A stretch of DNA of 64,000 nucleotides, from positions 7,750,001 through 7,814,000 of the forward strand of contig NZ_CP109460.1 of NCBI RefSeq assembly GCF_036227565.1, read 5' to 3'. This DNA is from Streptomyces sp. NBC_01454. Its GTDB lineage: Bacteria > Actinomycetota > Actinomycetes > Streptomycetales > Streptomycetaceae. The notes beneath the pieces are model-generated. The model was not told the DNA's origin and ran no database searches. It worked only from the letters and a program-made list of their open reading frames with translations. Shown in pieces: positions 1 to 64,000 of the stretch; the stretch's first letter is position 1; each line of letters begins with the position of its first letter. The translations under genes were made by a program, and so were the position numbers.

Positions 1-555
1 CGAGGAGCCCGGCGACGTGGGAGGCGTGGGGCCTGCCGCGTTCACGACGATGTCGACGTCGAGACAGCTCCCATCCGATAGAGCAACCTTCTGGATGCTC
101 CCGTCGGCACCGGTGCCGATGTCACACACCGCGGTGTCGGACCGGAGCCCGGCGCCGGACGCAACGGCCTGGCCGACCAGGCGGCCGACGAGATGACGTC
201 CGTGCACCCAGGCTTCGTCGGGGTAGAACACGACTGGAACCTCACCGGGCATCGTGAGAGCAGGTTCGAGGCGGCGGCGTACCTCGGCCCCCGTGTACAC
301 CTCAGCCCGGTAGTCCCAGTGAGCCAGCTGCTCGGCCGTTTTGACGTTCAGATTGAAGTAGGACTTGCTCGCGGTCTTGTTGCTGGCGTTGACCCACGAG
401 AAAGACCAATTGGGGACGCCTTCGCCCGGCTGGCCTGCGTCGATGAAGACCACTTTGGCGCCGCGCCGGGACAGGTGCCAGCCCACGCCGGCTCCGAGGA
501 TGCCGACTCCGATGACAGCAACACGTTCCGGCGGCTTCACGGACCTGGTCCTCAC
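1..555 (-). CDS. FAD-dependent oxidoreductase (DAO-like), 3' part outside window
   Basis: The N-terminal part of an amine/glycine-oxidase-like flavoprotein. A GTG start 10 nt after a GGGAAGGGGG ribosome site is followed by a Rossmann dinucleotide-binding motif (VAVIGVGILGAGVGWHLSRR) and an acidic ribose-binding residue (VVFIDAG). Later, VVNAAGP matches the usual second half of the FAD fold. The family removes hydrogen from amines or amino acids using FAD; the substrate cannot be told. After AAGP the frame reads TPPTSPGSS, whereas one extra base in the G run at 28-31 would read HASHVAGLL, which fits the family better. The copy may therefore be frameshifted, or the base call may be wrong. Confidence 0.7.
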   Translation of the reverse strand, partial: MRTRSVKPPERVAVIGVGILGAGVGWHLSRRGAKVVFIDAGQPGEGVPNWSFSWVNASNKTASKSYFNLNVKTAEQLAHWDYRAEVYTGAEVRRRLEPALTMPGEVPVVFYPDEAWVHGRHLVGRLVGQAVASGAGLRSDTAVCDIGTGADGSIQKVALSDGSCLDVDIVVNAAGPTPPTSPGSS

Positions 556-659
556 GAACGCCCCCTTCCCAGATGACGGGCGCACTCAACTCCCGTTTCC
601 AGCATGCATGCACGTGCCTACTGACCCCGCCAGATGGCCTGAGCCCTTTCGTGCCCGGC

Positions 660-1034
660 TCAGGCCAGGAGCGCCGAAGCGAGGGCGGTGGCGAGGTAGG
701 CGGTGCCCAGGCCGGCGATGACGCTGACGAGGGCGTTGGCGGCGGCGAAGTACTTCGCGCCGGTCTCGGCCAGGCGCAGGCTCTCGAAGGAGAAGGTGGA
801 GTAGGTGCTCAGCGTCGCGCACAGCCCGGGCCCGATCAGGTGCTGCAGCGCTTGGGGGACGGTGGTGGCAGTCGCGGCGCCGGTGAGGAAGCCCAGTCCT
901 GCGCAGGCGGCGATATTGACGCTGAAGGTGCCCCAGGGGAAGACCGTGTCGTGGCGGGCCTGGACGGCTCGGTCGGTGAGGTAGCGCAGCGGGGCGCCGA
1001 CGAGCGCGCCGGCGATGACCATCAGCCAGTTCAC
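660..1034 (-). CDS. crcB: Fluoride channel FluC/CrcB, second copy
   Basis: A 124-residue, four-helix inner-membrane fluoride exporter subunit. Visible family signatures are GALVGAPLRYLTDR near the start, FPWGTFSVNIAACAGLGFL, and STYSTFSFE, which corresponds to the TFSTF segment that supplies the fluoride-lining Phe and the central sodium site. The GTG start overlaps the stop of the upstream crcB by 4 nt (GTGA), so the two are translationally coupled. FluC works as an antiparallel dimer; paired genes in Actinobacteria are thought to give heterodimers. Identification as a family member is firm; heterodimer assembly is inference. Confidence 0.92.
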   Translation of the reverse strand: MNWLMVIAGALVGAPLRYLTDRAVQARHDTVFPWGTFSVNIAACAGLGFLTGAATATTVPQALQHLIGPGLCATLSTYSTFSFESLRLAETGAKYFAAANALVSVIAGLGTAYLATALASALLA

Positions 1035-1567
1035 GACCGCCCCCGCTCTGCGCCGGCGCGCGGAAGGAAGGCGAGGCGGGTGAGGGAGGCGGTGACCCAG
1101 ACCGCTCCGAAGGCGGTCAGCAGCGTGGCGGCGGCGTACAGCAGTCCGCTGCCGGGATGGCCTCCCTCCAGGAGGCGCTGGGTGTCGAGGGTGGTGGTGG
1201 AGAAGGTGGTGTAGCCGCCCAGGACGCCGGTGCCCAGGAACGGCCGCATCAGGGGGTGAACGGCGAAGCGTTCGGTGATCAGGACCATCAGGACGCCCAT
1301 GGCGGCGCAGCCGGTGACGTTGGTCCAGAACGTGGTCCACGGGAACGCGGCGGGCGCGGTGGGCCAGAGCAGGGTGGCACCGTAGCGGGCGCAGGCCCCG
1401 ATCACCCCGCCGGCGGCAATCGCGGTGAGGATCTCGGCGTGCTTGCGTGCGGGTGTCCGGCCTGCCCGGGGTGGCCATGGGTCGATCGCGGTGTCCGGGT
1501 CGACGGGCTCCGCCGCCCAGTCGCTCGGCCGGGGCGCGGCGCCCTCGTGTTCGCTGGTCACGGGCAA
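1031..1567 (-). CDS. crcB: Fluoride channel FluC/CrcB, first copy with long N-terminus
   Basis: A 178-residue FluC homologue with an extra hydrophilic N-terminus of about 40 residues (rich in Pro, Asp and Arg) before the first helix. Channel motifs are GGVIGACARYGATLLW, FPWTTFWTNVTGCAAMG and GGYTTFSTTTLDT. It is the promoter-proximal member of the pair and overlaps the second crcB by 4 nt. The DUF190 gene, a common companion of crcB in Streptomyces, lies across the intergenic gap in the opposite orientation. Role: passive export of fluoride from the cytoplasm. The N-terminal extension is unusual for the family core and could affect topology. Confidence 0.9.
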   Translation of the reverse strand: MPVTSEHEGAAPRPSDWAAEPVDPDTAIDPWPPRAGRTPARKHAEILTAIAAGGVIGACARYGATLLWPTAPAAFPWTTFWTNVTGCAAMGVLMVLITERFAVHPLMRPFLGTGVLGGYTTFSTTTLDTQRLLEGGHPGSGLLYAAATLLTAFGAVWVTASLTRLAFLPRAGAERGRS

Positions 1568-1650
1568 TCTCCTACCTGACGTCGATCCGGCGCGCGGGTG
1601 TCGGCGCGCCGTTCAGGTAGGGACCGTTGGCGGCGGTGCTGCCGCGGTTG

Positions 1651-1932
1651 GGTACGGCGGGCCCCACCGCCGTGCGGCCCCCCTCATGGGGTGGCTGCGC
1701 CATCCAGGGTACAGCGCTGCCGCCTGGGGGCCGTGGGCGTCCTGCGCGGGCTGCGTCCTGCGGGTTCCGGGGCCTGGGGGCCCGGGGCCTGGGGGCCCGG
1801 CGGCGCGCGTGTTGGGCGAGCCGTCCGGTGAGGCTTTCTGCGTCCCCTGCGGCAGGCCCCATCTCCTGGCGTCCTGCGGTGCCTTTGTCTCGGATGTGTC
1901 GGACACCGCGCGGCGGTGGGGCCCGCCGTACC
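1651..1932. repeat. Long-range inverted repeat in the crcB/DUF190 gap
   Basis: The 560-bp gap between crcB and the DUF190 gene has no convincing gene. It contains a 27-nt segment (1651-1677) that recurs as its reverse complement at 1906-1932 with one mismatch; the shared centre is GGCGGGCCCCACCGCC. Between the arms is a G/C-rich stretch with a repeated GGGGCCTGGGGGCCC motif near 1770-1800. It could be a cruciform, a remnant of a mobile element end, or an RNA structure; nothing chooses between these. Confidence 0.55.
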
Positions 1933-2055
1933 CCACTCGCGGCAAAATGCCGCGCGGACGTGGAGCCCGTGTCCCCGCGCAGCGCGCGGAGCGGCGTCGG
2001 GGCAGGCATCGTTCGTGGCAGCGGTCTCGCTCCGTGGCGCGGTGTGGTCCGGCCG

Positions 2056-2113
2056 CCTCCGCAGCGACCCGTAGTCGAGTAGTCCCTCCGCAGCAACACG
2101 TCATCGAGTAGTC
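2056..2113. repeat. 29-bp tandem duplication upstream of DUF190 gene
   Basis: Two adjacent 29-nt copies match at 25 of 29 positions. Each begins CCTCCGCAGC and ends TCGAGTAGTC. The second copy ends 14 nt before the DUF190 start codon, so the repeat lies in the leader or promoter region. Two copies with no spacers rule out a CRISPR array. It may be an operator pair or simple slippage. Confidence 0.6.
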
Positions 2114-2127
2114 CAAGGGAGGCAGCG

Positions 2128-2475
2128 ATGAGGCTGAGCGGTACCGCACTGCGCGTGACGATTTTCATCGGTGAGAACGACATCTGGCACCACAAGCCGG
2201 TGTACTCGGAAATCGTGCACCGGGCACACAAGGCAGGGCTGGCGGGGGCTTCGGTCTTCCGCGGCATCGAGGGGTACGGCGCCTCGTCGCTGATCCACAC
2301 GTCCCGGCTGCTGTCGCTGAGTGAGGACCTGCCGGTCGCGGTCGTCATCGTCGACGACGAAGAGCGCATCCGTGCGTTCCTGCCGCAGCTCGATGAACTG
2401 GTCAGCGAGGGTCTGGTGATGCTCGACGACTGTGAGGTCATCCGCTACGTGGGCCGCACCCAGGGGGATTCATGA
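2128..2475 (+). CDS. DUF190 domain protein (PII-like fold)
   Basis: A 115-residue cytosolic protein of the DUF190 family, which is related in fold to PII signalling proteins. It shows the family pattern [14 protein letters not shown], a Tyr-rich turn, [15 protein letters not shown], and [13 protein letters not shown]. The start follows an AAGGGAGG ribosome site. In many Streptomyces the gene sits next to crcB, as here where it is divergent from the pair, and is presumed to be a small regulatory partner; no enzymatic activity is known. Assignment to the family is confident, the function is not. Confidence 0.85.
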
Positions 2476-2684
2476 ACCGGCCGCCGGTGTCAGCCGGTGC
2501 GTGAAGGACGGCGCCCACCGCGCTCCCTGACCGACCGGAAAGTCCTCACCACCCGTGATGCCGCGACCGACAGCCGCCCGAGAGCATGCGGCCGAGGTAT
2601 GACGCCTGGTAGGTAGAGTGAAGAATGAATCATGAGGCCGGAGTGGTGATCCTGCCTGCTCCATGGCTACTGAGGAAGTGTGCT

Positions 2685-3092
2685 GTGCCGCGTACGACGT
2701 TCCAGCCCAAGGACCTGTTCCCCAGTCGGCCGTGGGGGTTCTCCCAGGTTGCGGTTTCCCCGCCCGGGAAGATCGTCAACATCGCGGGCCAGGTCGCGTG
2801 GGACAGCAACCACGAGGTGACGGCGGTGGGGCGGGAGGCACAGCTCCGTCAGGCGCTGCAGCATGTGTTCATCGCTCTCGAAGCCGTCGGCGGCATTCCG
2901 GATGACATCCAGATCCTCCGGCTCTACCTTCCGAACTTCGAGTCCGGTCCCGAGGCGGATGTGATCGGCCGCGTCCTGGTCGACGTGTTCGGAACGGAGA
3001 ACCCGCCCCCGTCCTCATGGATCGGGGTGCAGGGCCTGGCGCAGCCCGAGTACCTCGTCGAGGTCGAGGCCATGGCGGTCATTCCGGAGTAG
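2685..3092 (+). CDS. RidA/YjgF-family protein
   Basis: A 135-residue Rid-superfamily protein, a family that hydrolyses reactive enamine/imine intermediates or has diverged roles. Motifs are the N-terminal PWGFSQVAV, the glycine-rich VNIAGQVAWD, ALQHVFIALEAVGG, and the C-terminal SSWIGVQGLAQPEYLVEVEA. The GTG start was chosen because GAGGA lies 8 nt upstream; an in-frame ATG 60 nt further up has no ribosome site. It stands alone. The catalytic Arg typical of the RidA subgroup cannot be confirmed by eye, so it may belong to a non-archetypal Rid subgroup. Confidence 0.85.
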   Translation: MPRTTFQPKDLFPSRPWGFSQVAVSPPGKIVNIAGQVAWDSNHEVTAVGREAQLRQALQHVFIALEAVGGIPDDIQILRLYLPNFESGPEADVIGRVLVDVFGTENPPPSSWIGVQGLAQPEYLVEVEAMAVIPE

Positions 3093-3206
3093 AACCGGCG
3101 GGAGCGGCGACACGGCCTCGCACGATTTCCGACGGGGCGAAGCCTGCGCGCGCACGGAGGCACCCGGTCGGGACCCTGCGCTTGAGGGCGAAATCCGCTC
3201 CACCAA

Positions 3207-3233
3207 GTCACCGCGGTCACCGCGGTCACCGCA
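3207..3233. repeat. 9-bp tandem repeat, three copies
   Basis: Three consecutive GTCACCGCG units, the last ending in A. It lies in the roughly 300-bp gap between the RidA gene and the helR control region; that gap shows no gene. Confidence 0.6.
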
Positions 3234-3355
3234 ATCACCCATTTCCTCAGCCCGTATGTAGGGAAAGGCGGGCTGGAGGAATAACGCCGTGGGCCCGTTT
3301 AAGGAGCCTCCGATAACGGCCACGGCAAAAAGGGCCACGGCCAAGAAAACACAGA

Positions 3356-3382
3356 GGCAAGGAGGAATTCCCACTCCTTGCC
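3356..3382. terminator. Hairpin upstream of the rifamycin-associated element
   Basis: A perfect 9-bp stem (GGCAAGGAG / CTCCTTGCC) with a 9-nt loop, followed by an A/T-rich stretch. It is 24 nt upstream of the RAE. It could end transcription from the RidA side or belong to the helR leader; a terminator is more likely because no promoter or gene lies between. Confidence 0.5.
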
Positions 3383-3405
3383 ACTCTCAACTTATAGCGC
3401 ACCGG

Positions 3406-3425
3406 GGGGCTTGCGGCAAGGCCCC
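3406..3425 (+). promoter_or_regulatory. Rifamycin-associated element (RAE) upstream of helR
   Basis: The sequence GGGGCTTGCGGCAAGGCCCC is an inverted repeat (GGGGCCTTGCC-type arms) that agrees with the published RAE found before rifamycin-inactivating enzymes and helR in Actinobacteria, where it mediates induction by rifamycins. It is about 220 nt before the helR start codon. The match is seen directly; inducibility here is inferred from the family. Confidence 0.85.
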
Positions 3426-3644
3426 GGTGGTCGGGCAGAATCGCGGGCCGAGGTCAGAACCTGCAGAAATTGGAGATTCGCGAAGTGCGTGCGTTGTGGT
3501 CGGTTCATGGATTGCGCGGCGACGTCGAGCCGGGGGCGGGACGCGCACTGCGGGTGCAGGTGGGCGCGGAGGCGCTCGGCACCGAGTTGCGGGTGTGTGC
3601 GCCGTCGGCCGTCGCGGCAGCGACCCCGGAACGGAGCTGAGGAC

Positions 3645-5792
3645 ATGAACCCCCTGACCACCAGCGCGTTCGACCTTCCCGAGCACCTCGCCGCCAAGGC
3701 CGACCCGGCGCTGATCGACGGCGACGAGCAGCACTTCGCGGCCGTCTCGGAGAGCCTGGCGCAGACGATCGCCGAACTGTCCGACCGCCTCGATGTCGCG
3801 CGTAAGGAGCCCGGCGGCCTCGGCCGGGCGGCAATGGACCGGGACACGGAGGTCCACCAGCTGACCGGTCGGCTGCGCGCCCTGAGTCGCTTCGGTCTGG
3901 ACCTGTGCCTGGGACACTTCGTCCCTACGGACAACCCCGAGCCCGTGTACATCGGACGCCTCGGCCTCACCGACAGCGAGGGCCATCGGCTGCTGCTCGA
4001 CTGGCGTTCCCCCGCGGCCGAGCCGTTCTTCGCAGCGACCCACGCCAACCCGATGGGTCTGGCGAGCCGCCGCAGATACCGCTGGACCCGCGGCCGGATC
4101 AGTGACTACTGGGACGAAGTGTTCACCGCCGACGGGCTCGAGGGGCACGCCGCGCTCGATGACCAGTCCGCGTTCATCGCCAGCCTGGGCAGCAACCGGT
4201 CGGCCCGGATGCGCGATGTGCTCGCCACCATCCAGGCCGACCAGGACGCCGTCATCCGGGCGGGATCCCGCGGCGCGCTCGTCGTCGACGGCGGTCCCGG
4301 TACGGGCAAGACGGTCGTCGCGCTGCACCGCGCCGCCCACCTTCTCTACTCCGACCCCCGCCTCGGGCACCGCCGGGGAGGCGTGCTGTTCGTCGGTCCG
4401 AGCCGGCCCTACCTGGCCTACGTCGCCGACGTCCTGCCCAGCCTCGGCGAGGAGGGAGTGCAGACCTGCATCCTGCGCGACCTCGTCACCGAGGGAGCCG
4501 GAGCATCGACCGAGACCGATCCGCGAGTGGCGCTGCTGAAGTCGTCCGCGGACCTGGTGACGGCGATCGAGCCGGCCGTCGGCATCTACGAGGAGCCGCC
4601 CACCGAAGGGATGACGGTCGCGACCCACTGGTCCCACCTCTGGCTCAGTGCCGACGACTGGGCGGCGGCGTTCGAAGCGGTGGAACCAGGTACTCCGCAC
4701 AACGAGGCGCGCGACCAGATCCGGGAGGAGCTGCTCACGATCCTGATGGACAAGGACACCAGCGACGCACCGCCCGAGCTGCTGAGAAGGTCGCTGCTGC
4801 AGAACCGGGAGCTGATCCGGACCCTCAACCGTGCGTGGCCGATGCTCGAAGCGAGTGACCTCGTCGGAGATCTGTGGTCGGTGCCCGCCTACCTGCGCAA
4901 GTGCGCTCCCTGGCTCAGCCTCGATGACGTGCGCACGTTGCAGCGCGCGGATGCCCAGGCGTGGACGGTGTCCGACCTGCCGCTCCTGGATGCGGCGCGG
5001 CAGCGGCTCGGCGACCCGGAGGTGTCACGGCGCAAGCGTCGGCACGATGCCTTTGTCGCCGCCGAGCGTGCGCGCAGGGCCGTCGTCATCGACGGTCTGC
5101 TGAGGGCCGAGGACGACGGTGAAGGCGCGGTGACGATGCTGCACGGACAGGACCTGCAGGACGCCCTGATCGACGAGAGCGCCCTGCCCGGCGTCGATCC
5201 GGAGCCTCTCGCCGGCCCGTTCGCGCACGTCATCGTGGACGAGGCGCAGGAACTGACCGATGCCGAATGGCAGATGCTGCGGCAGCGCTGCCCGTCCCGG
5301 AGCTTCACCATTGTCGGTGACCGCGCCCAGGCCAGGCACGGATTCACGGAGTCGTGGCAGGAACGGCTCGAGCGGGTCGGGCTCGACCGGATCACCGTGG
5401 CCTCCCTGAACATCAACTACCGCACGCCGGAAGAGGTCATGACGGAAGCCGAGTGCGTCATCCGGGCCGCGCTACCGGACGCCAATGTGCCGACCTCCAT
5501 TCGCCGCAGCGGCATCCCCGTCGTCCACGGATCGGTGGCGGACCGGGACTCGATCCTCGACACCTGGCTCGCCACACATGCGGAGGGGATCGCCTGCGTC
5601 ATCGGCGATCCCACGTTCCGGGCGACGTCCCGAGTCCGGTCGCTGACCCCGGAGTTGTCGAAGGGGCTCGAGTTCGACCTGGTCGTCCTCGTCGACCCGG
5701 AGGCATGTGGCAACGGCATCGAAGGAGCGGTCGACCGCTACGTCGCGATGACCCGGGCGACCCAGCAACTCGTCATCCTCACAAGCTCCTGA
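3645..5792 (+). CDS. helR: RNA polymerase recycling ATPase HelR (HelD-like)
   Basis: A 715-residue SF1 helicase-like ATPase that binds RNA polymerase, strips stalled complexes and, in Streptomyces HelR, displaces rifamycins to give tolerance. Residues 1-100 form the N-terminal arm with DLCLGHF and the VYIGRLGLTD segment; Walker A GGPGTGKT is at 216-223; the Walker B DEAQE is near 531; the final motif VAMTRATQQLVIL closes the UvrD-like C-terminal domain. The ATG follows GGAGCTGAGGAC; upstream in-frame starts give a sequence unlike the family. The RAE in front makes the HelR rather than generic HelD assignment strong. Acts in the cytoplasm on the transcription machinery. Confidence 0.9.
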   Translation: MNPLTTSAFDLPEHLAAKADPALIDGDEQHFAAVSESLAQTIAELSDRLDVARKEPGGLGRAAMDRDTEVHQLTGRLRALSRFGLDLCLGHFVPTDNPEPVYIGRLGLTDSEGHRLLLDWRSPAAEPFFAATHANPMGLASRRRYRWTRGRISDYWDEVFTADGLEGHAALDDQSAFIASLGSNRSARMRDVLATIQADQDAVIRAGSRGALVVDGGPGTGKTVVALHRAAHLLYSDPRLGHRRGGVLFVGPSRPYLAYVADVLPSLGEEGVQTCILRDLVTEGAGASTETDPRVALLKSSADLVTAIEPAVGIYEEPPTEGMTVATHWSHLWLSADDWAAAFEAVEPGTPHNEARDQIREELLTILMDKDTSDAPPELLRRSLLQNRELIRTLNRAWPMLEASDLVGDLWSVPAYLRKCAPWLSLDDVRTLQRADAQAWTVSDLPLLDAARQRLGDPEVSRRKRRHDAFVAAERARRAVVIDGLLRAEDDGEGAVTMLHGQDLQDALIDESALPGVDPEPLAGPFAHVIVDEAQELTDAEWQMLRQRCPSRSFTIVGDRAQARHGFTESWQERLERVGLDRITVASLNINYRTPEEVMTEAECVIRAALPDANVPTSIRRSGIPVVHGSVADRDSILDTWLATHAEGIACVIGDPTFRATSRVRSLTPELSKGLEFDLVVLVDPEACGNGIEGAVDRYVAMTRATQQLVILTSS

Positions 5793-5825
5793 CGTCGGCC
5801 GAGCAAGGTGACGGCCACCTGACGT

Positions 5826-6290
5826 TCATGAGGGGGGCGGGTCGCTCAGGCGGTCCTCGTCCACTCGGGTTCCGGCCTGCTTGATCTGGCGGAAGACGGG
5901 ACTGATCTCCATGCCTTCGACGCCGGGCAGGGTGCCGACGCGGTCGGTGGTGAACTCGAAGAGGGTGTCGAGGTCGCTGCAGTGGACGACGGCGTGGAGG
6001 TTGCACGGTCCGGACACCGCGGCGGCGAAGCCCACCCCGGGCAGCGTCGCCATCGTCCGCCCGACAGTTTTGATGTGGGCCGGGTGGACCCGCATCCACA
6101 GGTTCGCCCGGGCGCGGTATCCCAGGGCCATCGGTGCGGTCTCCACGTCGATGTGGACCACTCCGCCCCAGAGCAGTGCGTCCAGACGTCGTGAGGTTCG
6201 GCCCGAGGTGAGGCCGGCCGCGGCTGCCAGGTCGGTGATACCGGCCCGTCCGTCGAGGGCGAGCGCCGCCAGCCCCGCGCCGTCGAGCAC
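5826..6290 (-). pseudogene. Lrp/AsnC regulator, 5'-truncated remnant
   Basis: The readable part encodes the second half of a tandem-HTH Lrp/AsnC regulator: LDGRAGITDLAAAAGLTSG and RRLDALLWGGVVHIDVE form a winged helix, followed by the ligand-binding RAM domain (LWMRVHPAHI, AAAVSGPCNLHAVVHC, GVEGMEISPVFRQIKQAG). The expected first HTH is missing: upstream of about 6290 the same strand is antisense to a folE fragment. An open frame continues to 6398 but encodes nothing family-like. The gene therefore appears broken by a rearrangement and is probably non-functional. Confidence 0.75.
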
Positions 6291-6524
6291 TTCGCCTGCC
6301 GACCGCAAGTCCAGGAACGCCTCACCAAACAGGTCGCCGACTGGCTCCAGACCCAACTCGAACCCCAGGGCGTGGGCGTCGTCATCGAAGCCGAACACAG
6401 CTGTATGACCCTGCGCGGCGTCCAGGCCACCGGCTCCAGCACCCTCACCTCCACCCTGCTGGGCACCCTGCGCAGCGATGCCCGCTCACGCAGCGAATTC
6501 CTGGCCCTGGCCGGCCTCACCTGA
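6273..6524 (+). pseudogene. folE: GTP cyclohydrolase I, C-terminal fragment
   Basis: About 80 codons matching the C-terminal third of GTP cyclohydrolase I: AVEHFACRPQVQERLTKQ, then GVGVVIEAEHSCMTLRGVQ with the zinc/active-site region His-Ser-Cys, and the closing RSRSEFLALAGLT before TGA. The N-terminal two thirds are absent, and the fragment begins exactly where the opposing Lrp remnant ends. An intact enzyme makes dihydroneopterin triphosphate for folate or 7-deazapurines; this piece cannot. Recognised by eye from the conserved C-terminus. Confidence 0.75.
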
Positions 6525-6637
6525 ACTCACCGTCGGGGCGCCGGGCCGCGGAGACCCACCCGGGAGGCCCGGCCGATGACGACGCCTGGGCCGGCTCAGG
6601 TGGCCGCGCGAGGAGACGAGGAGAGGTGGCGGTCCGC

Positions 6638-6988
6638 CTATCCCAGACGGTCGGCCCAGTCCTCCGGGACCCGTCCCGCGGGGCCGGGGGTGGGCTGATC
6701 GGCCGGGTGGCTGTCAGGGGGAGCCAGGGGCGGGCCCGAGGCGTACACCTCCGAGGTCTCGTAGCTGTAGAACCAGGCTTCGCCCGGTTCGAAGCTGCGG
6801 ATCACCTGGTGCCCGGTGTCCCGAGCGTGGGCCGTCGCGTGCTTGGCGGGGGAGTCGTCGCAGCAGCCGATGTGGCCGCACTGTGCGCAGCGTCGCAGGT
6901 GGAACCACCAGCCGCCGTCGGCGTCGCACTCGGCGCATCCGGTTCCGCTGGGCGGGACCGAGGGGTCGATTCCGTTCGGGGATGTCAT
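6638..6988 (-). CDS. UBP-type zinc finger protein
   Basis: A 116-residue protein made almost entirely of a ZnF-UBP fold: CAEC (18-21), CAQCGHIGCC (34-43), H50, H54 and H60 are the metal ligands, followed by FEPGEAWFYSYET. In eukaryotes this fold binds the free C-terminus of ubiquitin; the bacterial function is unknown. It is the last gene of a three-gene operon, its start overlapping the stop of the histidine kinase by 4 nt (ATGA), which argues for co-regulation with the redox fusion and kinase. The disordered, Pro-rich tail lacks features. Confidence 0.88.
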   Translation of the reverse strand: MTSPNGIDPSVPPSGTGCAECDADGGWWFHLRRCAQCGHIGCCDDSPAKHATAHARDTGHQVIRSFEPGEAWFYSYETSEVYASGPPLAPPDSHPADQPTPGPAGRVPEDWADRLG

Positions 6989-8442
6989 GACGGCTCCTGT
7001 GGGGGACGGGGGTCGGCGGCGGCCAGTGGGAGACGGACCTGGAAGCGGGTGTCGCCGGGGACGGAGTGGAACCGCAGGTCCCCGTTGTGCTTGTGGACGA
7101 CGATCCGCCAGGAGATGTCCAGGCCGAGACCCGTACCCTCACCCACCGGTTTGGTGGTGAAGAACGGGTCGAAGACGCGGTCGCGGATCTCCTCGGGGAC
7201 TCCGGGACCGGTGTCGCGGAACTCGACGAGCAGCAGCTCCCCGTCGCGCGCGGTGCGTACGGTCAACGTGCCGTCGGCGCCCGTGCTGTGCATCGCCGAG
7301 ACGGCATTGTCGATCAGATTCGTCCATACCTGGTTGAGCTCGCCGGGGTAGGCCGGGATCTTCGGCAGACCGCGGTCGTAGTCCTTGACGACGGTGATGT
7401 GGGGGCCGATCTTCGCGGAGACCATCAGCAGGGTGCTGTCCAGCAGTTCATGCACGTCGGCGACCTGGTGGGGCGCGCGGTCGAGTTGCGAGTACTGCTT
7501 GGCCGCGGTGACGAGGGCCGAGACGCGGGTGGTCGAGTCCTCGATCTCGTTCATCAACAGTTCGGTCTCGACGGTGTAGTTGAGCCATCGCACGGCACCT
7601 TCGAGGCTGTCACGGTCCACGGCCGCGGCGACCTGGTCCAGCCAGTCGGCGTCCAGGCCGGCCTGGACGAAGGTCGGCGCGAGCTGCCACCCGTCCCCGA
7701 TGCCGTGGTCGTCCAGCCAGTCGGCGAGCGCGTCCTCCCGGTCCGCGGCCTCCAGCGGGCTCAGGGTGGTGGCCTTGGCAACGCGCTCGGCGGTGCGTTC
7801 CTGGACCTCGATGAGCGTCTCCAGGCTGTCGCGCCGGTACGATCCCGCGGCGAGGATGCCGAGCTTGTGGCGCATTCCGGCGACCCGCTCGCGCAGCGCG
7901 GAGGTGGCGCGCACGGCCGCGGCGGCGGGGTTGTTCAGCTCATGGGTCAGCCCCGCGGACAGCGACCCCAGAGCCAGCAGCCGTTCTCGCTGGCCGACGG
8001 CCTCCTGCGTGCTCTTGGCGCCGAAGAAGAGGCCTTCCAGCAGATGGACGGCCATGGGAAACCACTCACGCATGATCGCGGCGAAGGTCTCCGCGGGCAG
8101 CACGAAAAAGCGTGCGGGCTCGATGACACTCAGGGAGCTGTTGTACACCTGGCGCAGGCGGTCACCCAGGTAGGCCTGGAAGGCTCCCGCGTACACCCCG
8201 CGGCTGGCACTCCGGTTGATCTCCACGTCGTAGTCCCCGATCCGGCGCGAGAGCACGAGGGTCCCTTCGAGCAGCACGTAGAAGCACGTGGCGGTGTCGC
8301 CCTCCGCGTACACGGGCCCGGGTTCGAACGCCTCCACACGGCCTTCGCGGCAGAGCCGGGCGAGCTGGTCGGGAGCCAGCTTCTCGAACAGGAACAGTGA
8401 GCCGAGTTCCTCCTGACTGCACGGCATCGGCCGGCTGTTCAT
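6985..8442 (-). CDS. Cyclic-nucleotide-binding-domain sensor histidine kinase
   Basis: A 485-residue soluble kinase with no membrane segment. Residues 15-135 form a cyclic-nucleotide-binding-like beta-roll (FEPGPVYAEGDTATCFYVLLEG). The H-box LTHELNNPAAAA has the presumed phosphorylated His at 167. The ATPase domain shows VWTNLIDNAVSAM, DTGPGVPEEIRDRVFDPFFTTK and GTGLGLDIS. It overlaps the REC-oxidoreductase fusion upstream by 4 nt and the zinc finger gene downstream by 4 nt, so its natural partner is likely the REC domain of that fusion. The ligand of the beta-roll is unknown; typical Arg residues of cAMP-binding sites are not evident. Confidence 0.9.
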   Translation of the reverse strand: MNSRPMPCSQEELGSLFLFEKLAPDQLARLCREGRVEAFEPGPVYAEGDTATCFYVLLEGTLVLSRRIGDYDVEINRSASRGVYAGAFQAYLGDRLRQVYNSSLSVIEPARFFVLPAETFAAIMREWFPMAVHLLEGLFFGAKSTQEAVGQRERLLALGSLSAGLTHELNNPAAAAVRATSALRERVAGMRHKLGILAAGSYRRDSLETLIEVQERTAERVAKATTLSPLEAADREDALADWLDDHGIGDGWQLAPTFVQAGLDADWLDQVAAAVDRDSLEGAVRWLNYTVETELLMNEIEDSTTRVSALVTAAKQYSQLDRAPHQVADVHELLDSTLLMVSAKIGPHITVVKDYDRGLPKIPAYPGELNQVWTNLIDNAVSAMHSTGADGTLTVRTARDGELLLVEFRDTGPGVPEEIRDRVFDPFFTTKPVGEGTGLGLDISWRIVVHKHNGDLRFHSVPGDTRFQVRLPLAAADPRPPQEPS

Positions 8443-10121
8443 GACTGCTCCAGATATCGGTGGACGAGCATGACCGCCATGGCTCCCTCTCCTACCGCGG
8501 AAGCGACACGCTTGGCGGACTCGGCGCGGGCGTCTCCGGCCACGAACACGCCCGGGACGTTGGTTTCCAAGTGGTAGGGCGGACGGCTCAGCTCCCAGCC
8601 GTCCGGCGGGTTTCCGTCCGCGGTCAGATCGGGTCCGGCCAGGATGAACCCGTGGGAGTCCCGGAGCACCGTGCCCTCCAGCCAGTCGGTCCGCGGGGCC
8701 GCCCCGATGAAGACGAACATCCACTGGGCGTCGACGAGTTCGGTGTCGCCGGTCGCCGTGTCGCGCAGGGTGAGCTGTTCCAGTTGATGCGCGCCGTGGG
8801 CGGCGTCGACGACCGTGTGGGTGCGCACCGAGATCGTGGGCGTGTCGTCGACCTGCTGGACGAGGTAGTGCGACATCGACGTGGTCAAGGACGGCTTGCG
8901 CACCAGCACGGTGACCGACTTGGCACTCCGGGCCAGGTAGATCGCGGCCTGGCCGGCGGAGTTCGCGCCGCCGACGATGTACACGTCGTGGCCTTGGCAC
9001 GCGGCCGCTTCGGTCAGGGCCGAACCGTAGAAGACTCCGCAGCCGGTCAGCTCGGTCACGTGGGGTGCGTCCAGTTGCCGGTACGACACGCCGGTAGCGA
9101 GGATCACCGAGTGCGCGGCGACCGCGGAGCCGTCCGAGAACCGCACGACGCGCGACGCGCCATTGACCTCCAGCCCGGTGACCTCGCGGGTGGTCAGTAT
9201 CTCGGCCCCGAACTTCGCCGCCTGCCGCCGGGCCCGGTCGGTGAGCTGCGCTCCGGACACTCCGTCGGGGAAGCCGAGATAGTTCTCGATGCGCGAGCTC
9301 TGGCCCGCCTGGCCGCCGGTCGCGGAGCGTTCCACGAGGACGGTCCGCAGGCCCTCGGACGCCCCGTACACCGCCGCACCCAGACCGGCCGGCCCGCCGC
9401 CGATGACGACGAGGTCGTAGAAGTCGGTTGCCGGGGTCGTCGCGAGGCCGACCCGGGCGGCGAGCTCCCGGTCCTCGGGCTCGATGAGGGCCGTGCCGTC
9501 CGGAGTGATCACAAGCGGGAGCCGCAGGCCGTCCTGGCCCGCCGCGCACAGCAGCCGGCGGCCCTCCGGGTCGTCGGACGAGTACCAGCGGTACGGCACC
9601 TGGTTGCGGGCCAGGAACTCCCGTACGGCCGAGGAACGCGCCGACCAGCGGTGCCCGACGACCTTGGTGACGGCCACCGGCCGGTGGTCGGTGGCCCGCC
9701 AGGCCTGCAGCAGATCGTCGAGGATGGGGTAGAGCTTCTCCTCGGGCGGCTCCCAGGGCTTGAGGAGGTAGTGGTCGAGGTCGACGACATTGATCGCGTC
9801 GATGGCCGCGTCGGTGTCCGCGTACGCGGTCAGCAGCACCCGCCGGGCGTCGGGGTAGATGTCGAGAGCCTGCTCGAGGAACTCGATGCCGTTCATCTCC
9901 GGCATCCGGTAGTCGGCCACGATCACCGCGACGGGGCCGCCGCGGAGCTTCAGCTCGCGCAGGGCGTCGAGGGCGGACTCGCCGGACTCCGCGCGGACGA
10001 CGCGGTACGACGCGCCGTAGCGTCGCCGCAGATCGCGGGCGACAGCTCGCGACACGCCCGGATCGTCGTCCACGGTCAGGATGACGGTCCGCGCCGGACT
10101 GGTGGCCTGATCCATAGGCAT
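8439..10121 (-). CDS. Response regulator fused to thioredoxin-reductase-like oxidoreductase
   Basis: A 560-residue three-part protein. Residues 12-135 are a receiver domain: acidic DDD at 18-20, phospho-acceptor D70 (VADYRMPEMNG), T98 and K121. Residues 155-225 look like a glutaredoxin-type fold without cysteines. From 235 on is a thioredoxin-reductase-like FAD/NAD(P) module: GGGPAGLG (241-248), the NAD site VGGANSAGQAA, and the C-terminal FAD motif GVFVAGDARA. The redox-active CxxC of true thioredoxin reductases is absent; the region reads CGVFYGSALTEAAACQG. It leads the operon. Likely a phosphorylation-controlled flavoprotein; its electron acceptor is unknown. Confidence 0.9.
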   Translation of the reverse strand: MPMDQATSPARTVILTVDDDPGVSRAVARDLRRRYGASYRVVRAESGESALDALRELKLRGGPVAVIVADYRMPEMNGIEFLEQALDIYPDARRVLLTAYADTDAAIDAINVVDLDHYLLKPWEPPEEKLYPILDDLLQAWRATDHRPVAVTKVVGHRWSARSSAVREFLARNQVPYRWYSSDDPEGRRLLCAAGQDGLRLPLVITPDGTALIEPEDRELAARVGLATTPATDFYDLVVIGGGPAGLGAAVYGASEGLRTVLVERSATGGQAGQSSRIENYLGFPDGVSGAQLTDRARRQAAKFGAEILTTREVTGLEVNGASRVVRFSDGSAVAAHSVILATGVSYRQLDAPHVTELTGCGVFYGSALTEAAACQGHDVYIVGGANSAGQAAIYLARSAKSVTVLVRKPSLTTSMSHYLVQQVDDTPTISVRTHTVVDAAHGAHQLEQLTLRDTATGDTELVDAQWMFVFIGAAPRTDWLEGTVLRDSHGFILAGPDLTADGNPPDGWELSRPPYHLETNVPGVFVAGDARAESAKRVASAVGEGAMAVMLVHRYLEQS

Positions 10122-10327
10122 CCCGTCCCCGGGTCGCTCGCCCTTCCCTGCCCTTCCTCACCGACTGCACGAGCCCGTCGGGCACGCCAGTGCGCCGGTA
10201 ATATCCATCCTATGGGTGAATGTCGTGGTTTTCTCGGGAGTGCGGCTCCCCGTCGCCGGCTTCGCCTTTCGATGGGCGAGAGGCATGAGCTGACGGCCCC
10301 GCGTGCACCTCGCCGCGTGAGACTTCT

Positions 10328-11428
10328 TCACTTCGACGGCCGCCGCTCGGCCGTGCGAACGCCATCGACGTCCACCACGTCCACCACGTCCACGACGGCC
10401 TGGGCGAAGTCTCCGGGTGCCTCTTGGGGCACATTGTGTCCGATGCCCTTCAGCGTTCGGTGCGCATACCGACCACTGAATTTGTCGCGGTAGGACGAGC
10501 CGCCACCCGCGGGCGTGAAGGGATCGTCCGCGCCGTCAAGGGTGATCGTGGGCACGGTGATCACGGGACCCTCGGCGAGGCGCCGCTCGAGGCCGTCGTA
10601 GCGCGGGTCCCCCTCGGCCAGGCTCAGGCGCCAGCGGTAGTTATGGAGCACGATGCCGACATAGTCCGGATTGCTGAACGCCGCCGCAGTGCGATCGAAC
10701 GTGGCAGCATCGAAATCCCAGGTCGGGGAGTTGAATTTCCAGATCAGCCGCGCCAACTCGCGCCGGTTCCGCTCGAGGCCGAGCTGGCCTCGCTCCGTGG
10801 CGAAGTAGAACTGATACCACCACGCCCACTCGAGCTTCGGCGGCAAGGGTTTCTTGTTGGCCGCACGATTCGTGATCAGATATCCGCTCACGGATACCAG
10901 CCCCTTGACCCGTTCCGGCCACAGGGCGGCGATGATGTCCGCCGTCCGCGATCCCCAGTCGTAGCCGGCGAGGATCGCCTTGTCGATCCGCAGGGCGTCC
11001 ATCAAAGCGATGATGTCGAGGGCGAATACCGACTGCTGGGCGTTCCGGAATGTCTTGCTCGACAGGAACCGCGTCGTGCCGTGGCCGCGCAGATACGGCA
11101 CGATGACCCGGTACCCCCTGGCCGCAAGCAAAGGTGCGACCGCAACGTAGCTGTGAATGTCGTAGGGCCAGCCGTGCAGAAGGATGACCGCAGGGCCGTG
11201 GGCCGGGCCCGCCTCGGCGTATCCCACCTTCAGGACGCCGGCCCTGACCTGCTTCAACGGGCCGAAAGACGCTTCCTTTGCCGAGCGTTGTGTGCTGCGG
11301 TCGGCCGCCTGACGGGCCTGCTGGTGGTCGCCGGACACGGCCGTGGAGCAGGCCGTGGAAAGGGCCGCTGCCGAAGCGGCGGCCGCTCCTTTGCCGACAG
11401 TCTTCCCGAAGGTTCTCCTGCTGATCAT
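10328..11428 (-). CDS. Tat-exported alpha/beta hydrolase, epoxide-hydrolase type
   Basis: A 366-residue enzyme with a twin-arginine signal (MISRRTFGKTVGKGAAAASA) ending near ALSTACSTA, which may be a lipobox. The fold shows the oxyanion motif HGWP (85-88) and the nucleophile elbow GYDWGS with D157, the aspartate used by epoxide hydrolases and haloalkane dehalogenases rather than Ser, and the catalytic His in GIGHNVPQE. The second of two close ATGs was chosen since GGAAG lies 7 nt before it and only 1 nt before the first. The C-terminus ends in a repeated VVDVVDVVD from a 9-bp repeat. Acts outside the cell; substrate unknown. Confidence 0.85.
   Translation of the reverse strand: MISRRTFGKTVGKGAAAASAAALSTACSTAVSGDHQQARQAADRSTQRSAKEASFGPLKQVRAGVLKVGYAEAGPAHGPAVILLHGWPYDIHSYVAVAPLLAARGYRVIVPYLRGHGTTRFLSSKTFRNAQQSVFALDIIALMDALRIDKAILAGYDWGSRTADIIAALWPERVKGLVSVSGYLITNRAANKKPLPPKLEWAWWYQFYFATERGQLGLERNRRELARLIWKFNSPTWDFDAATFDRTAAAFSNPDYVGIVLHNYRWRLSLAEGDPRYDGLERRLAEGPVITVPTITLDGADDPFTPAGGGSSYRDKFSGRYAHRTLKGIGHNVPQEAPGDFAQAVVDVVDVVDVDGVRTAERRPSK
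10368..10394. repeat. 9-bp tandem repeat inside the hydrolase 3' end
   Basis: Three ACGTCCACC units (the last ending in G) in frame with the gene, encoding the Val-Asp repeat near the hydrolase C-terminus. Confidence 0.6.
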
Positions 11429-11625
11429 CTCCATACTTCCCGTGAAGCCGAGGCCAGCCGTCACTCGGGTTTTGTCGCCGCGGAATGCGCGAAATTCCTT
11501 ACCCGGTCCGGCACCCGTCCCGTCCCCGTTCACGGAAATTCCAGGCCATCGGCCGAAGGCTGCGCGACTGCGTACAGGGGGCCGGCGGCACACGGACGCG
11601 CCGTCCCGGGACACGGCCGGGGGCC

Positions 11626-12462
11626 TCAGCGGGGGAGGAGCTGCTGCCCGCCGTCGATGTCGTACGTGCCGCCGGTCAGGGCGTCGTTGCACATGAGGTG
11701 GACGGCCAGCGCGGCGACGTCCGCCGGCTCGACCACCCGTCGGATGGGAAGCGTGGCGCGCAGCTCCGCGCGCCGGGTCTCGAGCTGATCGCCCAGCAGC
11801 GAGGCGGACAGGGGTGTGTCGACGAAGCCGGCAGCGATGAGGTTCACCCGGATCGGCGCCAGTTCGAGCGCCAGATTGGCGGTGAGGGCGGACAGCGCGG
11901 CCGTCAGGGCGGACATGAGGGTCATGCCGACAGCGGGGCGCCGGCCGCCGGTGCCGCCCATGAACAGCAGCGTGCCGCCGGGGCGAACCTTTTCCCGGCT
12001 GTAGAGGGCGACGCCGAGGGTCAGGGCGAGCCGGTCCTCGAACTCCCGGCGGGCGGCGTCGAGATCCATGCCGGACAAGGGCCGGTAGGAGGGGCTGCCG
12101 GCCGTCACCATCACATGGTCGACGGGTTCGGCCAGTTCCTGGAAGAACTGCTGGAGGCGGTCGGTGTCGGTCGCGTCGAACGCTGCCGTACTGAGCGGAT
12201 GAAGTGCGTGTGCGGCTCGTTGCAGCCGTTCCGGATTGCGGCCGACCAGGATGAGCCTGCCGCCACCGGCCTGTACGTGGCGGGCGGTCTCGAGGCCGAT
12301 CCCCGCGCCGGCGCCGATCACCACGACGGTCTGGCCGGCGAGATCGCGGCGAGGCGGCGGACCGGGATCGCCGGGCGCCGCGGTCATGACGGAACACCGC
12401 AGGTCAGGGCCGTACAGCGGTCGGGGACGCGTGCTCTTCCCGTCATCCGTACCTCCGGACAT
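11626..12462 (-). CDS. SDR-family oxidoreductase with altered active site
   Basis: A 278-residue short-chain dehydrogenase-like protein. The cofactor motif GAGAGIG is at 50-56 and the C-terminal GGTYDIDGGQQLLPR matches the classical family ending. Where classical members have YSASK, this protein reads MSALT: the catalytic Tyr is Met183 and Lys is Thr187, so usual SDR chemistry is unlikely unless another residue substitutes. The ATG is preceded by GGGAGGAAAGAGCG, a strong ribosome site. It is divergent from the ABC/YhgE operon. It may be a binding or regulatory protein, or belong to an SDR subgroup with different catalysis. Confidence 0.85.
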   Translation of the reverse strand: MSGGTDDGKSTRPRPLYGPDLRCSVMTAAPGDPGPPPRRDLAGQTVVVIGAGAGIGLETARHVQAGGGRLILVGRNPERLQRAAHALHPLSTAAFDATDTDRLQQFFQELAEPVDHVMVTAGSPSYRPLSGMDLDAARREFEDRLALTLGVALYSREKVRPGGTLLFMGGTGGRRPAVGMTLMSALTAALSALTANLALELAPIRVNLIAAGFVDTPLSASLLGDQLETRRAELRATLPIRRVVEPADVAALAVHLMCNDALTGGTYDIDGGQQLLPR

Positions 12463-12555
12463 CGCTCTTTCCTCCCATCGTCGCGCTGGAGGCCACTGAT
12501 CACCTGTCGGCCGCCTCAGCGGTCGGGACGGAGGCGTGCGGGGGCGAGGGGCAGG

Positions 12556-12597
12556 TTCACGTGAGCGGGTGCCCGGGTGTCGCCCGCCTCACGTGAA
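12556..12597. promoter_or_regulatory. Inverted repeat TTCACGTGAG in divergent promoter region
   Basis: TTCACGTGAG and its exact complement CTCACGTGAA are separated by 22 nt that also pair partly (CGGG with CCCG). Each arm is itself nearly palindromic around CACGTG. The site lies about 95 nt before the SDR start and 60 nt before the ABC gene, so it could be a paired operator for the divergent promoters or a hairpin. Confidence 0.45.
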
Positions 12598-12608
12598 GAG
12601 CATCACAA

Positions 12609-12622
12609 CTGGCGTACGCCAG
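12609..12622. promoter_or_regulatory. 14-bp palindrome upstream of ABC gene
   Basis: CTGGCGTACGCCAG is a perfect palindrome ending 35 nt before the ABC start codon, where a -35 region or a TetR-type operator would lie. No regulator gene is adjacent. Confidence 0.4.
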
Positions 12623-12657
12623 GGGTGAGTTGACCGATCCTGGCTAGGACTTGCTGC

Positions 12658-13350
12658 ATGACAGCTGCTGGAGTCGACGTGGTGGCCCGCGGGGTGAGCG
12701 TGCGGGGGCCGAGAGGCCCGGTGTTCGAGGGAGTGGACCTGGATGTGCCGGCGGGCGGACTGCTGGCCGCGCACGGCCCGGCCGGCTCCGGGCGTACCTC
12801 TCTGCTGCTTGCGCTCGCCGGACGGATGCGGCTCTCCGGCGGAGCCCTCCGCGTCGGTGGGCACGTCCTGCCCGCCGAGGGGCGACGGGTACGCAGGATG
12901 GTCGCCCTCGCCCGGGCCGCGCCCGCGGTCGACCTCGAAGGACGGCTGCGGGTGCGCGAAGCGATGGCCGAACGCTGCCTGACCAGCCCCGGTGTGACGG
13001 AGCGTCGCATCCGCGAGGCCTTCGAGACCCTGGACCTCGCCCCACGAGGGGAAGACCTGGTCGAGGACCTCGGCCCGGCCGACAGGCTGCTGCTGGCGAC
13101 CGCACTGGCCCTCGCCGAACAGCCCGGCGCCCTCGTGGTCGACGACGTCGACGACGGCCTGCCGCCCGACGCGCACGGACCCGTGTGGCAGGCCCTGCGC
13201 CGGGTCCAGGAGCACGGCCCCACCGTGCTGGTCGGCTGCCTCCGTCCGCCCCCGCCCACTCCCGGTCTGAGCACGCTGTTATTGCCGCGGCGCAGCCGGG
13301 ACCGCCTCCCGGCCGGGACGGCCGCTGTCCGAGAGGACGCCGACACATGA
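12658..13350 (+). CDS. Atypical ABC transporter ATP-binding protein paired with YhgE
   Basis: A 230-residue nucleotide-binding-domain protein. The Walker A is GPAGSGRTS (40-48), with Arg46 in place of the invariant Lys. The signature region reads LGPAD rather than LSGGQ, and the Walker B is ALVVDDVDD. These changes suggest weak or no ATP hydrolysis. The start lacks a clear ribosome site, and a TAGGAC box 8-13 nt upstream suggests leaderless translation. It overlaps the YhgE-like gene by 4 nt, so the two are coupled and probably form one membrane complex. Family membership is clear, activity is doubtful. Confidence 0.85.
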   Translation: MTAAGVDVVARGVSVRGPRGPVFEGVDLDVPAGGLLAAHGPAGSGRTSLLLALAGRMRLSGGALRVGGHVLPAEGRRVRRMVALARAAPAVDLEGRLRVREAMAERCLTSPGVTERRIREAFETLDLAPRGEDLVEDLGPADRLLLATALALAEQPGALVVDDVDDGLPPDAHGPVWQALRRVQEHGPTVLVGCLRPPPPTPGLSTLLLPRRSRDRLPAGTAAVREDADT

Positions 13351-15290
13351 GAGCCGTCAAGCTGGCGCTGCTGGAACTCCGGCGCTTCCGGGGACCGATG
13401 CGCCGACTCGTCCCCGTCCTGCTCTGCCTGGTGCCGTTGCTGTACGGCGCCATGTACCTCTGGGCGAACTGGGATCCGTACGGCAAGACCGACCGCATGC
13501 CGGTCGCCGTCGTCAACCAGGACCAGCTGGCGCATGCCCCGCAGGGCCGCCGGGTGAACGCCGGCGACCAGCTGGTCCAGCAGCTCAAGGCGTCCGGCAC
13601 CTTCGACTGGCACTTCGTCGGGCCGGACGAGGCACGGGACGGACTGGAGCACGGCCGCTACTTCTTCACCATCGCCATCCCCTCCGACTTCAGCCGCAAG
13701 CTCGCCACCGGCGCCGACACCCGACCGCAACAGGCGGGCATCCATATCGAACTCAACGATGCCCACAACTACATCGCCGGCATCATGACCGAAGTGGTGC
13801 AGAACAAGCTGCAGGAGCAGGTCAACTCCGCCGCCCACGCCGCCTATGTGCGCGGCATCTACGGCGAGTTGTCGGACGTACGCGACAAGCTGTCCACCGC
13901 GGCTGACGGCGCCCACCGGCTGGTGGGCGCCACCCGCGTGGCACAGCAGGGCACGTCCACGGTCACGTCGGCGACGTCCACGCTGCGCGACGGCGCCGGG
14001 GGCGTCTCCGCCGGGGCGCGGCAGATCGCCCGTGCCGCCGGGCAGATCGACGACCTCTCCGGCCGCCTCGACCGGGCCGCGGCCGACCGCCTGCCCGGAG
14101 CCGTATCCGCCCTGGTGACCACCGCCCGGCTGACCACGGACGGTCTGGACGCGGTGCACACCGCCACCGGCGCCACCCGCAAGGGCACCTCGCGTGCCGT
14201 GGCGGACCTCACCGATCTCGCCGATTCCCACCCCGAGTTGCGGGACGACCCGGTCTACCGCAGTGCGCTCAGCCACGCCCGGGACCTGGACTCCACCGCC
14301 ACCGACCTCGACGGCCGGGCCGCCGCCGCCGAGAACAACGCCCGGCGCTCCCTCCGCGACGCCGAACACCTCCAGGGCGACCTCGGCTCGCTCAGGAACG
14401 ATGTGCTGGCCCTGCACACCCCGCTCCGGCTCGTCGACACCGGTTCCCACAGCGCCGCCGACGGCGCGCGCGGCCTGGTCGACGGGCTCGGCACCTTGGA
14501 AAAGGGCTCCGGGGCCCTGCGCTCCGCGGCCGACCAGGCACACGATGGCGCCTTTGACGTCTCGCGCACCGTGGACGACGGACTGCACAAGATTCCCCGC
14601 ACCAGCCCCGACCAGGTCGCCCACGCCGCCGAGGTACTGGGCACACCCGTACACATCGATCGCGGCAATCTGCATCCGGCGGGGGTCTACGGGCGCGGAC
14701 TGGCCCCGTTCTTCTTCGGCATCGCCCTGTGGGTGTTCGGCCTCTTCGCCTACCTGTTGCTGCGTCCGCTCAACGCCCGTGCGCTGGCCGGCCGGGTCGG
14801 CGCGTTCACCACCGCCGTCGCGGGGTGGCTGCCGGCCGCGGTGCTCGGCGCCGTGGGGGCGCTCGTGCTGTACGGCGTCGTCGACCTCACCCTGGGCCTC
14901 AGTCCTGTCCACCGCTTCGCGATGGTCGCGCTGCTGGTCACCGCGGCAGCGGCCTTCGTCGCCGTCGACCACTGTCTGCGCACCGTCTTCGGAGTGCCGG
15001 GCGACGTCCTGTCACTGGTCCTGCTCATCCTCCAACTCACGGCCTCCGGCGGGCTCTACCCGCTGCCCACCGAACCGGCGTTCTTCCAGGTGCTGAACCC
15101 CCTCCTCCCGATGACGTACCTGGTCGACGGACTGCGGGTCACCGTCTCGGGCGGTCTCACCGCGAACCTGCTGCGGGACTTCGTCGTCCTCTTCCTCTTC
15201 ACGGCCGGCTTTCTCGCCCTGACCGCCCTCGCCGTACGACGCCAACGGGTGTGGACCATCGGGCGGCTCCACCCCGACGTCTCCCTGTGA
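13347..15290 (+). CDS. YhgE/Pip-family membrane protein
   Basis: A 647-residue integral membrane protein. One helix near the N-terminus (LVPVLLCLVPLLYGAMYLWA) is followed by a long extracellular domain (about 45-420) with YhgE features: VAVVNQD, GRYFFTIAIPSDFS, HIELNDAHNYIAGIM, and many Ala/Asp/Ser-rich helices that look coiled-coil. The C-terminal third has five or six helices ending LTALAVRRQR. The family includes phage infection proteins and ESX-type secretion accessory proteins and resembles ABC-2 permeases. The ATGA overlap with the ABC gene and a strong terminator after it define a two-gene operon. Confidence 0.9.
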   Translation: MRAVKLALLELRRFRGPMRRLVPVLLCLVPLLYGAMYLWANWDPYGKTDRMPVAVVNQDQLAHAPQGRRVNAGDQLVQQLKASGTFDWHFVGPDEARDGLEHGRYFFTIAIPSDFSRKLATGADTRPQQAGIHIELNDAHNYIAGIMTEVVQNKLQEQVNSAAHAAYVRGIYGELSDVRDKLSTAADGAHRLVGATRVAQQGTSTVTSATSTLRDGAGGVSAGARQIARAAGQIDDLSGRLDRAAADRLPGAVSALVTTARLTTDGLDAVHTATGATRKGTSRAVADLTDLADSHPELRDDPVYRSALSHARDLDSTATDLDGRAAAAENNARRSLRDAEHLQGDLGSLRNDVLALHTPLRLVDTGSHSAADGARGLVDGLGTLEKGSGALRSAADQAHDGAFDVSRTVDDGLHKIPRTSPDQVAHAAEVLGTPVHIDRGNLHPAGVYGRGLAPFFFGIALWVFGLFAYLLLRPLNARALAGRVGAFTTAVAGWLPAAVLGAVGALVLYGVVDLTLGLSPVHRFAMVALLVTAAAAFVAVDHCLRTVFGVPGDVLSLVLLILQLTASGGLYPLPTEPAFFQVLNPLLPMTYLVDGLRVTVSGGLTANLLRDFVVLFLFTAGFLALTALAVRRQRVWTIGRLHPDVSL

Positions 15291-15305
15291 GTGCGGGGCG
15301 ATGCC

Positions 15306-15348
15306 CGTGCCGGGCTCGCGGCGAAGCCTCCGCCGCGAGCCCGGCACG
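15306..15348. terminator. Strong terminator after YhgE operon
   Basis: A perfect 18-bp stem (CGTGCCGGGCTCGCGGCG paired with its complement) and a 7-nt loop, beginning 15 nt after the YhgE stop. No U tract, as usual in Streptomyces. Confidence 0.85.
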
Positions 15349-15360
15349 TCTGCTGACACG

Positions 15361-16029
15361 TGATACGTGCGGCCGTCCCTCGCTCGTCCTTCGGCAGCCA
15401 ATCGCGCCAGATCGTGGCCGAAGCCGCCGACGGCCCTGGGGCGCAACCGGCTGGAGGTCTCGACGGGACAGTCCGGGGCGCGCAGCACTCGACCCTCATC
15501 CAGGCCGGCGGGCCATTCCGGATCGGCCGGCAGCGGGGTGCTGACGTCACCCATCCGCGCACTCGTTCCCGCCCGGCGCAGCGCCCGCCCCGCTCAGTGG
15601 CGCAGAGCCCGCCCCGCTCAGTGCAGACCCGGCGTGCGGCCGCCGCGCGACTGCCGGCGCCACTCGGGCGACGGCCCTCCACCAGGGCCGGCCAGGCGTT
15701 CGGGGCATGTCGGTCTCCTCTGCCAAGGCAGGCAACAGATGCCGTGGCACACGCCGCAGCCACACCATGGCCACCTGGGCGCGCCGGGAATGGCCGAGCC
15801 TGCGGACGACTCGGGCAGGGCCGGCTCTCGTACGGTGACGCGGAGAACCTGACCCGCCGCCTCCGGATGCCCCTCCCACCCCGATACATGCGTCGCACCG
15901 GCAGCCCCGCGCGAACCGTTCGCACGATGTGTTCGACAGGGCCATGTCCCCGACGAAGCCGCTCGCAACGGCAGCGGAGCACAGCATGTTGGTGTGGGTG
16001 CGCCCGGAGCGGCGTCGCCGGCCTCCGGA
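15361..16029. other. Intergenic stretch without a convincing gene
   Basis: Open frames exist on both strands but none has a family signature, a ribosome site and consistent G/C at third positions together. A minus-strand frame from 15554 (MGDVSTPLPADPEWPAG) is the most protein-like for 65 codons, but it then runs on into sequence antisense to the YhgE gene. It contains the 24-bp duplication listed separately. Confidence 0.4.
15577..15624. repeat. 24-bp direct duplication
   Basis: Two adjacent 24-nt copies with core GCCCGCCCCGCTCAGTG, differing at very few positions, in the gene-free stretch downstream of the YhgE terminator. Confidence 0.6.
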
Positions 16030-16239
16030 TCACCTCCAGACGTCGGGACCTCCGCCGAGCCACCTGATCAACGGGTCCCGCAGCCCTACTTCCTCCGGAT
16101 CCAGGCCCGCCCGCCGGAGGAACTCCAACAGGTCGACCACGCCGTAGGCGACGCCGAGGATGTCGGTGTCGCCGTGCACACGGCGGCCGCCCGTCGGGGC
16201 CGGTGGATGAACGACGATGCGGGGCCGGGGCTTGGACAT
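16030..16239 (-). CDS. Small conserved Streptomyces protein, unknown function
   Basis: A 69-residue soluble protein: MSKPRPRIVVHPPAPTGGRR, then a helix LGVAYGVVDLLEFLRRAGLD and the ending WLGGGPDVWR. The layout (VVHPP...GRRV, DLxEFLRRAGLD, GGGPDVW) is one I associate with short hypothetical proteins recurrent in Streptomyces genomes. The start ATG has CTGAGGG just upstream; an earlier in-frame start adds 20 residues with no family character. It stands alone, with no clue to function. Confidence 0.6.
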   Translation of the reverse strand: MSKPRPRIVVHPPAPTGGRRVHGDTDILGVAYGVVDLLEFLRRAGLDPEEVGLRDPLIRWLGGGPDVWR

Positions 16240-16558
16240 ACCCTCAGCCTGCCGAGTCCCGGCACGCGCCGCGCGCGGCATAGCCCAGTCAGGGGACATC
16301 GCTCTGTCCTACCCATCGGAGCGGGTCCGTCGGCCGCGGTCGGTACGGGGGCGGCCGCCCGGCCTGTACGGACCGGGCTGGGGTCTGGAATCCGGCGAAA
16401 TTCGGGCTGTGATGGTTGGTGGCCGGTCGGCCCGGGGCAGGGTGGGCAGGCCCGGGGTGTGCGGCTGGGAAATGCCCTGGATCCGAACCGAGAAACATTG
16501 TTTTCGATCGTGTGGGCGGCGCGGGACGGGGCACATGAGGGCTCGGAGGTTGATAAAC

Positions 16559-16729
16559 ATGGTTCCCCTGCTGCTCGTTCTTCTTCTCGCACTGCTCCTT
16601 TTCGGTGCCGGATTCGCTCTCAAGGCCCTTTGGATTGTCGCGGTGATCGTTCTCGCGGTGTGGCTGCTCGGATTTGTGCTGCGTTCCGCGGGAGCTGGTG
16701 GAAAGCGCGGCCGCTGGTACCGCTGGTAG
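16559..16729 (+). CDS. Small hydrophobic membrane peptide, copy 1
   Basis: A 56-residue peptide with two membrane helices (MVPLLLVLLLALLLFGAGFA and LWIVAVIVLAVWLLGFVL) and a basic, aromatic tail RGRWYRW. GGAGGT lies 8 nt before the ATG. A second copy about 8.4 kb away at 24963 is identical at 50 of 56 residues and shares the same leader (CGGAGGTTGAT). Such peptides are common next to csbD-like stress genes in Streptomyces; csbD follows here. Function unknown; probably a stress-induced inner-membrane peptide. Confidence 0.8.
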   Translation: MVPLLLVLLLALLLFGAGFALKALWIVAVIVLAVWLLGFVLRSAGAGGKRGRWYRW

Positions 16730-16758
16730 CCGCCCTGCCTGCGAGGATGCGACGGAAA

Positions 16759-16799
16759 TGACCTGGGACAGGCAATGACGTGTTGTCTGTCCCAGGTCA
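16759..16799. terminator. Terminator after hydrophobic peptide
   Basis: A 13-bp perfect stem (TGACCTGGGACAG / CTGTCCCAGGTCA) that extends by further pairs towards the loop, starting 30 nt after the stop codon. Confidence 0.75.
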
Positions 16800-16883
16800 C
16801 TTTCGCCCCGTTCCGGATTAGTATGGGTTTTGCGGAGGAATTACGGGGCACCGGAGTGATATCGCCTACGAAAGGACCGCCTC

Positions 16884-17057
16884 ATGAGCGCCAGCGAAAA
16901 GGCCAAGGCCAAGGCTGAGCAGGCCGCCGGCAAGGTCAAGAAGGAAGCAGGGCGCGCAGTCGGAAACGAAAGCGCCGCTGTTGAAGGCTCGGCGAAGGAA
17001 TCCAAGGGAGACCTCCGCGGTGCCAAGGAAAAGGCCAAGGACGCCTTCAAGGACTGA
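16884..17057 (+). CDS. CsbD-family stress protein
   Basis: A 57-residue, highly charged, Lys/Ala/Glu-rich helical protein: MSASEKAKAKAEQAAGKVKK, GRAVGNESAAVEGSAKESKG and a final AKEKAKDAFKD. The repeated AxGxxKxxxG pattern is the CsbD signature; in Bacillus, csbD belongs to the SigB general stress regulon. An AAAGGA ribosome site precedes the ATG. It sits between two strong hairpin terminators and so is a single-gene unit. Likely cytosolic and induced by osmotic or envelope stress by analogy; molecular role unknown. Confidence 0.88.
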   Translation: MSASEKAKAKAEQAAGKVKKEAGRAVGNESAAVEGSAKESKGDLRGAKEKAKDAFKD

Positions 17058-17070
17058 TGCATGCATAGAG

Positions 17071-17113
17071 CTCGCGGGTGGGGCCCGGCGGAATGCCGGG
17101 CCCCACCCGCGAG
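17071..17113. terminator. Terminator after csbD-like gene
   Basis: A perfect 19-bp stem (CTCGCGGGTGGGGCCCGGC and complement) with a 5-nt loop GGAAT, 13 nt after the stop. Confidence 0.9.
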
Positions 17114-17184
17114 TCCGGCGTCCCTCCGTCGGCAGGCGTTCGAGGAGAGGGGGACAGCGGGAGAGCGGGAGAGCGGAGAGTGAT

Positions 17185-18402
17185 GTGAGCGGTGTGGCAG
17201 ACGAGCGGCGGGTGGGTTCGACTCAGCAGAGCCGGCCGGCCCGGTCCGCTCAGTGGTGGCGGCGCGCATGGGGGTGGGAGGGCCATGAGCGTCACACGGT
17301 GCTGCTGATCGGGAAGAGCACGCTCGCCGCCACGCTCGCCTGGGTGCTCTCCTCCAACGTCCTCCACGCGCAGTCGCCGGCGTTCGCGCCGTTCTCCGCG
17401 GTGCTGATCATGCAGGTGACGGTCTACCAGTCGCTCCTGCAGTCCACGCGCTACGTGGGGGCGGTGGCCGCGGGTGTGGCAGTGCAGGCCGCTCTTGGGT
17501 TTCTGGGCGGCCCTGACCTGCTGACTTTCGCTCTGGTGGCGTTGGTCGCGCTCTCCATCGGGCGGTGGCCCGCCCTTGGCTCGCAGGGCTCGCAGGTGGC
17601 CACCGCGGCGTTCTTCGCGTTCTCCACCTATCTCTCCGCCACCTCCGACCTCGACAAGATCACCCAGCTCGGACAGATCATCCTGCTGGTCCTCATCGGG
17701 TGCGGTGTCGGCGTCCTGGTGAACGTGACCGTCTTCCCGCCGTTGCGGCTTCGCGGCGCCGAACACGGCATCCGCTCCCTCGCCGACGCGCAGCGCGACC
17801 TGGTCAGCGACATGTACCCGGCGCTGCGCCGAGGAGAACTCGACGAGGAACGCGCCGCACACTGGCGGGAGCGGGCCGACCGGACCGGAGAACTCGTCGC
17901 CCAGGCCCGGACGGGCCTGCGAACGGCCCGCGAAAGCATCCAGTACAACCCGCGCCGCCTCCTGCGCCGACACCGCGGCCGCACGAGTTTCGAGGGCTAT
18001 GGCGCGGTACTGGAAGCACTGGAGCGGACGCTCTACCAGCTGGCATCCCTCACCCGCAGCCTGGACCAGTGGAGCAAGGCGGAACACGAGGAACACCACA
18101 ACTACCGGTCTTTCCTGCGGTGTTATGCCGACTTCATGGAGTCCATCGCCGAGATCAACCAGGTCCTCGCCGCACTCGACGAGGACAAGCTGAATGCGCA
18201 TGCCCCGCAGCTGTGCCGGCTGTCGGACCAGGCACAGCAGTGCCGCCACCGCGTGAGCGAACAGGCCGAGCAGGACGACCTGCCACTCATGGACCCGGCT
18301 CATCCGTACGGAGTCCTCGTCCTCGAGGCCACCCGCCTCATGGAGGAATTCCAGTACACCTGCGACGTACTCCAGCACCACGTCGACCAGCGAGCCACGT
18401 AG
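17185..18402 (+). CDS. FUSC/aromatic-acid-exporter-like membrane protein
   Basis: A 405-residue protein. The first 190 residues contain five or six membrane helices (LLIGKSTLAATLAWVLSSNV, FAPFSAVLIMQVTVYQSLLQ, VGAVAAGVAVQAALGFLGG, IILLVLIGCGVGVLVNVTVF), the hallmark of the FUSC/ArAE_1 family. The rest is a cytosolic helical domain rich in Glu and Arg (LADAQRDLVSDMYPALRRGE). GTG was chosen because GGAGAG lies just upstream and the frame before it is not coding-like. The family includes aromatic acid exporters; the substrate here is unknown. Confidence 0.85.
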   Translation: MSGVADERRVGSTQQSRPARSAQWWRRAWGWEGHERHTVLLIGKSTLAATLAWVLSSNVLHAQSPAFAPFSAVLIMQVTVYQSLLQSTRYVGAVAAGVAVQAALGFLGGPDLLTFALVALVALSIGRWPALGSQGSQVATAAFFAFSTYLSATSDLDKITQLGQIILLVLIGCGVGVLVNVTVFPPLRLRGAEHGIRSLADAQRDLVSDMYPALRRGELDEERAAHWRERADRTGELVAQARTGLRTARESIQYNPRRLLRRHRGRTSFEGYGAVLEALERTLYQLASLTRSLDQWSKAEHEEHHNYRSFLRCYADFMESIAEINQVLAALDEDKLNAHAPQLCRLSDQAQQCRHRVSEQAEQDDLPLMDPAHPYGVLVLEATRLMEEFQYTCDVLQHHVDQRAT

Positions 18403-18403
18403 C

Positions 18404-18448
18404 GCAACCCGCGCAACCTGCGGGACCCGCAGGACCCGCAGGACCCGC
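18404..18448. repeat. 9-bp tandem repeat, five copies
   Basis: Five units of the form GCAACCCGC to AGGACCCGC directly after the FUSC gene, between two convergent stop codons. It may have replaced or destabilised a terminator. Confidence 0.65.
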
Positions 18449-18452
18449 GAAG

Positions 18453-18680
18453 CTAGTCGTGCTGCCCTGACCGACCTGTGCGGCGCCGCCGCAAGGCCGG
18501 ACCGGCCAGGGCGGGGAACGCGATGACCCCGACCACGCTGGGAACGAAGCCGGGATCGCCGGCCCCGGACTGCAGCACGGCGGCCAGGAGCTGGGCACCG
18601 GCCAGTGCCGCGAGCCCGAGGTAGATCCATCCCGCCCAGGCGGGGTGGGCGAGCGTGGAGGGTGCGCTGCGTTGGTTCAT
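18453..18680 (-). CDS. Small two-helix membrane protein
   Basis: A 75-residue protein with helices WIYLGLAALAGAQLLAAVLQ and PSVVGVIAFPALAGPAL, an N-terminal polar stretch (MNQRSAPSTLAHPAWAG) and a basic end RRRRTGRSGQHD. Ribosome site is weak. It is convergent with the FUSC gene. No family recognised; the clean hydrophobicity pattern and matching codon bias support a real gene. Confidence 0.6.
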   Translation of the reverse strand: MNQRSAPSTLAHPAWAGWIYLGLAALAGAQLLAAVLQSGAGDPGFVPSVVGVIAFPALAGPALRRRRTGRSGQHD

Positions 18681-18860
18681 TGTCCGCGTATGCCCTGCGA
18701 CGCCCTTCTCAAGACGCCAGCGGCCCCACACACTTCCACCCAGCGCATGGACTCCACGGGGGCGAGCCCTGCGCCGGGCCCCCGCGTGGTCCCGGCGCTT
18801 GCCTCCCGGTGTGCCGGGTACGCGCCTTGAATGATGCAACAGGCTTTTGCCACCTCGCAG

Positions 18861-19164
18861 ATGAACGTACAGCTGGCCGCTCGGCCCGGCGCGAGCGCTG
18901 TCCTGCTCACGCTCGTGGGAGTTGGTCGTAGCCCTGCTGATCGGCGCCTTCGCCTGGGGGCGGCGTGTCAGGTCCCGGGAACCGGGCCCGCCCCGCCCCG
19001 AGGAGCAACCGCGACTGCCGAACGGCAAGGCGGTGGGCGACGTGGTGGAGCGCCGGGAACCCGATGAGTTCCCACGGACACACCGGCGGCGGAAGCCGCA
19101 CGAGCTGAAGGGCGACGGGATCGAGTCCCGCCCCGCCTCCGGCCGACGCGACCGGACACGGTGA
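18861..19164 (+). pseudogene. DUF6479-like membrane protein, frameshifted
   Basis: Reading from ATG gives MNVQLAARPGASAVLLTLVG and then shifts out of frame. The next frame, open from 18922, continues LVVALLIGAFAWGRRVRSRE, PPRPEEQPRLP, REPDEFPRTHRRRKPHELKG, the recognisable DUF6479 pattern (one helix, then a Pro/Glu/Arg tail). Removing one G at 18919-18921 joins the two into TLVGLVVALLIG. So either one base was inserted, or the base call is wrong, or translation begins at TTG 18922 with GGGAG just before it and gives a shortened protein. Intact members are single-pass membrane proteins of unknown function. Confidence 0.65.
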
Positions 19165-19207
19165 ACTCCGTGTCCCGAAGCGCGTGAACCGCAAAGAAGG
19201 GAAGACG

Positions 19208-19600
19208 ATGGCGGAAGAAGCAGCCCAGTCCCATCAAGGTGCGGCCCGGGTTCAGGTGCAGGTGTCCGGCTGCTCCGCCGAGGACGCGGAGACGGTCTTC
19301 AGCGGGCTCAACTCGGTATGCACGTCCGACCGTTCGCAGGACGACGCACCTCGCCCTTCGGAAGGGAAGCGGCCGATCGTGTGGACTGCGACCGCCGACG
19401 TATCGGAGGAGCCGGCCGAGGCTGCGCCTCTCCTGCTGACGGCACCGGTTACCGTCACCCTCCAGGGCAGCCAGTGGGCGGTCGACCGGCTGCACGCGGG
19501 CCTGACCTCCGTGTTCTCGGTCCAGCGAGTCGGTTCCACGTCAGGTGACCAGGAGCGCGAGGCGCAACTGCGCTTGGTGACCCGGCCCACGGCAGCCTGA
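19208..19600 (+). CDS. Hypothetical soluble protein with ferredoxin-like pattern
   Basis: A 130-residue protein with two alternating strand/helix units: ARVQVQVSGCSAEDAETVFS at the N-terminus and APVTVTLQGSQWAVDRLHAG in the second half, joined by an acidic linker. The pattern of beta-strand, helix with DAE/AVD, suggests a small alpha/beta domain repeated twice. A GAAGGGAAG ribosome site precedes the ATG. Codon bias fits a real gene. I do not recognise the family; it lies between the DUF6479 remnant and the DNA glycosylase without sharing an obvious operon. Confidence 0.65.
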   Translation: MAEEAAQSHQGAARVQVQVSGCSAEDAETVFSGLNSVCTSDRSQDDAPRPSEGKRPIVWTATADVSEEPAEAAPLLLTAPVTVTLQGSQWAVDRLHAGLTSVFSVQRVGSTSGDQEREAQLRLVTRPTAA

Positions 19601-19805
19601 GACGTCGCGGCCGGAGGCAGGCGGCGCGAGCCCGCAGGTGCACATGCGCCGCCGCCGGCCGCGCGCCAGAGTGAGAGAGGAGGCTTTCGAAGAAGGCGCC
19701 AAGAAGGGCGGTCGGGACCATGACCGAAAGGGACGGGCCGGACACGTACCGTGGCGGCCCGCACTGGGTCCGTCCCCGCGGGGAGTGTCCTGACCCGGAG
19801 GAATG

Positions 19806-20582
19806 ATGCCCGAGCTGCCGGATGTTGAGGGATTCCGTCGGGTGCTGGTCGCCTGTGGCCGACGGTGTGTCACCGACATCGAGGTGCGTGACGCCGGGGT
19901 GCTGCGGGGTGTCACCGAGAAGCGGCTGTGCAAGGAAGGCGAGGGAAGCCGGCTCGGGAGGGCCTGGCGGCACGGCAAGTGGTTGTTCGCGCCCACGGAG
20001 GGCGGCCCCGCTTTCGTCTTTCACTTCGGGATGACGGGATCACTGTGGTGCTGTTCCCCCGACGAGCCGTACGCCACCCATGACCGCCTCGTATTCACCC
20101 TCGACGACGTCCGTAGCCTGCGCTACCGCGATCAACGCAAGCTCCAGGGAGTGCGGTGGGCCGACGAGGCGGCCGTCGAACGGATTCTGGACCGGCTGGG
20201 GCCCGACGCGCTGGCCGTGGACCGGGCGGAGTTGACGGAGCTGTTGTCCGGGCGGCGGGGCGCCGTCAAGAGTGCGCTGATGGACCAGTCCGTGCTCGCG
20301 GGTCTCGGCAATCTGCTGTGTGACGAGATTCTCTGGCGGGCCCGGATCGATCCCCGGACACCGGCGCGCGAGCTGAGCGGCACGGAGGACCGGCGCCTCC
20401 ACGCGGCGATGGGCCGGGTCCTGCGTACCTCCGTGCGCGCCGGCTGTGTGCCGCCGCGGCGTACCTGGCTCACGGGGCGCAGGGACGACAGCACGCCGCT
20501 GTGCCCCCGGTGCGGCCGGCCGCTGAACTCCGGCCGCACGGCCGGACGCCGCACCGTCTGGTGTCCGCACTGCCAGCCCTGA
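19806..20582 (+). CDS. Fpg/Nei-family DNA glycosylase
   Basis: A 258-residue base-excision glycosylase/AP lyase. The start chosen yields MPELPDVEG, in which Pro2 becomes the catalytic N-terminal residue after Met removal and Glu3 is the second catalytic residue; the ATG one codon earlier would block this. FHFGMTGSLW, the helix-two-turn-helix segment GAVKSALMDQSVLAGLGNLLCDEILW, and a zinc finger CPRCG...WCPHCQP follow. Removes oxidised bases from DNA. The ribosome site GGAGG fits the second ATG better. Which of the Streptomyces Fpg/Nei paralogues it is cannot be decided. Confidence 0.9.
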   Translation: MPELPDVEGFRRVLVACGRRCVTDIEVRDAGVLRGVTEKRLCKEGEGSRLGRAWRHGKWLFAPTEGGPAFVFHFGMTGSLWCCSPDEPYATHDRLVFTLDDVRSLRYRDQRKLQGVRWADEAAVERILDRLGPDALAVDRAELTELLSGRRGAVKSALMDQSVLAGLGNLLCDEILWRARIDPRTPARELSGTEDRRLHAAMGRVLRTSVRAGCVPPRRTWLTGRRDDSTPLCPRCGRPLNSGRTAGRRTVWCPHCQP

Positions 20583-20686
20583 ACGGTGCTTCCCGTGAAC
20601 TGGGTGCGGGGGCACGGTGGTGGCGCTTGACGGGTGCCTGGCCGGTGCCGATCTGCTGCCCCTTGAACCACATCGTGCCGGAGGCG

Positions 20687-20869
20687 AGGCAACGCCACCT
20701 CGAGCGGCTGCTCGCCTACTCCACGGTCGCGCACACCGGGCTGTTCCTGATCGGCCTGGCGCAGCTCGACGCGGCGGGCATCGGGGGAGTGGCCCTGTAC
20801 GTCCTGGCGCATGCCGGGGTCAAGGCGTTCCTGGCGGGCGTCACGCTCTTGGGAGCCCTGATCGTCTGA
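20687..20869 (+). pseudogene. Remnant of a proton-antiporter-like subunit (NuoN/L or MrpD type)
   Basis: About 60 codons read RQRHLERLLAYSTVAHTGLF, LIGLAQLDAAGIGGVALYVL, AHAGVKAFLAGVTLL, which matches the conserved helix with AYSTxxHxG and the Lys-containing HxxxKA motif of complex I / Mrp antiporter subunits. Everything before and after is missing, and no start with a ribosome site is present. A decayed fragment of a large membrane protein. Confidence 0.6.
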
Positions 20870-20872
20870 CCG

Positions 20873-20910
20873 TCCGGTGTCCTGGCCTTCCGGTGTCCTG
20901 GCCTTCCGGG
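20873..20910. repeat. 16-bp tandem repeat, two copies
   Basis: TCCGGTGTCCTGGCCT twice in a row, followed by the first six bases of a third copy; located between the antiporter remnant and the SDR stop codon. Confidence 0.6.
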
Positions 20911-20972
20911 GCGGAGAGGGACGGCGAGCCGCCGTGCGGACGAGCCGCCTGTGCCCCCGCCCGGCCGACGCT

Positions 20973-21944
20973 TCACCCCCGCTGGTTGAAGCGCCCGGCT
21001 GCCCGTTCGTTGAGTACGCCCAGTACCCCGCGCAACCGCCGGGCGGGCGGCTGTTCCTCCGCCTCGATCCGCAGGCCCTCCGCCGTGCCGGAGCCGCCGT
21101 CGCGAGGCAGCAGCCGGCTCACCGCCGACAGCAGCCGAGTGGTGAACACCGGTGCCACGCCGTGCGCCACCGCACCCAGTTTCGCCGCGGGGGTGAGCAC
21201 GATCCGCGACCGGCGTCGCTGCACCGCGGAGACGATGCGCTCCGCCGCCCGCTCGGCGTTCATCGACAGGACGGGCGCACCGGCCAGCGCCTGGAACCAG
21301 GCGTACTCGCGCCGCCGGTCACCGCCGAACCGGGCGTGCAGATGCGAGCCGGTCCGCATGAGTCCGGGATGCACCCCGGTGACGGTCACCCCGTGTGCGG
21401 CCTCCTCCGCGTGCAGCCCTTCGGCCAGTGCGGCGACCGCCGACTTGGCGCACGAGTACGGCAACAGATGCGGCACCGCCAGCAGGCCGCCGACCGACCC
21501 GACGAGCGCCAGCCGGCCGCCCGCCGGACTGCGCCGGAGGTAGGGAAGAGCGGCGAGCGCGGTGTTCAGAGCCCCGTGGAAGATGGCGTCCATGGCGTCG
21601 CGGAACCCTTCGGCCCCGAGGGATTCCGCCGGGCCGACCTGGATGATGCCCGCGTTGGCGATGACGATGTCCAGCCGGCCGTGGGGCCGCGCGATCTCGG
21701 CGAAACACTCCCGCACCGCAGCGCCGTCGCGCACATCGCACACCACGCCGCGCACCACGCAGCCCCTCGCCCTGGTGAGTTTGCCGACCGCCCGGTCCAG
21801 TTCGGCCGCGTCGCGTGCCAGCAGCACCACATCGCAGCCACGGGACAGGAGTTGACGGGCCATCAGGAAGCCGAGGCCGCGTGAGCCGCCGGTGACCACG
21901 GCGGTGAGCCCTTCGACCGAGGGAGCGGCCGGCAACACCTGCAT
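20973..21944 (-). CDS. SDR-family NAD(P)-dependent oxidoreductase
   Basis: A 323-residue classical short-chain dehydrogenase with cofactor motif TGGSRGLG, NAG (IVIANAGII), catalytic Ser in LVGSVGG and Y-x-x-x-K (PYSCAKSAVAAL). The long C-terminal extension with hydrophobic helix (KLGAVAHGVAPVFTTRLLSAVSRLL) resembles SDRs that bind membranes or lipids. ATG preceded by GAAGGG with 6-nt spacing. Stands alone; substrate unknown. A related SDR with the same architecture is at 39032. Confidence 0.9.
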   Translation of the reverse strand: MQVLPAAPSVEGLTAVVTGGSRGLGFLMARQLLSRGCDVVLLARDAAELDRAVGKLTRARGCVVRGVVCDVRDGAAVRECFAEIARPHGRLDIVIANAGIIQVGPAESLGAEGFRDAMDAIFHGALNTALAALPYLRRSPAGGRLALVGSVGGLLAVPHLLPYSCAKSAVAALAEGLHAEEAAHGVTVTGVHPGLMRTGSHLHARFGGDRRREYAWFQALAGAPVLSMNAERAAERIVSAVQRRRSRIVLTPAAKLGAVAHGVAPVFTTRLLSAVSRLLPRDGGSGTAEGLRIEAEEQPPARRLRGVLGVLNERAAGRFNQRG

Positions 21945-22102
21945 GAGGAGCCCTTCCGTCGAGCCCTTCGCCCGCCATCGGAGGTGGCGGGCGGGCCGCA
22001 CCGCAGTAGGGACGTGCGCTTCGCCCCTTCGACGCTACCCGGAGGCGCTCCGGCACGCATGTGCGCCGGCAGCGGGAGGCGGGTGGTGCGGTCCTCGCTG
22101 CC

Positions 22103-23044
22103 TCACCCGGCGCCCGGCAGCCGGACCTGGACGGTTCCGGCCTCATCGACGCGCACCTGGAAGGAGGGCTGCGGAGCTGTCGCCGGGCCGCGGACATTCG
22201 CGCCGTCCACGAGCCGGAAGACGCTGCCGTGCCAGGGGCACTGCACGCACCCCTCGGCGACCGTGCCCTCCGACAGGGGGCCGGACAGATGACTGCAGCG
22301 GTCGGCGAGGACGCGGATGTCCCCGCCCGTCTGGCGGACGACGAGCAGCGGCACTTCGCCCAGCTGCCGGCGCACGGCCTCACCCACCGGGAAGTCCAGC
22401 ACGCTTCCCATCGTCTGCCAGGTGTCCTCCAGCAGGTGCGGTACGGGCTCCGCCTTGTTGGGACCCGCGGCCTGGCGGAACGCGAGGTGTCCGCCGAGCA
22501 TCCCGCCGGCGCCCGCCGCGCACAGGCCCGCCATGCCGAGCACCTTGCCCAGCGCCGTACGGCCGCGGCCACGCTGCACCCATGACTGCGCGTACAGGCC
22601 GACGGCCACGGCAGTCGACATCGCGTGCACCAGACCGGTGCGCTTCTGGTCCGCGTGCTGCTCGGCCCAGTCCACCCAGCCCGCCCACGAGGCGGGAGCG
22701 GCAGCGAGGACGCCCACCCCGATCAGCAGGCGGGCCCCGCGGCGATGACCGGGCACGACATCCAGCACGGCGGAGGACAGCCACGCCCCGATCGGCACCT
22801 GTACCAGCACCGGGTGGAGGGGATGGCCGATGGGCAGTCCGTGCAGCACATCACGCGCCCGCCCCAAGGGAAGAGCACGCACCACCCGCTCCATCGGGGT
22901 GATCATGACGTCCAGCGCTTTGCTGCGGCCGAGCGCATCGAGGGAATGCAGGAGCGCCTCGCCCGCACGGGTGACGTTCCCCTTCACCTGGTCCGCGCTC
23001 GGTACGAAAGGTCCGCTTCCGCTGGATCGGGCAGTCACTCGCAC
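22103..23044 (-). CDS. Rieske [2Fe-2S] protein with DUF2231 membrane domain
   Basis: A 313-residue fusion. The middle (about 80-190) is a DUF2231 membrane domain beginning LHGLPIGHPLHPVLVQVPIG with four helices; the C-terminal 100 residues form a Rieske domain with ligands CSHL and CPWHG (C-x-H...C-x-x-H). The GTG was preferred to the ATG two codons earlier since AGGAGG ends exactly at that ATG but is 6 nt before the GTG. Probably an inner-membrane electron-transfer protein; redox partner unknown, and no oxygenase is nearby. Confidence 0.88.
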   Translation of the reverse strand: MRVTARSSGSGPFVPSADQVKGNVTRAGEALLHSLDALGRSKALDVMITPMERVVRALPLGRARDVLHGLPIGHPLHPVLVQVPIGAWLSSAVLDVVPGHRRGARLLIGVGVLAAAPASWAGWVDWAEQHADQKRTGLVHAMSTAVAVGLYAQSWVQRGRGRTALGKVLGMAGLCAAGAGGMLGGHLAFRQAAGPNKAEPVPHLLEDTWQTMGSVLDFPVGEAVRRQLGEVPLLVVRQTGGDIRVLADRCSHLSGPLSEGTVAEGCVQCPWHGSVFRLVDGANVRGPATAPQPSFQVRVDEAGTVQVRLPGAG

Positions 23045-23067
23045 GGTCATCCTCCTGTCGTCCGCCC

Positions 23068-23217
23068 TCACCTGCGGACGGCGTTTTCCTGGAGCCCGGT
23101 GTCGAACTGCTGGCCTCGTTCGTCGGGTGGTGCGTCGGCCTCGCACTCCGCACGCTCTCCCAGCGTGCCATCCGGCCGCTGTTCGTGCGCGAGCTGTCCC
23201 TTTTCCCGAGATGTCAT
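23068..23217 (-). CDS. Possible small polar protein
   Basis: A 49-codon frame (MTSREKGQLAHEQRPDGTLG, then DAPPDERGQQFDTGLQENAVRR) immediately upstream of the Rieske gene and in the same direction. Composition resembles short disordered Streptomyces proteins, but the ribosome site is weak and third-position G/C is only moderate. Could be a leader peptide gene or chance. Confidence 0.35.
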   Translation of the reverse strand: MTSREKGQLAHEQRPDGTLGERAECEADAPPDERGQQFDTGLQENAVRR

Positions 23218-23332
23218 CGTGGCGATCAGTGTGACGCGTGCCCGTGGGGCAGGGGCTGAAACGGGGGCGGCCGACCGCACGACGTGAGGAGAACGGCGGC
23301 AGCGTGGAAAGGCATCGTGGCGGGGCGAACCG

Positions 23333-24517
23333 TCAGGGCGTCAGCACGGTTTTGATCATGCCGTCTTCCTTGGCTTGGAAGGTCTCATAGGCCTGGGGGC
23401 CCTCTTCGAGAGGCAGGGTGTGGGTGGCGAAGCTCTCCACTCCGAGGACGTCCTCGTCATTGAGGAGCGGCATGATGTCGTTCACCCAGTGCCTGACGTT
23501 GGCCTGGCCCATGCGCAGTTGGACCTGCTTGTCGAAGAGCGTCATCATCGGTACGGGGTCCACGGAACCGCCGTAGACACCGATGAGAGAGAGCGTGCCG
23601 CCGCGTCGCACGGCGTCGACAGCGGTGTTGAACGCCGCCATGCTGTCCACGCCGGCCCGGCCCAGTACCTTCTCACCGATCGCGTCGGGGAGCAGACCGG
23701 CAAACCGCTGGGCGGTTCTCGCCAGCGGAGCGCCGTGTGCCTCCATGCCGACCGCTTCGATGACCGCATCCGTGCCACGCCCTGCCGTGAGCCGGCGGAT
23801 CTCCTCACCCACCTCGTTGCCGTATTCGTCGAGGTCGAGGGTGTGGACGCCCCGGCTGCGGGCCCGGGCGAGGCGTTCGGGAACCAGGTCGACCCCGATG
23901 ACTGTGCTCGCGCCCTGGTGAAGGGCGATGCGGGCCGCCATCTCACCGATGGGGCCCAGACCGAGGACGGTGACGGTCCCTCCTGGCCGGATGCCGGCGT
24001 AGGCGACGGACTGCCAGGCGGTGGGCAGCACGTCGGAGAGATAGACGAACCGCTGGTCCGGCGGCCCGTGCGGCACCTTGACCGGGAGGGTGTTCCCGAA
24101 CGGGACGCGCAGGAACTCCGCCTGTCCCCCCGGTACTTGGCCGTAGAGCTTGGAGAAGCCGAACAGCGAAGCCCCCATGCCGCGATCCTTGACCTGGGTG
24201 GTCTCACACTGCGACTGAAGCCCCCGCTCGCACATCCAGCAGGTGCCGCAGGAGACGTTGAAGGGTACGACGACGCGGTCACCGACGGAGACGGCCGTGA
24301 CGTCAGGGCCGACCTCTTCGACGATGCCCATGGGCTCGTGACCGAGGATGTCGCCGACATCGAGGAACGGGCCGAGCACCTCGTAGAGGTGCAGGTCGGA
24401 CCCGCAGATACCGGTGGAAGTGATCCGGACGACGATGTCCGTCGGCTCCTCGATCTTCGGATCGGGCACCGTGTCGATGCGTACGTCGCGCTTTCCATGC
24501 CAGGTCAGGGCCCTCAT
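23333..24517 (-). CDS. Zinc-dependent alcohol/formaldehyde dehydrogenase
   Basis: A 394-residue medium-chain dehydrogenase. Catalytic zinc ligands lie in GICGSDLH (C38) and GHEPMG (H60-E61); the structural zinc site has C90, C93, C96 and C104 (CGTCWMCERGLQSQC); the NAD site is GLGPIGEMAARIA. Long insertions around the NVSCGTC and AVGMEAHG regions resemble the glutathione-independent formaldehyde dehydrogenase group. GAGGAGTAGCG precedes the ATG. Stands alone in an operon of one. Oxidises an alcohol or hydrated aldehyde with NAD; exact substrate unproven. Confidence 0.9.
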   Translation of the reverse strand: MRALTWHGKRDVRIDTVPDPKIEEPTDIVVRITSTGICGSDLHLYEVLGPFLDVGDILGHEPMGIVEEVGPDVTAVSVGDRVVVPFNVSCGTCWMCERGLQSQCETTQVKDRGMGASLFGFSKLYGQVPGGQAEFLRVPFGNTLPVKVPHGPPDQRFVYLSDVLPTAWQSVAYAGIRPGGTVTVLGLGPIGEMAARIALHQGASTVIGVDLVPERLARARSRGVHTLDLDEYGNEVGEEIRRLTAGRGTDAVIEAVGMEAHGAPLARTAQRFAGLLPDAIGEKVLGRAGVDSMAAFNTAVDAVRRGGTLSLIGVYGGSVDPVPMMTLFDKQVQLRMGQANVRHWVNDIMPLLNDEDVLGVESFATHTLPLEEGPQAYETFQAKEDGMIKTVLTP

Positions 24518-24962
24518 CGCTACTCCTCACGAGTGCGTTCGCGGCGAGCCGCGCCAGAGCGCGAATCCCTACGCCCCCTGCTCCCACCATGCGATGGCCC
24601 GAGCTCCGCCGCAGGGCGGACGACGCCGCCGAGAACCTTGACGCGGGCCGACCCCGGCTCGTGGTGCCCCGTCGGGCGTCGCGCCGGCCGCTCCGTCGGG
24701 GAGAGGTGCCGCAGCGGAAAAAGTACCCGCACACCCGGCGGACAGCTCTGCCCGCAGGGCCTCTCCGGCGCACGGAAAACCTCCAACTGACCGGCGCTGA
24801 TTCCGGTGGCCGGGCGTACCGTGCGACGGGAGAAGAGAAACTCCCCCGTACCGGCCCGTGAGGCGAGCATTCACGGGTGCCCGCTTTCCGGTGGAGGAAA
24901 CAGCAGGTTTCGGGACCATGCGAAAAAGGTGCGGGCGCAAGGCTGTTCGGAGGTTGATGACC
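24518..24962. other. Intergenic stretch without a convincing gene
   Basis: Contains the divergent promoters of the dehydrogenase (minus) and the hydrophobic peptide (plus). Only Arg-rich frames with no family character were found. Confidence 0.5.
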
Positions 24963-25133
24963 ATGGTTCCCCTGCTCCTCGTCCTGCTCCTCGCTCTCCT
25001 GCTTTTCGGTGCCGGCTTCGCGCTCAAGGCCCTGTGGATCGTCGCGGTGGTGGTGCTGGCCTTCTGGCTGGTGGGCTTCGTGATGCGCTCCGCCGGAACC
25101 GGTGGCGCGCGCGGCCGGTGGTATCGCTGGTAG
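24963..25133 (+). CDS. Small hydrophobic membrane peptide, copy 2
   Basis: A 56-residue peptide with two helices (MVPLLLVLLLALLLFGAGFA and LWIVAVVVLAFWLVGFVM) and the tail RGRWYRW. It differs from the copy at 16559 at six positions, mostly conservative. GGAGGT is 7-8 nt upstream within a shared leader CGGAGGTTGAT. It is followed by a strong terminator, so it is transcribed alone. Function unknown; the duplication suggests dosage or condition-specific use. Confidence 0.8.
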   Translation: MVPLLLVLLLALLLFGAGFALKALWIVAVVVLAFWLVGFVMRSAGTGGARGRWYRW

Positions 25134-25168
25134 CCATGCGTCGAACGGCGCCGGTCCACCGGAATCGA

Positions 25169-25201
25169 GGGGTGCGGCAACAGAAATTGTTGCCGCACCC
25201 C
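25169..25201 (+). terminator. Terminator after hydrophobic peptide copy 2
   Basis: A 14-bp perfect stem (GGGGTGCGGCAACA and complement), 5-nt loop GAAAT, then GCTTTTCC. Confidence 0.88.
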
Positions 25202-25452
25202 GCTTTTCCTTTCCGACCCCGGATTACCGGTGCTATCGCCCCACGCCGGCGGGCAGGTAAGGCCGGTATCGCCGGTTGTGCCGTCCGGGTTTGCACCTCG
25301 GATGCGCCGCACACCGAGCTGGGTTCGTCCGAACGGCGGGTGGTGGAATGGCGATTTGATAACGTCGCCCGTGCGGCGAAGATCGTTTGCCCCGTCCGCG
25401 CAGAGCGTTTTCCGGTGGGGATGTCGGCTCGAGAGGCGGAGTTCAGGTGAAG

Positions 25453-25962
25453 CTAGGCACTGTCCGCGACGCTGTCGTCCCGGACGGAGGCGCCGCCCTC
25501 GTCGGCCGCGCGCCGGGCGAACGCCGTGTGAAACGCCTCCAGGCCGGCCGCGAGCTTGGCGACATCGGCGGGTTCCATCTGCTCCAGGGTGGCCGTGACC
25601 TCTCGGCTCCGCGCCGCGCGGTACTCCTCCAGCAGCACTCTGCCGCGCAGGCTCAGCCTCAGCTCGACCTCGCGCCGGCTCGTCGCGCTGGGACCCCGTT
25701 CGGCGAGACCCATCGCCTCCAGGCGGTCGCAGAGTCGGCTGACCGCCGGTGGACGCGAGGCGAGCGCTTCGGCGAGCGTGCGCAGATTCGTGCCCTCCCG
25801 CTTCTCGATCACGAGGAGCGCGCGGAGCTGGGAAGGGGAGACCTCCGCCGAGCGCGCCGCTTCCTGCCCACGTCCCCACAAAACCTCGAGCAGCTCGGAG
25901 GCGGCAAGGGCCGCCGCGCTCGCCTGCTCGCGGGAAGGGGACCGACTGGTGAAACGGGACAC
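25453..25962 (-). CDS. MarR-family transcriptional regulator
   Basis: A 169-residue winged-helix regulator. The DNA-binding core is SPSQLRALLVIEKREGTNLR, TLAEALASRPPAVSRLCDRL, EAMGLAERGPSATSRREVEL and the wing LSLRGRVLLEEY. GTG start. It is divergent from the PP2C phosphatase gene at 26043 with about 80 bp between, so it may repress that promoter. Members usually bind a phenolic or oxidant ligand and release DNA; ligand unknown. Confidence 0.88.
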   Translation of the reverse strand: MSRFTSRSPSREQASAAALAASELLEVLWGRGQEAARSAEVSPSQLRALLVIEKREGTNLRTLAEALASRPPAVSRLCDRLEAMGLAERGPSATSRREVELRLSLRGRVLLEEYRAARSREVTATLEQMEPADVAKLAAGLEAFHTAFARRAADEGGASVRDDSVADSA

Positions 25963-26042
25963 ACGAACACTCTGTCACCCTGTGCGTCCCGTTGTCAGAC
26001 CGACCCTGCCCTTGGCGCGGCACGAAGGGGGTCCGCGACAGC

Positions 26043-27212
26043 ATGACGGAATGCCGCGATGCGGGTGGGGCGCTGCGCGCGTCGGCACCCTACGCCCTGC
26101 TCGACACCGTGCGTGACCACCTCGCCACCCTCTACGGGGCCACTTCGGTGCGCCTGTATCTGACGGATTACGGCGGCACCGTCCTCAGCCCGTGCGACTC
26201 CTCGGGGGACGAGGACGGCCCGCTGCCCATCTCCGGCAGCCCGGAAGGGCGCGCGCTGGGGAGCCAGGAGCGCCGCGCGCAGCAGGTGCCGCACGGGGAC
26301 GCCGTCGACCACCATCTCCCGGTGACGGTGCGCGGCGACCGGATCGGCATTCTGACGGTCCGGCTTCCCGGTGACCGCTCCACCCCCGCGGTCCTCGATG
26401 CGCTCCGGCAGGTGGTCGACCAGCTGGGGCACGAGATCCTGGTCGCCGAGCGGGACACCGACGTCTATCAGCGGGTACGCCGTATCAGCCGCCTGACCCT
26501 GGCGGCGGAGATGCAGTGGCAGCTGCTTCCCGCCCGGGCGTGCACCGCCCCCCAGTACGCCGTCGGTGCCCAGCTGGAGCCCGCCTACGCGGTGCACGGC
26601 GACAATTTCGACTGGGCCTCGGACGGCGACGAGCTGACCCTCACCGTCACCAACGGCATGGGGCAGGGCGTCGATGCGTCGCTCCTGACGCACCTCGCCG
26701 TCAGCGCGCTGCGCAACGCCCGGCGGGCCGGGGTCAGCCTCGCCGACCAGGCGGCACTGGCCGACCAGGCGGTCTACGACCACTACCGGGGCGCGTCCCA
26801 CGTCTCGACGCTCCTTGTGCGCGTCGACCTCGCGACGGGGCGGATGGAGATCATCGACGCGGGGTCGCCGCAGATGTGGCGGCTGCGGGGCAAGTCCGTC
26901 GAGCGCATCGAACTGGACAGGCAACTGCCCCTGGGCATGTTCGAGGAGTCCCACTACGCGGCCGAGAGCTTCACGGTCGAGCCGGGGGACCGGCTGCTCT
27001 TCGTGAGCGACGGGGTGTACGAGGCGCCCTCGCCGCGGGGCGGAAAGTATGTCGAGGCGGCGCTCGCGCGATCGCTGCACGCCACGCGTCTGCTGCCTGC
27101 CGCCCTGGTGCCGGGTGCGCTCCTGCGCGATGTGGCCGAATACCGTGAGGCGGAGACGCTGGATGATGCCTTGGTGCTGTGTTTTGACTGGTTCGGCGAC
27201 GGTCTCGACTGA
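26043..27212 (+). CDS. SpoIIE/PP2C-type phosphatase paralogue with Asp-to-Asn change
   Basis: A 389-residue soluble protein: N-terminal GAF-like sensor (about 15-140), linker helix DTDVYQRVRRISRLTLAAEM, then a SpoIIE-type PP2C domain (160-385). The first metal site reads HGDNFDW and the second VTNGMGQGVDAS, where Asn204 replaces the Asp present in the paralogue at 33216 (VTDGMGTG). That Asp binds the metal in PP2C enzymes, so activity may be reduced or lost. The domain's end (DRLLFVSDGVYEA, DDALVLCFDW) is intact. Such proteins dephosphorylate STAS antagonists; the rsbR operon follows directly. Confidence 0.85.
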   Translation: MTECRDAGGALRASAPYALLDTVRDHLATLYGATSVRLYLTDYGGTVLSPCDSSGDEDGPLPISGSPEGRALGSQERRAQQVPHGDAVDHHLPVTVRGDRIGILTVRLPGDRSTPAVLDALRQVVDQLGHEILVAERDTDVYQRVRRISRLTLAAEMQWQLLPARACTAPQYAVGAQLEPAYAVHGDNFDWASDGDELTLTVTNGMGQGVDASLLTHLAVSALRNARRAGVSLADQAALADQAVYDHYRGASHVSTLLVRVDLATGRMEIIDAGSPQMWRLRGKSVERIELDRQLPLGMFEESHYAAESFTVEPGDRLLFVSDGVYEAPSPRGGKYVEAALARSLHATRLLPAALVPGALLRDVAEYREAETLDDALVLCFDWFGDGLD

Positions 27213-27573
27213 GCGCGGGTGACCTTCCGACCGTAGCTGCCGACCGGCGATGGCTCCTGTCGCCGGTCGCTGCCGTGAGATCACTCACCTCGGGCGGCCC
27301 GATGCCCACCGTCAGGACGATCGCACTGCCGGATCCCCGACGAGGCAGGGGCCCGCACATCCGCTCTCCGGCCGCAAAAACACCGCACCGATCCGGCCGT
27401 CCGGCCATTCCCCGCCTCGGCGGGTGAAGAGGGGCCCGCGGGTTCCGGGGCTTGATCGTGCTCGATAACATTTGCCGGAAGGCAACTATTGACGCACGCG
27501 GCTCGGCCCGGCCGCCCCTCGGACGAGCAGTCCGCCGGGCACCACGGGCCGGCCGGACCGAAAGGACAACGAG
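27213..27573. other. Promoter region of the stressosome operon
   Basis: About 360 bp without a gene between the PP2C paralogue and rsbR. It holds the shared 27-bp motif near its end and no obvious terminator. Confidence 0.55.
27464..27490. promoter_or_regulatory. Shared palindromic motif, site A
   Basis: Centred on TTGCCGGAAGGCAA (27472-27485), flanked by GATAACA and CTATT. The 27-nt block recurs at 32779-32805 with 21 identities, upstream of the STAS antagonist gene. Position 84 nt before rsbR fits an operator. The binding protein is unknown; a MarR-type or stress regulator is possible. Confidence 0.55.
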
Positions 27574-28452
27574 TTGGTTTCCGCTGAGGCTGCCGCACGC
27601 GAGCGCGTCACGAGCGTGCTGCGCGAAGAGGCCGATGAGATCTCGGACCGCTGGGTGCAGTTGCAGCTGGCGCAGCCGTCGCTGAACGGGGAAGTGAGCG
27701 AGGCCGAGCTCGGTGAGGAGGCCGACGCCCTGGTCGGCGCCCTGCTGTCCGGCCTGGATCTCGGGCTCCCGGTCGAGCGCGTGGTCTCCTCCCACGAGGA
27801 GATGCACCGGACGGTGTCCGAGATCTCCATGCGCCGTGCCCGCCGGGGTGTCTCGCCCACCGCGACTTCCCTGGCGGTGCTGTCGCTGAAGGAAGCCCTG
27901 CTGGAGGCCGTCCAGCGGCGGACTCGCGAGGGGGAGGACCTCTTCCGCAGCGCGGTGCTGATCAACCGGCTGCTGGACAGCGCCGGTGCGCTCGCGTTCG
28001 AGATCTTCGTCGAGGGCCGCGAGGAGATCATCCGCCGGCAGAGCCAGCAGCTGCTTGAGGTGTCCACGCCGGTCGTCAGGTTGTGGCGTCAGGTCCTGGC
28101 CGTCCCCCTCATCGGCACACTCGACACCGCACGCACCCAGGTGGTGATGGAGAACCTTCTCCAGGCCATCCAGGAGCACGAGGCGCTGGTCGCCATCATC
28201 GACATCACCGGCGTGCCCACCGTCGACACCGCTGTCGCCCAGCACCTGATGCACACCGTCAACGCGGTGCGTCTGATGGGCGCGGACTGCGTCATCAGCG
28301 GCATCCGGCCGCCCATCGCCCAGACCATCGCGCAACTCGGGATCGACTTGTCGACGATCCTGACCCGCGCCACCCTCGCCGACGCCCTCGGCGAGGCCGT
28401 GAAGCTCACCGAGGCCGCCGCGTCGGACCACGCGCCGCTGGACAAGCGATGA
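27574..28452 (+). CDS. rsbR: RsbR-like stressosome scaffold with STAS domain
   Basis: A 292-residue protein. Residues 1-155 are a helical, globin-like N-terminal sensor (VSAEAAARERVTSVLREEAD); the STAS domain occupies about 165-280. The two threonines phosphorylated by RsbT in Bacillus RsbRA are matched: T165 in EVSTPVV and T219 in GVPTVDTAVAQ. TTG start with AAAGGA 7 nt upstream. The stop overlaps rsbS by 4 nt. By analogy it forms the stressosome with RsbS and holds RsbT until stress. The output sigma-factor branch in this organism is not in the window. Confidence 0.88.
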   Translation: MVSAEAAARERVTSVLREEADEISDRWVQLQLAQPSLNGEVSEAELGEEADALVGALLSGLDLGLPVERVVSSHEEMHRTVSEISMRRARRGVSPTATSLAVLSLKEALLEAVQRRTREGEDLFRSAVLINRLLDSAGALAFEIFVEGREEIIRRQSQQLLEVSTPVVRLWRQVLAVPLIGTLDTARTQVVMENLLQAIQEHEALVAIIDITGVPTVDTAVAQHLMHTVNAVRLMGADCVISGIRPPIAQTIAQLGIDLSTILTRATLADALGEAVKLTEAAASDHAPLDKR

Positions 28453-28865
28453 GCACCCCCGCCTCGGGCAGTGTCCCGATCCTGCGTCTGGGGGACGTGC
28501 TGGTCACGGGCCTCCTCAATGAACTCGATGACAAGACCGCCGTGGCGTTCACCGAGGAGCTCACCAGCCGGATCAGCAGGGACGGCGCCCGCGGTGTGCT
28601 CATCGACATCTCCCGGTTGGAGATCGTCGACTCCTTCGTGGCCCGTACGTTGATGGAGCTGACCACCATGGCGCGGCTGCTGGGCGCCCGGGTGATCGTT
28701 GCCGGGATGCGGCCGCCGGTCGCCATCACCCTGGTCGAGCTCGGGATCCAGCTCACCGGGGTGGAGACGGCACTCAATGCGGAGCAAGGAATGGCTGCGA
28801 TGGGCTGGCGCCAGAGTCCGCAAGCATCCGGAGGGGGCCTGGGTGAGTTCCACCCGGAACACTGA
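28449..28865 (+). CDS. rsbS: RsbS-like single-domain STAS antagonist
   Basis: A 138-residue STAS protein. DISRLEIVDSFVARTL carries the conserved Ser62, equivalent to the RsbT-phosphorylated Ser of Bacillus RsbS. Flanks VPILRLGDVLVTGLLNEL and GMRPPVAITLVELG are typical. ATGA overlap with rsbR, and its 3' end overlaps the rsbT start by 23 nt, so all are coupled. In the complex it captures RsbT and is released when phosphorylated. Confidence 0.9.
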   Translation: MSTPASGSVPILRLGDVLVTGLLNELDDKTAVAFTEELTSRISRDGARGVLIDISRLEIVDSFVARTLMELTTMARLLGARVIVAGMRPPVAITLVELGIQLTGVETALNAEQGMAAMGWRQSPQASGGGLGEFHPEH

Positions 28866-29322
28866 CCACGCGGTGGCGCTCGCCCCCATGGGGACCGACG
28901 CCGCCGACCGCCGGGTGAATCCGGACCGGACGGTCCACCACGTGCGCACCGAAGAAGACCTGCTGACCGTCCGGCACGCCGTGCGGGCGGCCACCCTGCG
29001 TGCCGGATTCAGCATCGTCGACCAGACACGGGTGGTCACCGCCGCCAGTGAGCTGGCGCGCAACGCCTACATCCACGGCGGAGGGGGCACCGTGACCATC
29101 GACCATCTGACGCTGGGGGGAAACGCCGGGCTGCGTCTGACGGTCAAGGACGACGGTCCGGGCATCCTGGACACCGACACGGCGCTGGCCGACGGCTTCA
29201 CCACCGGCGCGGGACTCGGTCACGGCCTGGGAGGCGCCCGACGCCTGATGAACGACTTCGCACTGCACACCGAGCCCGGGCAGGGCACGACCGTGATCGC
29301 CACACGGTGGGCGGGGCGGTGA
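28843..29322 (+). CDS. rsbT: RsbT-like serine/threonine kinase
   Basis: A 159-residue GHKL kinase. N-box SELARNAYIHGGGG (N74), G1-box DDGPGI (103-108), and GAGLGHGLGG G2-box are present. GTG start follows GGAGGGGGCCTGG. Expected to phosphorylate RsbR and RsbS and, when free, to switch on the downstream phosphatase. It has an N-terminal extension of about 30 residues compared with the short Bacillus protein. 4-nt GTGA overlap with the next gene. Confidence 0.88.
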   Translation: MSSTRNTDHAVALAPMGTDAADRRVNPDRTVHHVRTEEDLLTVRHAVRAATLRAGFSIVDQTRVVTAASELARNAYIHGGGGTVTIDHLTLGGNAGLRLTVKDDGPGILDTDTALADGFTTGAGLGHGLGGARRLMNDFALHTEPGQGTTVIATRWAGR

Positions 29323-30332
29323 CGTCCCCCGAGAGCGCGCCGACCGCACACATCGCGGTGGACCACTACAGCGCCGTCCATCTCGCCGCCGAGACCGCCC
29401 GTGCGGTCGCCGGGCGCTGCCGCCTGCCCGGCGCCCTGCCCGACCAGGCCGCCGTCATCGCCTCGGAACTGGCCAGCAACCTGGCCAAACACGCGAGCGG
29501 CGGCTCGCTGTACCTCCAGCCCCTGCCCCTGGGCGGGGGGATGGAGATCGTCGCCGTGGACCGCGGGCCCGGCATCGTCGAACTGCAGCGGTGCCTCGCC
29601 GACGGCTACACCACCAGCAACACCCTCGGTGCCGGGCTGGGCGCCGTGCAGCGGATAGCCACCGCCCTCACCATCCGTACGGAGCCCGGGGCCGGCACCC
29701 TCGTCTGCGCACGCCTCATCGGGCCCGACGCCACCGCCCCGGCCGGCCAGGAGGTGGGCGTCGTCTGTCTGCCGGCGGACGGCGAGCAGGTCAGCGGCGA
29801 CGCCTGCGCCGTCGTCGACCACGGCACCGCCCGCACCGCGGTCGTGGTCGACGGCCTCGGTCACGGCCCGCCGGCGGCCGAGGCCGCCCAGACGGCCCTT
29901 CGTTCCTTCCACCGGGCACCGGACCTTCCCCTGCCCGAACTCCTCACGGCCCTCCATCGGGCGCTGCGCCGCACCCGGGGCGCGGCGGTGGGCCTGCTGC
30001 GCCTGCACCCCGGCCGTGCGGAGTACAGCGGCGTCGGCAATGTCCGTGTCCTGACGCTGACTCCGCTCGACGTGGGCCACCGCCTGACCGGCCAGCCCGG
30101 TATAGCCGGTATGAACATGGCGACGCCGCAGGTGCGGGCCTTTCCCGTACCGCCCGGCGCCACCGCGGTGCTCCACTCCGACGGCATCGACCAGCGATGG
30201 GCCCGGTCGCCCTCGGCCTTCGTGCACCGGCTGCCGCCGTTCCTCCTTGCCGCCTCCCTCGCCCACAGCCACCGCCTCAGCCGCGACGACGCGACCGTGA
30301 TCGCGGCCCGACCCAGCCAGAGACTCCCGTGA
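29319..30332 (+). CDS. RsbT-like ATPase fused to RsbX-like phosphatase
   Basis: A 337-residue fusion. Residues 1-140 repeat the GHKL kinase layout (SELASNLAKHASGGSLYLQP, DRGPGIVELQ, LGAGLGAVQR); residues 150-337 form a compact PP2C domain like RsbX (ACAVVDHGTARTAVVVDGLG, HGPPAAEAAQTALR, VLHSDGIDQRW, LSRDDATVIAARP). In Bacillus, RsbX resets the stressosome by dephosphorylating RsbR and RsbS; here that activity would be joined to a second kinase-like domain. Overlaps both neighbours by 4 nt. The domain order is clear, the enzymatic state of each half is not. Confidence 0.82.
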   Translation: MTSPESAPTAHIAVDHYSAVHLAAETARAVAGRCRLPGALPDQAAVIASELASNLAKHASGGSLYLQPLPLGGGMEIVAVDRGPGIVELQRCLADGYTTSNTLGAGLGAVQRIATALTIRTEPGAGTLVCARLIGPDATAPAGQEVGVVCLPADGEQVSGDACAVVDHGTARTAVVVDGLGHGPPAAEAAQTALRSFHRAPDLPLPELLTALHRALRRTRGAAVGLLRLHPGRAEYSGVGNVRVLTLTPLDVGHRLTGQPGIAGMNMATPQVRAFPVPPGATAVLHSDGIDQRWARSPSAFVHRLPPFLLAASLAHSHRLSRDDATVIAARPSQRLP

Positions 30333-31660
30333 GCCCCCACACCTTCCACACCCTGCCGAGCCTGCGCCGAGCCGTCCGCGGGATCTGCCGAGCGCACCGG
30401 CTGTTGTCCCGCAACGGGGCCCGTCTGGTGCTGTCCGTGTCCCGGGTGGCCACGGCCGCCTTCGACGCCGGCGGCTCCGTCCGCCTGGAGGCCGTCGAGT
30501 ACACCGCGCCCGGTGGCAAGTCGCTGCTGGCCGTGGTGCTGCAGGCCGGACCGGCACCGGCGTCGCCGAGCCCGGCCGACTTGCCGCTGCCCGGGCAGGC
30601 CGCGCCCGACGGCACCGTTGCCTGGCACCTCCCTCTCGGCGAAGGGGCGGGCCCCGGGGAGGGCCCGCCGCCCTCCGCCGCGCTGCCCGCGCCCCAGGGA
30701 GCCGCGCCGGCCCCGGGAGGTACCCGCGAGGCGGCGGCCGCCGAGGTGTACGAGGCGGAGATCGCGGCGCTCGAAAGCGATCTCGGTGTCGCGCTCTCCC
30801 GCGTCGACACCCTCAGCACCGAACTGCACCGGCTCAAGGACGAACTCGCCGAGACCAACAGCGGCGTGCTCGCCCTCTACGTCCAACTGGAGGAGAGGGA
30901 CGAGCAGTTGCGCCGGGCGCACGGGCAGATCCTGCGTGAGCTGGAGGACGCGCTACGGCCCCCGCCGATCGCCGCCAGCGGTATGGATCTCGCCGTTCAC
31001 TACGCGCCGGCCGATCCGCACGCACCCACGGGAGGCGACTTCTACGACTGGCTCCTGCTTCCCGACGGCACGGTGCACATCACGGTCGTGGACGCGCTGG
31101 GCCACGGCGTGCGCAGTACCCGCAGTGCGCTCAATGTCACGCACGCCGTGCGCACGCTGGCCCTCGAAGGTCATCCGCTGGAATCCATCGTGGCCCGTAC
31201 GCACGACATCCTCGTGCCGTTCGACCCCGAGATCATGGCCACCGTCCTGCTTGCCCGGATTCACCCCGAAACCGGCGCACTGCGTCTGGCCAACGGCAGC
31301 CACCCGCCGGCCCTGGTCGTCCGCGCCGACGGGAGCGCCGACTACCTGGAGCTCCGCGGCCGGGGCATCGGGTTCCCGCTTCCCGGAAGCGAGTCCGTGC
31401 TGGCGGACACCCTGCACGAGGGCGACCTCCTCATGCTCTACACCGACGGCCTGACCGAGAGCCGACGGGACCCCATCGAAGGTGAGGCGCGACTCGTCAA
31501 GAGCGCCCAGGCCCATGCCCGGCGCCCGGTGCGTGAGATCCCCGGCGCCGTCGCGGAGGACATGCACACCGTTATCCTGCATCCGGACGACACACTCGCC
31601 CTGGCTGTTCGCCGGGCGGAGAAACCACAGCGCGGACACCCCCTGGCGGGGCAGCCTTGA
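30329..31660 (+). CDS. SpoIIE-type PP2C phosphatase with coiled coil (RsbU-like output)
   Basis: A 443-residue protein. N-terminal 80 residues look like a degraded GHKL domain; a Pro/Ala linker leads to a coiled coil (about 135-205: AEIAALESDLGVALSRVDTL, LAETNSGVLALYVQLEERDE) and a PP2C domain with GGDFYDWLLLPDGTVHITVVDALGHGV and LLMLYTDGLTESRRDP, all metal-binding Asp residues kept. As last gene of the coupled operon it is the likely RsbU-type output that dephosphorylates an anti-sigma antagonist after activation by RsbT. Confidence 0.85.
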   Translation: MSPHTFHTLPSLRRAVRGICRAHRLLSRNGARLVLSVSRVATAAFDAGGSVRLEAVEYTAPGGKSLLAVVLQAGPAPASPSPADLPLPGQAAPDGTVAWHLPLGEGAGPGEGPPPSAALPAPQGAAPAPGGTREAAAAEVYEAEIAALESDLGVALSRVDTLSTELHRLKDELAETNSGVLALYVQLEERDEQLRRAHGQILRELEDALRPPPIAASGMDLAVHYAPADPHAPTGGDFYDWLLLPDGTVHITVVDALGHGVRSTRSALNVTHAVRTLALEGHPLESIVARTHDILVPFDPEIMATVLLARIHPETGALRLANGSHPPALVVRADGSADYLELRGRGIGFPLPGSESVLADTLHEGDLLMLYTDGLTESRRDPIEGEARLVKSAQAHARRPVREIPGAVAEDMHTVILHPDDTLALAVRRAEKPQRGHPLAGQP

Positions 31661-31772
31661 GCACCGCGGACGACAGCGGACCGAACACGCCCTTTTCCCG
31701 CTCGATTGTCTGGGTAGACGCCTCTCGGACAGCAGCCGGGAACAGGACCCGACGAACGGGGGGACGAAGGCC

Positions 31773-32183
31773 ATGCAACGACGGCTAGCGATTGACGACC
31801 ACCCGTCACAGCAGGTGCAGCGTGTCTGCCGGCCGGATTCCGCGGCGGACGCCCGCGATTTCGTCCGGAGCTTCGCCGCGCTGCTCTGCCCCGAGCCACC
31901 GGCACTGACCACCCAGAACCTGCTGCTCCTGGTGTCCGAGCTGGTCGCCAACGCGCTGCGGCACGCCGGCGCCGTCACGGCCCTGCACCTCCGCGCGGAC
32001 CGCGAGCGCATCGAGGTGTGCGTCGAGGACCCCAGCCCCACGCCTCCACAAGAGCGCAGCCCCGACCTGTCCGGCAGCCACGGCGGCTTCGGCTGGCCGA
32101 TGGTGCACACGCTGGCCCTCGCCGTCACGGTCCTCCCGGGGGCCGGCGGCGGCAAGACGGTCCAGGCGGTCCTGGCGCGCTGA
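31773..32183 (+). CDS. RsbW/SpoIIAB-like anti-sigma kinase (ATP-binding protein)
   Basis: A 136-residue GHKL protein: N-box LLLLVSELVANALRHAGAV, G1-like region VEDPSPTPP (the usual DxGxG is degenerate), and G2 GGFGWPMVHTLA. Streptomyces carry many such proteins, which bind sigma factors or phosphorylate STAS partners. The convergent STAS gene at 32270 is a plausible partner. The degenerate G1 box leaves kinase activity uncertain. Confidence 0.82.
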   Translation: MQRRLAIDDHPSQQVQRVCRPDSAADARDFVRSFAALLCPEPPALTTQNLLLLVSELVANALRHAGAVTALHLRADRERIEVCVEDPSPTPPQERSPDLSGSHGGFGWPMVHTLALAVTVLPGAGGGKTVQAVLAR

Positions 32184-32269
32184 GGTGTGGCGCGAGGCCG
32201 CGGAACCACCGGCTGTCGCGGGCGAGGCGTTCGCGGAGCGGATGAGGACTGAGGGAGCTGAGGAAAGAG

Positions 32270-32671
32270 CTAGCCTTCGCGGTCGCCGCTGCCGGCTCCG
32301 AGGGGGGTGGACGGCTCGGCGTCGATGGCCTGCGCCACGGACGCGTGCAGCGGCAGGACGGTGTCGAGCCCGGTGAGGGTGAAGAGCCGTTCCAAAACGG
32401 TGGAGGGTGCCGCGAGGCGCAGGGCCGGGCCCAGCGCGCTGTGCGCCTGGAGCAGGACATTGACCGTGGTGGAGTCGGCGAATGTGACCGCTGACAGGTC
32501 GACGACGACCGGGGCGACGCCGTCCTCGGCCGCCTGCCGCAGGGTCTCGCTCAGCGGCGCGATGTTGTCGAGATCGAGGTGTCCCGTGACGGCGACGACA
32601 AGAGCGTTCCGCTCCTGCCGCACGACCGGCTCTCCCTCGATCGGTCGGCCTCCACTGGGCTGCGGCAGCAC
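32270..32671 (-). CDS. STAS-domain anti-sigma factor antagonist
   Basis: A 133-residue RsbV/SpoIIAA-like protein. RNALVVAVTGHLDLDNIAPL and VVVDLSAVTFADSTTVNVLL carry the STAS fold; the Ser in FADSTTVN is the residue phosphorylated by the anti-sigma kinase in this family. GTG was chosen with GCGAGG 6 nt upstream; a longer frame to 32803 includes promoter sequence. Convergent with the RsbW-like gene, which suggests a functional pair. Confidence 0.85.
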   Translation of the reverse strand: MLPQPSGGRPIEGEPVVRQERNALVVAVTGHLDLDNIAPLSETLRQAAEDGVAPVVVDLSAVTFADSTTVNVLLQAHSALGPALRLAAPSTVLERLFTLTGLDTVLPLHASVAQAIDAEPSTPLGAGSGDREG

Positions 32672-32764
32672 GGTGAACCTCGCTGTAGGGGCTGACGGTC
32701 GGAACAATGCAGCGGGCCGGGCGTTCCACACGACCAAGTGACCAGCTGGGCCCAGGATAGAAGC

Positions 32765-32805
32765 GATAGTTGCCGTTTGACAACATTCGCCATAAGGCAA
32801 CAATC
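32765..32805. promoter_or_regulatory. Shared palindromic motif, site B (two overlapping copies)
   Basis: TTCGCCATAAGGCAA at 32786-32800 matches site A at 27464-27490 over 27 nt (21 identities). A second, reverse-oriented, weaker copy (ATAGTTGCC) overlaps at 32765-32785. It is about 110 nt upstream of the STAS start codon, consistent with shared control of both antagonists. Confidence 0.5.
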
Positions 32806-33215
32806 TGTTCTCGTCACATCACGAGGCGGCTGCGCCTGCCGTGGCTGGGGACGAAAAGGCGGCCTGAGATCCGCTGCACGCTGTCAGAACATGAGCGTGG
32901 CCGCCGACGACACGTGGGCTGTCACCCTCATCGGTGAGGGGGAGGAGGCCGCCGCGTGGAACGCATCGAGCCCCGCCACCACACGGGAACGCGGCCGTGA
33001 CCACGAGGCCCCCTCCCGGCGGGAGGACTCTCTGCCCACCCCTATGCGCCCCCCTCGGTTCAACGGCGCAAGGGGCGCCCACCCTTCCGCGCGCGTGGCG
33101 GCCCGGCCGGCCACGGTAACGGGACCCACCCGACCATTCTGTTCCGTCCTGTGGCGCGGTCCCCGTCAGCCCCCGCCTTTGCCCTCGTCCACGGACGAAG
33201 AATGCCTGAGAGACC
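32806..33215. other. Intergenic stretch without a convincing gene
   Basis: Holds the divergent promoter regions of the STAS gene and the PP2C gene at 33216. A plus-strand frame (MSVAADDTWAVTLIGEGEEA from 32891) has no ribosome site or family match. Confidence 0.5.
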
Positions 33216-34421
33216 GTGACTCAACCTCGTGAGGTAGAACGAGCCGTGCGGGCATCGGCCCCGCACGCTCTGGTGGACACGCTTCGTGAGGTGCTCGCCG
33301 AACGCTACGGAGCGCTCTGTGTGGAGTTGCTGCTCGCGGACCACGGGGCCACGGCGCTCACTCCCTTCGGTGCCGTGGGGGCGGCAGCCGCGCCGGTCCC
33401 GGTCGCCAACAGCGCCGAGGGCAGAGCGTTCGGCAGCCGGCAGCCCCACCAGCAGACCCGGCACGGGGACATCGTCAAGCACCACCTCCCGGTGGCCGTC
33501 CGGGGGGAGCGCACCGGCATCCTCACGGTGTGGCTGCCCGCCGAGCGGTCCGTTCCCGACGCCGTCCACGACCTTGTCCACACGGCCCGTCTGCTCGGCC
33601 ACGAACTCCTGGTGGCCGAGCGCGACACCGACGTCTACCGACGGGCACGGCGCCTCAACCGGCTCACCCTGGCCGCCGAGATGCAGTGGCAACTCCTCCC
33701 GGCCGGGGCCTGTTCCGCCGAGGAGTACGCCATCGGCGCCCAGCTCGAACCCGCCCACGACACCAACGGCGACCACTACGACTGGGCCTGCGACGCCGAC
33801 GAGCTGACCCTCGCCGTCACCGACGGCATGGGCACCGGCGTCAATGCCTCGATGCTCACCCACCTCGCCGTCAGCGCGCTGCGCAACGCCCGCCGGGCCG
33901 GTATCAGCATCGAGGACCAGGCGGCACTGGCCGATCAGGCCCTCTACGCCCACTACCGGGGAGCCGCCTACGTCTCCACCCTGTTGCTGCGCTTCGACTT
34001 CGCGACGGGCCGGGTCCAGGCCGTGGACGCCGGTTCGCCCCAGCTGTGGCGCATGCGGGGAAGAGCGGTCGAGCGCATAGAACTCGATCCCCAGATGCCG
34101 CTCGGCATGTTCGAGGAGACGCACTACAAGGCGCAGGAATTCGACGTGCTGTCCGGGGACCGGCTGCTCGTCGTCAGCGACGGCGTGTACGCGGCGCAGT
34201 CGCCCCAGGGGGAGGCGTACGAGGAACGTGCCCTGGCCCGGGCCCTCCACGCCGGCGGGCTGCTCCCGGCCGCCGCCGTGCCCCGCGCCGTACTGCGTGA
34301 CCTGGCCGAGTTCCGTGCCGCGGAATCGCCGGACGACGCGCTGGTGCTCTGCGTCGACTGGTTCGGGAAGCCCGGGGACCGGCCGCCCGGACCGGTGAGC
34401 TCCGGGGGCGGAGCCCGTTAG
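33216..34421 (+). CDS. SpoIIE/PP2C-type phosphatase with intact metal site
   Basis: A 401-residue paralogue of the protein at 26043 with the same plan: GAF-like N-terminus, helix DTDVYRRARRLNRLTLAAEM, PP2C domain. Here the metal motif is VTDGMGTGVNAS with Asp203 in place of Asn. GDHYDWACDADE, DRLLVVSDGVYAA and DDALVLCVDWFG follow. GTG start after CTGAGAGACC. Likely an active phosphatase for STAS proteins; the pair probably arose by duplication around the stressosome operon. Confidence 0.87.
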   Translation: MTQPREVERAVRASAPHALVDTLREVLAERYGALCVELLLADHGATALTPFGAVGAAAAPVPVANSAEGRAFGSRQPHQQTRHGDIVKHHLPVAVRGERTGILTVWLPAERSVPDAVHDLVHTARLLGHELLVAERDTDVYRRARRLNRLTLAAEMQWQLLPAGACSAEEYAIGAQLEPAHDTNGDHYDWACDADELTLAVTDGMGTGVNASMLTHLAVSALRNARRAGISIEDQAALADQALYAHYRGAAYVSTLLLRFDFATGRVQAVDAGSPQLWRMRGRAVERIELDPQMPLGMFEETHYKAQEFDVLSGDRLLVVSDGVYAAQSPQGEAYEERALARALHAGGLLPAAAVPRAVLRDLAEFRAAESPDDALVLCVDWFGKPGDRPPGPVSSGGGAR

Positions 34422-34445
34422 CGGCCGGGGAAAGGGAGAGGCGGA

Positions 34446-35588
34446 TCAGCCGCCGACCGCCTTGGCCCAGTTCTCCCGGACGGTGCGCACCGCCTTGTTC
34501 AGCTGGGCCTCGGTCGGGAACTGCGGAGTGCCCTCGACCGTCGGCAGCCGTGCGGCCAGGGCGTTGTTGAGGGTGCCGTTCTTCGCCATGGCGTCCATCA
34601 GCACCGGGCGGGCGTAGTCCACGAGGCGGAGGTTCTGGCCTTCCGGACTGAACAGGTACTCCTCCCACAGCCGCGCCGCCGCGGGGTGGGGGGCGTCCTT
34701 GTTGACCGCCTGCGCGTAGTACTGCGAGAAGCTGCCGTCGAAGGGAATGGAGACCTTCCAGTTCACGCCGGTCCCGCGCAGTTGGTCGAGGTGCCCCAGG
34801 TTGAGGTAGTCCCATTCGATGCTGATCGGGGTCTTGCCCTTGGCGATCGGGACCGGGCTGGGGGCGGCTCGGTTGTAGTTGCCGACTCTGTTGAGCCGGG
34901 CGAAGAAGTCGATGCCCGGCTGGATGTCGTCGAACGACCCCCCGTTGGCGAGCGCCGCCGCGTACACGGCGGCGAAGGCCGATCCCGCGATCGTGGGCTG
35001 GCCGTACATCGAGACCAGGCCCTTGTACTCCGGCCGCAGGAGATCCGCGAAGGAATCGGGGCAGGACCGGACGCGGGAGGCGTCGCAGCCGAGGGAGATG
35101 TAGCCGCCGTAGTTGTTGTACCAGCGGGCCTTGGGGTCCTTCTGCTCCGGTGGGATCTGGTCGAACGGCGCGACCCGGTAGGGGGCCAGCAGATGCTGCC
35201 GCGCCGCGGACTGGGCGAAGGAATCCCCGACGTCGATCACGTCGGGGGCACTCCGCCGGCCGCGGTAGCGCTTCATGGTCTCGATTTCCTGCTCGCTGTG
35301 GTCGTCCGGGTCGTTGACGACGACCTTGATGCCGTACTTCTTCTCGAAGCCGTCGATCAGTCCGCCGTAGTTGGCCCACTGGCGCGGCAGCGCGATCGCG
35401 TTGAGCCTGCCCTCCCGCTTCGCCGCCTTGATCAGTGCCGCTGTCCCGCCCACGTCCGCGGCCGACTCGGCCCGCGAGGGCGGGACCGGCCGGGCGGGGC
35501 CCCCTTCCTGGCAGGCGCCGAGGCCGAGCGTCACCAGGCCGAGAGCGCACAGGAGGGCGCCTGCGCGGACCCGATGATGTGTCGTCAC
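34446..35588 (-). CDS. ABC transporter substrate-binding lipoprotein, orphan
   Basis: A 380-residue extracellular solute-binding protein. A signal peptide (MTTHHRVRAGALLCALGLVT) ends in the lipobox LGLGAC. EGRLNAIALPRQWANYGGLI, DGFEKKYGIKVVVNDPD and DVIDVGDSFAQSA match the PotD/AfuA-like class (polyamines, ferric iron, phosphonates). No permease or ATPase gene is adjacent, so its transporter lies elsewhere or it has a sensing role. Convergent with the PP2C gene. Confidence 0.87.
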   Translation of the reverse strand: MTTHHRVRAGALLCALGLVTLGLGACQEGGPARPVPPSRAESAADVGGTAALIKAAKREGRLNAIALPRQWANYGGLIDGFEKKYGIKVVVNDPDDHSEQEIETMKRYRGRRSAPDVIDVGDSFAQSAARQHLLAPYRVAPFDQIPPEQKDPKARWYNNYGGYISLGCDASRVRSCPDSFADLLRPEYKGLVSMYGQPTIAGSAFAAVYAAALANGGSFDDIQPGIDFFARLNRVGNYNRAAPSPVPIAKGKTPISIEWDYLNLGHLDQLRGTGVNWKVSIPFDGSFSQYYAQAVNKDAPHPAAARLWEEYLFSPEGQNLRLVDYARPVLMDAMAKNGTLNNALAARLPTVEGTPQFPTEAQLNKAVRTVRENWAKAVGG

Positions 35589-35670
35589 AACGCCTCCAGC
35601 AGGACCAGGTGAGGGGCGGTCCGCCGGGCGTTCAACCGCCCGAAGCGTCGCTCTGCGGCAATGGTCCGGA

Positions 35671-38493
35671 TTAGCCTACTCTGCCCCCTCGGTCCGGCGG
35701 CTCCTCTTCCGGGGGCGGGGCGTCGGAGCCGATCGCCTGAGCGGCCCAGATCGTCTTGCCCCTGGGAGAGTAGCGGGTGCCCCACTGCTCGGCGAACTGC
35801 GCCACCAGGAAGAGACCGCGGCCCTCTTCGTCGGTGTCCTTCGCCTGGCGGATGTGCGGGGAGGTGCTGCTGCCGTCGGAGACCTCGCAGATCAGGGTGC
35901 GGGTGTGCAGGAGCCGCACGTGGATGGGCTCGGCACCGTGGCGGATGGCGTTGGTGATCAGTTCGCTGAGGATGAGTTCGGTGCCGAAGGCGAGGGGCTG
36001 CAGACCCCACTCAGCCAACTGGCGGACGCAGGCGTTACGGACCGGGCCCACCGCCGCCGGGTCGCGGGGCACCTCCCACTCGGCGACGTGTGCCGGGTCC
36101 AGCCGCCGGGTCCGGGCCACCAGCAGCGCGACATCGTCGGCCGACCGGGCGGGCAGCAGCGCGCGCATGACGGTGGCGCAGGTGGCCTCCGGCGTACGGT
36201 CCGGCCCGGCGAGGGTCGCGCGCAGAGTTTCCAGTCCCGCGTCCAGGTCGCGGTTGCGGTCCTCGACCAGCCCGTCGGTGTAGAGCACCAGCCGGGAGCC
36301 CTCCGGCAGCGACAGTTCAGCGGTCTCGAAGGGCAGCCCGGTGCCCAGCCCCAGCGGCGGGGAGACCGGCGAGTGCAGGAACTCCACCCTCCCGTCGGGG
36401 TAGGCCACGGCCGGCGGCAGATGGCCGGCCGTGGCCGCGGTGACCCGTCCGGAGACGGCGTCATACACGACGTACAGACAGGTGGCGCCGGTGATCGCCG
36501 GCGCCTCCTCGGCGTCCTCGTCCTGGACGTCGATATGGGTCACCAGCTCGTCCAGGTGGCCCAGCAGCTCGTCGGGGGAGAGGTCCAGGGCCGAGAAGTT
36601 GTGCACGGCGATGCGCAGCCGGCCCATGGTGGCCGCCGCGTGCAGGCCGTGTCCGACCACGTCGCCGACGACCAGCGCCACCCGGGCGCCGGGCAGCGGG
36701 ATGACGTCGAACCAGTCCCCGCCCACGCCCGCCTGGGCGGGCAGATAGCGGTGCGCCACCTCCAGGGCGTCCTGGTCCGGCAGGCCGCGGGGCATCAGAC
36801 TGCGCTGGAGCGTCATCGCCATCGTGCGCTCGCGGGTGTAGCGCCGGGCGTTGTCGATCCCCACCGCGGCCCGCCCCGTCAGTTCCTCGGCGAAGGACAG
36901 GTCCTCGTCGTCGAACGGAGCGGAGCTTCCCGACCGCCAGAAGTTCACCATCCCCAGCACCACCCCCCGGGCGCGCAGCGGTACGACCGCCAGGGAATGC
37001 ACCCCGTGGTCCAGGATGCGCTGGGCGCGTTCCGGGTCCTGGGACCGCCAGGCGGACGAGCCCGCCAGGTCCGGCTCCACCGTCGCGCCGGCCTGGTCCG
37101 CGCTCGCCGCCGCCGAGGTGCCCGGGACGCACGTGAGCAGCTCGTCCACGGGGTACAGCGGATGGTCCGGCGTCAGGCCGGCGATGGCCGTCCGGCGCAT
37201 GTCGGTACCTGCCTCGGTCGGCTCCTCGCCCCTCAGGACCGGGTCCTGCAGCGCGACGGTGACGATATCGGCGAACCGGGGGACCGCCACCTGCGCCAGT
37301 TCCTCGGCGGTGCGCGCGACGTTCAGCGTGGAGCCGATCCGTACGCCGGCGTCGTAGAGGAGCCGCAACCGCTCCCGCGCCACCTCGGCGCGCCCTGACA
37401 GCCACCTCAGTTCGGTGGTGTCGCGCAGGGTCACCACGCTGCCCTGGTGGGTGCCGTACGGGCTGGTGGACCGCTTGTTGACGGCCAGCAGTCTGTCCTG
37501 GGCCAGGTGCACCTCGTCGGTGGCGATCCGGTCCGACGCCAGGAGTTCGGCGGTGCTGTGGTCCAGCCCCAGGTCGTCGACGGGGCGTCCCTCCGCGTCG
37601 GCCGGCAGGTCCAGCAGCCGTCGTGCCTCGTCGTTGGCCAGCACCAGTCGCCCGTTGTGGCCGACGATGAGAACGCCCTCCCGCACCGCGTGCAGGACGG
37701 CGTCGTGATGCTCGTACATCCGGGTCATCTCGGCCGGCCCCAGGCCGTGGGTCTGCCGGCGCAGTCGACGGCTCACCAGCCCCGCGCCTCCTCCCGCGAG
37801 TGCCAGCGCCACGACCGCGGTGCCCAGGAAGAGCGGCAGCTGCCGGTGGACCGACTTCTGCACCTTCTCCACCGTGACCGGTGCGGCGACGATGGCGATG
37901 ACCCTGCCCGAGGCGTCCTTGACGGGGGCCGCGGAGATCACGGAGAGGCCCAGGGCGCCCTGGAAGGTCCTGGTGAAGGGCTTGCCCCGGGCGGCCTCGG
38001 CATACGGGCCGATGACGTGCTTGCCGATCTGCCGCGGGTCGCTGTGGGTGAGGGTGATCCCGTCGAGCTTGTACACGATGAGGGCGTCGACGCCGGAGGC
38101 CTTCCGGGCCTCCTCGGCGAGCGGCTGGAGCTTCGCGGTCGGATCGGCGCTGTTCAGGGCCTGCTGGAGCCCCCAGGAGTGCGCGAAGGACTCCGCGGCG
38201 GCGAGCGTCCGGTGCCGGGCGTCGGTCATGATGTCCCGCTGGGTCTGCACGACGAAGGCCACCACTGCCGCCGCGACGAGCAGCACCACGAGCACCAACT
38301 GGAGGAGGAAGACCTCCCGGGCGACGCTGCGTGTCACCCACGAGCGCCGTATGCGCTGCCCCTCTCCAGCCTCCGTGGAGGGGTCACCCCGGCGGTTGCC
38401 GGTGTCGCTCCCGGCAGGGGCCGTGCCCGGAAAAGCGGAACGACCGGGCGCGCGGCTCAGCCAACGCCGGAATCGCCCCGAATGTCCGCTCAT
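35671..38493 (-). CDS. Membrane sensor PP2C phosphatase (CACHE-PAS-GAF-SpoIIE-ATPase)
   Basis: A 940-residue multidomain protein. TM1 at about 61-82, an extracellular DcuS-like sensor (AEEARKASGVDALIVYKLDG, THSDPRQIGKHVIGPY), TM2 near 220-240, PAS domain (AVREGVLIVGHNGRLVLAND), GAF domain, SpoIIE PP2C domain (GGDWFDVIPLPGARVALVVG, DVVGHGLHAAATMGRLR, RLVLYTDGLVEDR), and a C-terminal GHKL ATPase (FGTELILSELITNAIRHGAE). Both catalytic Asp clusters are kept. Couples an extracellular signal to dephosphorylation and phosphorylation of STAS-type partners. Confidence 0.9.
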   Translation of the reverse strand: MSGHSGRFRRWLSRAPGRSAFPGTAPAGSDTGNRRGDPSTEAGEGQRIRRSWVTRSVAREVFLLQLVLVVLLVAAAVVAFVVQTQRDIMTDARHRTLAAAESFAHSWGLQQALNSADPTAKLQPLAEEARKASGVDALIVYKLDGITLTHSDPRQIGKHVIGPYAEAARGKPFTRTFQGALGLSVISAAPVKDASGRVIAIVAAPVTVEKVQKSVHRQLPLFLGTAVVALALAGGGAGLVSRRLRRQTHGLGPAEMTRMYEHHDAVLHAVREGVLIVGHNGRLVLANDEARRLLDLPADAEGRPVDDLGLDHSTAELLASDRIATDEVHLAQDRLLAVNKRSTSPYGTHQGSVVTLRDTTELRWLSGRAEVARERLRLLYDAGVRIGSTLNVARTAEELAQVAVPRFADIVTVALQDPVLRGEEPTEAGTDMRRTAIAGLTPDHPLYPVDELLTCVPGTSAAASADQAGATVEPDLAGSSAWRSQDPERAQRILDHGVHSLAVVPLRARGVVLGMVNFWRSGSSAPFDDEDLSFAEELTGRAAVGIDNARRYTRERTMAMTLQRSLMPRGLPDQDALEVAHRYLPAQAGVGGDWFDVIPLPGARVALVVGDVVGHGLHAAATMGRLRIAVHNFSALDLSPDELLGHLDELVTHIDVQDEDAEEAPAITGATCLYVVYDAVSGRVTAATAGHLPPAVAYPDGRVEFLHSPVSPPLGLGTGLPFETAELSLPEGSRLVLYTDGLVEDRNRDLDAGLETLRATLAGPDRTPEATCATVMRALLPARSADDVALLVARTRRLDPAHVAEWEVPRDPAAVGPVRNACVRQLAEWGLQPLAFGTELILSELITNAIRHGAEPIHVRLLHTRTLICEVSDGSSTSPHIRQAKDTDEEGRGLFLVAQFAEQWGTRYSPRGKTIWAAQAIGSDAPPPEEEPPDRGGRVG

Positions 38494-38594
38494 GACTTAC
38501 ATTTATCCTGCTTCCCCCGGGCGTCGGCAAGGCGTGCACGGCAGCTGCCTCACAGGCCGGCGAGGCCGAGGCGGGGGCGGGCTCTGCGCCCCCG

Positions 38595-39030
38595 GCCGCG
38601 ACGGTATCGGGCAGCGTCGCCGGGATGAGGGGCGTCCAGACGGGTCCGGGTGCGACCGCGTGGACGCGGTTGCCGTCCGAGGCGAGCCTCCGCGCGAGCC
38701 CCTGCGTGCAGGTGACGAAGGCGCCCTTCGCCATGGCGTGATCGAGCAGGCGCGGGCTCGGCTTGTGGGCCCGCACGGACGCGGAGTTGTTGATGATGCA
38801 GCTGCCCTTGGGCATGTGGGGCAGCGCCTTCTTCGACAGCCAGAACCTCCTGTACGGGTGCGTTCGCACCACCCGGTCGAACTCGACCCGTCGCCCCGTC
38901 TCTCGCGCCCCGTTCTCCTCGGCCGCCAGATGGGTGAAGACGACGTCAGCTCCCGGGCGTACGACGGCGCCACCGCCCGTCCGATCCCGGAATCGCCGCC
39001 GGTCAGCAGGGCTTTGCGGTCGGTTGGGCG
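38595..39030 (-). pseudogene. SDR pseudogene with internal deletion and frameshift
   Basis: Starts TDRKALLTGGDSGIGRAVA in one frame, then jumps frame to ADVVFTHLAAEENGA. The middle 80-90 codons with the NNAG region are missing; the sequence resumes at FWLSKKALPHMPKGSCIINN, SPRLLDHAMAKGAFVTCTQG and VHAVAPGPVWTPLIPATLPD and then stops resembling the family. The catalytic Tyr is replaced (DHAMAKGA). At least one indel, one deletion and a lost C-terminus show decay. Confidence 0.7.
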
Positions 39031-39031
39031 G

Positions 39032-39934
39032 TCAGCCGGCCGGGCCGTCGGGAGGCCCCTGTCCAGGTGTCCTCTCCGCCGCCTTGCCACCCGCTCCGAG
39101 CAGAGCGGTCGCCGTGAGGTCGGAGCGGCCGGTGAGGCGCGCGAACCGATGCCGGGAACGGCGCGTGATGATCCCCGGCAGGCCCGCCCGCACGGCCTGG
39201 ACGGCCCGCAGCCAGGGCTGGGCGTAGACGACGGCGGCGCGGCGCTCGACGCCGTGGACCAGACGGGCGGCCACCGGGTCCACTCGATACGTCGTCGAGG
39301 CGGGCCACGGCAGCTCGGCGCGCAGCACCCGCATGGCCGAGTGGCCCTCGGCGGCTCGGATCATCTCCGTGTCGGCCCAGCTGAGATAGGCGATCCCCAC
39401 TCCCACCCCGCGGTGCGCCAGCTCCGCACGCAGGGAGTGCGCGAACGCCTCGGCCCCCGACTTGGAGGCGCAGTACGCCGACATCATCGGTGCGGCGACG
39501 ATCCCCGCCAGCGAGGAGACCTGCAAGTAGTAGCCGTGCGTACGCAACAGGCCGGGGAGGAACACACGGGCGGTGACCGCGCTGCCCAGCAGATTGACCT
39601 CCACGACGCGACGCCACGTCGCGGGGGCGGTATCCAGGAAGGGCCCGCCCGCCGCCACTCCGGCGTTGGCGACCACCACGGACGGTGGGCCGAGGCGTTC
39701 GGTCACCTGGGCGGCCGTCCGTGCCATCGCGGCCTCGTCGGTGATGTCCACCGGCCAGTGCGCGCTCTCGCCGGGCAGCGATGCCGCCACGCGGGCGAGT
39801 TCGCCCTCCTCCAGCCCGAGCAGGGCCACCGTGGCTCCCCGTCGTACGAGGGCACGCGCCATGGCCTCGCCCAGGCCACGGGCGGCGCCGGTGACCACGG
39901 CGATGCGCCCGCGCAGGGGCAGTTCTTCGGCCAT
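39032..39934 (-). CDS. SDR-family oxidoreductase
   Basis: A 300-residue short-chain dehydrogenase: cofactor motif TGAARGLG, VVVANAGVAAGG, SSLAG and catalytic AYCASKSGAEAFAHSL (Y-x-x-x-K). A basic C-terminal part (IITRRSRHRFARLTGRSDLT) follows. ATG chosen with GGAG 8 nt upstream; an in-frame ATG 14 codons earlier lacks one. Related in plan to the SDR at 20973. Substrate unknown; it does not share an operon with the SRPBCC/FAD pair, which is divergent. Confidence 0.88.
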   Translation of the reverse strand: MAEELPLRGRIAVVTGAARGLGEAMARALVRRGATVALLGLEEGELARVAASLPGESAHWPVDITDEAAMARTAAQVTERLGPPSVVVANAGVAAGGPFLDTAPATWRRVVEVNLLGSAVTARVFLPGLLRTHGYYLQVSSLAGIVAAPMMSAYCASKSGAEAFAHSLRAELAHRGVGVGIAYLSWADTEMIRAAEGHSAMRVLRAELPWPASTTYRVDPVAARLVHGVERRAAVVYAQPWLRAVQAVRAGLPGIITRRSRHRFARLTGRSDLTATALLGAGGKAAERTPGQGPPDGPAG

Positions 39935-40232
39935 CGCCACGTCTCCGTGTTCCGCCTGCCGCCGGGCTCTGCCCACCCCGTAGGGCCGGCTGGGTGAGGG
40001 GGATCTTCACTGTAATGCCGAACCGTCAGGAGTTCCTGCGCACGCCGGTGAGCGGCCGGTGAGCAGGCCGGTGCGGGGCGCCCGCGGCAGCCCGCACGCC
40101 TGCCGCAGGCGCGTGCACCGCCAGTCGACCGCGGACGGCCGAGTGCGCCGAGCCGCTCTAGGCTGACACTCGACGACCGCTGACGACGACCGCTGACGAT
40201 CAGCTCCATCGAGATGCCGGAGGGCGAAGCGC

Positions 40233-40688
40233 ATGGCTGTGAGGCATCAGCTGATCAAGAGGGCTCCGGACGCGGTCTGGGCGGTCCTCGCCGACCCCTC
40301 CCGTTACGCGGACTGGGTCGTCGGCACGGCACGTTCACGGCCCGATGAAGGGGTCTGGCCCGAGCCGGGCTCCACCCTCGCGTACACCGTCCGCGTCGGG
40401 CCCTGGACGCTGAACGGTCACACCACCGTCCGCCGCTGCGACCCGCCCCGGGAGCTGGAACTGGAAGTCGACAGCGGCTCGCTGGGCACCGCCCGGATCG
40501 CCATCGACGTCCGCCCGTGGGGCGAGCACACCCTCGTCATCGTCGACGAGCACCCCCTGACCGGGCCCGGCGGGGTGCTGCACAACGCGGCCCTGGACGC
40601 CTTCCTCCAGCTGCGCCACCGCAGCATGCTGAGCCGGCTCGCCACGGTGGTCGAGAACTCTCCACGGGAGCGCAGCGCCAGACACTGA
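40233..40688 (+). CDS. SRPBCC-family protein
   Basis: A 151-residue START/Bet v1-like ligand-binding protein: IKRAPDAVWAVLADPSRYAD at the N-terminus, a strand series with the Pro-rich turn CDPPRELELEVDSGSLGTAR, and a long C-terminal helix LDAFLQLRHRSMLSRLATVV. GGAGGGCGAAGC precedes the ATG. It is 21 nt before the FAD oxidoreductase and co-directional, so they form an operon; it may bind a hydrophobic substrate of that enzyme. Confidence 0.87.
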   Translation: MAVRHQLIKRAPDAVWAVLADPSRYADWVVGTARSRPDEGVWPEPGSTLAYTVRVGPWTLNGHTTVRRCDPPRELELEVDSGSLGTARIAIDVRPWGEHTLVIVDEHPLTGPGGVLHNAALDAFLQLRHRSMLSRLATVVENSPRERSARH

Positions 40689-40709
40689 TCCGTGAACAAG
40701 GAGACAGCG

Positions 40710-42374
40710 ATGCCCGACGCGGTGGTGATCGGCGCCGGCCCCAATGGCCTGGTCGCCGCGAACCTGCTGGCGGACGACGGGTGGACGGTCGAGGTGCTGG
40801 AGGCCCAGCCGGAGCCGGGCGGCGCGGTCCGCAGTGACCGCGGAGTCCACCCCGACTACGTCAACGACCTGTGCAGCTCGTTCTATCCGCTGGCCGCCGC
40901 TTCACCGGTGCTCAGGGCGCTCCGCCTCGAAGAAGAAGGGCTCGCCTGGAGCCATGCGCCCCGGGTCCTCGCTCACCCCTTGCGGGACGGCCGGTGCGCG
41001 CTCCTGGAGCGGAACGTGCAGGACACCGCCCGTGCCCTGGACGGTTTCGCCGCCGGCGACGGCGCGGCCTGGCGCGAGCTGTGCGAGGTCTGGGACCGCG
41101 TCGGGAACGACCTCATCGCCGCCCTGTTCACGCCCTTCCCTCCGGTGCGCGCCGGGGCCCGGCTCCTGGCCCGGCTGCGCGGGGCAGGTGGACTGCGTCT
41201 GGCGCGGACGATGCTGCTGCCGGTACGACGCCTGGGCGAGGAGGAATTCCGCGGCGAGGCCGGCCGGTTGCTGCTCGCCGGCAACGCCCTGCACGCCGAC
41301 CTCGCCCCGGAGGCGGCGGGCAGCGGCGGCTTGGGCTGGCTGATGTCGATGCTCGGCCAGTCCGTCGGCTTCCCCGTCCCGGCCGGCGGTGCCGGAGCGC
41401 TCACCGATGCCCTGGTGCGGCGGCTGGAGCGGCGCGGCGGCGTGGTGCGGTGCAACGAACGTGTCGTCGAGATCGTGGTGCGCGGTGGCCGTGCCGTGGC
41501 GGTGCGCACGGCCGGCGGCGAGACGGTCCCGGCCGGGCGGGCCGTCATGGCGGACGTCTCCGTACCCGCCCTGTACGGCGAACTCCTCGACGCCCGGTAC
41601 GTTCCCGGCCGGCTCCTCGCGGATCTGCGCCGGTTCCAGTGGGACTTCGCCACCTTCAAGGTCGACTGGGCACTTGGGGACAAGGTGCCCTGGACCGCCG
41701 AGGACGCGGCCACCGCGGGCACCGTGCACCTGGCCGACGGGGTCGACGGCCTGACCCGCTTCGCCTCCCAACTCGCCATGGGACAGGTGCCGGACCGGCC
41801 CTTCGCGCTGCTCGGACAGATGACCACCGCCGATGCCACGCGCTCGCCGGCCGGCACGGAATCCGCCTGGGCCTACACCCACGTACCGCATCACGTCCGC
41901 GGCGACGCCGGCGACGACGGCCTGACGGGGGAGTGGAACGAGGCCGAGCAGCAGGCCATGGCCGATCGCATGGAACACCAGGTGGAGCGTTACGCACCCG
42001 GATTCCGCTCCCGGATCCGGGCCCGCCGGATCCTCGCGCCGCCCACTCTGCAGGCCATGAACGCCAACCTGCACGGCGGCTCGATCAATGGCGGCACCAC
42101 CGCCCTCCACCAGCAACTCGTCTTCCGCCCGACACCCGGGACCGGGCGCCCCGAGACCCCCGTCAACGGCCTGTACCTGGCCTCGGCCGGCGCCCACCCC
42201 GGCGGCGGGGTGCACGGCGCACCGGGCGCCAACGCCGCACGCGCGGCCCTGCGCACCTGGTCGGCGAGCGGCGTACTCAGCCGCACCCAGCGCCTGCTCG
42301 CCCGCCGCGACCGAAGGGGCATGCGCACGGACCGTTCCGTTCATGAGACGTCACGGCGCACATCCGCAGGCTGA
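40710..42374 (+). CDS. Phytoene-desaturase-like FAD oxidoreductase
   Basis: A 554-residue flavoprotein. The dinucleotide site IGAGPNGLVAANLLADDGWT and EAQPEPGGAVRSD open the protein; AGGAGALTDALVRRLERRGG and the C-terminal FAD motif VNGLYLASAGAHPGGGVHGA close it, the layout of carotenoid desaturase/retinol-saturase-like enzymes. ATG chosen with AAGGAG 6 nt upstream; a GTG 18 nt earlier has none. Operon partner of the SRPBCC protein. No carotenoid genes are near, so the substrate is open. Confidence 0.9.
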   Translation: MPDAVVIGAGPNGLVAANLLADDGWTVEVLEAQPEPGGAVRSDRGVHPDYVNDLCSSFYPLAAASPVLRALRLEEEGLAWSHAPRVLAHPLRDGRCALLERNVQDTARALDGFAAGDGAAWRELCEVWDRVGNDLIAALFTPFPPVRAGARLLARLRGAGGLRLARTMLLPVRRLGEEEFRGEAGRLLLAGNALHADLAPEAAGSGGLGWLMSMLGQSVGFPVPAGGAGALTDALVRRLERRGGVVRCNERVVEIVVRGGRAVAVRTAGGETVPAGRAVMADVSVPALYGELLDARYVPGRLLADLRRFQWDFATFKVDWALGDKVPWTAEDAATAGTVHLADGVDGLTRFASQLAMGQVPDRPFALLGQMTTADATRSPAGTESAWAYTHVPHHVRGDAGDDGLTGEWNEAEQQAMADRMEHQVERYAPGFRSRIRARRILAPPTLQAMNANLHGGSINGGTTALHQQLVFRPTPGTGRPETPVNGLYLASAGAHPGGGVHGAPGANAARAALRTWSASGVLSRTQRLLARRDRRGMRTDRSVHETSRRTSAG

Positions 42375-42429
42375 AATCGCCATCTCTGCTGCTGAGTTGA
42401 TGGCCGCCGTCGCGCTCACCCTCTCCCGT

Positions 42430-43125
42430 CTACCAGGGAACGACCTGCCCCTGGTAGTCGAGAAACCGGAGACCGGGCTTCCCTCGATGGCGCTCGATCG
42501 TCTCCGCGACCCCGGGGATGCTCTCCTCCACGCTGAGATCGGCGTCAGGCCCGCCGAGTTCGGTGCGCACCCAGCCAGGGTCGATGAGCAGCAGCGTCCG
42601 CGTGTCCTCGGCATTGCGGGCGGCATAGCTGCGCATCAGCTGGTTCAGTGCCGACTTGCTGGCTCTGTACAGGTCCTGCCCGCCCTCGGTGTTCAGAGCG
42701 ATGCTTCCCTGGTCGGAGGACATCACGCCGATGGTCCCGGTCGGTGTGACCAGTGGGCGGAGGGACTCCACGACGCGCATCGGGCTGAGTGCGTTGGTGA
42801 TCATGACCTCGGTGAACATATCCGTCGGGACCTCGCCGATCGGGATATCGCCGCGCGTGATGGCGGCGTTGACGAAGAGCAGGTCGAGGGTGCGCCGTGC
42901 CAGTCGGTCGCGCAGTGCCGAGATCTGCTCCGGCTCGGTCATCTCCAGCGACTCAATGGTCAGTCGCCCGTCGGACGCCTCGGCCAGGTCGTGGAGGCCG
43001 GTGCGCCGGCTGCCGCGGACCGTGCCGATGACGTCCCAGCCACGGCGGAGGTACTCGGCGGCGAGTGCGAGGCCCAGGGTCCGGGAGGCCCCGACGACGA
43101 GCGCGGTCTTGCGGGTGTCGGTCAT
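42430..43125 (-). CDS. SDR-family oxidoreductase, LysR-divergent
   Basis: A 231-residue SDR: VVGASRTLGLALAAEYLRRG, NAAITRGDIPIGE, SSDQGSIALNTEGGQDLYRA and SKSALNQLMRSYAARN (Y-x-x-x-K as YRASK). AGGAAGCAAG precedes the ATG. Divergent from the LysR regulator, whose promoter lies about 390 bp away; LysR proteins often activate the divergent gene. A 12-bp tandem repeat sits directly upstream of the ribosome site. Confidence 0.88.
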   Translation of the reverse strand: MTDTRKTALVVGASRTLGLALAAEYLRRGWDVIGTVRGSRRTGLHDLAEASDGRLTIESLEMTEPEQISALRDRLARRTLDLLFVNAAITRGDIPIGEVPTDMFTEVMITNALSPMRVVESLRPLVTPTGTIGVMSSDQGSIALNTEGGQDLYRASKSALNQLMRSYAARNAEDTRTLLLIDPGWVRTELGGPDADLSVEESIPGVAETIERHRGKPGLRFLDYQGQVVPW

Positions 43126-43136
43126 CTTGCTTCCTA

Positions 43137-43184
43137 TCGTGGGTCAGGTCGTGGGTCAGGTCGTGCGTCAGGTCGTGGGTCAGG
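43137..43184. repeat. 12-bp tandem repeat, four copies, in SDR leader
   Basis: Four TCGTGGGTCAGG units (one with a G-to-C change) ending 12 nt upstream of the SDR start codon. On the SDR strand this becomes a repeated CCTGACCCACGA. It is likely in the untranslated leader and could vary in copy number. Confidence 0.75.
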
Positions 43185-43504
43185 ACAGTCGCGGGGCCTC
43201 GTTCATGGCCGTCGTCGGTCGGCGGTCGTTCGCCGGCGGACGGTCGCATCGGGGAGCAACTGCGGCAGGGGGACGAGTGTGTGCGTGAGCCGGCCAGGAC
43301 ATCGACGCGCTCACGGGCGGCGTCGGAGAACGTGGCGGGGACGCGCACGAGGACCGTTATGCCTTTCGCCGTGGGAGGGAGCGTCCTCCAGCGAATTGCT
43401 CAGGAACCTGGCTGCCGATGCGGTTTGTCGGAGCGGTGCTGACGATCATGCTTCAAGTCTCCGAGTGGTCCGGCCGGGCGTCCAATACTCTTCCGACCAC
43501 ATTG

Positions 43505-43519
43505 ATACCGTTAAGGTAT
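43505..43519. promoter_or_regulatory. Palindrome overlapping the LysR start codon
   Basis: ATACCGTTAAGGTAT is a perfect 5-5-5 inverted repeat of the T-N11-A type used by LysR proteins. It covers the first two bases of the ATG, which has no spaced ribosome site, so the regulator may block its own transcription or translation. Confidence 0.5.
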
Positions 43520-44432
43520 GGATCTGGATTTGGATCTGCGGAAGCTCCGCTATTTCGTCGCGGTGGCCGAGCATCGGCACTTCGGCCGGGCGGCACAGGC
43601 GCTGTTCCTCGCGCAGCCGGTCCTCAGTCGGCAAATCCGCGCGTTCGAGCAGGAGTTGGGGTCCCTGCTGTTCACGCGGACCACGCGCAGCGTTGAACTG
43701 ACCCCCGCGGGGCGGCAGTTGTACGAGGAGGCGCGAAGGATCACCACGGTGGTGGAGGCGGCCCTGCGGCGCGTGCACGAGGCGGACCGGGGCGCGCAGC
43801 GGCTCGTCGTCGCCTTCTCGCCCGGCCTGCATGTATCGGACGCGATCCGGGCGTTCACGGCGAGCCACCCAGATGTCGAGATCGATGTCTTTCCGCTGCG
43901 CTGGTGGGAGCAGGATGCCCCGCTTCGTGACGGCCGCGCGCACGTCGGATACCTCCGGCGCCCCTTCGACGACGCGGGGCTGCACACCGTCCCCATCGGC
44001 CACGAGACCAAGGTCGCGTGCCTGCCCGTGACGCATCCGCTGGCCGGCCGTCACACACTCACGTCGACCGATCTCGACGGTGAGTCGATCCTCGACGTCA
44101 GGACACGGCGTACGTCCTCACTGGAGGAAAAGTTCGAGCTCATCGCCTCCGGACAGCGCATCGCACTCGTCCCTCTCAGCGTCGCCGGCTCGTACTCCCG
44201 CCCCGACCTCGTCTATCTGTCCGTCACCGATGCCCTCCCGGTCGAGACGTGCCTGGCGGCACCGGAGAGCAGCGCCGCGGGCCCCGTGCAGGACTTCCTG
44301 GGCATCGCCACCACAACACTGCGCCGGCACTCCGGCGATGCGGGGAGGGAGGCGGCCGGGACCGCGAACCCGGCGTCCAACGGCAACGGCCGCCACAGCC
44401 GGAAGCCGGCACCCGCGCCGTCCGCAGACTGA
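43518..44432 (+). CDS. LysR-family transcriptional regulator
   Basis: A 304-residue regulator. The HTH is LRKLRYFVAVAEHRHFGRAA, QALFLAQPVLSRQIRAFEQE, TRTTRSVELTPAG; the effector domain begins RLVVAFSPGLHVSD. The C-terminal 35 residues are disordered (NPASNGNGRHSRKPAPAPSA). Divergent from the SDR at 42430, its likely target. Effector unknown. The ATG lacks a well-spaced ribosome site and the message may be leaderless. Confidence 0.9.
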   Translation: MDLDLDLRKLRYFVAVAEHRHFGRAAQALFLAQPVLSRQIRAFEQELGSLLFTRTTRSVELTPAGRQLYEEARRITTVVEAALRRVHEADRGAQRLVVAFSPGLHVSDAIRAFTASHPDVEIDVFPLRWWEQDAPLRDGRAHVGYLRRPFDDAGLHTVPIGHETKVACLPVTHPLAGRHTLTSTDLDGESILDVRTRRTSSLEEKFELIASGQRIALVPLSVAGSYSRPDLVYLSVTDALPVETCLAAPESSAAGPVQDFLGIATTTLRRHSGDAGREAAGTANPASNGNGRHSRKPAPAPSAD

Positions 44433-44712
44433 CCGAGTCGGCGTCCGGCCATCGCCCTGGGCAGGCGCGAGGAGCGCGGGTTGTCCAGCCCGCCGGCCCG
44501 CCGACCCGTCAGTCAGCTGGTCAGCTGGTCAGCAGGGAGATCCCGAGCATCCGTGCGCCCGTTTCGGTACGGGGCCGATGCCGGCTGCCGGGGGCGAACA
44601 CGACATACGTACCGGGTCCGTGGCGCTCCTCTCTCGGGCTGAGCCTTTTGGCACCAGGGCGACCCTCCCACGGCAACAATGGGCTTTGTTGCAAACACAG
44701 TTGGGGGTGCTG

Positions 44713-45720
44713 ATGGTTGAGACAGTGGTTCAGATCTTCGCGCAGATGGCTGGCGGGGCTCTGACTTCGGTGGGTACCGGGGTGGGACAAGCGGTATCAG
44801 ACCTTGTGCGTGAGCGTTTCGCGACAGATGAACGTGGCCGTTCGGCAGTACAGGCAGTCGATGACCAGCCCGGAAGCCCGGAGGCGGCTGCCTCACTCAG
44901 ATCCGTGCTGCGAGCTGAGTTGGAGGCCGACCCGGAGTTCGCCCGGAAGATCTCCGCCGCCTTGGAAGAGCCCCCGCCTGCCGCCTCCTGGCGCTCGGCC
45001 TCTGGCAGCATCACGATTGACGGCACAACGATGCGGGGTAAGCAGACAATCGCCCTCGGGCCCGTGACGTTCCACAACACACGCAATGTCCGGCTGTCCC
45101 TGGTCGGTGCCGCCTTGGTCTTTCTCGCCCTGGTCATCTGGGGAATCTACGGTGGGGCACGGCTGGTCACCGGAGGTGACCCCGGTGAGGAAAGAGCTGT
45201 GACGGCGCTGAGCGCCGCAGATCTGCGTCAGGTAATCCCCGGCCCCGGAAGCCTGCCGGCAAAGTGGACACGGCCCAAGCCGCCCGAGCACGTGATGAAC
45301 AGGAAAGCTCCAGGGCTGGTCACGGCCGAGAGCGTCGGCTACCTGATGGGGGACCCGGACGCCGAGATGTCCATTATTGCCGCCGGTTTCACGGACGCGG
45401 GCAAGGCCAGCGACTTCCTCCGCGCCGTGAAGAAGTCGAATGACCCGGACGGACAGGCGGAGAAGAAGGGCATCAGCGTCCCGATGCCGAAAATCGGGGA
45501 TGAACTCTGGGCCGTAACAGAGCCCGCCAGCAGTATGTACTCCGGCGGCGCCTACCTGGCTCTGCGTGTCGGCACCGTTCTCGTGACTATCCATGGCGAT
45601 GACACTGACGACCAGGCCTTCTCCACATCACGGCTGGAAGTATTGGCGAGAATGATGGCTGAACGGGCGCAGCAGGCGCAGAACGGCCAAGCTCCGACCG
45701 CCTATGTACGCGATGCCTGA
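44713..45720 (+). CDS. Orphan membrane-anchored protein, unknown
   Basis: A 335-residue protein. An N-terminal helical segment (MVETVVQIFAQMAGGALTSV, GTGVGQAVSDLVRERF) is followed by an acidic region, one membrane helix (about 126-147: LSLVGAALVFLALVIWGIYG), and an extracellular domain with ADLRQVIPGPGSLPAKWTRP and SIIAAGFTDAGKASDFLRAV. The last part resembles lipoprotein-like sensor domains of Streptomyces but I cannot name it. Third positions are less G/C-rich than in neighbours, a hint of transfer. GGGGG lies 6 nt before the ATG. No operon partner. Confidence 0.65.
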   Translation: MVETVVQIFAQMAGGALTSVGTGVGQAVSDLVRERFATDERGRSAVQAVDDQPGSPEAAASLRSVLRAELEADPEFARKISAALEEPPPAASWRSASGSITIDGTTMRGKQTIALGPVTFHNTRNVRLSLVGAALVFLALVIWGIYGGARLVTGGDPGEERAVTALSAADLRQVIPGPGSLPAKWTRPKPPEHVMNRKAPGLVTAESVGYLMGDPDAEMSIIAAGFTDAGKASDFLRAVKKSNDPDGQAEKKGISVPMPKIGDELWAVTEPASSMYSGGAYLALRVGTVLVTIHGDDTDDQAFSTSRLEVLARMMAERAQQAQNGQAPTAYVRDA

Positions 45721-45825
45721 AACGCACATCAGCCGGCCACCACGTTCGCGGCATGTCTCAGGCTGAGTGCGCCACCTGGGGCGGGGTGATGGGCAGGCGG
45801 TTCGGATTCTTCCTGCCCCTACCCA

Positions 45826-45864
45826 CTACTCGTCCGGCACCAGTCGCTCAACCAGATCCGTCAT
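45826..45864 (-). mobile_element. Possible 5' remnant of an IS5-type transposase gene
   Basis: ATG followed by TDLVERLVPDE and then TAG TGG, where IS5-family transposases common in Streptomyces read MTDLVERLVPDE followed by Leu-Trp. The resemblance ends right there. Too short for certainty; about 12 codons recalled from memory of the family. Confidence 0.35.
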
Positions 45865-46264
45865 GAGCTGCCCAACGACCGGCCCTCGCCATAAGAAACG
45901 ACGTCTTCATCGCGGGCGGGCGCGGCACGCTGGTGGACTCGCTACCCCCAACTACCGATGTCTGGCTGCCGCCTGGCGCCGCTCGGCCTGGCCCTGGCCC
46001 CATCGGGATGTTCATGCGAGCCGGCCGCACTTGCTTGGGGCGCACAGCTACGTTCCCTGGTGAAACGATGAACGCTGCCCGGTCCCAGGTCGCTGCGGTA
46101 CAGGCCCCTGGGGCCAGGCGAGCGGCCTGCGGTCGGGAGCTGGGCCGCGGCTCGGCCACCTCGCCGCCGATACCGCTGGTTGCTGATGTCGGCACCGAGC
46201 CCTGTCCTGCACGAGGCGGGGCCCCGGTGCGCCGCACCGGGGCCCGCAGGGGAGATATGGGGCT
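45865..46264. other. Intergenic stretch without a convincing gene
   Basis: Lower coding signal than neighbours on both strands; only short Arg/Pro-rich frames. It may be decayed mobile-element sequence. Confidence 0.4.
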
Positions 46265-46699
46265 TCAGAACGTCCAGGTGGTGTACCACGTGGCTTGGCT
46301 GGAGGGATGTGCCAGGTCGGAGGTGACCCCGCTGAGGCGGCCGTCAGTGCCGCGGGAGCCTGTGTAGCGCCCCTTCGAGCCGTCGCTCCAGGCTATGACG
46401 AAGTAGACGTAGGACCCGTCCACGAAGCCCTGTTCGATGGTGCCCGTTGTCGCACTTCCCGTCCTGGCTATACCGGTGAGCTTGCCCTGGGCGTCCTGGG
46501 TCACGGAGAGCGTGGCGTTGGACGAATTGCTCTGGTACAGGGTCCAGATCCCTCCGACGTTGAATCCGGCTGCGGCCGCCTTGGCCACCGTTGCTACGGG
46601 GGATCGGTGCGCCGAGGCCTGAGCGGCGGGTGCGGCGAGCACGGTGCCACCCAGTGCGACGGAGAGAGCCACGGCGGCCGTGACGAGTCTGACGCGCAT
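46265..46699 (-). CDS. Small secreted protein
   Basis: A 144-residue protein with a clear Sec signal (MRVRLVTAAVALSVALGGTV followed by LAAPAAQASA). The mature part is beta-rich: GFNVGGIWTLYQSNSSNATL, SVTQDAQGKLTGIARTGSAT, GSYVYFVIAWSDGSKGRYTG, ending WYTTWTF. No cysteines, no catalytic motif seen. AAAGGA lies 6 nt before the ATG. Resembles other short secreted beta-barrel or lipocalin-like Streptomyces proteins; function unknown. Confidence 0.8.
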   Translation of the reverse strand: MRVRLVTAAVALSVALGGTVLAAPAAQASAHRSPVATVAKAAAAGFNVGGIWTLYQSNSSNATLSVTQDAQGKLTGIARTGSATTGTIEQGFVDGSYVYFVIAWSDGSKGRYTGSRGTDGRLSGVTSDLAHPSSQATWYTTWTF

Positions 46700-46709
46700 G
46701 CGGATTCCT

Positions 46710-46724
46710 TTCCCTAAAAGGGAA
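46710..46724 (-). promoter_or_regulatory. Hairpin overlapping the ribosome site of the secreted protein
   Basis: TTCCC-TTTTA-GGGAA; the right arm merges with the GGGAAAGGA ribosome site, so folding of the leader would hide it. A simple translational switch or thermolabile structure is possible. Confidence 0.4.
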
Positions 46725-47177
46725 TTTATGCGGCATAGGGCCTTCTGCGGAGACCTGAGCCTCGCAGGAGCGGCCGTTCCCAACCAGGTGAGAACCGGTC
46801 ATTGGCGGACATGTAATCGGCCGGTATATGACGTGACGGCACCAAGCTTGGTAAGGAATCCGACGGCACAGTCCCTCTGGAGCGGGCGGCGGGTCGCCGT
46901 CCTCGACCTCGACGAACGCGTGCCGCGCCGATCCGAGCCGAGCCCTGGGCGCCAGCGTCATCCCTGATCTGAGCAGCAGTGGCCTCGGCGGCGCGGTGGG
47001 CGGAGGTGCGGTGCACGCTGGTGATTCCTGGTACGAGCGCGGCGGACCCGGCGGAGGAGGGCACCGCGACCCCGAGACCGATCAGACCGCCGAACATCCG
47101 GACAGCCCGTTCGACGAGCCGCGCTCTGCGCTGACCGACCCGGACGGCGCGTACAAAAACTGAGGAGACAGCCGGGA

Positions 47178-47525
47178 ATGTGGAAGGTCTGGCAGAGCAT
47201 TCGCGTATATCGCGAGGATCCCGAATGGCGTTACCGGAAGAAGGAGTTCCGCGACTGGGTGAAGGCATGCGGCGCACCAGGCCACCCCGTCGGCGTGCGA
47301 GGCCATCACGTCAAGCATGTGCGCGAAGGGTGGGTCCCCGGTCCCGCTGGTGGCCGGGGTGCCCGCCGCATTGCTGGAACGACGACGGTCCCGGCGTCCC
47401 GGCCTCGTTCCCCGCGGATCTTTTCCAGCCGGGCCTACGCGCCGACCCCGCGGACGGACATGGCCGCGCGGGCCTCGGGCTGCCGCTCGCGAGGCGCCTG
47501 GCCTGGCCGGCTGGTGGTGAGGTAG
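47178..47525 (+). CDS. Possible hypothetical protein, doubtful 3' half
   Basis: The first 35 codons (MWKVWQSIRVYREDPEWRYR, KKEFRDWVKACGAPGHPVG) look coding and follow GGAG, but the remainder is Arg/Pro-rich and overlaps the histidine kinase remnant in another frame. Either a short real gene fused to noise, or chance. Confidence 0.3.
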   Translation: MWKVWQSIRVYREDPEWRYRKKEFRDWVKACGAPGHPVGVRGHHVKHVREGWVPGPAGGRGARRIAGTTTVPASRPRSPRIFSSRAYAPTPRTDMAARASGCRSRGAWPGRLVVR

Positions 47526-47536
47526 GTGACCTATGA
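47369..47536 (+). pseudogene. C-terminal remnant of a sensor histidine kinase
   Basis: Reads WNDDGPGVPASFPADLFQPG, LRADPADGHGRAGLGLPLAR, RLAWPAGGEV before the stop: the G1 and G2 boxes of the kinase ATPase domain in correct order and spacing. The H-box, N-box and everything upstream are absent. No response regulator is nearby. Confidence 0.6.
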
Positions 47537-47661
47537 CGCCGGGCACGCCCCGGGTACGTGCTTCGTGGTCTGGTTGCCCGCCGGATGACCCGGCCGCGCC
47601 CGGCGATGCCCCCGCCCGGTAGCCGGCGGGCGGGGGCGCCGCCGGGCCCTCGTGCCGCCGC

Positions 47662-48540
47662 TCAGGAGGCGCCCGTCAGGGTCGTGTCCTTCGGGGCGGC
47701 GGTGCGGCGCTCCTGTACGTGGGCGTAGCCCATGAGGCCGATGAGGACCGCGAGGAGTACGGCCGACGAACCCGCCGTGCCGAGGTCGAGGCCGCCCTTG
47801 GCGAGCGGCTTGGTGAGGAAGTCGCCGGCCGTGGCCCCGAGGGGGCGGGTGAGTACGAACGCGATCCAGAACAACACGACGTTCGGCACGGCGGGCACCC
47901 GCATCAGGCCGACGAGTACGGCGAGCACACCGGTGACGAGCAGGGCGCCGCCCGCGTAACCGAGTCCGGAGCTGTCCGAGAGGAAGTCACCCATCGAGGT
48001 GCCGAGCGTGTTCGATACGAGGATCGCTGCCCAAAAGAGGGCCTCCGCACGGAAGGTGACGATGTCGCGGATGGCGAACGTCAGCCCGGTGCACTTCCAG
48101 ATGACGAAGATGACGAGCAACAGCGAGATCAAGAGGGCGGCCCCGGTGGGGTAGCCCAGCCCCAGGCCCTGCGGTCCCCAGCCGAGCGACTTCGCGCCGC
48201 CGGTGAGGAACTTGGCGCTGGCGTCCCGGTTCATGAAGTCGGACATCGTGGTGCCGGCCATGCTCGTGGACAGGATGACGGTCCAGTAGAAGAAGGGGTT
48301 GTAGCGCCGGGACCGGAGCTGGACGACCAGGGTGACCACGAAGATCAGGAACAGCGCGATGGTGGTCAGGAAGTAGCCGAGCTTGAGTGTCTGGGCGAAG
48401 AGGTCGCCGGCCGTCTCGCCGAGGGTTGTCGCGGCGACCTTCATGACCCAGAAGGCCAGCGTGACCTCCGGCAGCTTCCGCAGCACGTACCTGTCGGTGC
48501 CGGCGACGTCGATGTCGGTCAGGACTTTGGGCTCAGGCAA
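47662..48540 (-). CDS. COG4705-like multi-pass membrane protein
   Basis: A 292-residue membrane protein with about eight helices. The tandem halves repeat the motif T(L/M)G(E/T)xxGDF: TLGETAGDLF, GTTMSDFMN, TLGTSMGDFLSD and PLGATAGDFLTKPL, the family's hallmark. TTG was chosen as start with GGAGGG 7 nt upstream; the frame before it encodes leader-like sequence. Often linked to metal or organic acid transport by context in other genomes; function unproven. A single-gene unit. Confidence 0.87.
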   Translation of the reverse strand: MPEPKVLTDIDVAGTDRYVLRKLPEVTLAFWVMKVAATTLGETAGDLFAQTLKLGYFLTTIALFLIFVVTLVVQLRSRRYNPFFYWTVILSTSMAGTTMSDFMNRDASAKFLTGGAKSLGWGPQGLGLGYPTGAALLISLLLVIFVIWKCTGLTFAIRDIVTFRAEALFWAAILVSNTLGTSMGDFLSDSSGLGYAGGALLVTGVLAVLVGLMRVPAVPNVVLFWIAFVLTRPLGATAGDFLTKPLAKGGLDLGTAGSSAVLLAVLIGLMGYAHVQERRTAAPKDTTLTGAS

Positions 48541-48789
48541 GGTCGATCCCTCCTGGGTGGCGCCTTCGCTCCTCACGTCGTGCCGTGAGGCCTGCGAAGT
48601 GCGCACAGCGGTGGCATGGGGCGGGTGCGGGACGCACCGCACGCAGCGATCGTCTCGCACCCCGTCTGACGCTTCCAGCCCCCACCTGAACGCAACCTGA
48701 ACGCCGCCGATCGCTCCCGTACATCAGCCCCGGACGGGTGAAGCCGGCCCCAGGCTCTTGTGATGTTGCCGGCGAGCGGGAAGGCGAGG

Positions 48790-48895
48790 GAAAGACGTGT
48801 GTGCCTTCACCGGCGAATGCATCGGCGAGGGCGAGGCCGATGTCCTTGCTCGCGCCGGTGACGACGGCGACCTTGTCCTTGAGCTGAAGGTCCAT
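48790..48895 (-). pseudogene. N-terminal SDR fragment
   Basis: MDLQLKDKVAVVTGASKDIG and LALADAFAGEGTHVF match the first 35 residues of an SDR, then the sequence loses similarity. The cofactor Gly is changed (SKDIG). No ribosome site. A small remnant. Confidence 0.6.
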
Positions 48896-49119
48896 GACGC
48901 TGGCTGAATCCACCAAGGCCCATCTGGAGGGCGCGTGAAGCGGGGCAGAACATGGGGTTCGGTCGGACCAGGAGATGGCTTGGTGGCTGAGCCGGGTTGC
49001 GGCGACGGCGAGTCTCCACTGTCGATGGCACCTCTCGCCATAGTTGCGAGATTGGGTGAACAGAACCACGGGTGTCCTTCGGAGTGGTCTTCCGGGTCTT
49101 CCGGGTTGTAAGACACGCT

Positions 49120-49731
49120 CTAGTTCCGGCGAACCGCCCCGGTGCGTGGCCTCGGGGCCAGTGCCGCGTGCAGGGCCGGGGCGAGGACATGGCGGGCCTG
49201 GGACGGGGTGAGCGCCGAGGGGGTGGGGAGGGGGTTGAGGTAGCGGGTGTAGATGAGTCCCCCGAGGATCGTCACCACCGCCGTGGCGCGGGCGGTGGCG
49301 TCCCGGCCGCCGAGAAATTCAACGAGACGGCCCAGCAGCTCGTGTTCCAGGTATTCGCGGACCGCCTCGGCGGCTTCGTCGTTCCGAGCGGTGAGCAGAC
49401 GGAAGTCGGCGTCCTCCCACAGGTCCGTCACCGCGTCGACCAGCCGCTCGGGGAGGGTGGACGGATCGCCGCCGAGGACGTCGTCCACCGCCAGCGCATT
49501 GGCGCACTGGAACTGCATCACGTCCGCGAACAGGCCTTTCTTGGAACCGAAGTGGTACGAGATCAGGGCCGGGTCGACGCCGGCTGCTTGGGCCACCGCA
49601 CGCAGCGTGGTGCTTCGGTAGCCGTGTTCCAGGAACAGCGCCCGGGCCACCGGGACGATCGACTCGCGGGTCGGCGGATTGCCGCGCGGGCGGCCTCGGG
49701 TGCGGGCGGGGGCAGGGGCGGCGTTATTCAT
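49120..49731 (-). CDS. TetR/AcrR-family transcriptional regulator
   Basis: A 203-residue repressor. The HTH is ESIVPVARALFLEHGYRSTT, LRAVAQAAGVDPALISYHFG, SKKGLFADVM; the rest is an all-helical ligand domain. Its N-terminus is Pro/Arg-rich. Divergent from the NAD(P)-binding oxidoreductase at 49808 with a 76-bp shared promoter that holds an inverted repeat, so it very likely represses that gene. Confidence 0.9.
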   Translation of the reverse strand: MNNAAPAPARTRGRPRGNPPTRESIVPVARALFLEHGYRSTTLRAVAQAAGVDPALISYHFGSKKGLFADVMQFQCANALAVDDVLGGDPSTLPERLVDAVTDLWEDADFRLLTARNDEAAEAVREYLEHELLGRLVEFLGGRDATARATAVVTILGGLIYTRYLNPLPTPSALTPSQARHVLAPALHAALAPRPRTGAVRRN

Positions 49732-49734
49732 CGG

Positions 49735-49754
49735 CGTTGAGCCTGTGCTCAGCG
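49735..49754. promoter_or_regulatory. Candidate TetR operator
   Basis: CGTTGAGCCTGTGCTCAGCG, an inverted repeat with one mismatched pair and perfect TGAGC-4-GCTCA core, 3 nt upstream of the tetR start and 54 nt before the oxidoreductase gene. Confidence 0.5.
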
Positions 49755-49807
49755 ACCCGCACAGTCAAGGGCGTTCCAGCAACCCCACGAAGGGATGACC
49801 CGACATC

Positions 49808-50500
49808 ATGCGTATCGCAGTCTTCGGCGCAGCCGGACCGACCGGCCGCCACCTCACCGACCAGGCGCTCGCCGCCGGCCACGAAGTCGTCGCCGTGACC
49901 CGCCGACCCGGCTCGCTCAGTTCCCGTACGGGCCTCGCCGTGGCCGTCGCGGACGCCACCGACCAGGCGGCCGTCGACGCCGCGATCGGCGGGACGGACG
50001 CCGTCCTGTCCGCGCTGGGCGCACGCTTCAGCAAGGGGCCCATCAGCACGTACTCGGCGAGCGCCGCCGTCATCACCGAGGCCATGGCCCGCCACGGCGT
50101 CAAGCGGCTGCTCGCCATCAGCTCCAGCATCGCCGACCCGCACTGGCGCCCCACCGGTGCGCACTTCTTCAACCATGTGCTCGACCCACTGGTGAACCGG
50201 CGCCTGGGCCGCACGCTCCACGAAGACATGCGGCGCATGGAGGAAGTGATCCGTGAGACGGACCTCGACTGGACCCTCGTCCGTCCCTCGGGGCTCTTCG
50301 ACCATCCGGTCGTCACCGACTTCCACACCGCGGAGACGAGCGCGGACGGCGTCTTCACCGCCCGTGCCGACGTTGCCGCGAGCATGCTGCGCGAACTGGT
50401 GGAACGGCGCTACGTCCGTACGGCCATGGGCGTGATCACCACCGCCGTCAAGCCGAACATCGCCAAGCTCATCTGGAACGAAGGGGTGAAGAAGAGGTGA
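49808..50500 (+). CDS. NAD(P)H-binding (NmrA-like) oxidoreductase
   Basis: A 230-residue atypical SDR: MRIAVFGAAGPTGRHLTDQA holds the GxxGxxG site, then VVAVTRRPGSL, AVVADATD-like VAVADATDQA, LLAISSSIAD and RRMEEVIRETDLDWTLVRPS, which is the typical NAD(P)H-binding subgroup. No ribosome site spacing problem. TetR-divergent. Probably a redox sensor or epimerase-like enzyme for a toxic compound; substrate unknown. Confidence 0.9.
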   Translation: MRIAVFGAAGPTGRHLTDQALAAGHEVVAVTRRPGSLSSRTGLAVAVADATDQAAVDAAIGGTDAVLSALGARFSKGPISTYSASAAVITEAMARHGVKRLLAISSSIADPHWRPTGAHFFNHVLDPLVNRRLGRTLHEDMRRMEEVIRETDLDWTLVRPSGLFDHPVVTDFHTAETSADGVFTARADVAASMLRELVERRYVRTAMGVITTAVKPNIAKLIWNEGVKKR

Positions 50501-50509
50501 AGAAGAAGT

Positions 50510-50542
50510 GAGCCGGGCGATCACCGAACGTCCGCCCGGCTC
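50510..50542 (+). terminator. Hairpin after NAD(P)H-binding gene
   Basis: GAGCCGGGCG and its complement with a 13-nt loop, 10 nt after the stop codon. Confidence 0.7.
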
Positions 50543-50745
50543 AACGGCGTTTCTCGACCGGCCCCGCTCGGCCACATTCTCCGTCCTGACGGCACCCGGC
50601 ACGTGGCCCCCGTCGGCTTCCCCTTCGACGTGGTCACCGCACTGGTGCGGGTGACTACCCGGGCAGGGACGTGCGAGGCCCGGAACGTCGCGGCAGGCGG
50701 ACCGTCGGCCCGTGTCGCCCTCTGCCGGCGCAGCGGCCGCATCTG
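50541..50745 (+). pseudogene. PPOX-class flavin/F420 enzyme remnant
   Basis: One frame reads AFLDRPRSA, then the next frame continues ILRPDGTRHVAPVGFPFD and ARNVAAGGPSARVALCRRSG, together the core of a pyridoxamine-5'-phosphate-oxidase-like protein (FLDRPRxxxxxxLRPDGxPHVxPVGF, ARNVA). The shift near 50570 and the loss of both ends mark it as decayed. Confidence 0.6.
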
Positions 50746-50780
50746 TCGAGCGGCCTCGCCGGTGTCGTGCTCGACATGTA

Positions 50781-50840
50781 CCAGCACGGACCAGCACGGA
50801 CCAGCACGGACCAGCGCGTACTAGCACGGACCAGCACGGA
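50781..50840. repeat. 10-bp tandem repeat, six copies
   Basis: CCAGCACGGA repeated, with copies 4 and 5 altered (CCAGCGCGTA, CTAGCACGGA). Not an array with spacers. It lies downstream of the PPOX remnant and may have arisen by slippage. Confidence 0.8.
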
Positions 50841-51001
50841 CCACGTGTCAGTGGTGGGGAACACGCATACAAGGGCGGCTGCCCGCGGGCCGGCTACCAG
50901 CCCCGATTCCCCGGCGGCAGATCTTCGGGGAGCCCGTATGTGCCATCCGATGCCGTGTGCCTGTCCCACTGCTGGTGGCACAGGCGCTTAAATATCGGAG
51001 T

Positions 51002-51259
51002 GTGACTAGAGAACCGCAGCGCTTCACGATCTTGTTGGTCCCCGAACATGTGGAGGACAGAGGCGGTGCCTCCGTGGAGGACTCAGCCGTGCGATCGGCG
51101 GTCGTCGAGGCGACAGGCGATATGGGCGCCTCGGGCTACCCCCGCTACGTCGGGCACGGGATCGTGGCCGACATCGACCCCAGCACGCGTACGGTCGAGG
51201 CGTTGCTCGTCGATGGTGCAGAGCTGGACTATGGGCTGACCGCCAGGGTCACCTCCTGA
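51002..51259 (+). CDS. Small hypothetical protein
   Basis: An 85-residue soluble protein: VTREPQRFTILLVPEHVEDR, AVRSAVVEATGDMGASGYPR, YVGHGIVADIDPSTRTVEAL, DYGLTARVTS. Regular strand/helix alternation and good codon bias. GTG start with GGAG very close. Reminiscent of short proteins near mobile or stress genes, but no family recognised. Confidence 0.55.
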   Translation: MTREPQRFTILLVPEHVEDRGGASVEDSAVRSAVVEATGDMGASGYPRYVGHGIVADIDPSTRTVEALLVDGAELDYGLTARVTS

Positions 51260-51831
51260 TCGTGGTGTCGTGCGCAAGCGGCCAGTCGTGACAGCGGGGC
51301 GCATCGAGCGGTCAGGGCTGTGGACGGCTCCGAGGGAAGCGGCGGACCAGTGCGGGGGCTCTATATGCCCAGCCGCCAAGCCGCCCAGGCGGACGTGCTC
51401 GCGCCGGCCGCCAGTTCCGTCGCGACCAAGGACCGGCAGGCAGAGCATGGCGTACCGGAGCAGCGCCGGCCGAGAGTGGCCGGATCGGCCTCATCGGCAT
51501 GGTGGGTGGCTTGTGGACCTGTGGGCGTGCGCGCATGCTCAGGCCGTATGAGAGCGCTCCCGAGGGGCGGGTGCGGAACAGGGGGGTGCCGCGCGATCCA
51601 TCGCGTGGAGCGGCCGTCCTGGTCGCCAGGGCGGTGGGGCGGTGGGGGGCAGTACGGAGCGCGTCAGCGCCGCACCGCAGGTGCGAGGACAGGTAAAGGC
51701 ATTCTGCCATAGAGCATTTCTTTCAAGACAATTGCGGAAGTATCCCCTTCATGTGTATCGCGAATCCTGTGGACTGATCGCCGGTTTTGTGCCGCGAGCA
51801 GTGTGGGACGGCCGGCGATCGGGAGGGGCTC
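51260..51831. other. Upstream region of the thiopeptide regulator
   Basis: About 570 bp with no convincing gene; Arg/Pro-rich frames only. From about 51710 the sequence is less G/C-rich (TTTCTTTCAAGACAATTGCGG), as expected of a promoter for the LuxR gene. Confidence 0.45.
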
Positions 51832-54702
51832 ATGGCGCTCGGGGAGATCGGCCGCGGGAGCGAGACGGCGCGGCTCCGTGCCGTGCTTGAACAGTCCCGT
51901 AGGCGTCGCGGCGCGGACCTGACGGTCATCCGTGGCGAGCCGGGAGCGGGGAAGTCGGCGCTGCTGGACGCGTTCGGAGAGGAAGCCTCCGCGGTCGGGT
52001 ACCGCGTGGCCGCGGTACGCGGGACAGGGCCGGGGGAGCGCCCGTATGCGGCGGTCCATCGGCTCATCGGCCAGTTACGGGCCGGGGACGGCCCATTCGT
52101 CGTGGATCAGCACTGCCCACCGGACGGTGACCCTGTCCAGGGGTGGGCTGCCGCGGTGCGGACAGGGAGGGATGCCCCCATCGCCCTGTGCGTGGACGAC
52201 GTGGCCCGTGTCGACAGCTGGTCGCTCCGATGGCTGCTGGATCTGTCCCGGACAGTGCCGCCGGTACCACTGGCCATCGTGCTCACGGACCGGACCTTCG
52301 GCACCGGGGCCAGGGCTGTCTCCGCCCTTATGAAGGGCATCTCCCACGCGCCCGGCTCCGTACTCCTCACCGCGGCCGAGCCCGTCGATATGCCGGGGCT
52401 GCGCACGGAGGATCTGCCCGAAGCGGCCGCCGCACGGTCTCGGGTCGTGCTCGACGCCCGGACCGCCGCGGTGTGCGGCGACCTCACCGGAGGTAATCCC
52501 GCCCTCCTGCATGCCTTGCTGGCACCGCACTCCGACAGTGCGCCCACGGAGGACGCCCTCCGCGCCACCGCGGCATCCGGTGTCCTGACGGGAGCCGACC
52601 GGTGGCTGGCACCGCTTGGCGCGCCCGCCCTGGACCTGGCGCGGGCGGTCGCCGTGCTCGGTGGCGGCGCCGAGGTCGCGGTCAGCGCTGAACTGGCACA
52701 CCTCACGGTTGAGGAGGCGCTCGCGGCCGTCGATCAACTCGTCGACGCCTGTGTGCTCGCCAACCGCACGCCGCTGGCCTTTCGCCACCCGCTCCTGGAG
52801 GCGATGGTTCTCGGCAGCATCGCCGCCGGCACCCGAACCGCCCTGCATCTGCGGGCAGCTGCCCTGCTGCGCGACCGACAGGCCGAAGCCACCTCCGTCG
52901 CCCACCACCTGCTCGCCGCCGGCCCCGTGGGAGAGGAATGGGCGAAGCGCTGCCTGCGGCTGGCCGCCCGCCAGCTGGAGCGGGAGGGCAGGCCGCACGA
53001 CGCGGCACGGTACCGGCGCTGCGTCCTTCGCGAACCCCTCGGTCCGCAGGAGAAGTTGACCATTCGCCGGGAACTCGCCGAGCTGTACGCCGTCATCGAC
53101 CCCGAGCGGGCCGTGCACCTGTTGGACGCCGCCCGCTGCGAGTCCCATCCCCCCGGCATCGTCGTGGAGTACGCGCTGGCGCTGGCGGCCGTGCTGGACG
53201 GGTGTGGCCGGTCCGAGGACGCCGTCACCGTCCTCGACGACGCCGCCGCCCGGCTCGGACGCACACCGGGCGACGGCTCCTGGCAACTGCGGCTACGCCT
53301 GCACAAGGCTTTTGTCTGCCGGCGTGCCCCGCTGTGGCTGGCACGGGCCGCCGATCCGCTGGGCAATCTGAGCTGCCAGGCCCCCCACCGGGGCGTCGCC
53401 GGCCGGGAACTCGCGGCGCTGCGCGCGGTCCGTGCGGTCGACGCCGGCGCCGACCGGGGAGCGGCAGCCCGCTACGCCCGGCAGGGCTTGCCCCGGGGCG
53501 AGGGGTGCGGTGCGGCCACCCTGCTGTGGCACACCTGCGGCGCGCTGGTGGCGGCCGGTGACGTCGCCGAGGCGTGGACACACTGCGGCCGCGGGCGCCA
53601 GGTCTCCGGTGTCCGAGCCGGCCGCTTGGAGCAGGTCACGTTGGCACTGGTGCGCGCGACGGTGCTGCGGGCCCGAGGTGACCTCTATGCCGCCGACGCC
53701 ACCCTGACCCCCATGGCTGACCGCCTGCTTTCCTTCGCAGCCGCCGGGCACCCCTTGGCCGTGATCGGTGTGGCGGCCCTGGCCGAGGTACGGGCCCTGC
53801 GGGGCGCGACGGACTCGGCGCGTTCCCTGCTCGCCGAGAGCAGGCTGGACCGGCACCAGCTGCCCTGGCGGCGGGACTCGGCGTACGCCCTGGCCGCGCG
53901 GGCCGCGGTCCACGAGAGCGACGATCCCGGCCGCGCTGTGGAGGACCTGTTCGCGGCGGGGCGCCTCCTGGACGAGGCCGGGGTGCGCAACCCCGCGGTG
54001 CTCCCTTGGCGCTCCCGTGCCGCTCGGGTCCTCGCGGCGTGCGGGGAACGCGAAGAGGCCGCCGCACTCGCGGGAGCCGAGCTGACGGACGCCCGCCGCT
54101 GGGGCACCCCGGAATCCGTCGGCACCGCGCTGCACGCCCTGGCACTCAGCGAGACCGGGGAGCAGCGCATCAGTGTGCTCGCAGAGGCGGCCAGGACGCT
54201 CGCCCGGTCCTCGGACCGTATGCAACATGCCGTGGTGCAGGCGGCCTTGGGGGCGGAGCTTTCCGCGGCCGGCCGGGCGGAGGCGGCGCGCGCCGAGTTG
54301 CTCCCGGCCCTCCAGCTCGCCCATGCCTGTGGTGCCGATCCGCTGGCGCACCGCATCCAGAGGGCCCTGGGGCCGCTCCGGGCAAGGTGCCTGGAAGCCT
54401 TCGCCGCCTCCGGGGCGCTCCCGGCCACTCCCTGCCCCCGCTCGGCCGGTGAGGTGGCGCCCGCCGCGCCCCCGGTGCCCGCAGGTCACGCCGCCGCGCA
54501 CGCCGCCCATCCGCTCCTGAAGAGCCTGACGCCCCAGGAACGGAAGATCCTTCACCTGGCCCGGGACGGATACTCCAACCGTGACATCGCGGGCCGGCTG
54601 TTCGTCGCCGTCCGCACCGTCGAATTCCATCTCTCCGGGGCGTACCGCAAGTTGGGCATCGCCGGCCGCCGCCAGCTCGCGGAGGTGTTCAGCGCCGGCT
54701 GA
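51832..54702 (+). CDS. LAL-type LuxR-family regulator of the thiopeptide cluster
   Basis: A 956-residue large ATP-binding LuxR regulator. Walker A GEPGAGKSALL (K41), Walker B-like ALCVDDVARVD, a long tetratricopeptide-like helical middle, and a C-terminal GerE-type HTH: LTPQERKILHLARDGYSNRD, IAGRLFVAVRTVEFHLSGAY, RKLGIAGRRQLAE. GGGAGGGG precedes the ATG. It is convergent with the cluster (25 bp between stops), so it is a probable pathway activator by position. Signal unknown. Confidence 0.9.
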   Translation: MALGEIGRGSETARLRAVLEQSRRRRGADLTVIRGEPGAGKSALLDAFGEEASAVGYRVAAVRGTGPGERPYAAVHRLIGQLRAGDGPFVVDQHCPPDGDPVQGWAAAVRTGRDAPIALCVDDVARVDSWSLRWLLDLSRTVPPVPLAIVLTDRTFGTGARAVSALMKGISHAPGSVLLTAAEPVDMPGLRTEDLPEAAAARSRVVLDARTAAVCGDLTGGNPALLHALLAPHSDSAPTEDALRATAASGVLTGADRWLAPLGAPALDLARAVAVLGGGAEVAVSAELAHLTVEEALAAVDQLVDACVLANRTPLAFRHPLLEAMVLGSIAAGTRTALHLRAAALLRDRQAEATSVAHHLLAAGPVGEEWAKRCLRLAARQLEREGRPHDAARYRRCVLREPLGPQEKLTIRRELAELYAVIDPERAVHLLDAARCESHPPGIVVEYALALAAVLDGCGRSEDAVTVLDDAAARLGRTPGDGSWQLRLRLHKAFVCRRAPLWLARAADPLGNLSCQAPHRGVAGRELAALRAVRAVDAGADRGAAARYARQGLPRGEGCGAATLLWHTCGALVAAGDVAEAWTHCGRGRQVSGVRAGRLEQVTLALVRATVLRARGDLYAADATLTPMADRLLSFAAAGHPLAVIGVAALAEVRALRGATDSARSLLAESRLDRHQLPWRRDSAYALAARAAVHESDDPGRAVEDLFAAGRLLDEAGVRNPAVLPWRSRAARVLAACGEREEAAALAGAELTDARRWGTPESVGTALHALALSETGEQRISVLAEAARTLARSSDRMQHAVVQAALGAELSAAGRAEAARAELLPALQLAHACGADPLAHRIQRALGPLRARCLEAFAASGALPATPCPRSAGEVAPAAPPVPAGHAAAHAAHPLLKSLTPQERKILHLARDGYSNRDIAGRLFVAVRTVEFHLSGAYRKLGIAGRRQLAEVFSAG

Positions 54703-54727
54703 CCACGGACCCGGAGCGGCGCGGGCC

Positions 54728-55915
54728 CTATCGCGTTCCCTCCGCCCACTCGGCGCCGATCCGCCGCCAGCTGGGCTCCTCCCGCCCGTCCGGTGCGGCG
54801 ACGTATCTCTCGAAGCTGGCGATGGCCGAGGTGCCGTGCACCGACTCCACGGTCCGCGCCGCCAGGTGGCACAGCAGACCGCGGTCCATGGGCGCCAGTC
54901 CCAGCCGGTTGAGGTGGAGGTAGAGGTAGTTCATGGCCAGGCGGAACGAGGCGAACCAGGCGTCGTCGACGAGGAAGTCCTGGTGCCCGTGGTCGGACAA
55001 CAGGAGCGTGTGGAACTCGCTGAGCTGCCGGGTCGGCATGCGCGGAGCCACCGCCGCCCCGCCCATCGACACCTCGCCCGAGGCGAGCAGTGGCTGGGCG
55101 ATGCGCTGGTGGCGATGCACGGCCCGCGCCCACTCCCGTACGAATGCCACCCCGGAGCCCGTGGCGTCGGTGCCGTCCGACTCCGCGAGGGCCGCCTCCA
55201 CCTCCCGCAACCGTGCGCTCAAGGCGGCTTCCTGCCGGCGGAACCGCTCGTCGAAGCGGGTGCGGTAGGCCGCTGGATCGTTCGTGCGGGACAGAAAGGC
55301 GTCCGCGTGCGAGCGCAGCGACAGCACCCCCCTCTCGATCGGGGCCCCGCCGGCCTCGAACGGGATCGCCGCCGCGGCCGCCGTGGTCCACATCAGGTCC
55401 AGGGCCAGCACGGATAGGGGAGCGGTGCGCAGCTGCTCGTACATCCGGAACACGAGGTCGGTCGTGTCGGAGAGGAAGCCGGCCAGCAGCTCGCTCGCGC
55501 GGAGTGAGCCGAGCACCTGCAGGCGGTGGTCATACGGGCGCTCCACGACCGTGTTGTCCGCCACCCACGGACGGAGCGGCCCGGGCTCCATCTCCAGCTC
55601 CGCGAGCCGCTCGTGCACGGGCGCTAGCGCGGCCTCGTCCAGTGCGACGGTGGACGGGCGCACCCGTAGGTGGTCCGTGAGCACCCTTCGCACCACGGGG
55701 CGCACCTGCTCACACCACGCTGTCTCGTCCGTAAGGAAGTTGAGGCGCAGGTGGGGGCCGCGCAGCCAGTGCCGGCCGAACCAGCAGTCACGCACCCAGG
55801 GCCGCACCGCGGCGAACGCGGGACGTACCGCCTCAAGGATCAGTTCCGGCTCCGCGGCCTCGTCGTGGTGGTGGACGTGCAGGCTGTGCCAGGACGCCTC
55901 GACGGCCCCGGTCAT
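54728..55915 (-). CDS. Thiopeptide biosynthesis protein, candidate pyridine synthase
   Basis: A 395-residue protein of the SpaB_C/thiopeptide type: SWHSLHVHHHDEAAEPELIL at the start, RHWLRGPHLRLNFLTDE (the family's G-P-H-x-R-x block), and EFHTLLLSDHGHQD later. Thiopeptide clusters carry two such proteins, one removing glutamyl groups (TbtC-type) and one forming the central pyridine by aza-cycloaddition (TbtD-type). The RHWLRGPH variant and last position favour the pyridine synthase for this one, an inference. Coupled by 4-nt overlap to its neighbour. Confidence 0.75.
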   Translation of the reverse strand: MTGAVEASWHSLHVHHHDEAAEPELILEAVRPAFAAVRPWVRDCWFGRHWLRGPHLRLNFLTDETAWCEQVRPVVRRVLTDHLRVRPSTVALDEAALAPVHERLAELEMEPGPLRPWVADNTVVERPYDHRLQVLGSLRASELLAGFLSDTTDLVFRMYEQLRTAPLSVLALDLMWTTAAAAAIPFEAGGAPIERGVLSLRSHADAFLSRTNDPAAYRTRFDERFRRQEAALSARLREVEAALAESDGTDATGSGVAFVREWARAVHRHQRIAQPLLASGEVSMGGAAVAPRMPTRQLSEFHTLLLSDHGHQDFLVDDAWFASFRLAMNYLYLHLNRLGLAPMDRGLLCHLAARTVESVHGTSAIASFERYVAAPDGREEPSWRRIGAEWAEGTR

Positions 55916-56943
55916 GCGACGCCCTGCGCCTCGGGCAGTTCGGCCAGCACCCGCCCCACCAGGAACCGCAACTGGTTCTCCTGCCACAGGGTCAGCCCGA
56001 GCCGGTTGTTCACCAGGTGGGCGCAGCGCAACAGCACCAGGCTGGTGGCCGGGTGCGCGGTCGCCGGCAGGTCCAGCGGATCCGCCAGCGGAGAGGCCGC
56101 CCAGTCGGCGGCGAACTCGCCGGACTCCTCCATGCGGTGCAGCGCGTCGCGCAGGTGCCGCACCGATGCGAGCCAGTATCCGCGCTGGCCGGTTCCGGCC
56201 GGTTCGGCGGCGAGCTCCCAGGTGCGCCGGGCGCGCGCGTGCAGCTGCTCGCGCTGGAGCCGGTAGCGCGGTTCGACGTCGGCCGCCTCGGGGCCGCTCC
56301 CGAACGGCAGCGGCGGACCACCGTGCTGCGCCCACCGCTCGCGGATCTCGTCGCACAGCGCGAACACGCCCACCACCAGGTCGAACGCCAGCAGCGCCCG
56401 CTGCTCCACGGTGGTGCCCGCCCTGATCACCGACAGCGCCAGCCGGCTCGACTCGCAGAAGTGCCGCTCCACGGCGGCGATGGCGGCGCCGTGGCCGTAG
56501 TCGGCGTGCTCGCGTGCGTACGGCAGGAACTCCACGGTGTTGTTGGCCCGCACCACGGCGTCGTGTCCGGCGCGGCCCTCCAGCCCGGCCAGTCCCTGCG
56601 CGACCTGCGCGAAGTGGGAGCGGTCCACCACGTCCGGAGCGGGTGACAGCGCGAGGAACGCGCTCAGGCCCCGCTCCATCGCTTCCGCGACTTCGGCGCG
56701 GTCGCCGGCGCGGGCGGGGAGCAGGCGCAGGCGCACATGGGGGCCGCCCTCCCAGTAGCGCAGGAAGAAGTACCGCTGGATCAGTCCGTGTTTCTCCAGC
56801 TCCGCCACCAACGGCTGCACGCAGCGGGTCAGGAGCGCGTCCTGGTCGGTGTCGTAGAAGACGTGGGCGCACACCCAGTCCTCCGACCGCGCGGTCGCCG
56901 GATCCGGGCGAAGGCCGTCGCCATGTCCGTTCGTCATGCTCAT
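55912..56943 (-). CDS. Thiopeptide SpaB_C-type protein, candidate elimination enzyme
   Basis: A 343-residue SpaB_C-domain protein: DWVCAHVFYDTDQDALLTRC, YFFLRYWEGGPHVRLRLLPA, typical of the LanB elimination domain that converts glutamylated Ser/Thr to dehydroamino acids. In class I lanthipeptide enzymes this domain is fused to the LanB N-part; here it is a separate gene, as in thiopeptide clusters. Overlaps the split LanB gene by 4 nt (ATGA) and the following gene by 4 nt. Confidence 0.82.
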   Translation of the reverse strand: MSMTNGHGDGLRPDPATARSEDWVCAHVFYDTDQDALLTRCVQPLVAELEKHGLIQRYFFLRYWEGGPHVRLRLLPARAGDRAEVAEAMERGLSAFLALSPAPDVVDRSHFAQVAQGLAGLEGRAGHDAVVRANNTVEFLPYAREHADYGHGAAIAAVERHFCESSRLALSVIRAGTTVEQRALLAFDLVVGVFALCDEIRERWAQHGGPPLPFGSGPEAADVEPRYRLQREQLHARARRTWELAAEPAGTGQRGYWLASVRHLRDALHRMEESGEFAADWAASPLADPLDLPATAHPATSLVLLRCAHLVNNRLGLTLWQENQLRFLVGRVLAELPEAQGVA

Positions 56944-59561
56944 CGTGTCCGTCCTTCGTTGATCTCGACGAGGAATTCGGTCACCCGGGGCCCGCTGTCT
57001 CCGTAGTCCGGCATCTGCGAGGGGCCGGGCCGGGCCTCCTGGAGGAAGAGCACCTGACCCGCACCGGCGGCGAGCAGCCGCTCGAAGACCCCGACCAGCA
57101 GCAGCTGGGCGAAGTCCACGTAGAGCGGCTTGCGGGACTTGACCCGCCACACGTCCCCGCTGACCACCGACCGAGGGTCCAAGGCGCGGACGAAGCAGCG
57201 CTGCGGCATCCCGTGCTCTGCCAGCCACCCGGCGAGCCGCAACAGCAGGGACCGGTCGCTCTCACCCTTCGCCCGCCGCGGTATGGCGTCGGGTGGCAGC
57301 ACCCACTGCCGGCGGCTGACCGTCGTATGGCCCACGACCACCCGCGGCTCCGCCAGGACCTCCCGCACCTCGGCGAGGGAGGGGTCGCCGAACATCCGTC
57401 GTCCCGGGATCAGCAGATTGGACGTGGCGCCGAAGGTCTGCATCAGCAGGCGCAGCGCCGGCGGCAGCCACAGCTCCGCGATCAGGTTCGGGTGCACCGG
57501 CCGCAGCTCGCCGGCGTGCCCGCGGGCGTGCAGGGTCAGCAGGCCGAGTGCGGGGTCGTGCCGCACATACAGGTCCCCCAGGGGGATGCGGTGTTCCGGG
57601 TCGCGCAGGCTGCGCCCTCCGGGGTACTCGATCTCTGCGGCCACGGCGGACGCGCGCAGGCCCACGTTGCTTCCGAAGTGGCGGCAGGTGTCGGCGTGGA
57701 GGACGCCGGCAGGCGGGAGGGCGGTGTCCACGGCCGCGTCCCGCGACGTGCCGAGGCCCGCCTGGGTGAGCAGCCGCCCGATACGGTCACGCCCCCGGCC
57801 GTGCCCGGAGTTGACGGCGTTGACCACGAACTCGGGCACGGAGCCGGTGCCGAGGGGCTGGCCGTAGTACGCCACGGAGTCCGGCGCCCGCATCCACGCG
57901 GGCCGGCGCCCGGCCACCGCGAGGAGCCGCTCGGGGGCGATCCGTGCCACACCGTGCGCATCGGCCGGCGCGGCGCGGACCACCTCGCACAATTCGTCCC
58001 GCAGTGACGCCAGCTCGCCCAGCCGTGGGAGCCGATGCTCGTGCATCGTCCGGTAGCCGTGCACGGCGACGGAGAGCAGGGCGGGCAGCGCGGGGTCCTC
58101 GCGCAGCCACGTCTGGACCTGCCGGTGAAAGGTCAGGAACGGCACTGTCTCCCCGGCCCCGACCCGCTCGGCGAACAGGTCGGCGAGCGTGACCCGGCCG
58201 GGCAGGGCCGGGTCGAGCACGGCGTAGCAGTGCCGCAGGGCGTCCAGATCTCTCAGGACCGGTTGCCACGCGCCTCGGTCCGGTCCGGGAAGGGGCGCCG
58301 CCAGCAGGGCGTTCTCGATGACGCTGTTCTTGGCGGGCAGACTGATGCGATCGGCGCCGAGCAGGTCCCTGATCCGTCGTAGCGTGCCCTCGACGGCCTC
58401 GATGGCACGCACTCGTTGCGCCGGATCCGTCATCTCCGGGTAGCCCGACAGCGTTCCGGCGATCACGGCGAGTTCCCGCTCGACCCCGACGAGCTCCGGG
58501 CTCGACGCGCCGGCCAGCCATGCACGCAGGTCGGCGACGTGATCGAGGCTCTGGTCGGCGAAGGGCCGCTCGGCCTCCAGCAGCCCCAGCTCCTCCAGGC
58601 GCGCCAGGTACGCGGCGGCTGCTGCCGGTTCGCTGCCGGTGCGGCGCGCGACGGACCGGGCCGCCTCCTCGCGGGTGGGGCGGCCCTCGCGCACCACCTC
58701 CACGCACACCCGTACCGCAGCCGCCTCGGGCAGCGTCCGGAGCGGCTCCTCGGCCCCCGCCCCCAGGAACTGCCAGCCACCCTCGGTGCGCAGGGCGCCG
58801 GGGTTGAGACGCAGCCTGCAGCGCCCGGCGAGTTCGGGATGGCTTTCGAGTCTGCGGACGATCTGCTGGACGACCCATACGTTCAGCTCGGCGACCGTAC
58901 GCACCTCCGGACCGGTGGTGGACGCGCTGCTCCGTGCACCGTCGCTCCAGGTACCCAGGCCGCTCGCGGTGAACGTGCTGAACGGGCTGGTCTTCATGGT
59001 CACCCGCCCGAGGTACTTCGCGAGCCGCAGCGCCAGCGAGCGTTCCGGTGCCCGCTCGTCGGGGTGCGCGAGCCATTTGCGAACCTCGGCGAGGAGCACC
59101 GGACTGCTCAGGACGAGGCCGTGCTGGAACCCGGGATCTGCTGCCGCTTTGCGCAGCAGTGTGTGCTGGGTGCGCAGGTGGTGGCCGATCAGGTCGTCGA
59201 GTCGGGCCAGCGCCTCCTGATGGCCGGCGCGCAGCCGCGCCCAGGTGTCCACCCGGGCGACGATGGCGTGGGGCAGCAGCGCACGAACGGCGTCGTTCCA
59301 GTGGCGCTCGGCGAGCGGGCGGCGGTTGTGGATGGCCCGCCGCACGGCCACCAGGAGCGGCTTGCCGGAACCGGCCCGCCCGATCTGCTGGTAAAGGAGG
59401 TCGGACAACTCGGCCGCCAGGCAGTCCAGTTGGCGTTCCGTGTCGCGTACGGTCTCGACCTGGCGCCACAGCTCCGGCGAGCGCATGTCATCCAGCGTGT
59501 TCGCGGGCAGCCCGCCGATCCGTACGCCGAAGGCGTCCGATGGTGAGAACTCATCGGTCAT
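56940..59561 (-). CDS. Lantibiotic dehydratase N-part (glutamyl transfer), split LanB
   Basis: An 873-residue LanB-N protein without the C-terminal elimination domain, which is encoded separately. It shows PLLVAVRRAIHNRRPLAERH, RLAKYLGRVTMKTSPFSTFT (the LanB TSPF signature) and SVIENALLAAPLPGPDRGAW. In thiopeptide pathways (TbtB-type) it transfers glutamate from tRNA-Glu to Ser/Thr of the precursor. Ribosome site weak but present. Second gene after the cyclodehydratase in the co-directional run. Confidence 0.88.
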   Translation of the reverse strand: MTDEFSPSDAFGVRIGGLPANTLDDMRSPELWRQVETVRDTERQLDCLAAELSDLLYQQIGRAGSGKPLLVAVRRAIHNRRPLAERHWNDAVRALLPHAIVARVDTWARLRAGHQEALARLDDLIGHHLRTQHTLLRKAAADPGFQHGLVLSSPVLLAEVRKWLAHPDERAPERSLALRLAKYLGRVTMKTSPFSTFTASGLGTWSDGARSSASTTGPEVRTVAELNVWVVQQIVRRLESHPELAGRCRLRLNPGALRTEGGWQFLGAGAEEPLRTLPEAAAVRVCVEVVREGRPTREEAARSVARRTGSEPAAAAAYLARLEELGLLEAERPFADQSLDHVADLRAWLAGASSPELVGVERELAVIAGTLSGYPEMTDPAQRVRAIEAVEGTLRRIRDLLGADRISLPAKNSVIENALLAAPLPGPDRGAWQPVLRDLDALRHCYAVLDPALPGRVTLADLFAERVGAGETVPFLTFHRQVQTWLREDPALPALLSVAVHGYRTMHEHRLPRLGELASLRDELCEVVRAAPADAHGVARIAPERLLAVAGRRPAWMRAPDSVAYYGQPLGTGSVPEFVVNAVNSGHGRGRDRIGRLLTQAGLGTSRDAAVDTALPPAGVLHADTCRHFGSNVGLRASAVAAEIEYPGGRSLRDPEHRIPLGDLYVRHDPALGLLTLHARGHAGELRPVHPNLIAELWLPPALRLLMQTFGATSNLLIPGRRMFGDPSLAEVREVLAEPRVVVGHTTVSRRQWVLPPDAIPRRAKGESDRSLLLRLAGWLAEHGMPQRCFVRALDPRSVVSGDVWRVKSRKPLYVDFAQLLLVGVFERLLAAGAGQVLFLQEARPGPSQMPDYGDSGPRVTEFLVEINEGRTR

Positions 59562-59614
59562 GGCCGACTCCAGTCACGGAAGGTGCGGAAATGCGGGGCG
59601 TGGGCACGGCGACG

Positions 59615-61642
59615 TCACGGGAACGGGTGCGGGTGCGAATTGATCTCCTCCTCGGCCAGGGGCGCCGCACGATGGCCGAGTTCTGCGGGCAGCCGCAGCA
59701 GCCGGGGCAGCCCGTGGGTGCGGCGCATCCGGTGCCCGAACGTCATCGGCAGCAGCCCCGGCACGATCACCTTCGCGCAGGCCAGCCCGCCTGCCCGGTG
59801 CTCATCGGTGGTCTGGTCGACCACGACCACGTCCAGACCCCGATCGGTGAACCGGGCCACCGCCTCGGCCAGGTCGTCGCGCATGTCCTGGTGACGTGGC
59901 CGGCAGGTGGCGTGCGCGAACGCCTCCTCGACGGGCAGGCCGCCCGTCTCGGCGTCACCGCCGTCGCCGAGCAGGAAGGCGAAGCGGCCGAACGCGGCCG
60001 GGTGGCAGTACAGCAGCGCATGGTCCCGCATCTCGCGCACCAGGCCCGGATCGTCGACCATCGCCGCGATGCGGTCGCGCTCCTCGCGGAAGGCCGACCG
60101 GTTCCATCCCAGATTCGCCGTGAGCTCCAACAGCCCGTTCATCAGGGCGCGCTCGGGATCGAAGTGCGCGCCCGCGGCGCAGACCGCGGCGGGCTCGTCG
60201 TGCCGGCCCGCATCGCCGGGGCGCACGGCCATCACCCAGGCCGTCGGGATGCCGTGGTCAGGGGTGGTGGCGAAGGCCAGCACCCGGTGACCGCTGTCCT
60301 GGCGGATGCGCTCGGTGAGCGCACCGACGCAGGGGTCCGACACCGACCGCAGGTCCACCCGCGGTGCGGGGAGGCGGGCGTACCAGGTCAGCAGGAACGC
60401 GTCCCGCTCGGCGAGTTCCACCAGTCCGTGCAGCGCCGCCTCTTCCAGGCAGCCGCCCAGCGCACACCCGTTGGACACCTCGTACGCCAGGGGCCTGGCC
60501 GCCGGATTGTCGTGCCGGGTGCGGTAGTACGCGTAGTCCTCCGGAACGAGGACGGGGGCATCGCGGGCGAAGGAGTGTCCCCACACCCAGTTGAGCACCA
60601 GGTCCGGAGCGTACGGCGGATAGGGGAAGCCCGGCTCGGCGTACCGCTCCGGTGGGTACAGTCCCAGGTCGAGCGGGCACAGCGCCCGGTCGGCCACCTC
60701 CGCGTAACCGGCCCGCACCGTCGTGCGCCGCCCGCCGGGCCGGGCCCCGCCCAGCCGCTCCAGTGCCTCCGCCAGCGCGGTGCGGGCGCAGGCCCCGTAG
60801 CCCAGGTCGCGTCCGAACCCGGCCTCCTGCTCGCCGCCCGGCAGGTGCAACGGGGCGGAGACCATGGGGTAGGGGTAGTCGGTGCGCACGTCGAGCTGCC
60901 GGACCAGCCCCGTGCGCCCGTCGACGTACCGGGCGACCAGTCCGTCCCAGCCGGCCCGCAGGTCGCGCACACGGGGCACGTCCCGGTCGGGTTTGGGGCG
61001 GGGCCATTCCATGAGGACGGGCGGCCGGTCCTCGGGGAGCCCGCCGCACCAGGGGCACGCCGGGTCGGGCAGGAACGGATGCACGCCGACGGCGAGGGTC
61101 GTCAGCGACAGGAAGACGAGGGCATTGTCGGTCAACCTCCCGGTGGCGGCGCCCAGTTCGCTCGCCACGAGCGTGGCGGCCGTTTCGCACGACCAGGTGG
61201 TGAGGACCGGCGACGCACGCTCGGCGAGCCGTTCGCCGTGGCGCTGCAGGAGAGCCGAGCGCGGGCTGTCCTTGCCCAAGGCCCGATGCCGGCGCGTCCG
61301 GGCACATCGGGCGCATCCGGTCCGGCCCGGAACGGTGGTCGGGCCGACCACGAGCTGGCCGAGCTCGACCCGTACCGGCAGCCAGCGGATGTCGGCGCGC
61401 GGCGGCTCGGTCGCGGTCACCCAGTGATCCTCGGCCGTGACGACCGCCTCGCAGGCGAGGGCCTCCTCCGGTACCAGCCGACTGGTACGGGACAGGGCGG
61501 TGCGGATCGTCGCGGCGAGGACGCCCTCGCCGACGACCGCGACGCGGGCCGCGGGGGCCGTCGTCGCGTCACCGGAGCGCGCCGGGAGCGGTGCGGGCGG
61601 CCGTCCGGTGCGGGGGGCTGTCACTGCGTCGGTCAACGTCAC
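59615..61642 (-). CDS. YcaO cyclodehydratase with E1-like N-terminus
   Basis: A 675-residue protein. N-part: AARVAVVGEGVLAATI and a zinc tetrad C110-x2-C113 and C196-x2-C199 (CARC, CPWC) as in E1-like partners of TOMM enzymes. From about 290 on it is YcaO: RTALAEALERLGGARPGGRR, LVELAERDAFLLTWYA, EERDRIAAMVDD, and a Pro-rich C-terminus HPHPFP like the PxPxP end important for YcaO activity. It makes thiazolines/oxazolines from Cys/Ser/Thr using ATP. Follows the precursor gene after a hairpin. Confidence 0.88.
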   Translation of the reverse strand: MTLTDAVTAPRTGRPPAPLPARSGDATTAPAARVAVVGEGVLAATIRTALSRTSRLVPEEALACEAVVTAEDHWVTATEPPRADIRWLPVRVELGQLVVGPTTVPGRTGCARCARTRRHRALGKDSPRSALLQRHGERLAERASPVLTTWSCETAATLVASELGAATGRLTDNALVFLSLTTLAVGVHPFLPDPACPWCGGLPEDRPPVLMEWPRPKPDRDVPRVRDLRAGWDGLVARYVDGRTGLVRQLDVRTDYPYPMVSAPLHLPGGEQEAGFGRDLGYGACARTALAEALERLGGARPGGRRTTVRAGYAEVADRALCPLDLGLYPPERYAEPGFPYPPYAPDLVLNWVWGHSFARDAPVLVPEDYAYYRTRHDNPAARPLAYEVSNGCALGGCLEEAALHGLVELAERDAFLLTWYARLPAPRVDLRSVSDPCVGALTERIRQDSGHRVLAFATTPDHGIPTAWVMAVRPGDAGRHDEPAAVCAAGAHFDPERALMNGLLELTANLGWNRSAFREERDRIAAMVDDPGLVREMRDHALLYCHPAAFGRFAFLLGDGGDAETGGLPVEEAFAHATCRPRHQDMRDDLAEAVARFTDRGLDVVVVDQTTDEHRAGGLACAKVIVPGLLPMTFGHRMRRTHGLPRLLRLPAELGHRAAPLAEEEINSHPHPFP

Positions 61643-61662
61643 GTCCTCGTCATCGCCGGGAT

Positions 61663-61698
61663 GCCGTGTTCGGCGGGCCAGGGCCCGCCGAACACGGC
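61663..61698 (-). terminator. Hairpin between precursor and YcaO genes
   Basis: A 15-17 bp perfect G/C-rich stem (GCCGTGTTCGGCGGGCC and complement), 17 nt after the precursor stop. A partial terminator here would let the precursor be made in excess over the enzymes, common in RiPP operons. Confidence 0.75.
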
Positions 61699-61714
61699 TG
61701 TGCTGGTGCTCGAT

Positions 61715-61897
61715 TCAGCAGCAGCAGCAGGAACAGCAGCTCGCCGGGGTCCCGGTGGAGGTGCAGTTGGATGCGCCGATCTCGACCATGGCGTGGCCCA
61801 CGTTCACGGTCTCCAGGCTCGCGCCCGGCGAGGCCGGCAGGATGTCCAGGTCGTCCACACTCAGGTCGGCGAGGTCGAGGACGAGGTCGTCGTTCAT
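61715..61897 (-). CDS. Thiopeptide precursor peptide
   Basis: A 60-residue precursor. Leader (1-42): MNDDLVLDLADLSVDDLDIL, PASPGASLETVNVGHAMVEIGA, with the acidic/hydrophobic pattern and the VGHAMVEIGA end that parallels the thiopeptide VESLTAGHGMTEVGA. Core (43-60): SNCTSTGTPASCCSCCCC. Cys for thiazoles, Ser/Thr for dehydration, and the CCSC block as in GE2270/thiomuracin are all present; the four terminal Cys are unusual. AAGGGGGA is 7 nt before the ATG. Cleavage after Ala42 is inferred from the family. Confidence 0.85.
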   Translation of the reverse strand: MNDDLVLDLADLSVDDLDILPASPGASLETVNVGHAMVEIGASNCTSTGTPASCCSCCCC

Positions 61898-62076
61898 CGC
61901 ATTCCCCCTTCTTCTTGGATGGGTGAGAGTTGGGCCAGTCACTGGTCCCTCCGCATCCTGCGGCGCGTGGACGTCCGGCGTCTTCACGGTCCGACCGCAG
62001 GACGGCCGTGGCCTGAGCCGCGGTCGCAGCCCGTAGGACGCCCGTAGGTCCGGCCCACCAGGTACCGCAGGGCGGC

Positions 62077-63699
62077 TCACCAGATCAGCTGCGGCTCGTA
62101 CTGGGCGGTGGGGCGACGCCTGCCCATGACGAGCGTGAAGACGGGCACGTGGGCGGCGCTCACTCCGATCAGGTCCCTGACCATCGCGTCGTGGTAGCCG
62201 TTGGTGACCCGTACGGACAGCCCGGCCGCGGCAGCGAGCACACTGACCCGCTGGGCGACGATCCCCGCCTCCTGGTGCAGGATGCGGTACCCCCGAGCCC
62301 CGAACCACCGGTCCCCGGCCAGCCGGTGGGCGGTGAGGAACACGAGGGCGTCCGCCTTCGCCGAGTTCACCGCGGGCGTGCGATCGCACAGCATGTCGAC
62401 CACGGCGCGCCAGTCCCGCTCCGGCAGCCGCACCAGCGCGGGTGATCCCGCGCCGGCCGTCAGCCGGTACAGCCCGGGGCGGATCCCGTCCACACCGAGG
62501 ATCAGCACGTAGGCGTCCACCAGGGGGCGGCACGGCGCCTCGGTGTGGTCCGAGGACACGGGCTCCAGCACGTACCGCAAGGCGGCCGCCAGCCGGCCGG
62601 CGGCCAAGGGGCGGGCGGCCGGCAGGAACATCCGCCCTCCCGAGTCGCGGGCGCGCAGCGCCGCGGACAGCTCCACGCCGCCGGGACCGGGCTCCGGCAG
62701 CGCGAGCGCAAGGGCACCGTCCGGGTCCGGTGCCCGGGCAGGCAGCGGAAAGCTGTCGGGGTCGATGGCCGGGCCGGGGCCGGTGAGCCGGGCGGCGAGG
62801 TCGAGCGTGGTCAACCCGGACCAGGTGCGGGAGGGGGAGCGGTTGGTCCGTACGTGGGGAGGGTCAAGGACGGGCAACGCGCAAGTGGGAAGGGGAGTAT
62901 GGCGCGCCGGGGCAGGCAGTGGCTCCGCGTCTCCGGCCGGGGCCAGGTCGATCACCGCGAACGCCGTCTCCTCCCTGCCGTCGAGCCCCAGCGCACGGTT
63001 GACCACGGCGTCGTCGAAGCGGTGGTGCACCCGCCCGCGCAGCCCGAGCGCGGCTCCGGTCAACAGCGCGTTCCCGACCGTCATCCCGGCTTCCTGTGCG
63101 CACAGCCGATACGCGTAGTCCCGGTAACGGAAGGCGGTCTTGCGAAACCATGCGGACACCACCAGGAGTCCGCGGTCCGCCCGTACCCCCGCGGCAGCGC
63201 GTACGGCGTCCGGTACGCCGCCCTCTCGCAACCGAGTCAGCGAGTGGTGCGCCGGGTGGTAGTGATAGCACCCGGCGGGCAGCTCGCCCGCCGGACGGGC
63301 CAGCCACACATACAGCTCCACGGGATGGAAGCAGCGCGCGGACGCCACCATCCGGTGGTACGGCCACACCGCATGCGGACCGAGCTCGATCCGGCCGACC
63401 CCGTACGTCCAGTACAGCAGGGCGGAGAGCGTGCGGAGGTCCAGGGCGCCGAGGCCGGGGGTCTCATGGGGGTGAGCGGCGCGGAACGCCTCGAAGGACC
63501 AGCGCGCGTCCCCGATCCGTCGCGCCGGCTCGGGCAGGACGTGGCGGGGCAGCCCACGGTATGTCTTGACCGGCAGCGGGTCGTCCGCGCCGCCCTCCTC
63601 ACCGTGCCCCTCGGCGAAGAGGTCCTGGACCCCTTCGAACGTCCGCCACCAGAACCGCAGGCCGACAGAGCTCCGCAGGTCGTCGGCGACGCTAGTCAA
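62077..63699 (-). CDS. SagB-type nitroreductase-like dehydrogenase
   Basis: A 540-residue FMN dehydrogenase with two nitroreductase-like halves: SALLYWTYGVGRIELGPHAV and WPYHRMVASARCFHPVELYV in the first, MFLPAARPLAAGRLAAALRY and YRILHQEAGIVAQRVSVLAA in the second. It oxidises azolines to thiazoles/oxazoles. TTG start overlaps the stop of the preceding gene by 8 nt; no other start with family sequence exists. 179 bp separates it from the precursor, probably holding the precursor promoter. Confidence 0.85.
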   Translation of the reverse strand: MTSVADDLRSSVGLRFWWRTFEGVQDLFAEGHGEEGGADDPLPVKTYRGLPRHVLPEPARRIGDARWSFEAFRAAHPHETPGLGALDLRTLSALLYWTYGVGRIELGPHAVWPYHRMVASARCFHPVELYVWLARPAGELPAGCYHYHPAHHSLTRLREGGVPDAVRAAAGVRADRGLLVVSAWFRKTAFRYRDYAYRLCAQEAGMTVGNALLTGAALGLRGRVHHRFDDAVVNRALGLDGREETAFAVIDLAPAGDAEPLPAPARHTPLPTCALPVLDPPHVRTNRSPSRTWSGLTTLDLAARLTGPGPAIDPDSFPLPARAPDPDGALALALPEPGPGGVELSAALRARDSGGRMFLPAARPLAAGRLAAALRYVLEPVSSDHTEAPCRPLVDAYVLILGVDGIRPGLYRLTAGAGSPALVRLPERDWRAVVDMLCDRTPAVNSAKADALVFLTAHRLAGDRWFGARGYRILHQEAGIVAQRVSVLAAAAGLSVRVTNGYHDAMVRDLIGVSAAHVPVFTLVMGRRRPTAQYEPQLIW

Positions 63700-64000
63700 G
63701 GGCCCGCACCGCCGCCCGCGGCCCAGCTGCCGCCGCTGCCTCACCTGCCTCGTCGGCGAGGACGACGCGCACCAGGAAGGGCAGCACCTCGTACACCGCC
63801 GGATCGTGATCGAGCGGTACCACGAGCGGACGCCTTCCCCGCGAGCGCAGGGCCGTGACCATGCGTGCGTCTCCCGCCGGCTCCGCCCGCCCGAGGTGCC
63901 GCCCGCCCGGGGCAGGGGCGTGCAGCTTCCCCAACTGGACCGGTGCATAGGCCGGTTCGTTCGTCATCACCGACTGCCGGTCGAGCAAGGCCGCACGGAG
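63692..64000 (-). CDS. Thiopeptide-cluster protein of unknown type, 5' end probably outside window
   Basis: The visible 90-100 residues (MTNEPAYAPVQLGKLHAPAP, GDARMVTALRSRGRRPLVVP, DHDPAVYEVLPFLVRVVLAD) have no clear family. The pattern RPLVVPLDHDP...LPFLVRVVL faintly recalls the end of YcaO-like or E1-like proteins. The frame is open to the window edge and neither ATG 63967 nor TTG 63988 has a ribosome site, so it is probably the C-terminal end of a larger gene such as a TOMM leader-binding protein. Confidence 0.5.
   Translation of the reverse strand, partial: LRAALLDRQSVMTNEPAYAPVQLGKLHAPAPGGRHLGRAEPAGDARMVTALRSRGRRPLVVPLDHDPAVYEVLPFLVRVVLADEAGEAAAAAGPRAAVRALD

Follow-up and report, generated by a model that had tools for sequence, protein, structure and literature searches.

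A Probable Cyclothiazomycin Gene Cluster in Streptomyces sp. NBC_01454, with a Conserved Hairpin behind the Precursor Gene

The Precursor Gene and Its Neighbors

The window analyzed here, a stretch of 64,000 nucleotides, corresponds to positions 7,750,001-7,814,000 of an 8.36-Mb contig in the 9.46-Mb genome of Streptomyces sp. NBC_01454, in which the search for the precursor returned a single match. This gene, of the cyclothiazomycin precursor (cltA) type, lies at 61715..61897 on the minus strand, and consists of a single open reading frame (ORF) of 60 codons plus the stop, with AAGGGGG directly upstream of the ATG. Its complete translation, MNDDLVLDLADLSVDDLDILPASPGASLETVNVGHAMVEIGASNCTSTGTPASCCSCCCC, is divided into a leader of 42 residues, MNDDLVLDLADLSVDDLDILPASPGASLETVNVGHAMVEIGA, and a core of 18 residues, SNCTSTGTPASCCSCCCC, with the boundary being taken from a preliminary description of the locus and from knowledge of the family. 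That description, which named no strand, had placed the precursor of a thiopeptide, with a core of 18 residues, at these positions. The observation is confirmed, in that a 60-residue frame is present on the minus strand, within a thiopeptide gene cluster. The plus-strand reading of the same positions is an unrelated frame, and was rejected.

The leader resembles the NCBIfam model thiazolyl_GetA (NF033399), which covers the thiomuracin/GE37468 precursors, with an E-value of 1.1e-5 and 25.3 bits, under the cut-off of 29, and Pfam returned no match for the precursor.

The genes around the precursor are named here after their Tbt counterparts by a presumed analogy, except where a family name provides the assignment. 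On one side, all on the minus strand, there is a pyridine synthase of the TbtD/PbtD family (54728..55915), which passes the curated cut-off of NF045556 (410 versus 325 bits), followed by the TbtC-like C-terminal (elimination) part of a LanB-type dehydratase (55912..56946, start approximate; PF14028, E 1.2e-43; TIGR03891, 86 bits, cut-off 48.45), the TbtB-like N-terminal (glutamylation) part of the dehydratase (56940..59561; PF04738, E 9.8e-29, with no NCBIfam match), and a TbtG-like YcaO cyclodehydratase with an N-terminal TOMM leader-binding domain (59615..61642; YcaO, E 1.5e-78; TIGR03604, 352 bits; TIGR03882, 114.3 bits). On the other side, also on the minus strand, there is a SagB-type azoline dehydrogenase (62077..63696, start approximate; PF00881 and TIGR03605, 130.6 bits, each matching two nitroreductase stretches) and the 3' part of a gene for a ThiF-like leader-binding protein (63692..64000; TIGR03693, 160.1 bits, below the cut-off of 561.9), which extends beyond the end of the window in an ORF that reaches 65785, with its true start probably near 65665. 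A regulator of the LuxR family (AAA + HTH; 51832..54702, start approximate) is encoded on the plus strand, convergent to the cluster. A thiopeptide cluster is recognized by a C-terminal core rich in Ser, Cys, and Thr beside a YcaO protein, a split LanB dehydratase, a dehydrogenase, and a pyridine synthase, and all of these are found here.

Past the end of the window, the ThiF-like gene is adjoined by an M1-family peptidase and a Pls/PosA-type NRPS (L013, 1923-7728). As these neighbors are otherwise found only in Streptomyces kronopolitis (L003) among the ten loci compared, they are probably external to the cluster.

Conservation of the Precursor and the Gene Set

The protein search recovered six precursors, and the genome scan at least four named precursor loci. 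Among 392 sampled genomes of the genus, seven contained a match to the precursor, including the genome of the window and one weak match. When 396 genomes were sampled across the phylum, the precursor alignment matched only the window's own genome, with up to 16 candidates scored per genome among the matches listed. A profile search with this alignment added eight further, more distant proteins, none of which (0/8) contains the core SNCTSTGTPASCCSCCCC.

Fifteen precursors were read for the variation of the core, that is, the 13 rows of the alignment (window included) together with L002 and L005, leaving aside L018 (genome G051), which is taken as a repeat of P0007, with which its protein agrees, and the weak match L011, which has another core. 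The exact core is present in nine of the 15, including S. lydicus, S. kronopolitis, and S. olivaceoviridis, while Arg6 is found in five, and one, from Lentzea sp. E54, differs more. The invariant core columns of the 13-row alignment are Ser1, Asn2, Cys3, Thr4, Ser5, Pro9, Ala10, Ser11, Cys12, Cys13, Ser14, and the last four Cys, and in the 14 precursors read from Streptomyces, the core varies at position 6 alone (Thr or Arg).

At the codon level, the window differs from nine relatives by 41 synonymous and 3 non-synonymous changes in the core, with all three of the latter being Thr6 to Arg, and by 54 synonymous and 62 non-synonymous changes in the leader, all of these counts being pairwise sums of events that are not independent. 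Given this ratio of 41 to 3 in the core codons, the precursor gene is real. A chance ORF was considered and rejected, as both the codon pattern and the synteny speak against it, as does the identity of all 60 residues in S. lydicus NRRL ISP-5461 (L002), where the gene has four nucleotide differences, each of them synonymous.

The precursor, the six modifying enzymes, and the LuxR regulator form a set of eight genes that are syntenic in eight of ten loci (L002, L003, L004, and L014-L018), with the LuxR gene of L017, which is cut at the end of the stretch, being found in the wider comparison of the flanks. The short contig L005 carries five of the eight genes, one of them partial, and the same genome has a pyridine synthase on a different contig, while L019 represents a different thiopeptide-like cluster. 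The simple scan of 61500-62200, which covers few of the Streptomyces promoter types, found no sigma-70-type promoter, as might be the case in a silent or degenerate cluster that yields no product, but this reading is very improbable, given the eight open frames, the core codon changes, almost all of them synonymous, and the complete synteny.

The flanks of eight genomes (the window and seven others, with G008, L005, and G060 left out) were compared over approximately 13-22 kb on each side. Here, and in two other gene-calling steps of the analysis, the genes were called by a simple filter on GC3, with a minimum of 70 aa in the flanks and of 55 and 80 aa in the other two steps, and because ORFs that fail the filter are dropped, small genes may be missed. 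The LuxR gene recurs in all seven of the other genomes, and the other shared families are found in at most three of the eight. Twelve of the 14 flank families that include the window also have a member in S. kronopolitis (G393), and these lie to either side of the cluster, which therefore probably occupies the same chromosomal site in the two genomes. Judging by the cluster and the flanking genes, the Streptomyces sp. of the window appears to be a near relative of S. lydicus and S. kronopolitis. The flanks of S. olivaceoviridis have only the LuxR gene and one 116-aa ORF in common with the other seven genomes, and this ORF, which looks like a transposase, resembles a 403-aa ORF found on the other side of the cluster in G390.

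Relationship to Cyclothiazomycin

The search with the pyridine synthase, in which 7,996 candidates were scored, recovered 61 proteins, of which 37 align over 96-100% of the query at 55-97% identity, one is a fragment with 70% identity over 55% of it, and 23 have no more than 43% identity. One relative, SHJG_8832 of S. hygroscopicus subsp. jinggangensis 5008, is 68% identical to the pyridine synthase of the window, and 395 of 397 residues of the S. olivaceoviridis enzyme (L004) are identical to it. In S. olivaceoviridis, the gene of this enzyme adjoins a precursor with the exact core SNCTSTGTPASCCSCCCC. The jingsimycin cluster of strain 5008, near the right end of the chromosome, is reported to be identical to that of cyclothiazomycin in S. 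hygroscopicus 10-22 (PMC3424136), and SHJG_8832 would belong to this cluster, judging by the family it falls into and by a high locus number.

The probable identity of the core to that of the producers 10-22 and 5008 is deduced by way of S. olivaceoviridis as a proxy. With this proviso, the window would share with their clt cluster the core, the six framework enzymes, the gene order and orientation, and the element composition of the product, whereas the proxy differs from the window in the degree of identity of the enzymes (62-73%) and the LuxR protein (49%), and has no flanking gene in common with it. The locus is thus very probably that of the precursor of a complete cyclothiazomycin cluster, with cyclothiazomycin itself (the Thr-6 form, "A") as the most likely product. 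The preliminary description had found no match for the core among the cores it knew, a list from which cyclothiazomycin was missing, and its claim of novelty does not survive: the core is most likely that of this already-known antibiotic, a bicyclic thiopeptide. An identical core in a characterized cluster, which it had named as the finding that would overturn its view, was encountered at one remove, in the precursor that lies beside the near-identical homolog of SHJG_8832. The compound is known, rather than a discovery, and other Streptomyces share the core, which makes the find an ordinary one.

Several published findings bear on this assignment. The description of cyclothiazomycin dates from 1991 (Aoki et al., cited in PMC3917276), and the compound derives from an 18-residue peptide (PMC8249576). 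Its pyridine is tri-substituted, and its tail is linked back to the molecule to close a second ring (PMC3917276). In Streptomyces strain GS93-23, the known cyclothiazomycin pathway was assigned under a rule that required all the biosynthetic genes of the characterized cluster (PMC6923854). The full core string was not found in the literature searched, and three pieces of it were absent among the literature matches listed. A thiopeptide cluster of S. lydicus 103 (3,985,339-4,037,579) was scored at no more than 38% similarity to that of cyclothiazomycin (PMC5357945), and the precursor of genome G137, which is taken to be that strain, lies within these limits, at 4,027,411. The value of 38% speaks against a simple identity of the whole clusters, and presumably counts the flanking genes.

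The Arg6 loci (S. mobaraensis, S. huiliensis, G390, and two NPDC strains) share 17 of the 18 core residues with the window, and have Arg6 where the window has Thr6. Cyclothiazomycin B1 is presumably this Arg form, and the eight genes are present in those loci of this type whose contigs permit this to be verified (L017 and L018). Both cyclothiazomycin B1 and C clusters have been assigned in S. huiliensis (PMC8600237).

The TbtA-type thiopeptides thiomuracin, GE2270, and GE37468 have enzymes of related families and a related leader, although NF033399 remains below its cut-off here. Compared with their cores, that of the window has Asn2, not Cys2, after Ser1, Ala10 before the second Ser, and a second ring in the expected product.

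Ring Chemistry and Proposed Pathway

The linear core has the composition C59H99N19O27S7. When Ser1 and Ser11 form the pyridine, one nitrogen stays on the leader amide and three waters are lost, by element arithmetic. A further loss of 10 H2O and 3 H2 results in C59H64N18O14S7 (computed [M+H]+ 1473.297), which we take to be the formula of cyclothiazomycin, and to which the numbers of water and H2 were fitted, with the C, N, and S counts not being free. For the Arg6 form, the same pattern of losses leads to C61H69N21O13S7, which was absent among the literature matches listed. In the literature searched, the string C59H64N18O14S7 was found only in PMC1851972, which prints it with no compound name.

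The position of the second pyridine serine may be deduced from cyclothiazomycin B1, whose pyridine bears a 1-amidoalkyl substituent at its position 2 (PMC4734400). Such a group needs a residue like Ala10, not an azole, before the second Ser, and the core contains Ala10-Ser11, that is, an Ala before the second pyridine Ser, as required for a 2-(1-amidoethyl)pyridine. By this analogy, we infer that the second serine is Ser11, and that Ser14 is unlikely, so that of the two options left by the preliminary description, the 29-membered ring of Ser1 and Ser11 appears to be the right one. This ring size agrees with that of GE2270.

If the pyridine were instead closed at Ser14, as in a novel thiopeptide with an enlarged ring, the product would have the same total mass as with Ser11, and Ser14 does lie between Cys residues, as in GE2270 and thiomuracin. 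Such a product would, however, have a group derived from Cys13 at C2, rather than the 1-amidoalkyl of cyclothiazomycin (PMC4734400), and a ring exceeding the sizes listed in the preliminary description, and the core is most likely that of cyclothiazomycin, all of which makes this closure extremely unlikely.

One core Cys would form the tertiary thioether that closes the second ring. If six Cys form rings, about half of these rings would stay thiazolines, because the presumed formula leaves only three oxidations. The run of thiazoles that had been expected from the C-terminal CCCC would thus be correct only in part.

The gene, the cluster, the enzyme families, the identical cores, and the element arithmetic are shown directly by the analysis, and every reaction, ring assignment, and product proposed here is modeled on known thiopeptide pathways. 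The ThiF-like protein and the YcaO enzyme would bind the leader and cyclize Cys to thiazolines, about three of which would be oxidized to thiazoles by the SagB enzyme, and the split LanB pair would dehydrate Ser and Thr by glutamylation and subsequent elimination. The TbtD-like enzyme would then join the alkenes of Ser1 and Ser11 with the carbonyl carbon of Ala10 to form the pyridine, a step that would close the 29-membered ring and expel the leader. Finally, the C-terminal Cys would add to a dehydrobutyrine, forming the second ring.

The Second Ring and the Shared Genes

The clt cluster of strain 10-22 is reported to comprise 15 ORFs in 22.7 kb, with cltBCDEFG forming the framework and cltMN being proposed for the thioether, and the six framework genes presumably correspond to the six enzymes in the window. 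As for the further ORFs of the 22.7-kb set (cltH-O), the only gene conserved nearby is LuxR, with no others being recognizable as conserved. A variant product might be considered on these grounds, that is, a monocyclic cyclothiazomycin that lacks the thioether since the tailoring genes of strain 10-22 are missing here, an idea also in line with the lack of any flank gene besides LuxR in more than three of the eight genomes. This variant is nevertheless improbable. The role of cltMN was itself a hypothesis, and a review that cites the 2010 cluster paper describes the C-S bond of cyclothiazomycin as forming non-enzymatically (PMC9784856). Furthermore, the core is identical, and S. olivaceoviridis, whose pyridine synthase is near-identical to that of strain 5008, shares only LuxR and the 116-aa ORF with the other genomes.

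As the eight genes alone are common to the loci compared, the comparison suggests, indirectly, that no enzyme is dedicated to closing the second ring, a suggestion that covers the neighborhood of the cluster, with an enzyme encoded elsewhere in the genome being possible. The comparison defines the gene set common to the clt-type loci examined, and the formation of the thioether can now be tested by expressing these shared genes alone.

A Conserved Hairpin between the Precursor and YcaO Genes

Between the stop of the precursor and the start of the YcaO gene, at 61663..61698 on the minus strand, there is a perfect inverted repeat of 17 bp with a 2-nt spacer, which folds as 16 pairs. The 72 nt around it have a folding energy of -42.3 kcal/mol (z -5.8), a value reached by none of 200 shuffles. 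A strong stem follows the precursor in all ten loci examined (window included), although the predicted helix is shorter in L003 and L017. In the ten-locus alignment, 98.8% of the 160 cells are paired, and this pairing drops to 35-42% when the partner is slid by 1-3 columns, a contrast favored by the choice of the stem from the window's own fold. Double-sided changes are found in five of the 16 pairs (shuffle mean 1.9; as high in 1 of 500 shuffles), while the number of further pair types is less striking (as high in 25 of 500). The scan of 61500-62200 found no classical terminator, and no Rfam family reached the threshold within 51000-64000.

The hairpin, which covaries across the ten loci, is likely to be a transcription attenuator between the precursor and the enzymes, and it could instead be a 3' stabilizer of the precursor message; it probably causes the precursor message to outnumber that of the enzymes. 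The combined proposal, in which the second ring forms with no dedicated enzyme (spontaneously or in a framework enzyme), the extra genes of the 22.7-kb set are dispensable, and the hairpin sets the ratio of peptide to enzyme, is given an even chance of being correct.

Related Precursors

Outside Streptomyces, Lentzea sp. E54 encodes a cyclothiazomycin-like precursor (P0008) with the core SNCTSTSSPASCCSCCCC, in which Gly7-Thr8 is replaced by Ser-Ser, and a pyridine synthase (P0045) that is 55% identical to that of the window. Its product may possibly be a new analog of cyclothiazomycin.

Five small proteins (P0070-P0074), from metagenomes and other sources as well as from Rhizocola hellebori, and known here from the proteins alone, have leaders that resemble those of thiopeptides and end in G(A/G)S. 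Their middles are hydrophobic, and their tails are of the CSCCCCC type, with that of P0073 being CSCCCCGSCG. With P0074 as the query against 396 sampled genomes of the phylum, the single match was the precursor of the window itself. Finally, genome G060 (L011/L019) contains a thiopeptide-type precursor with the core SCCCSTSSCSCST, which adjoins distant YcaO, SagB, LanB, TbtC-like, and ThiF-like genes.
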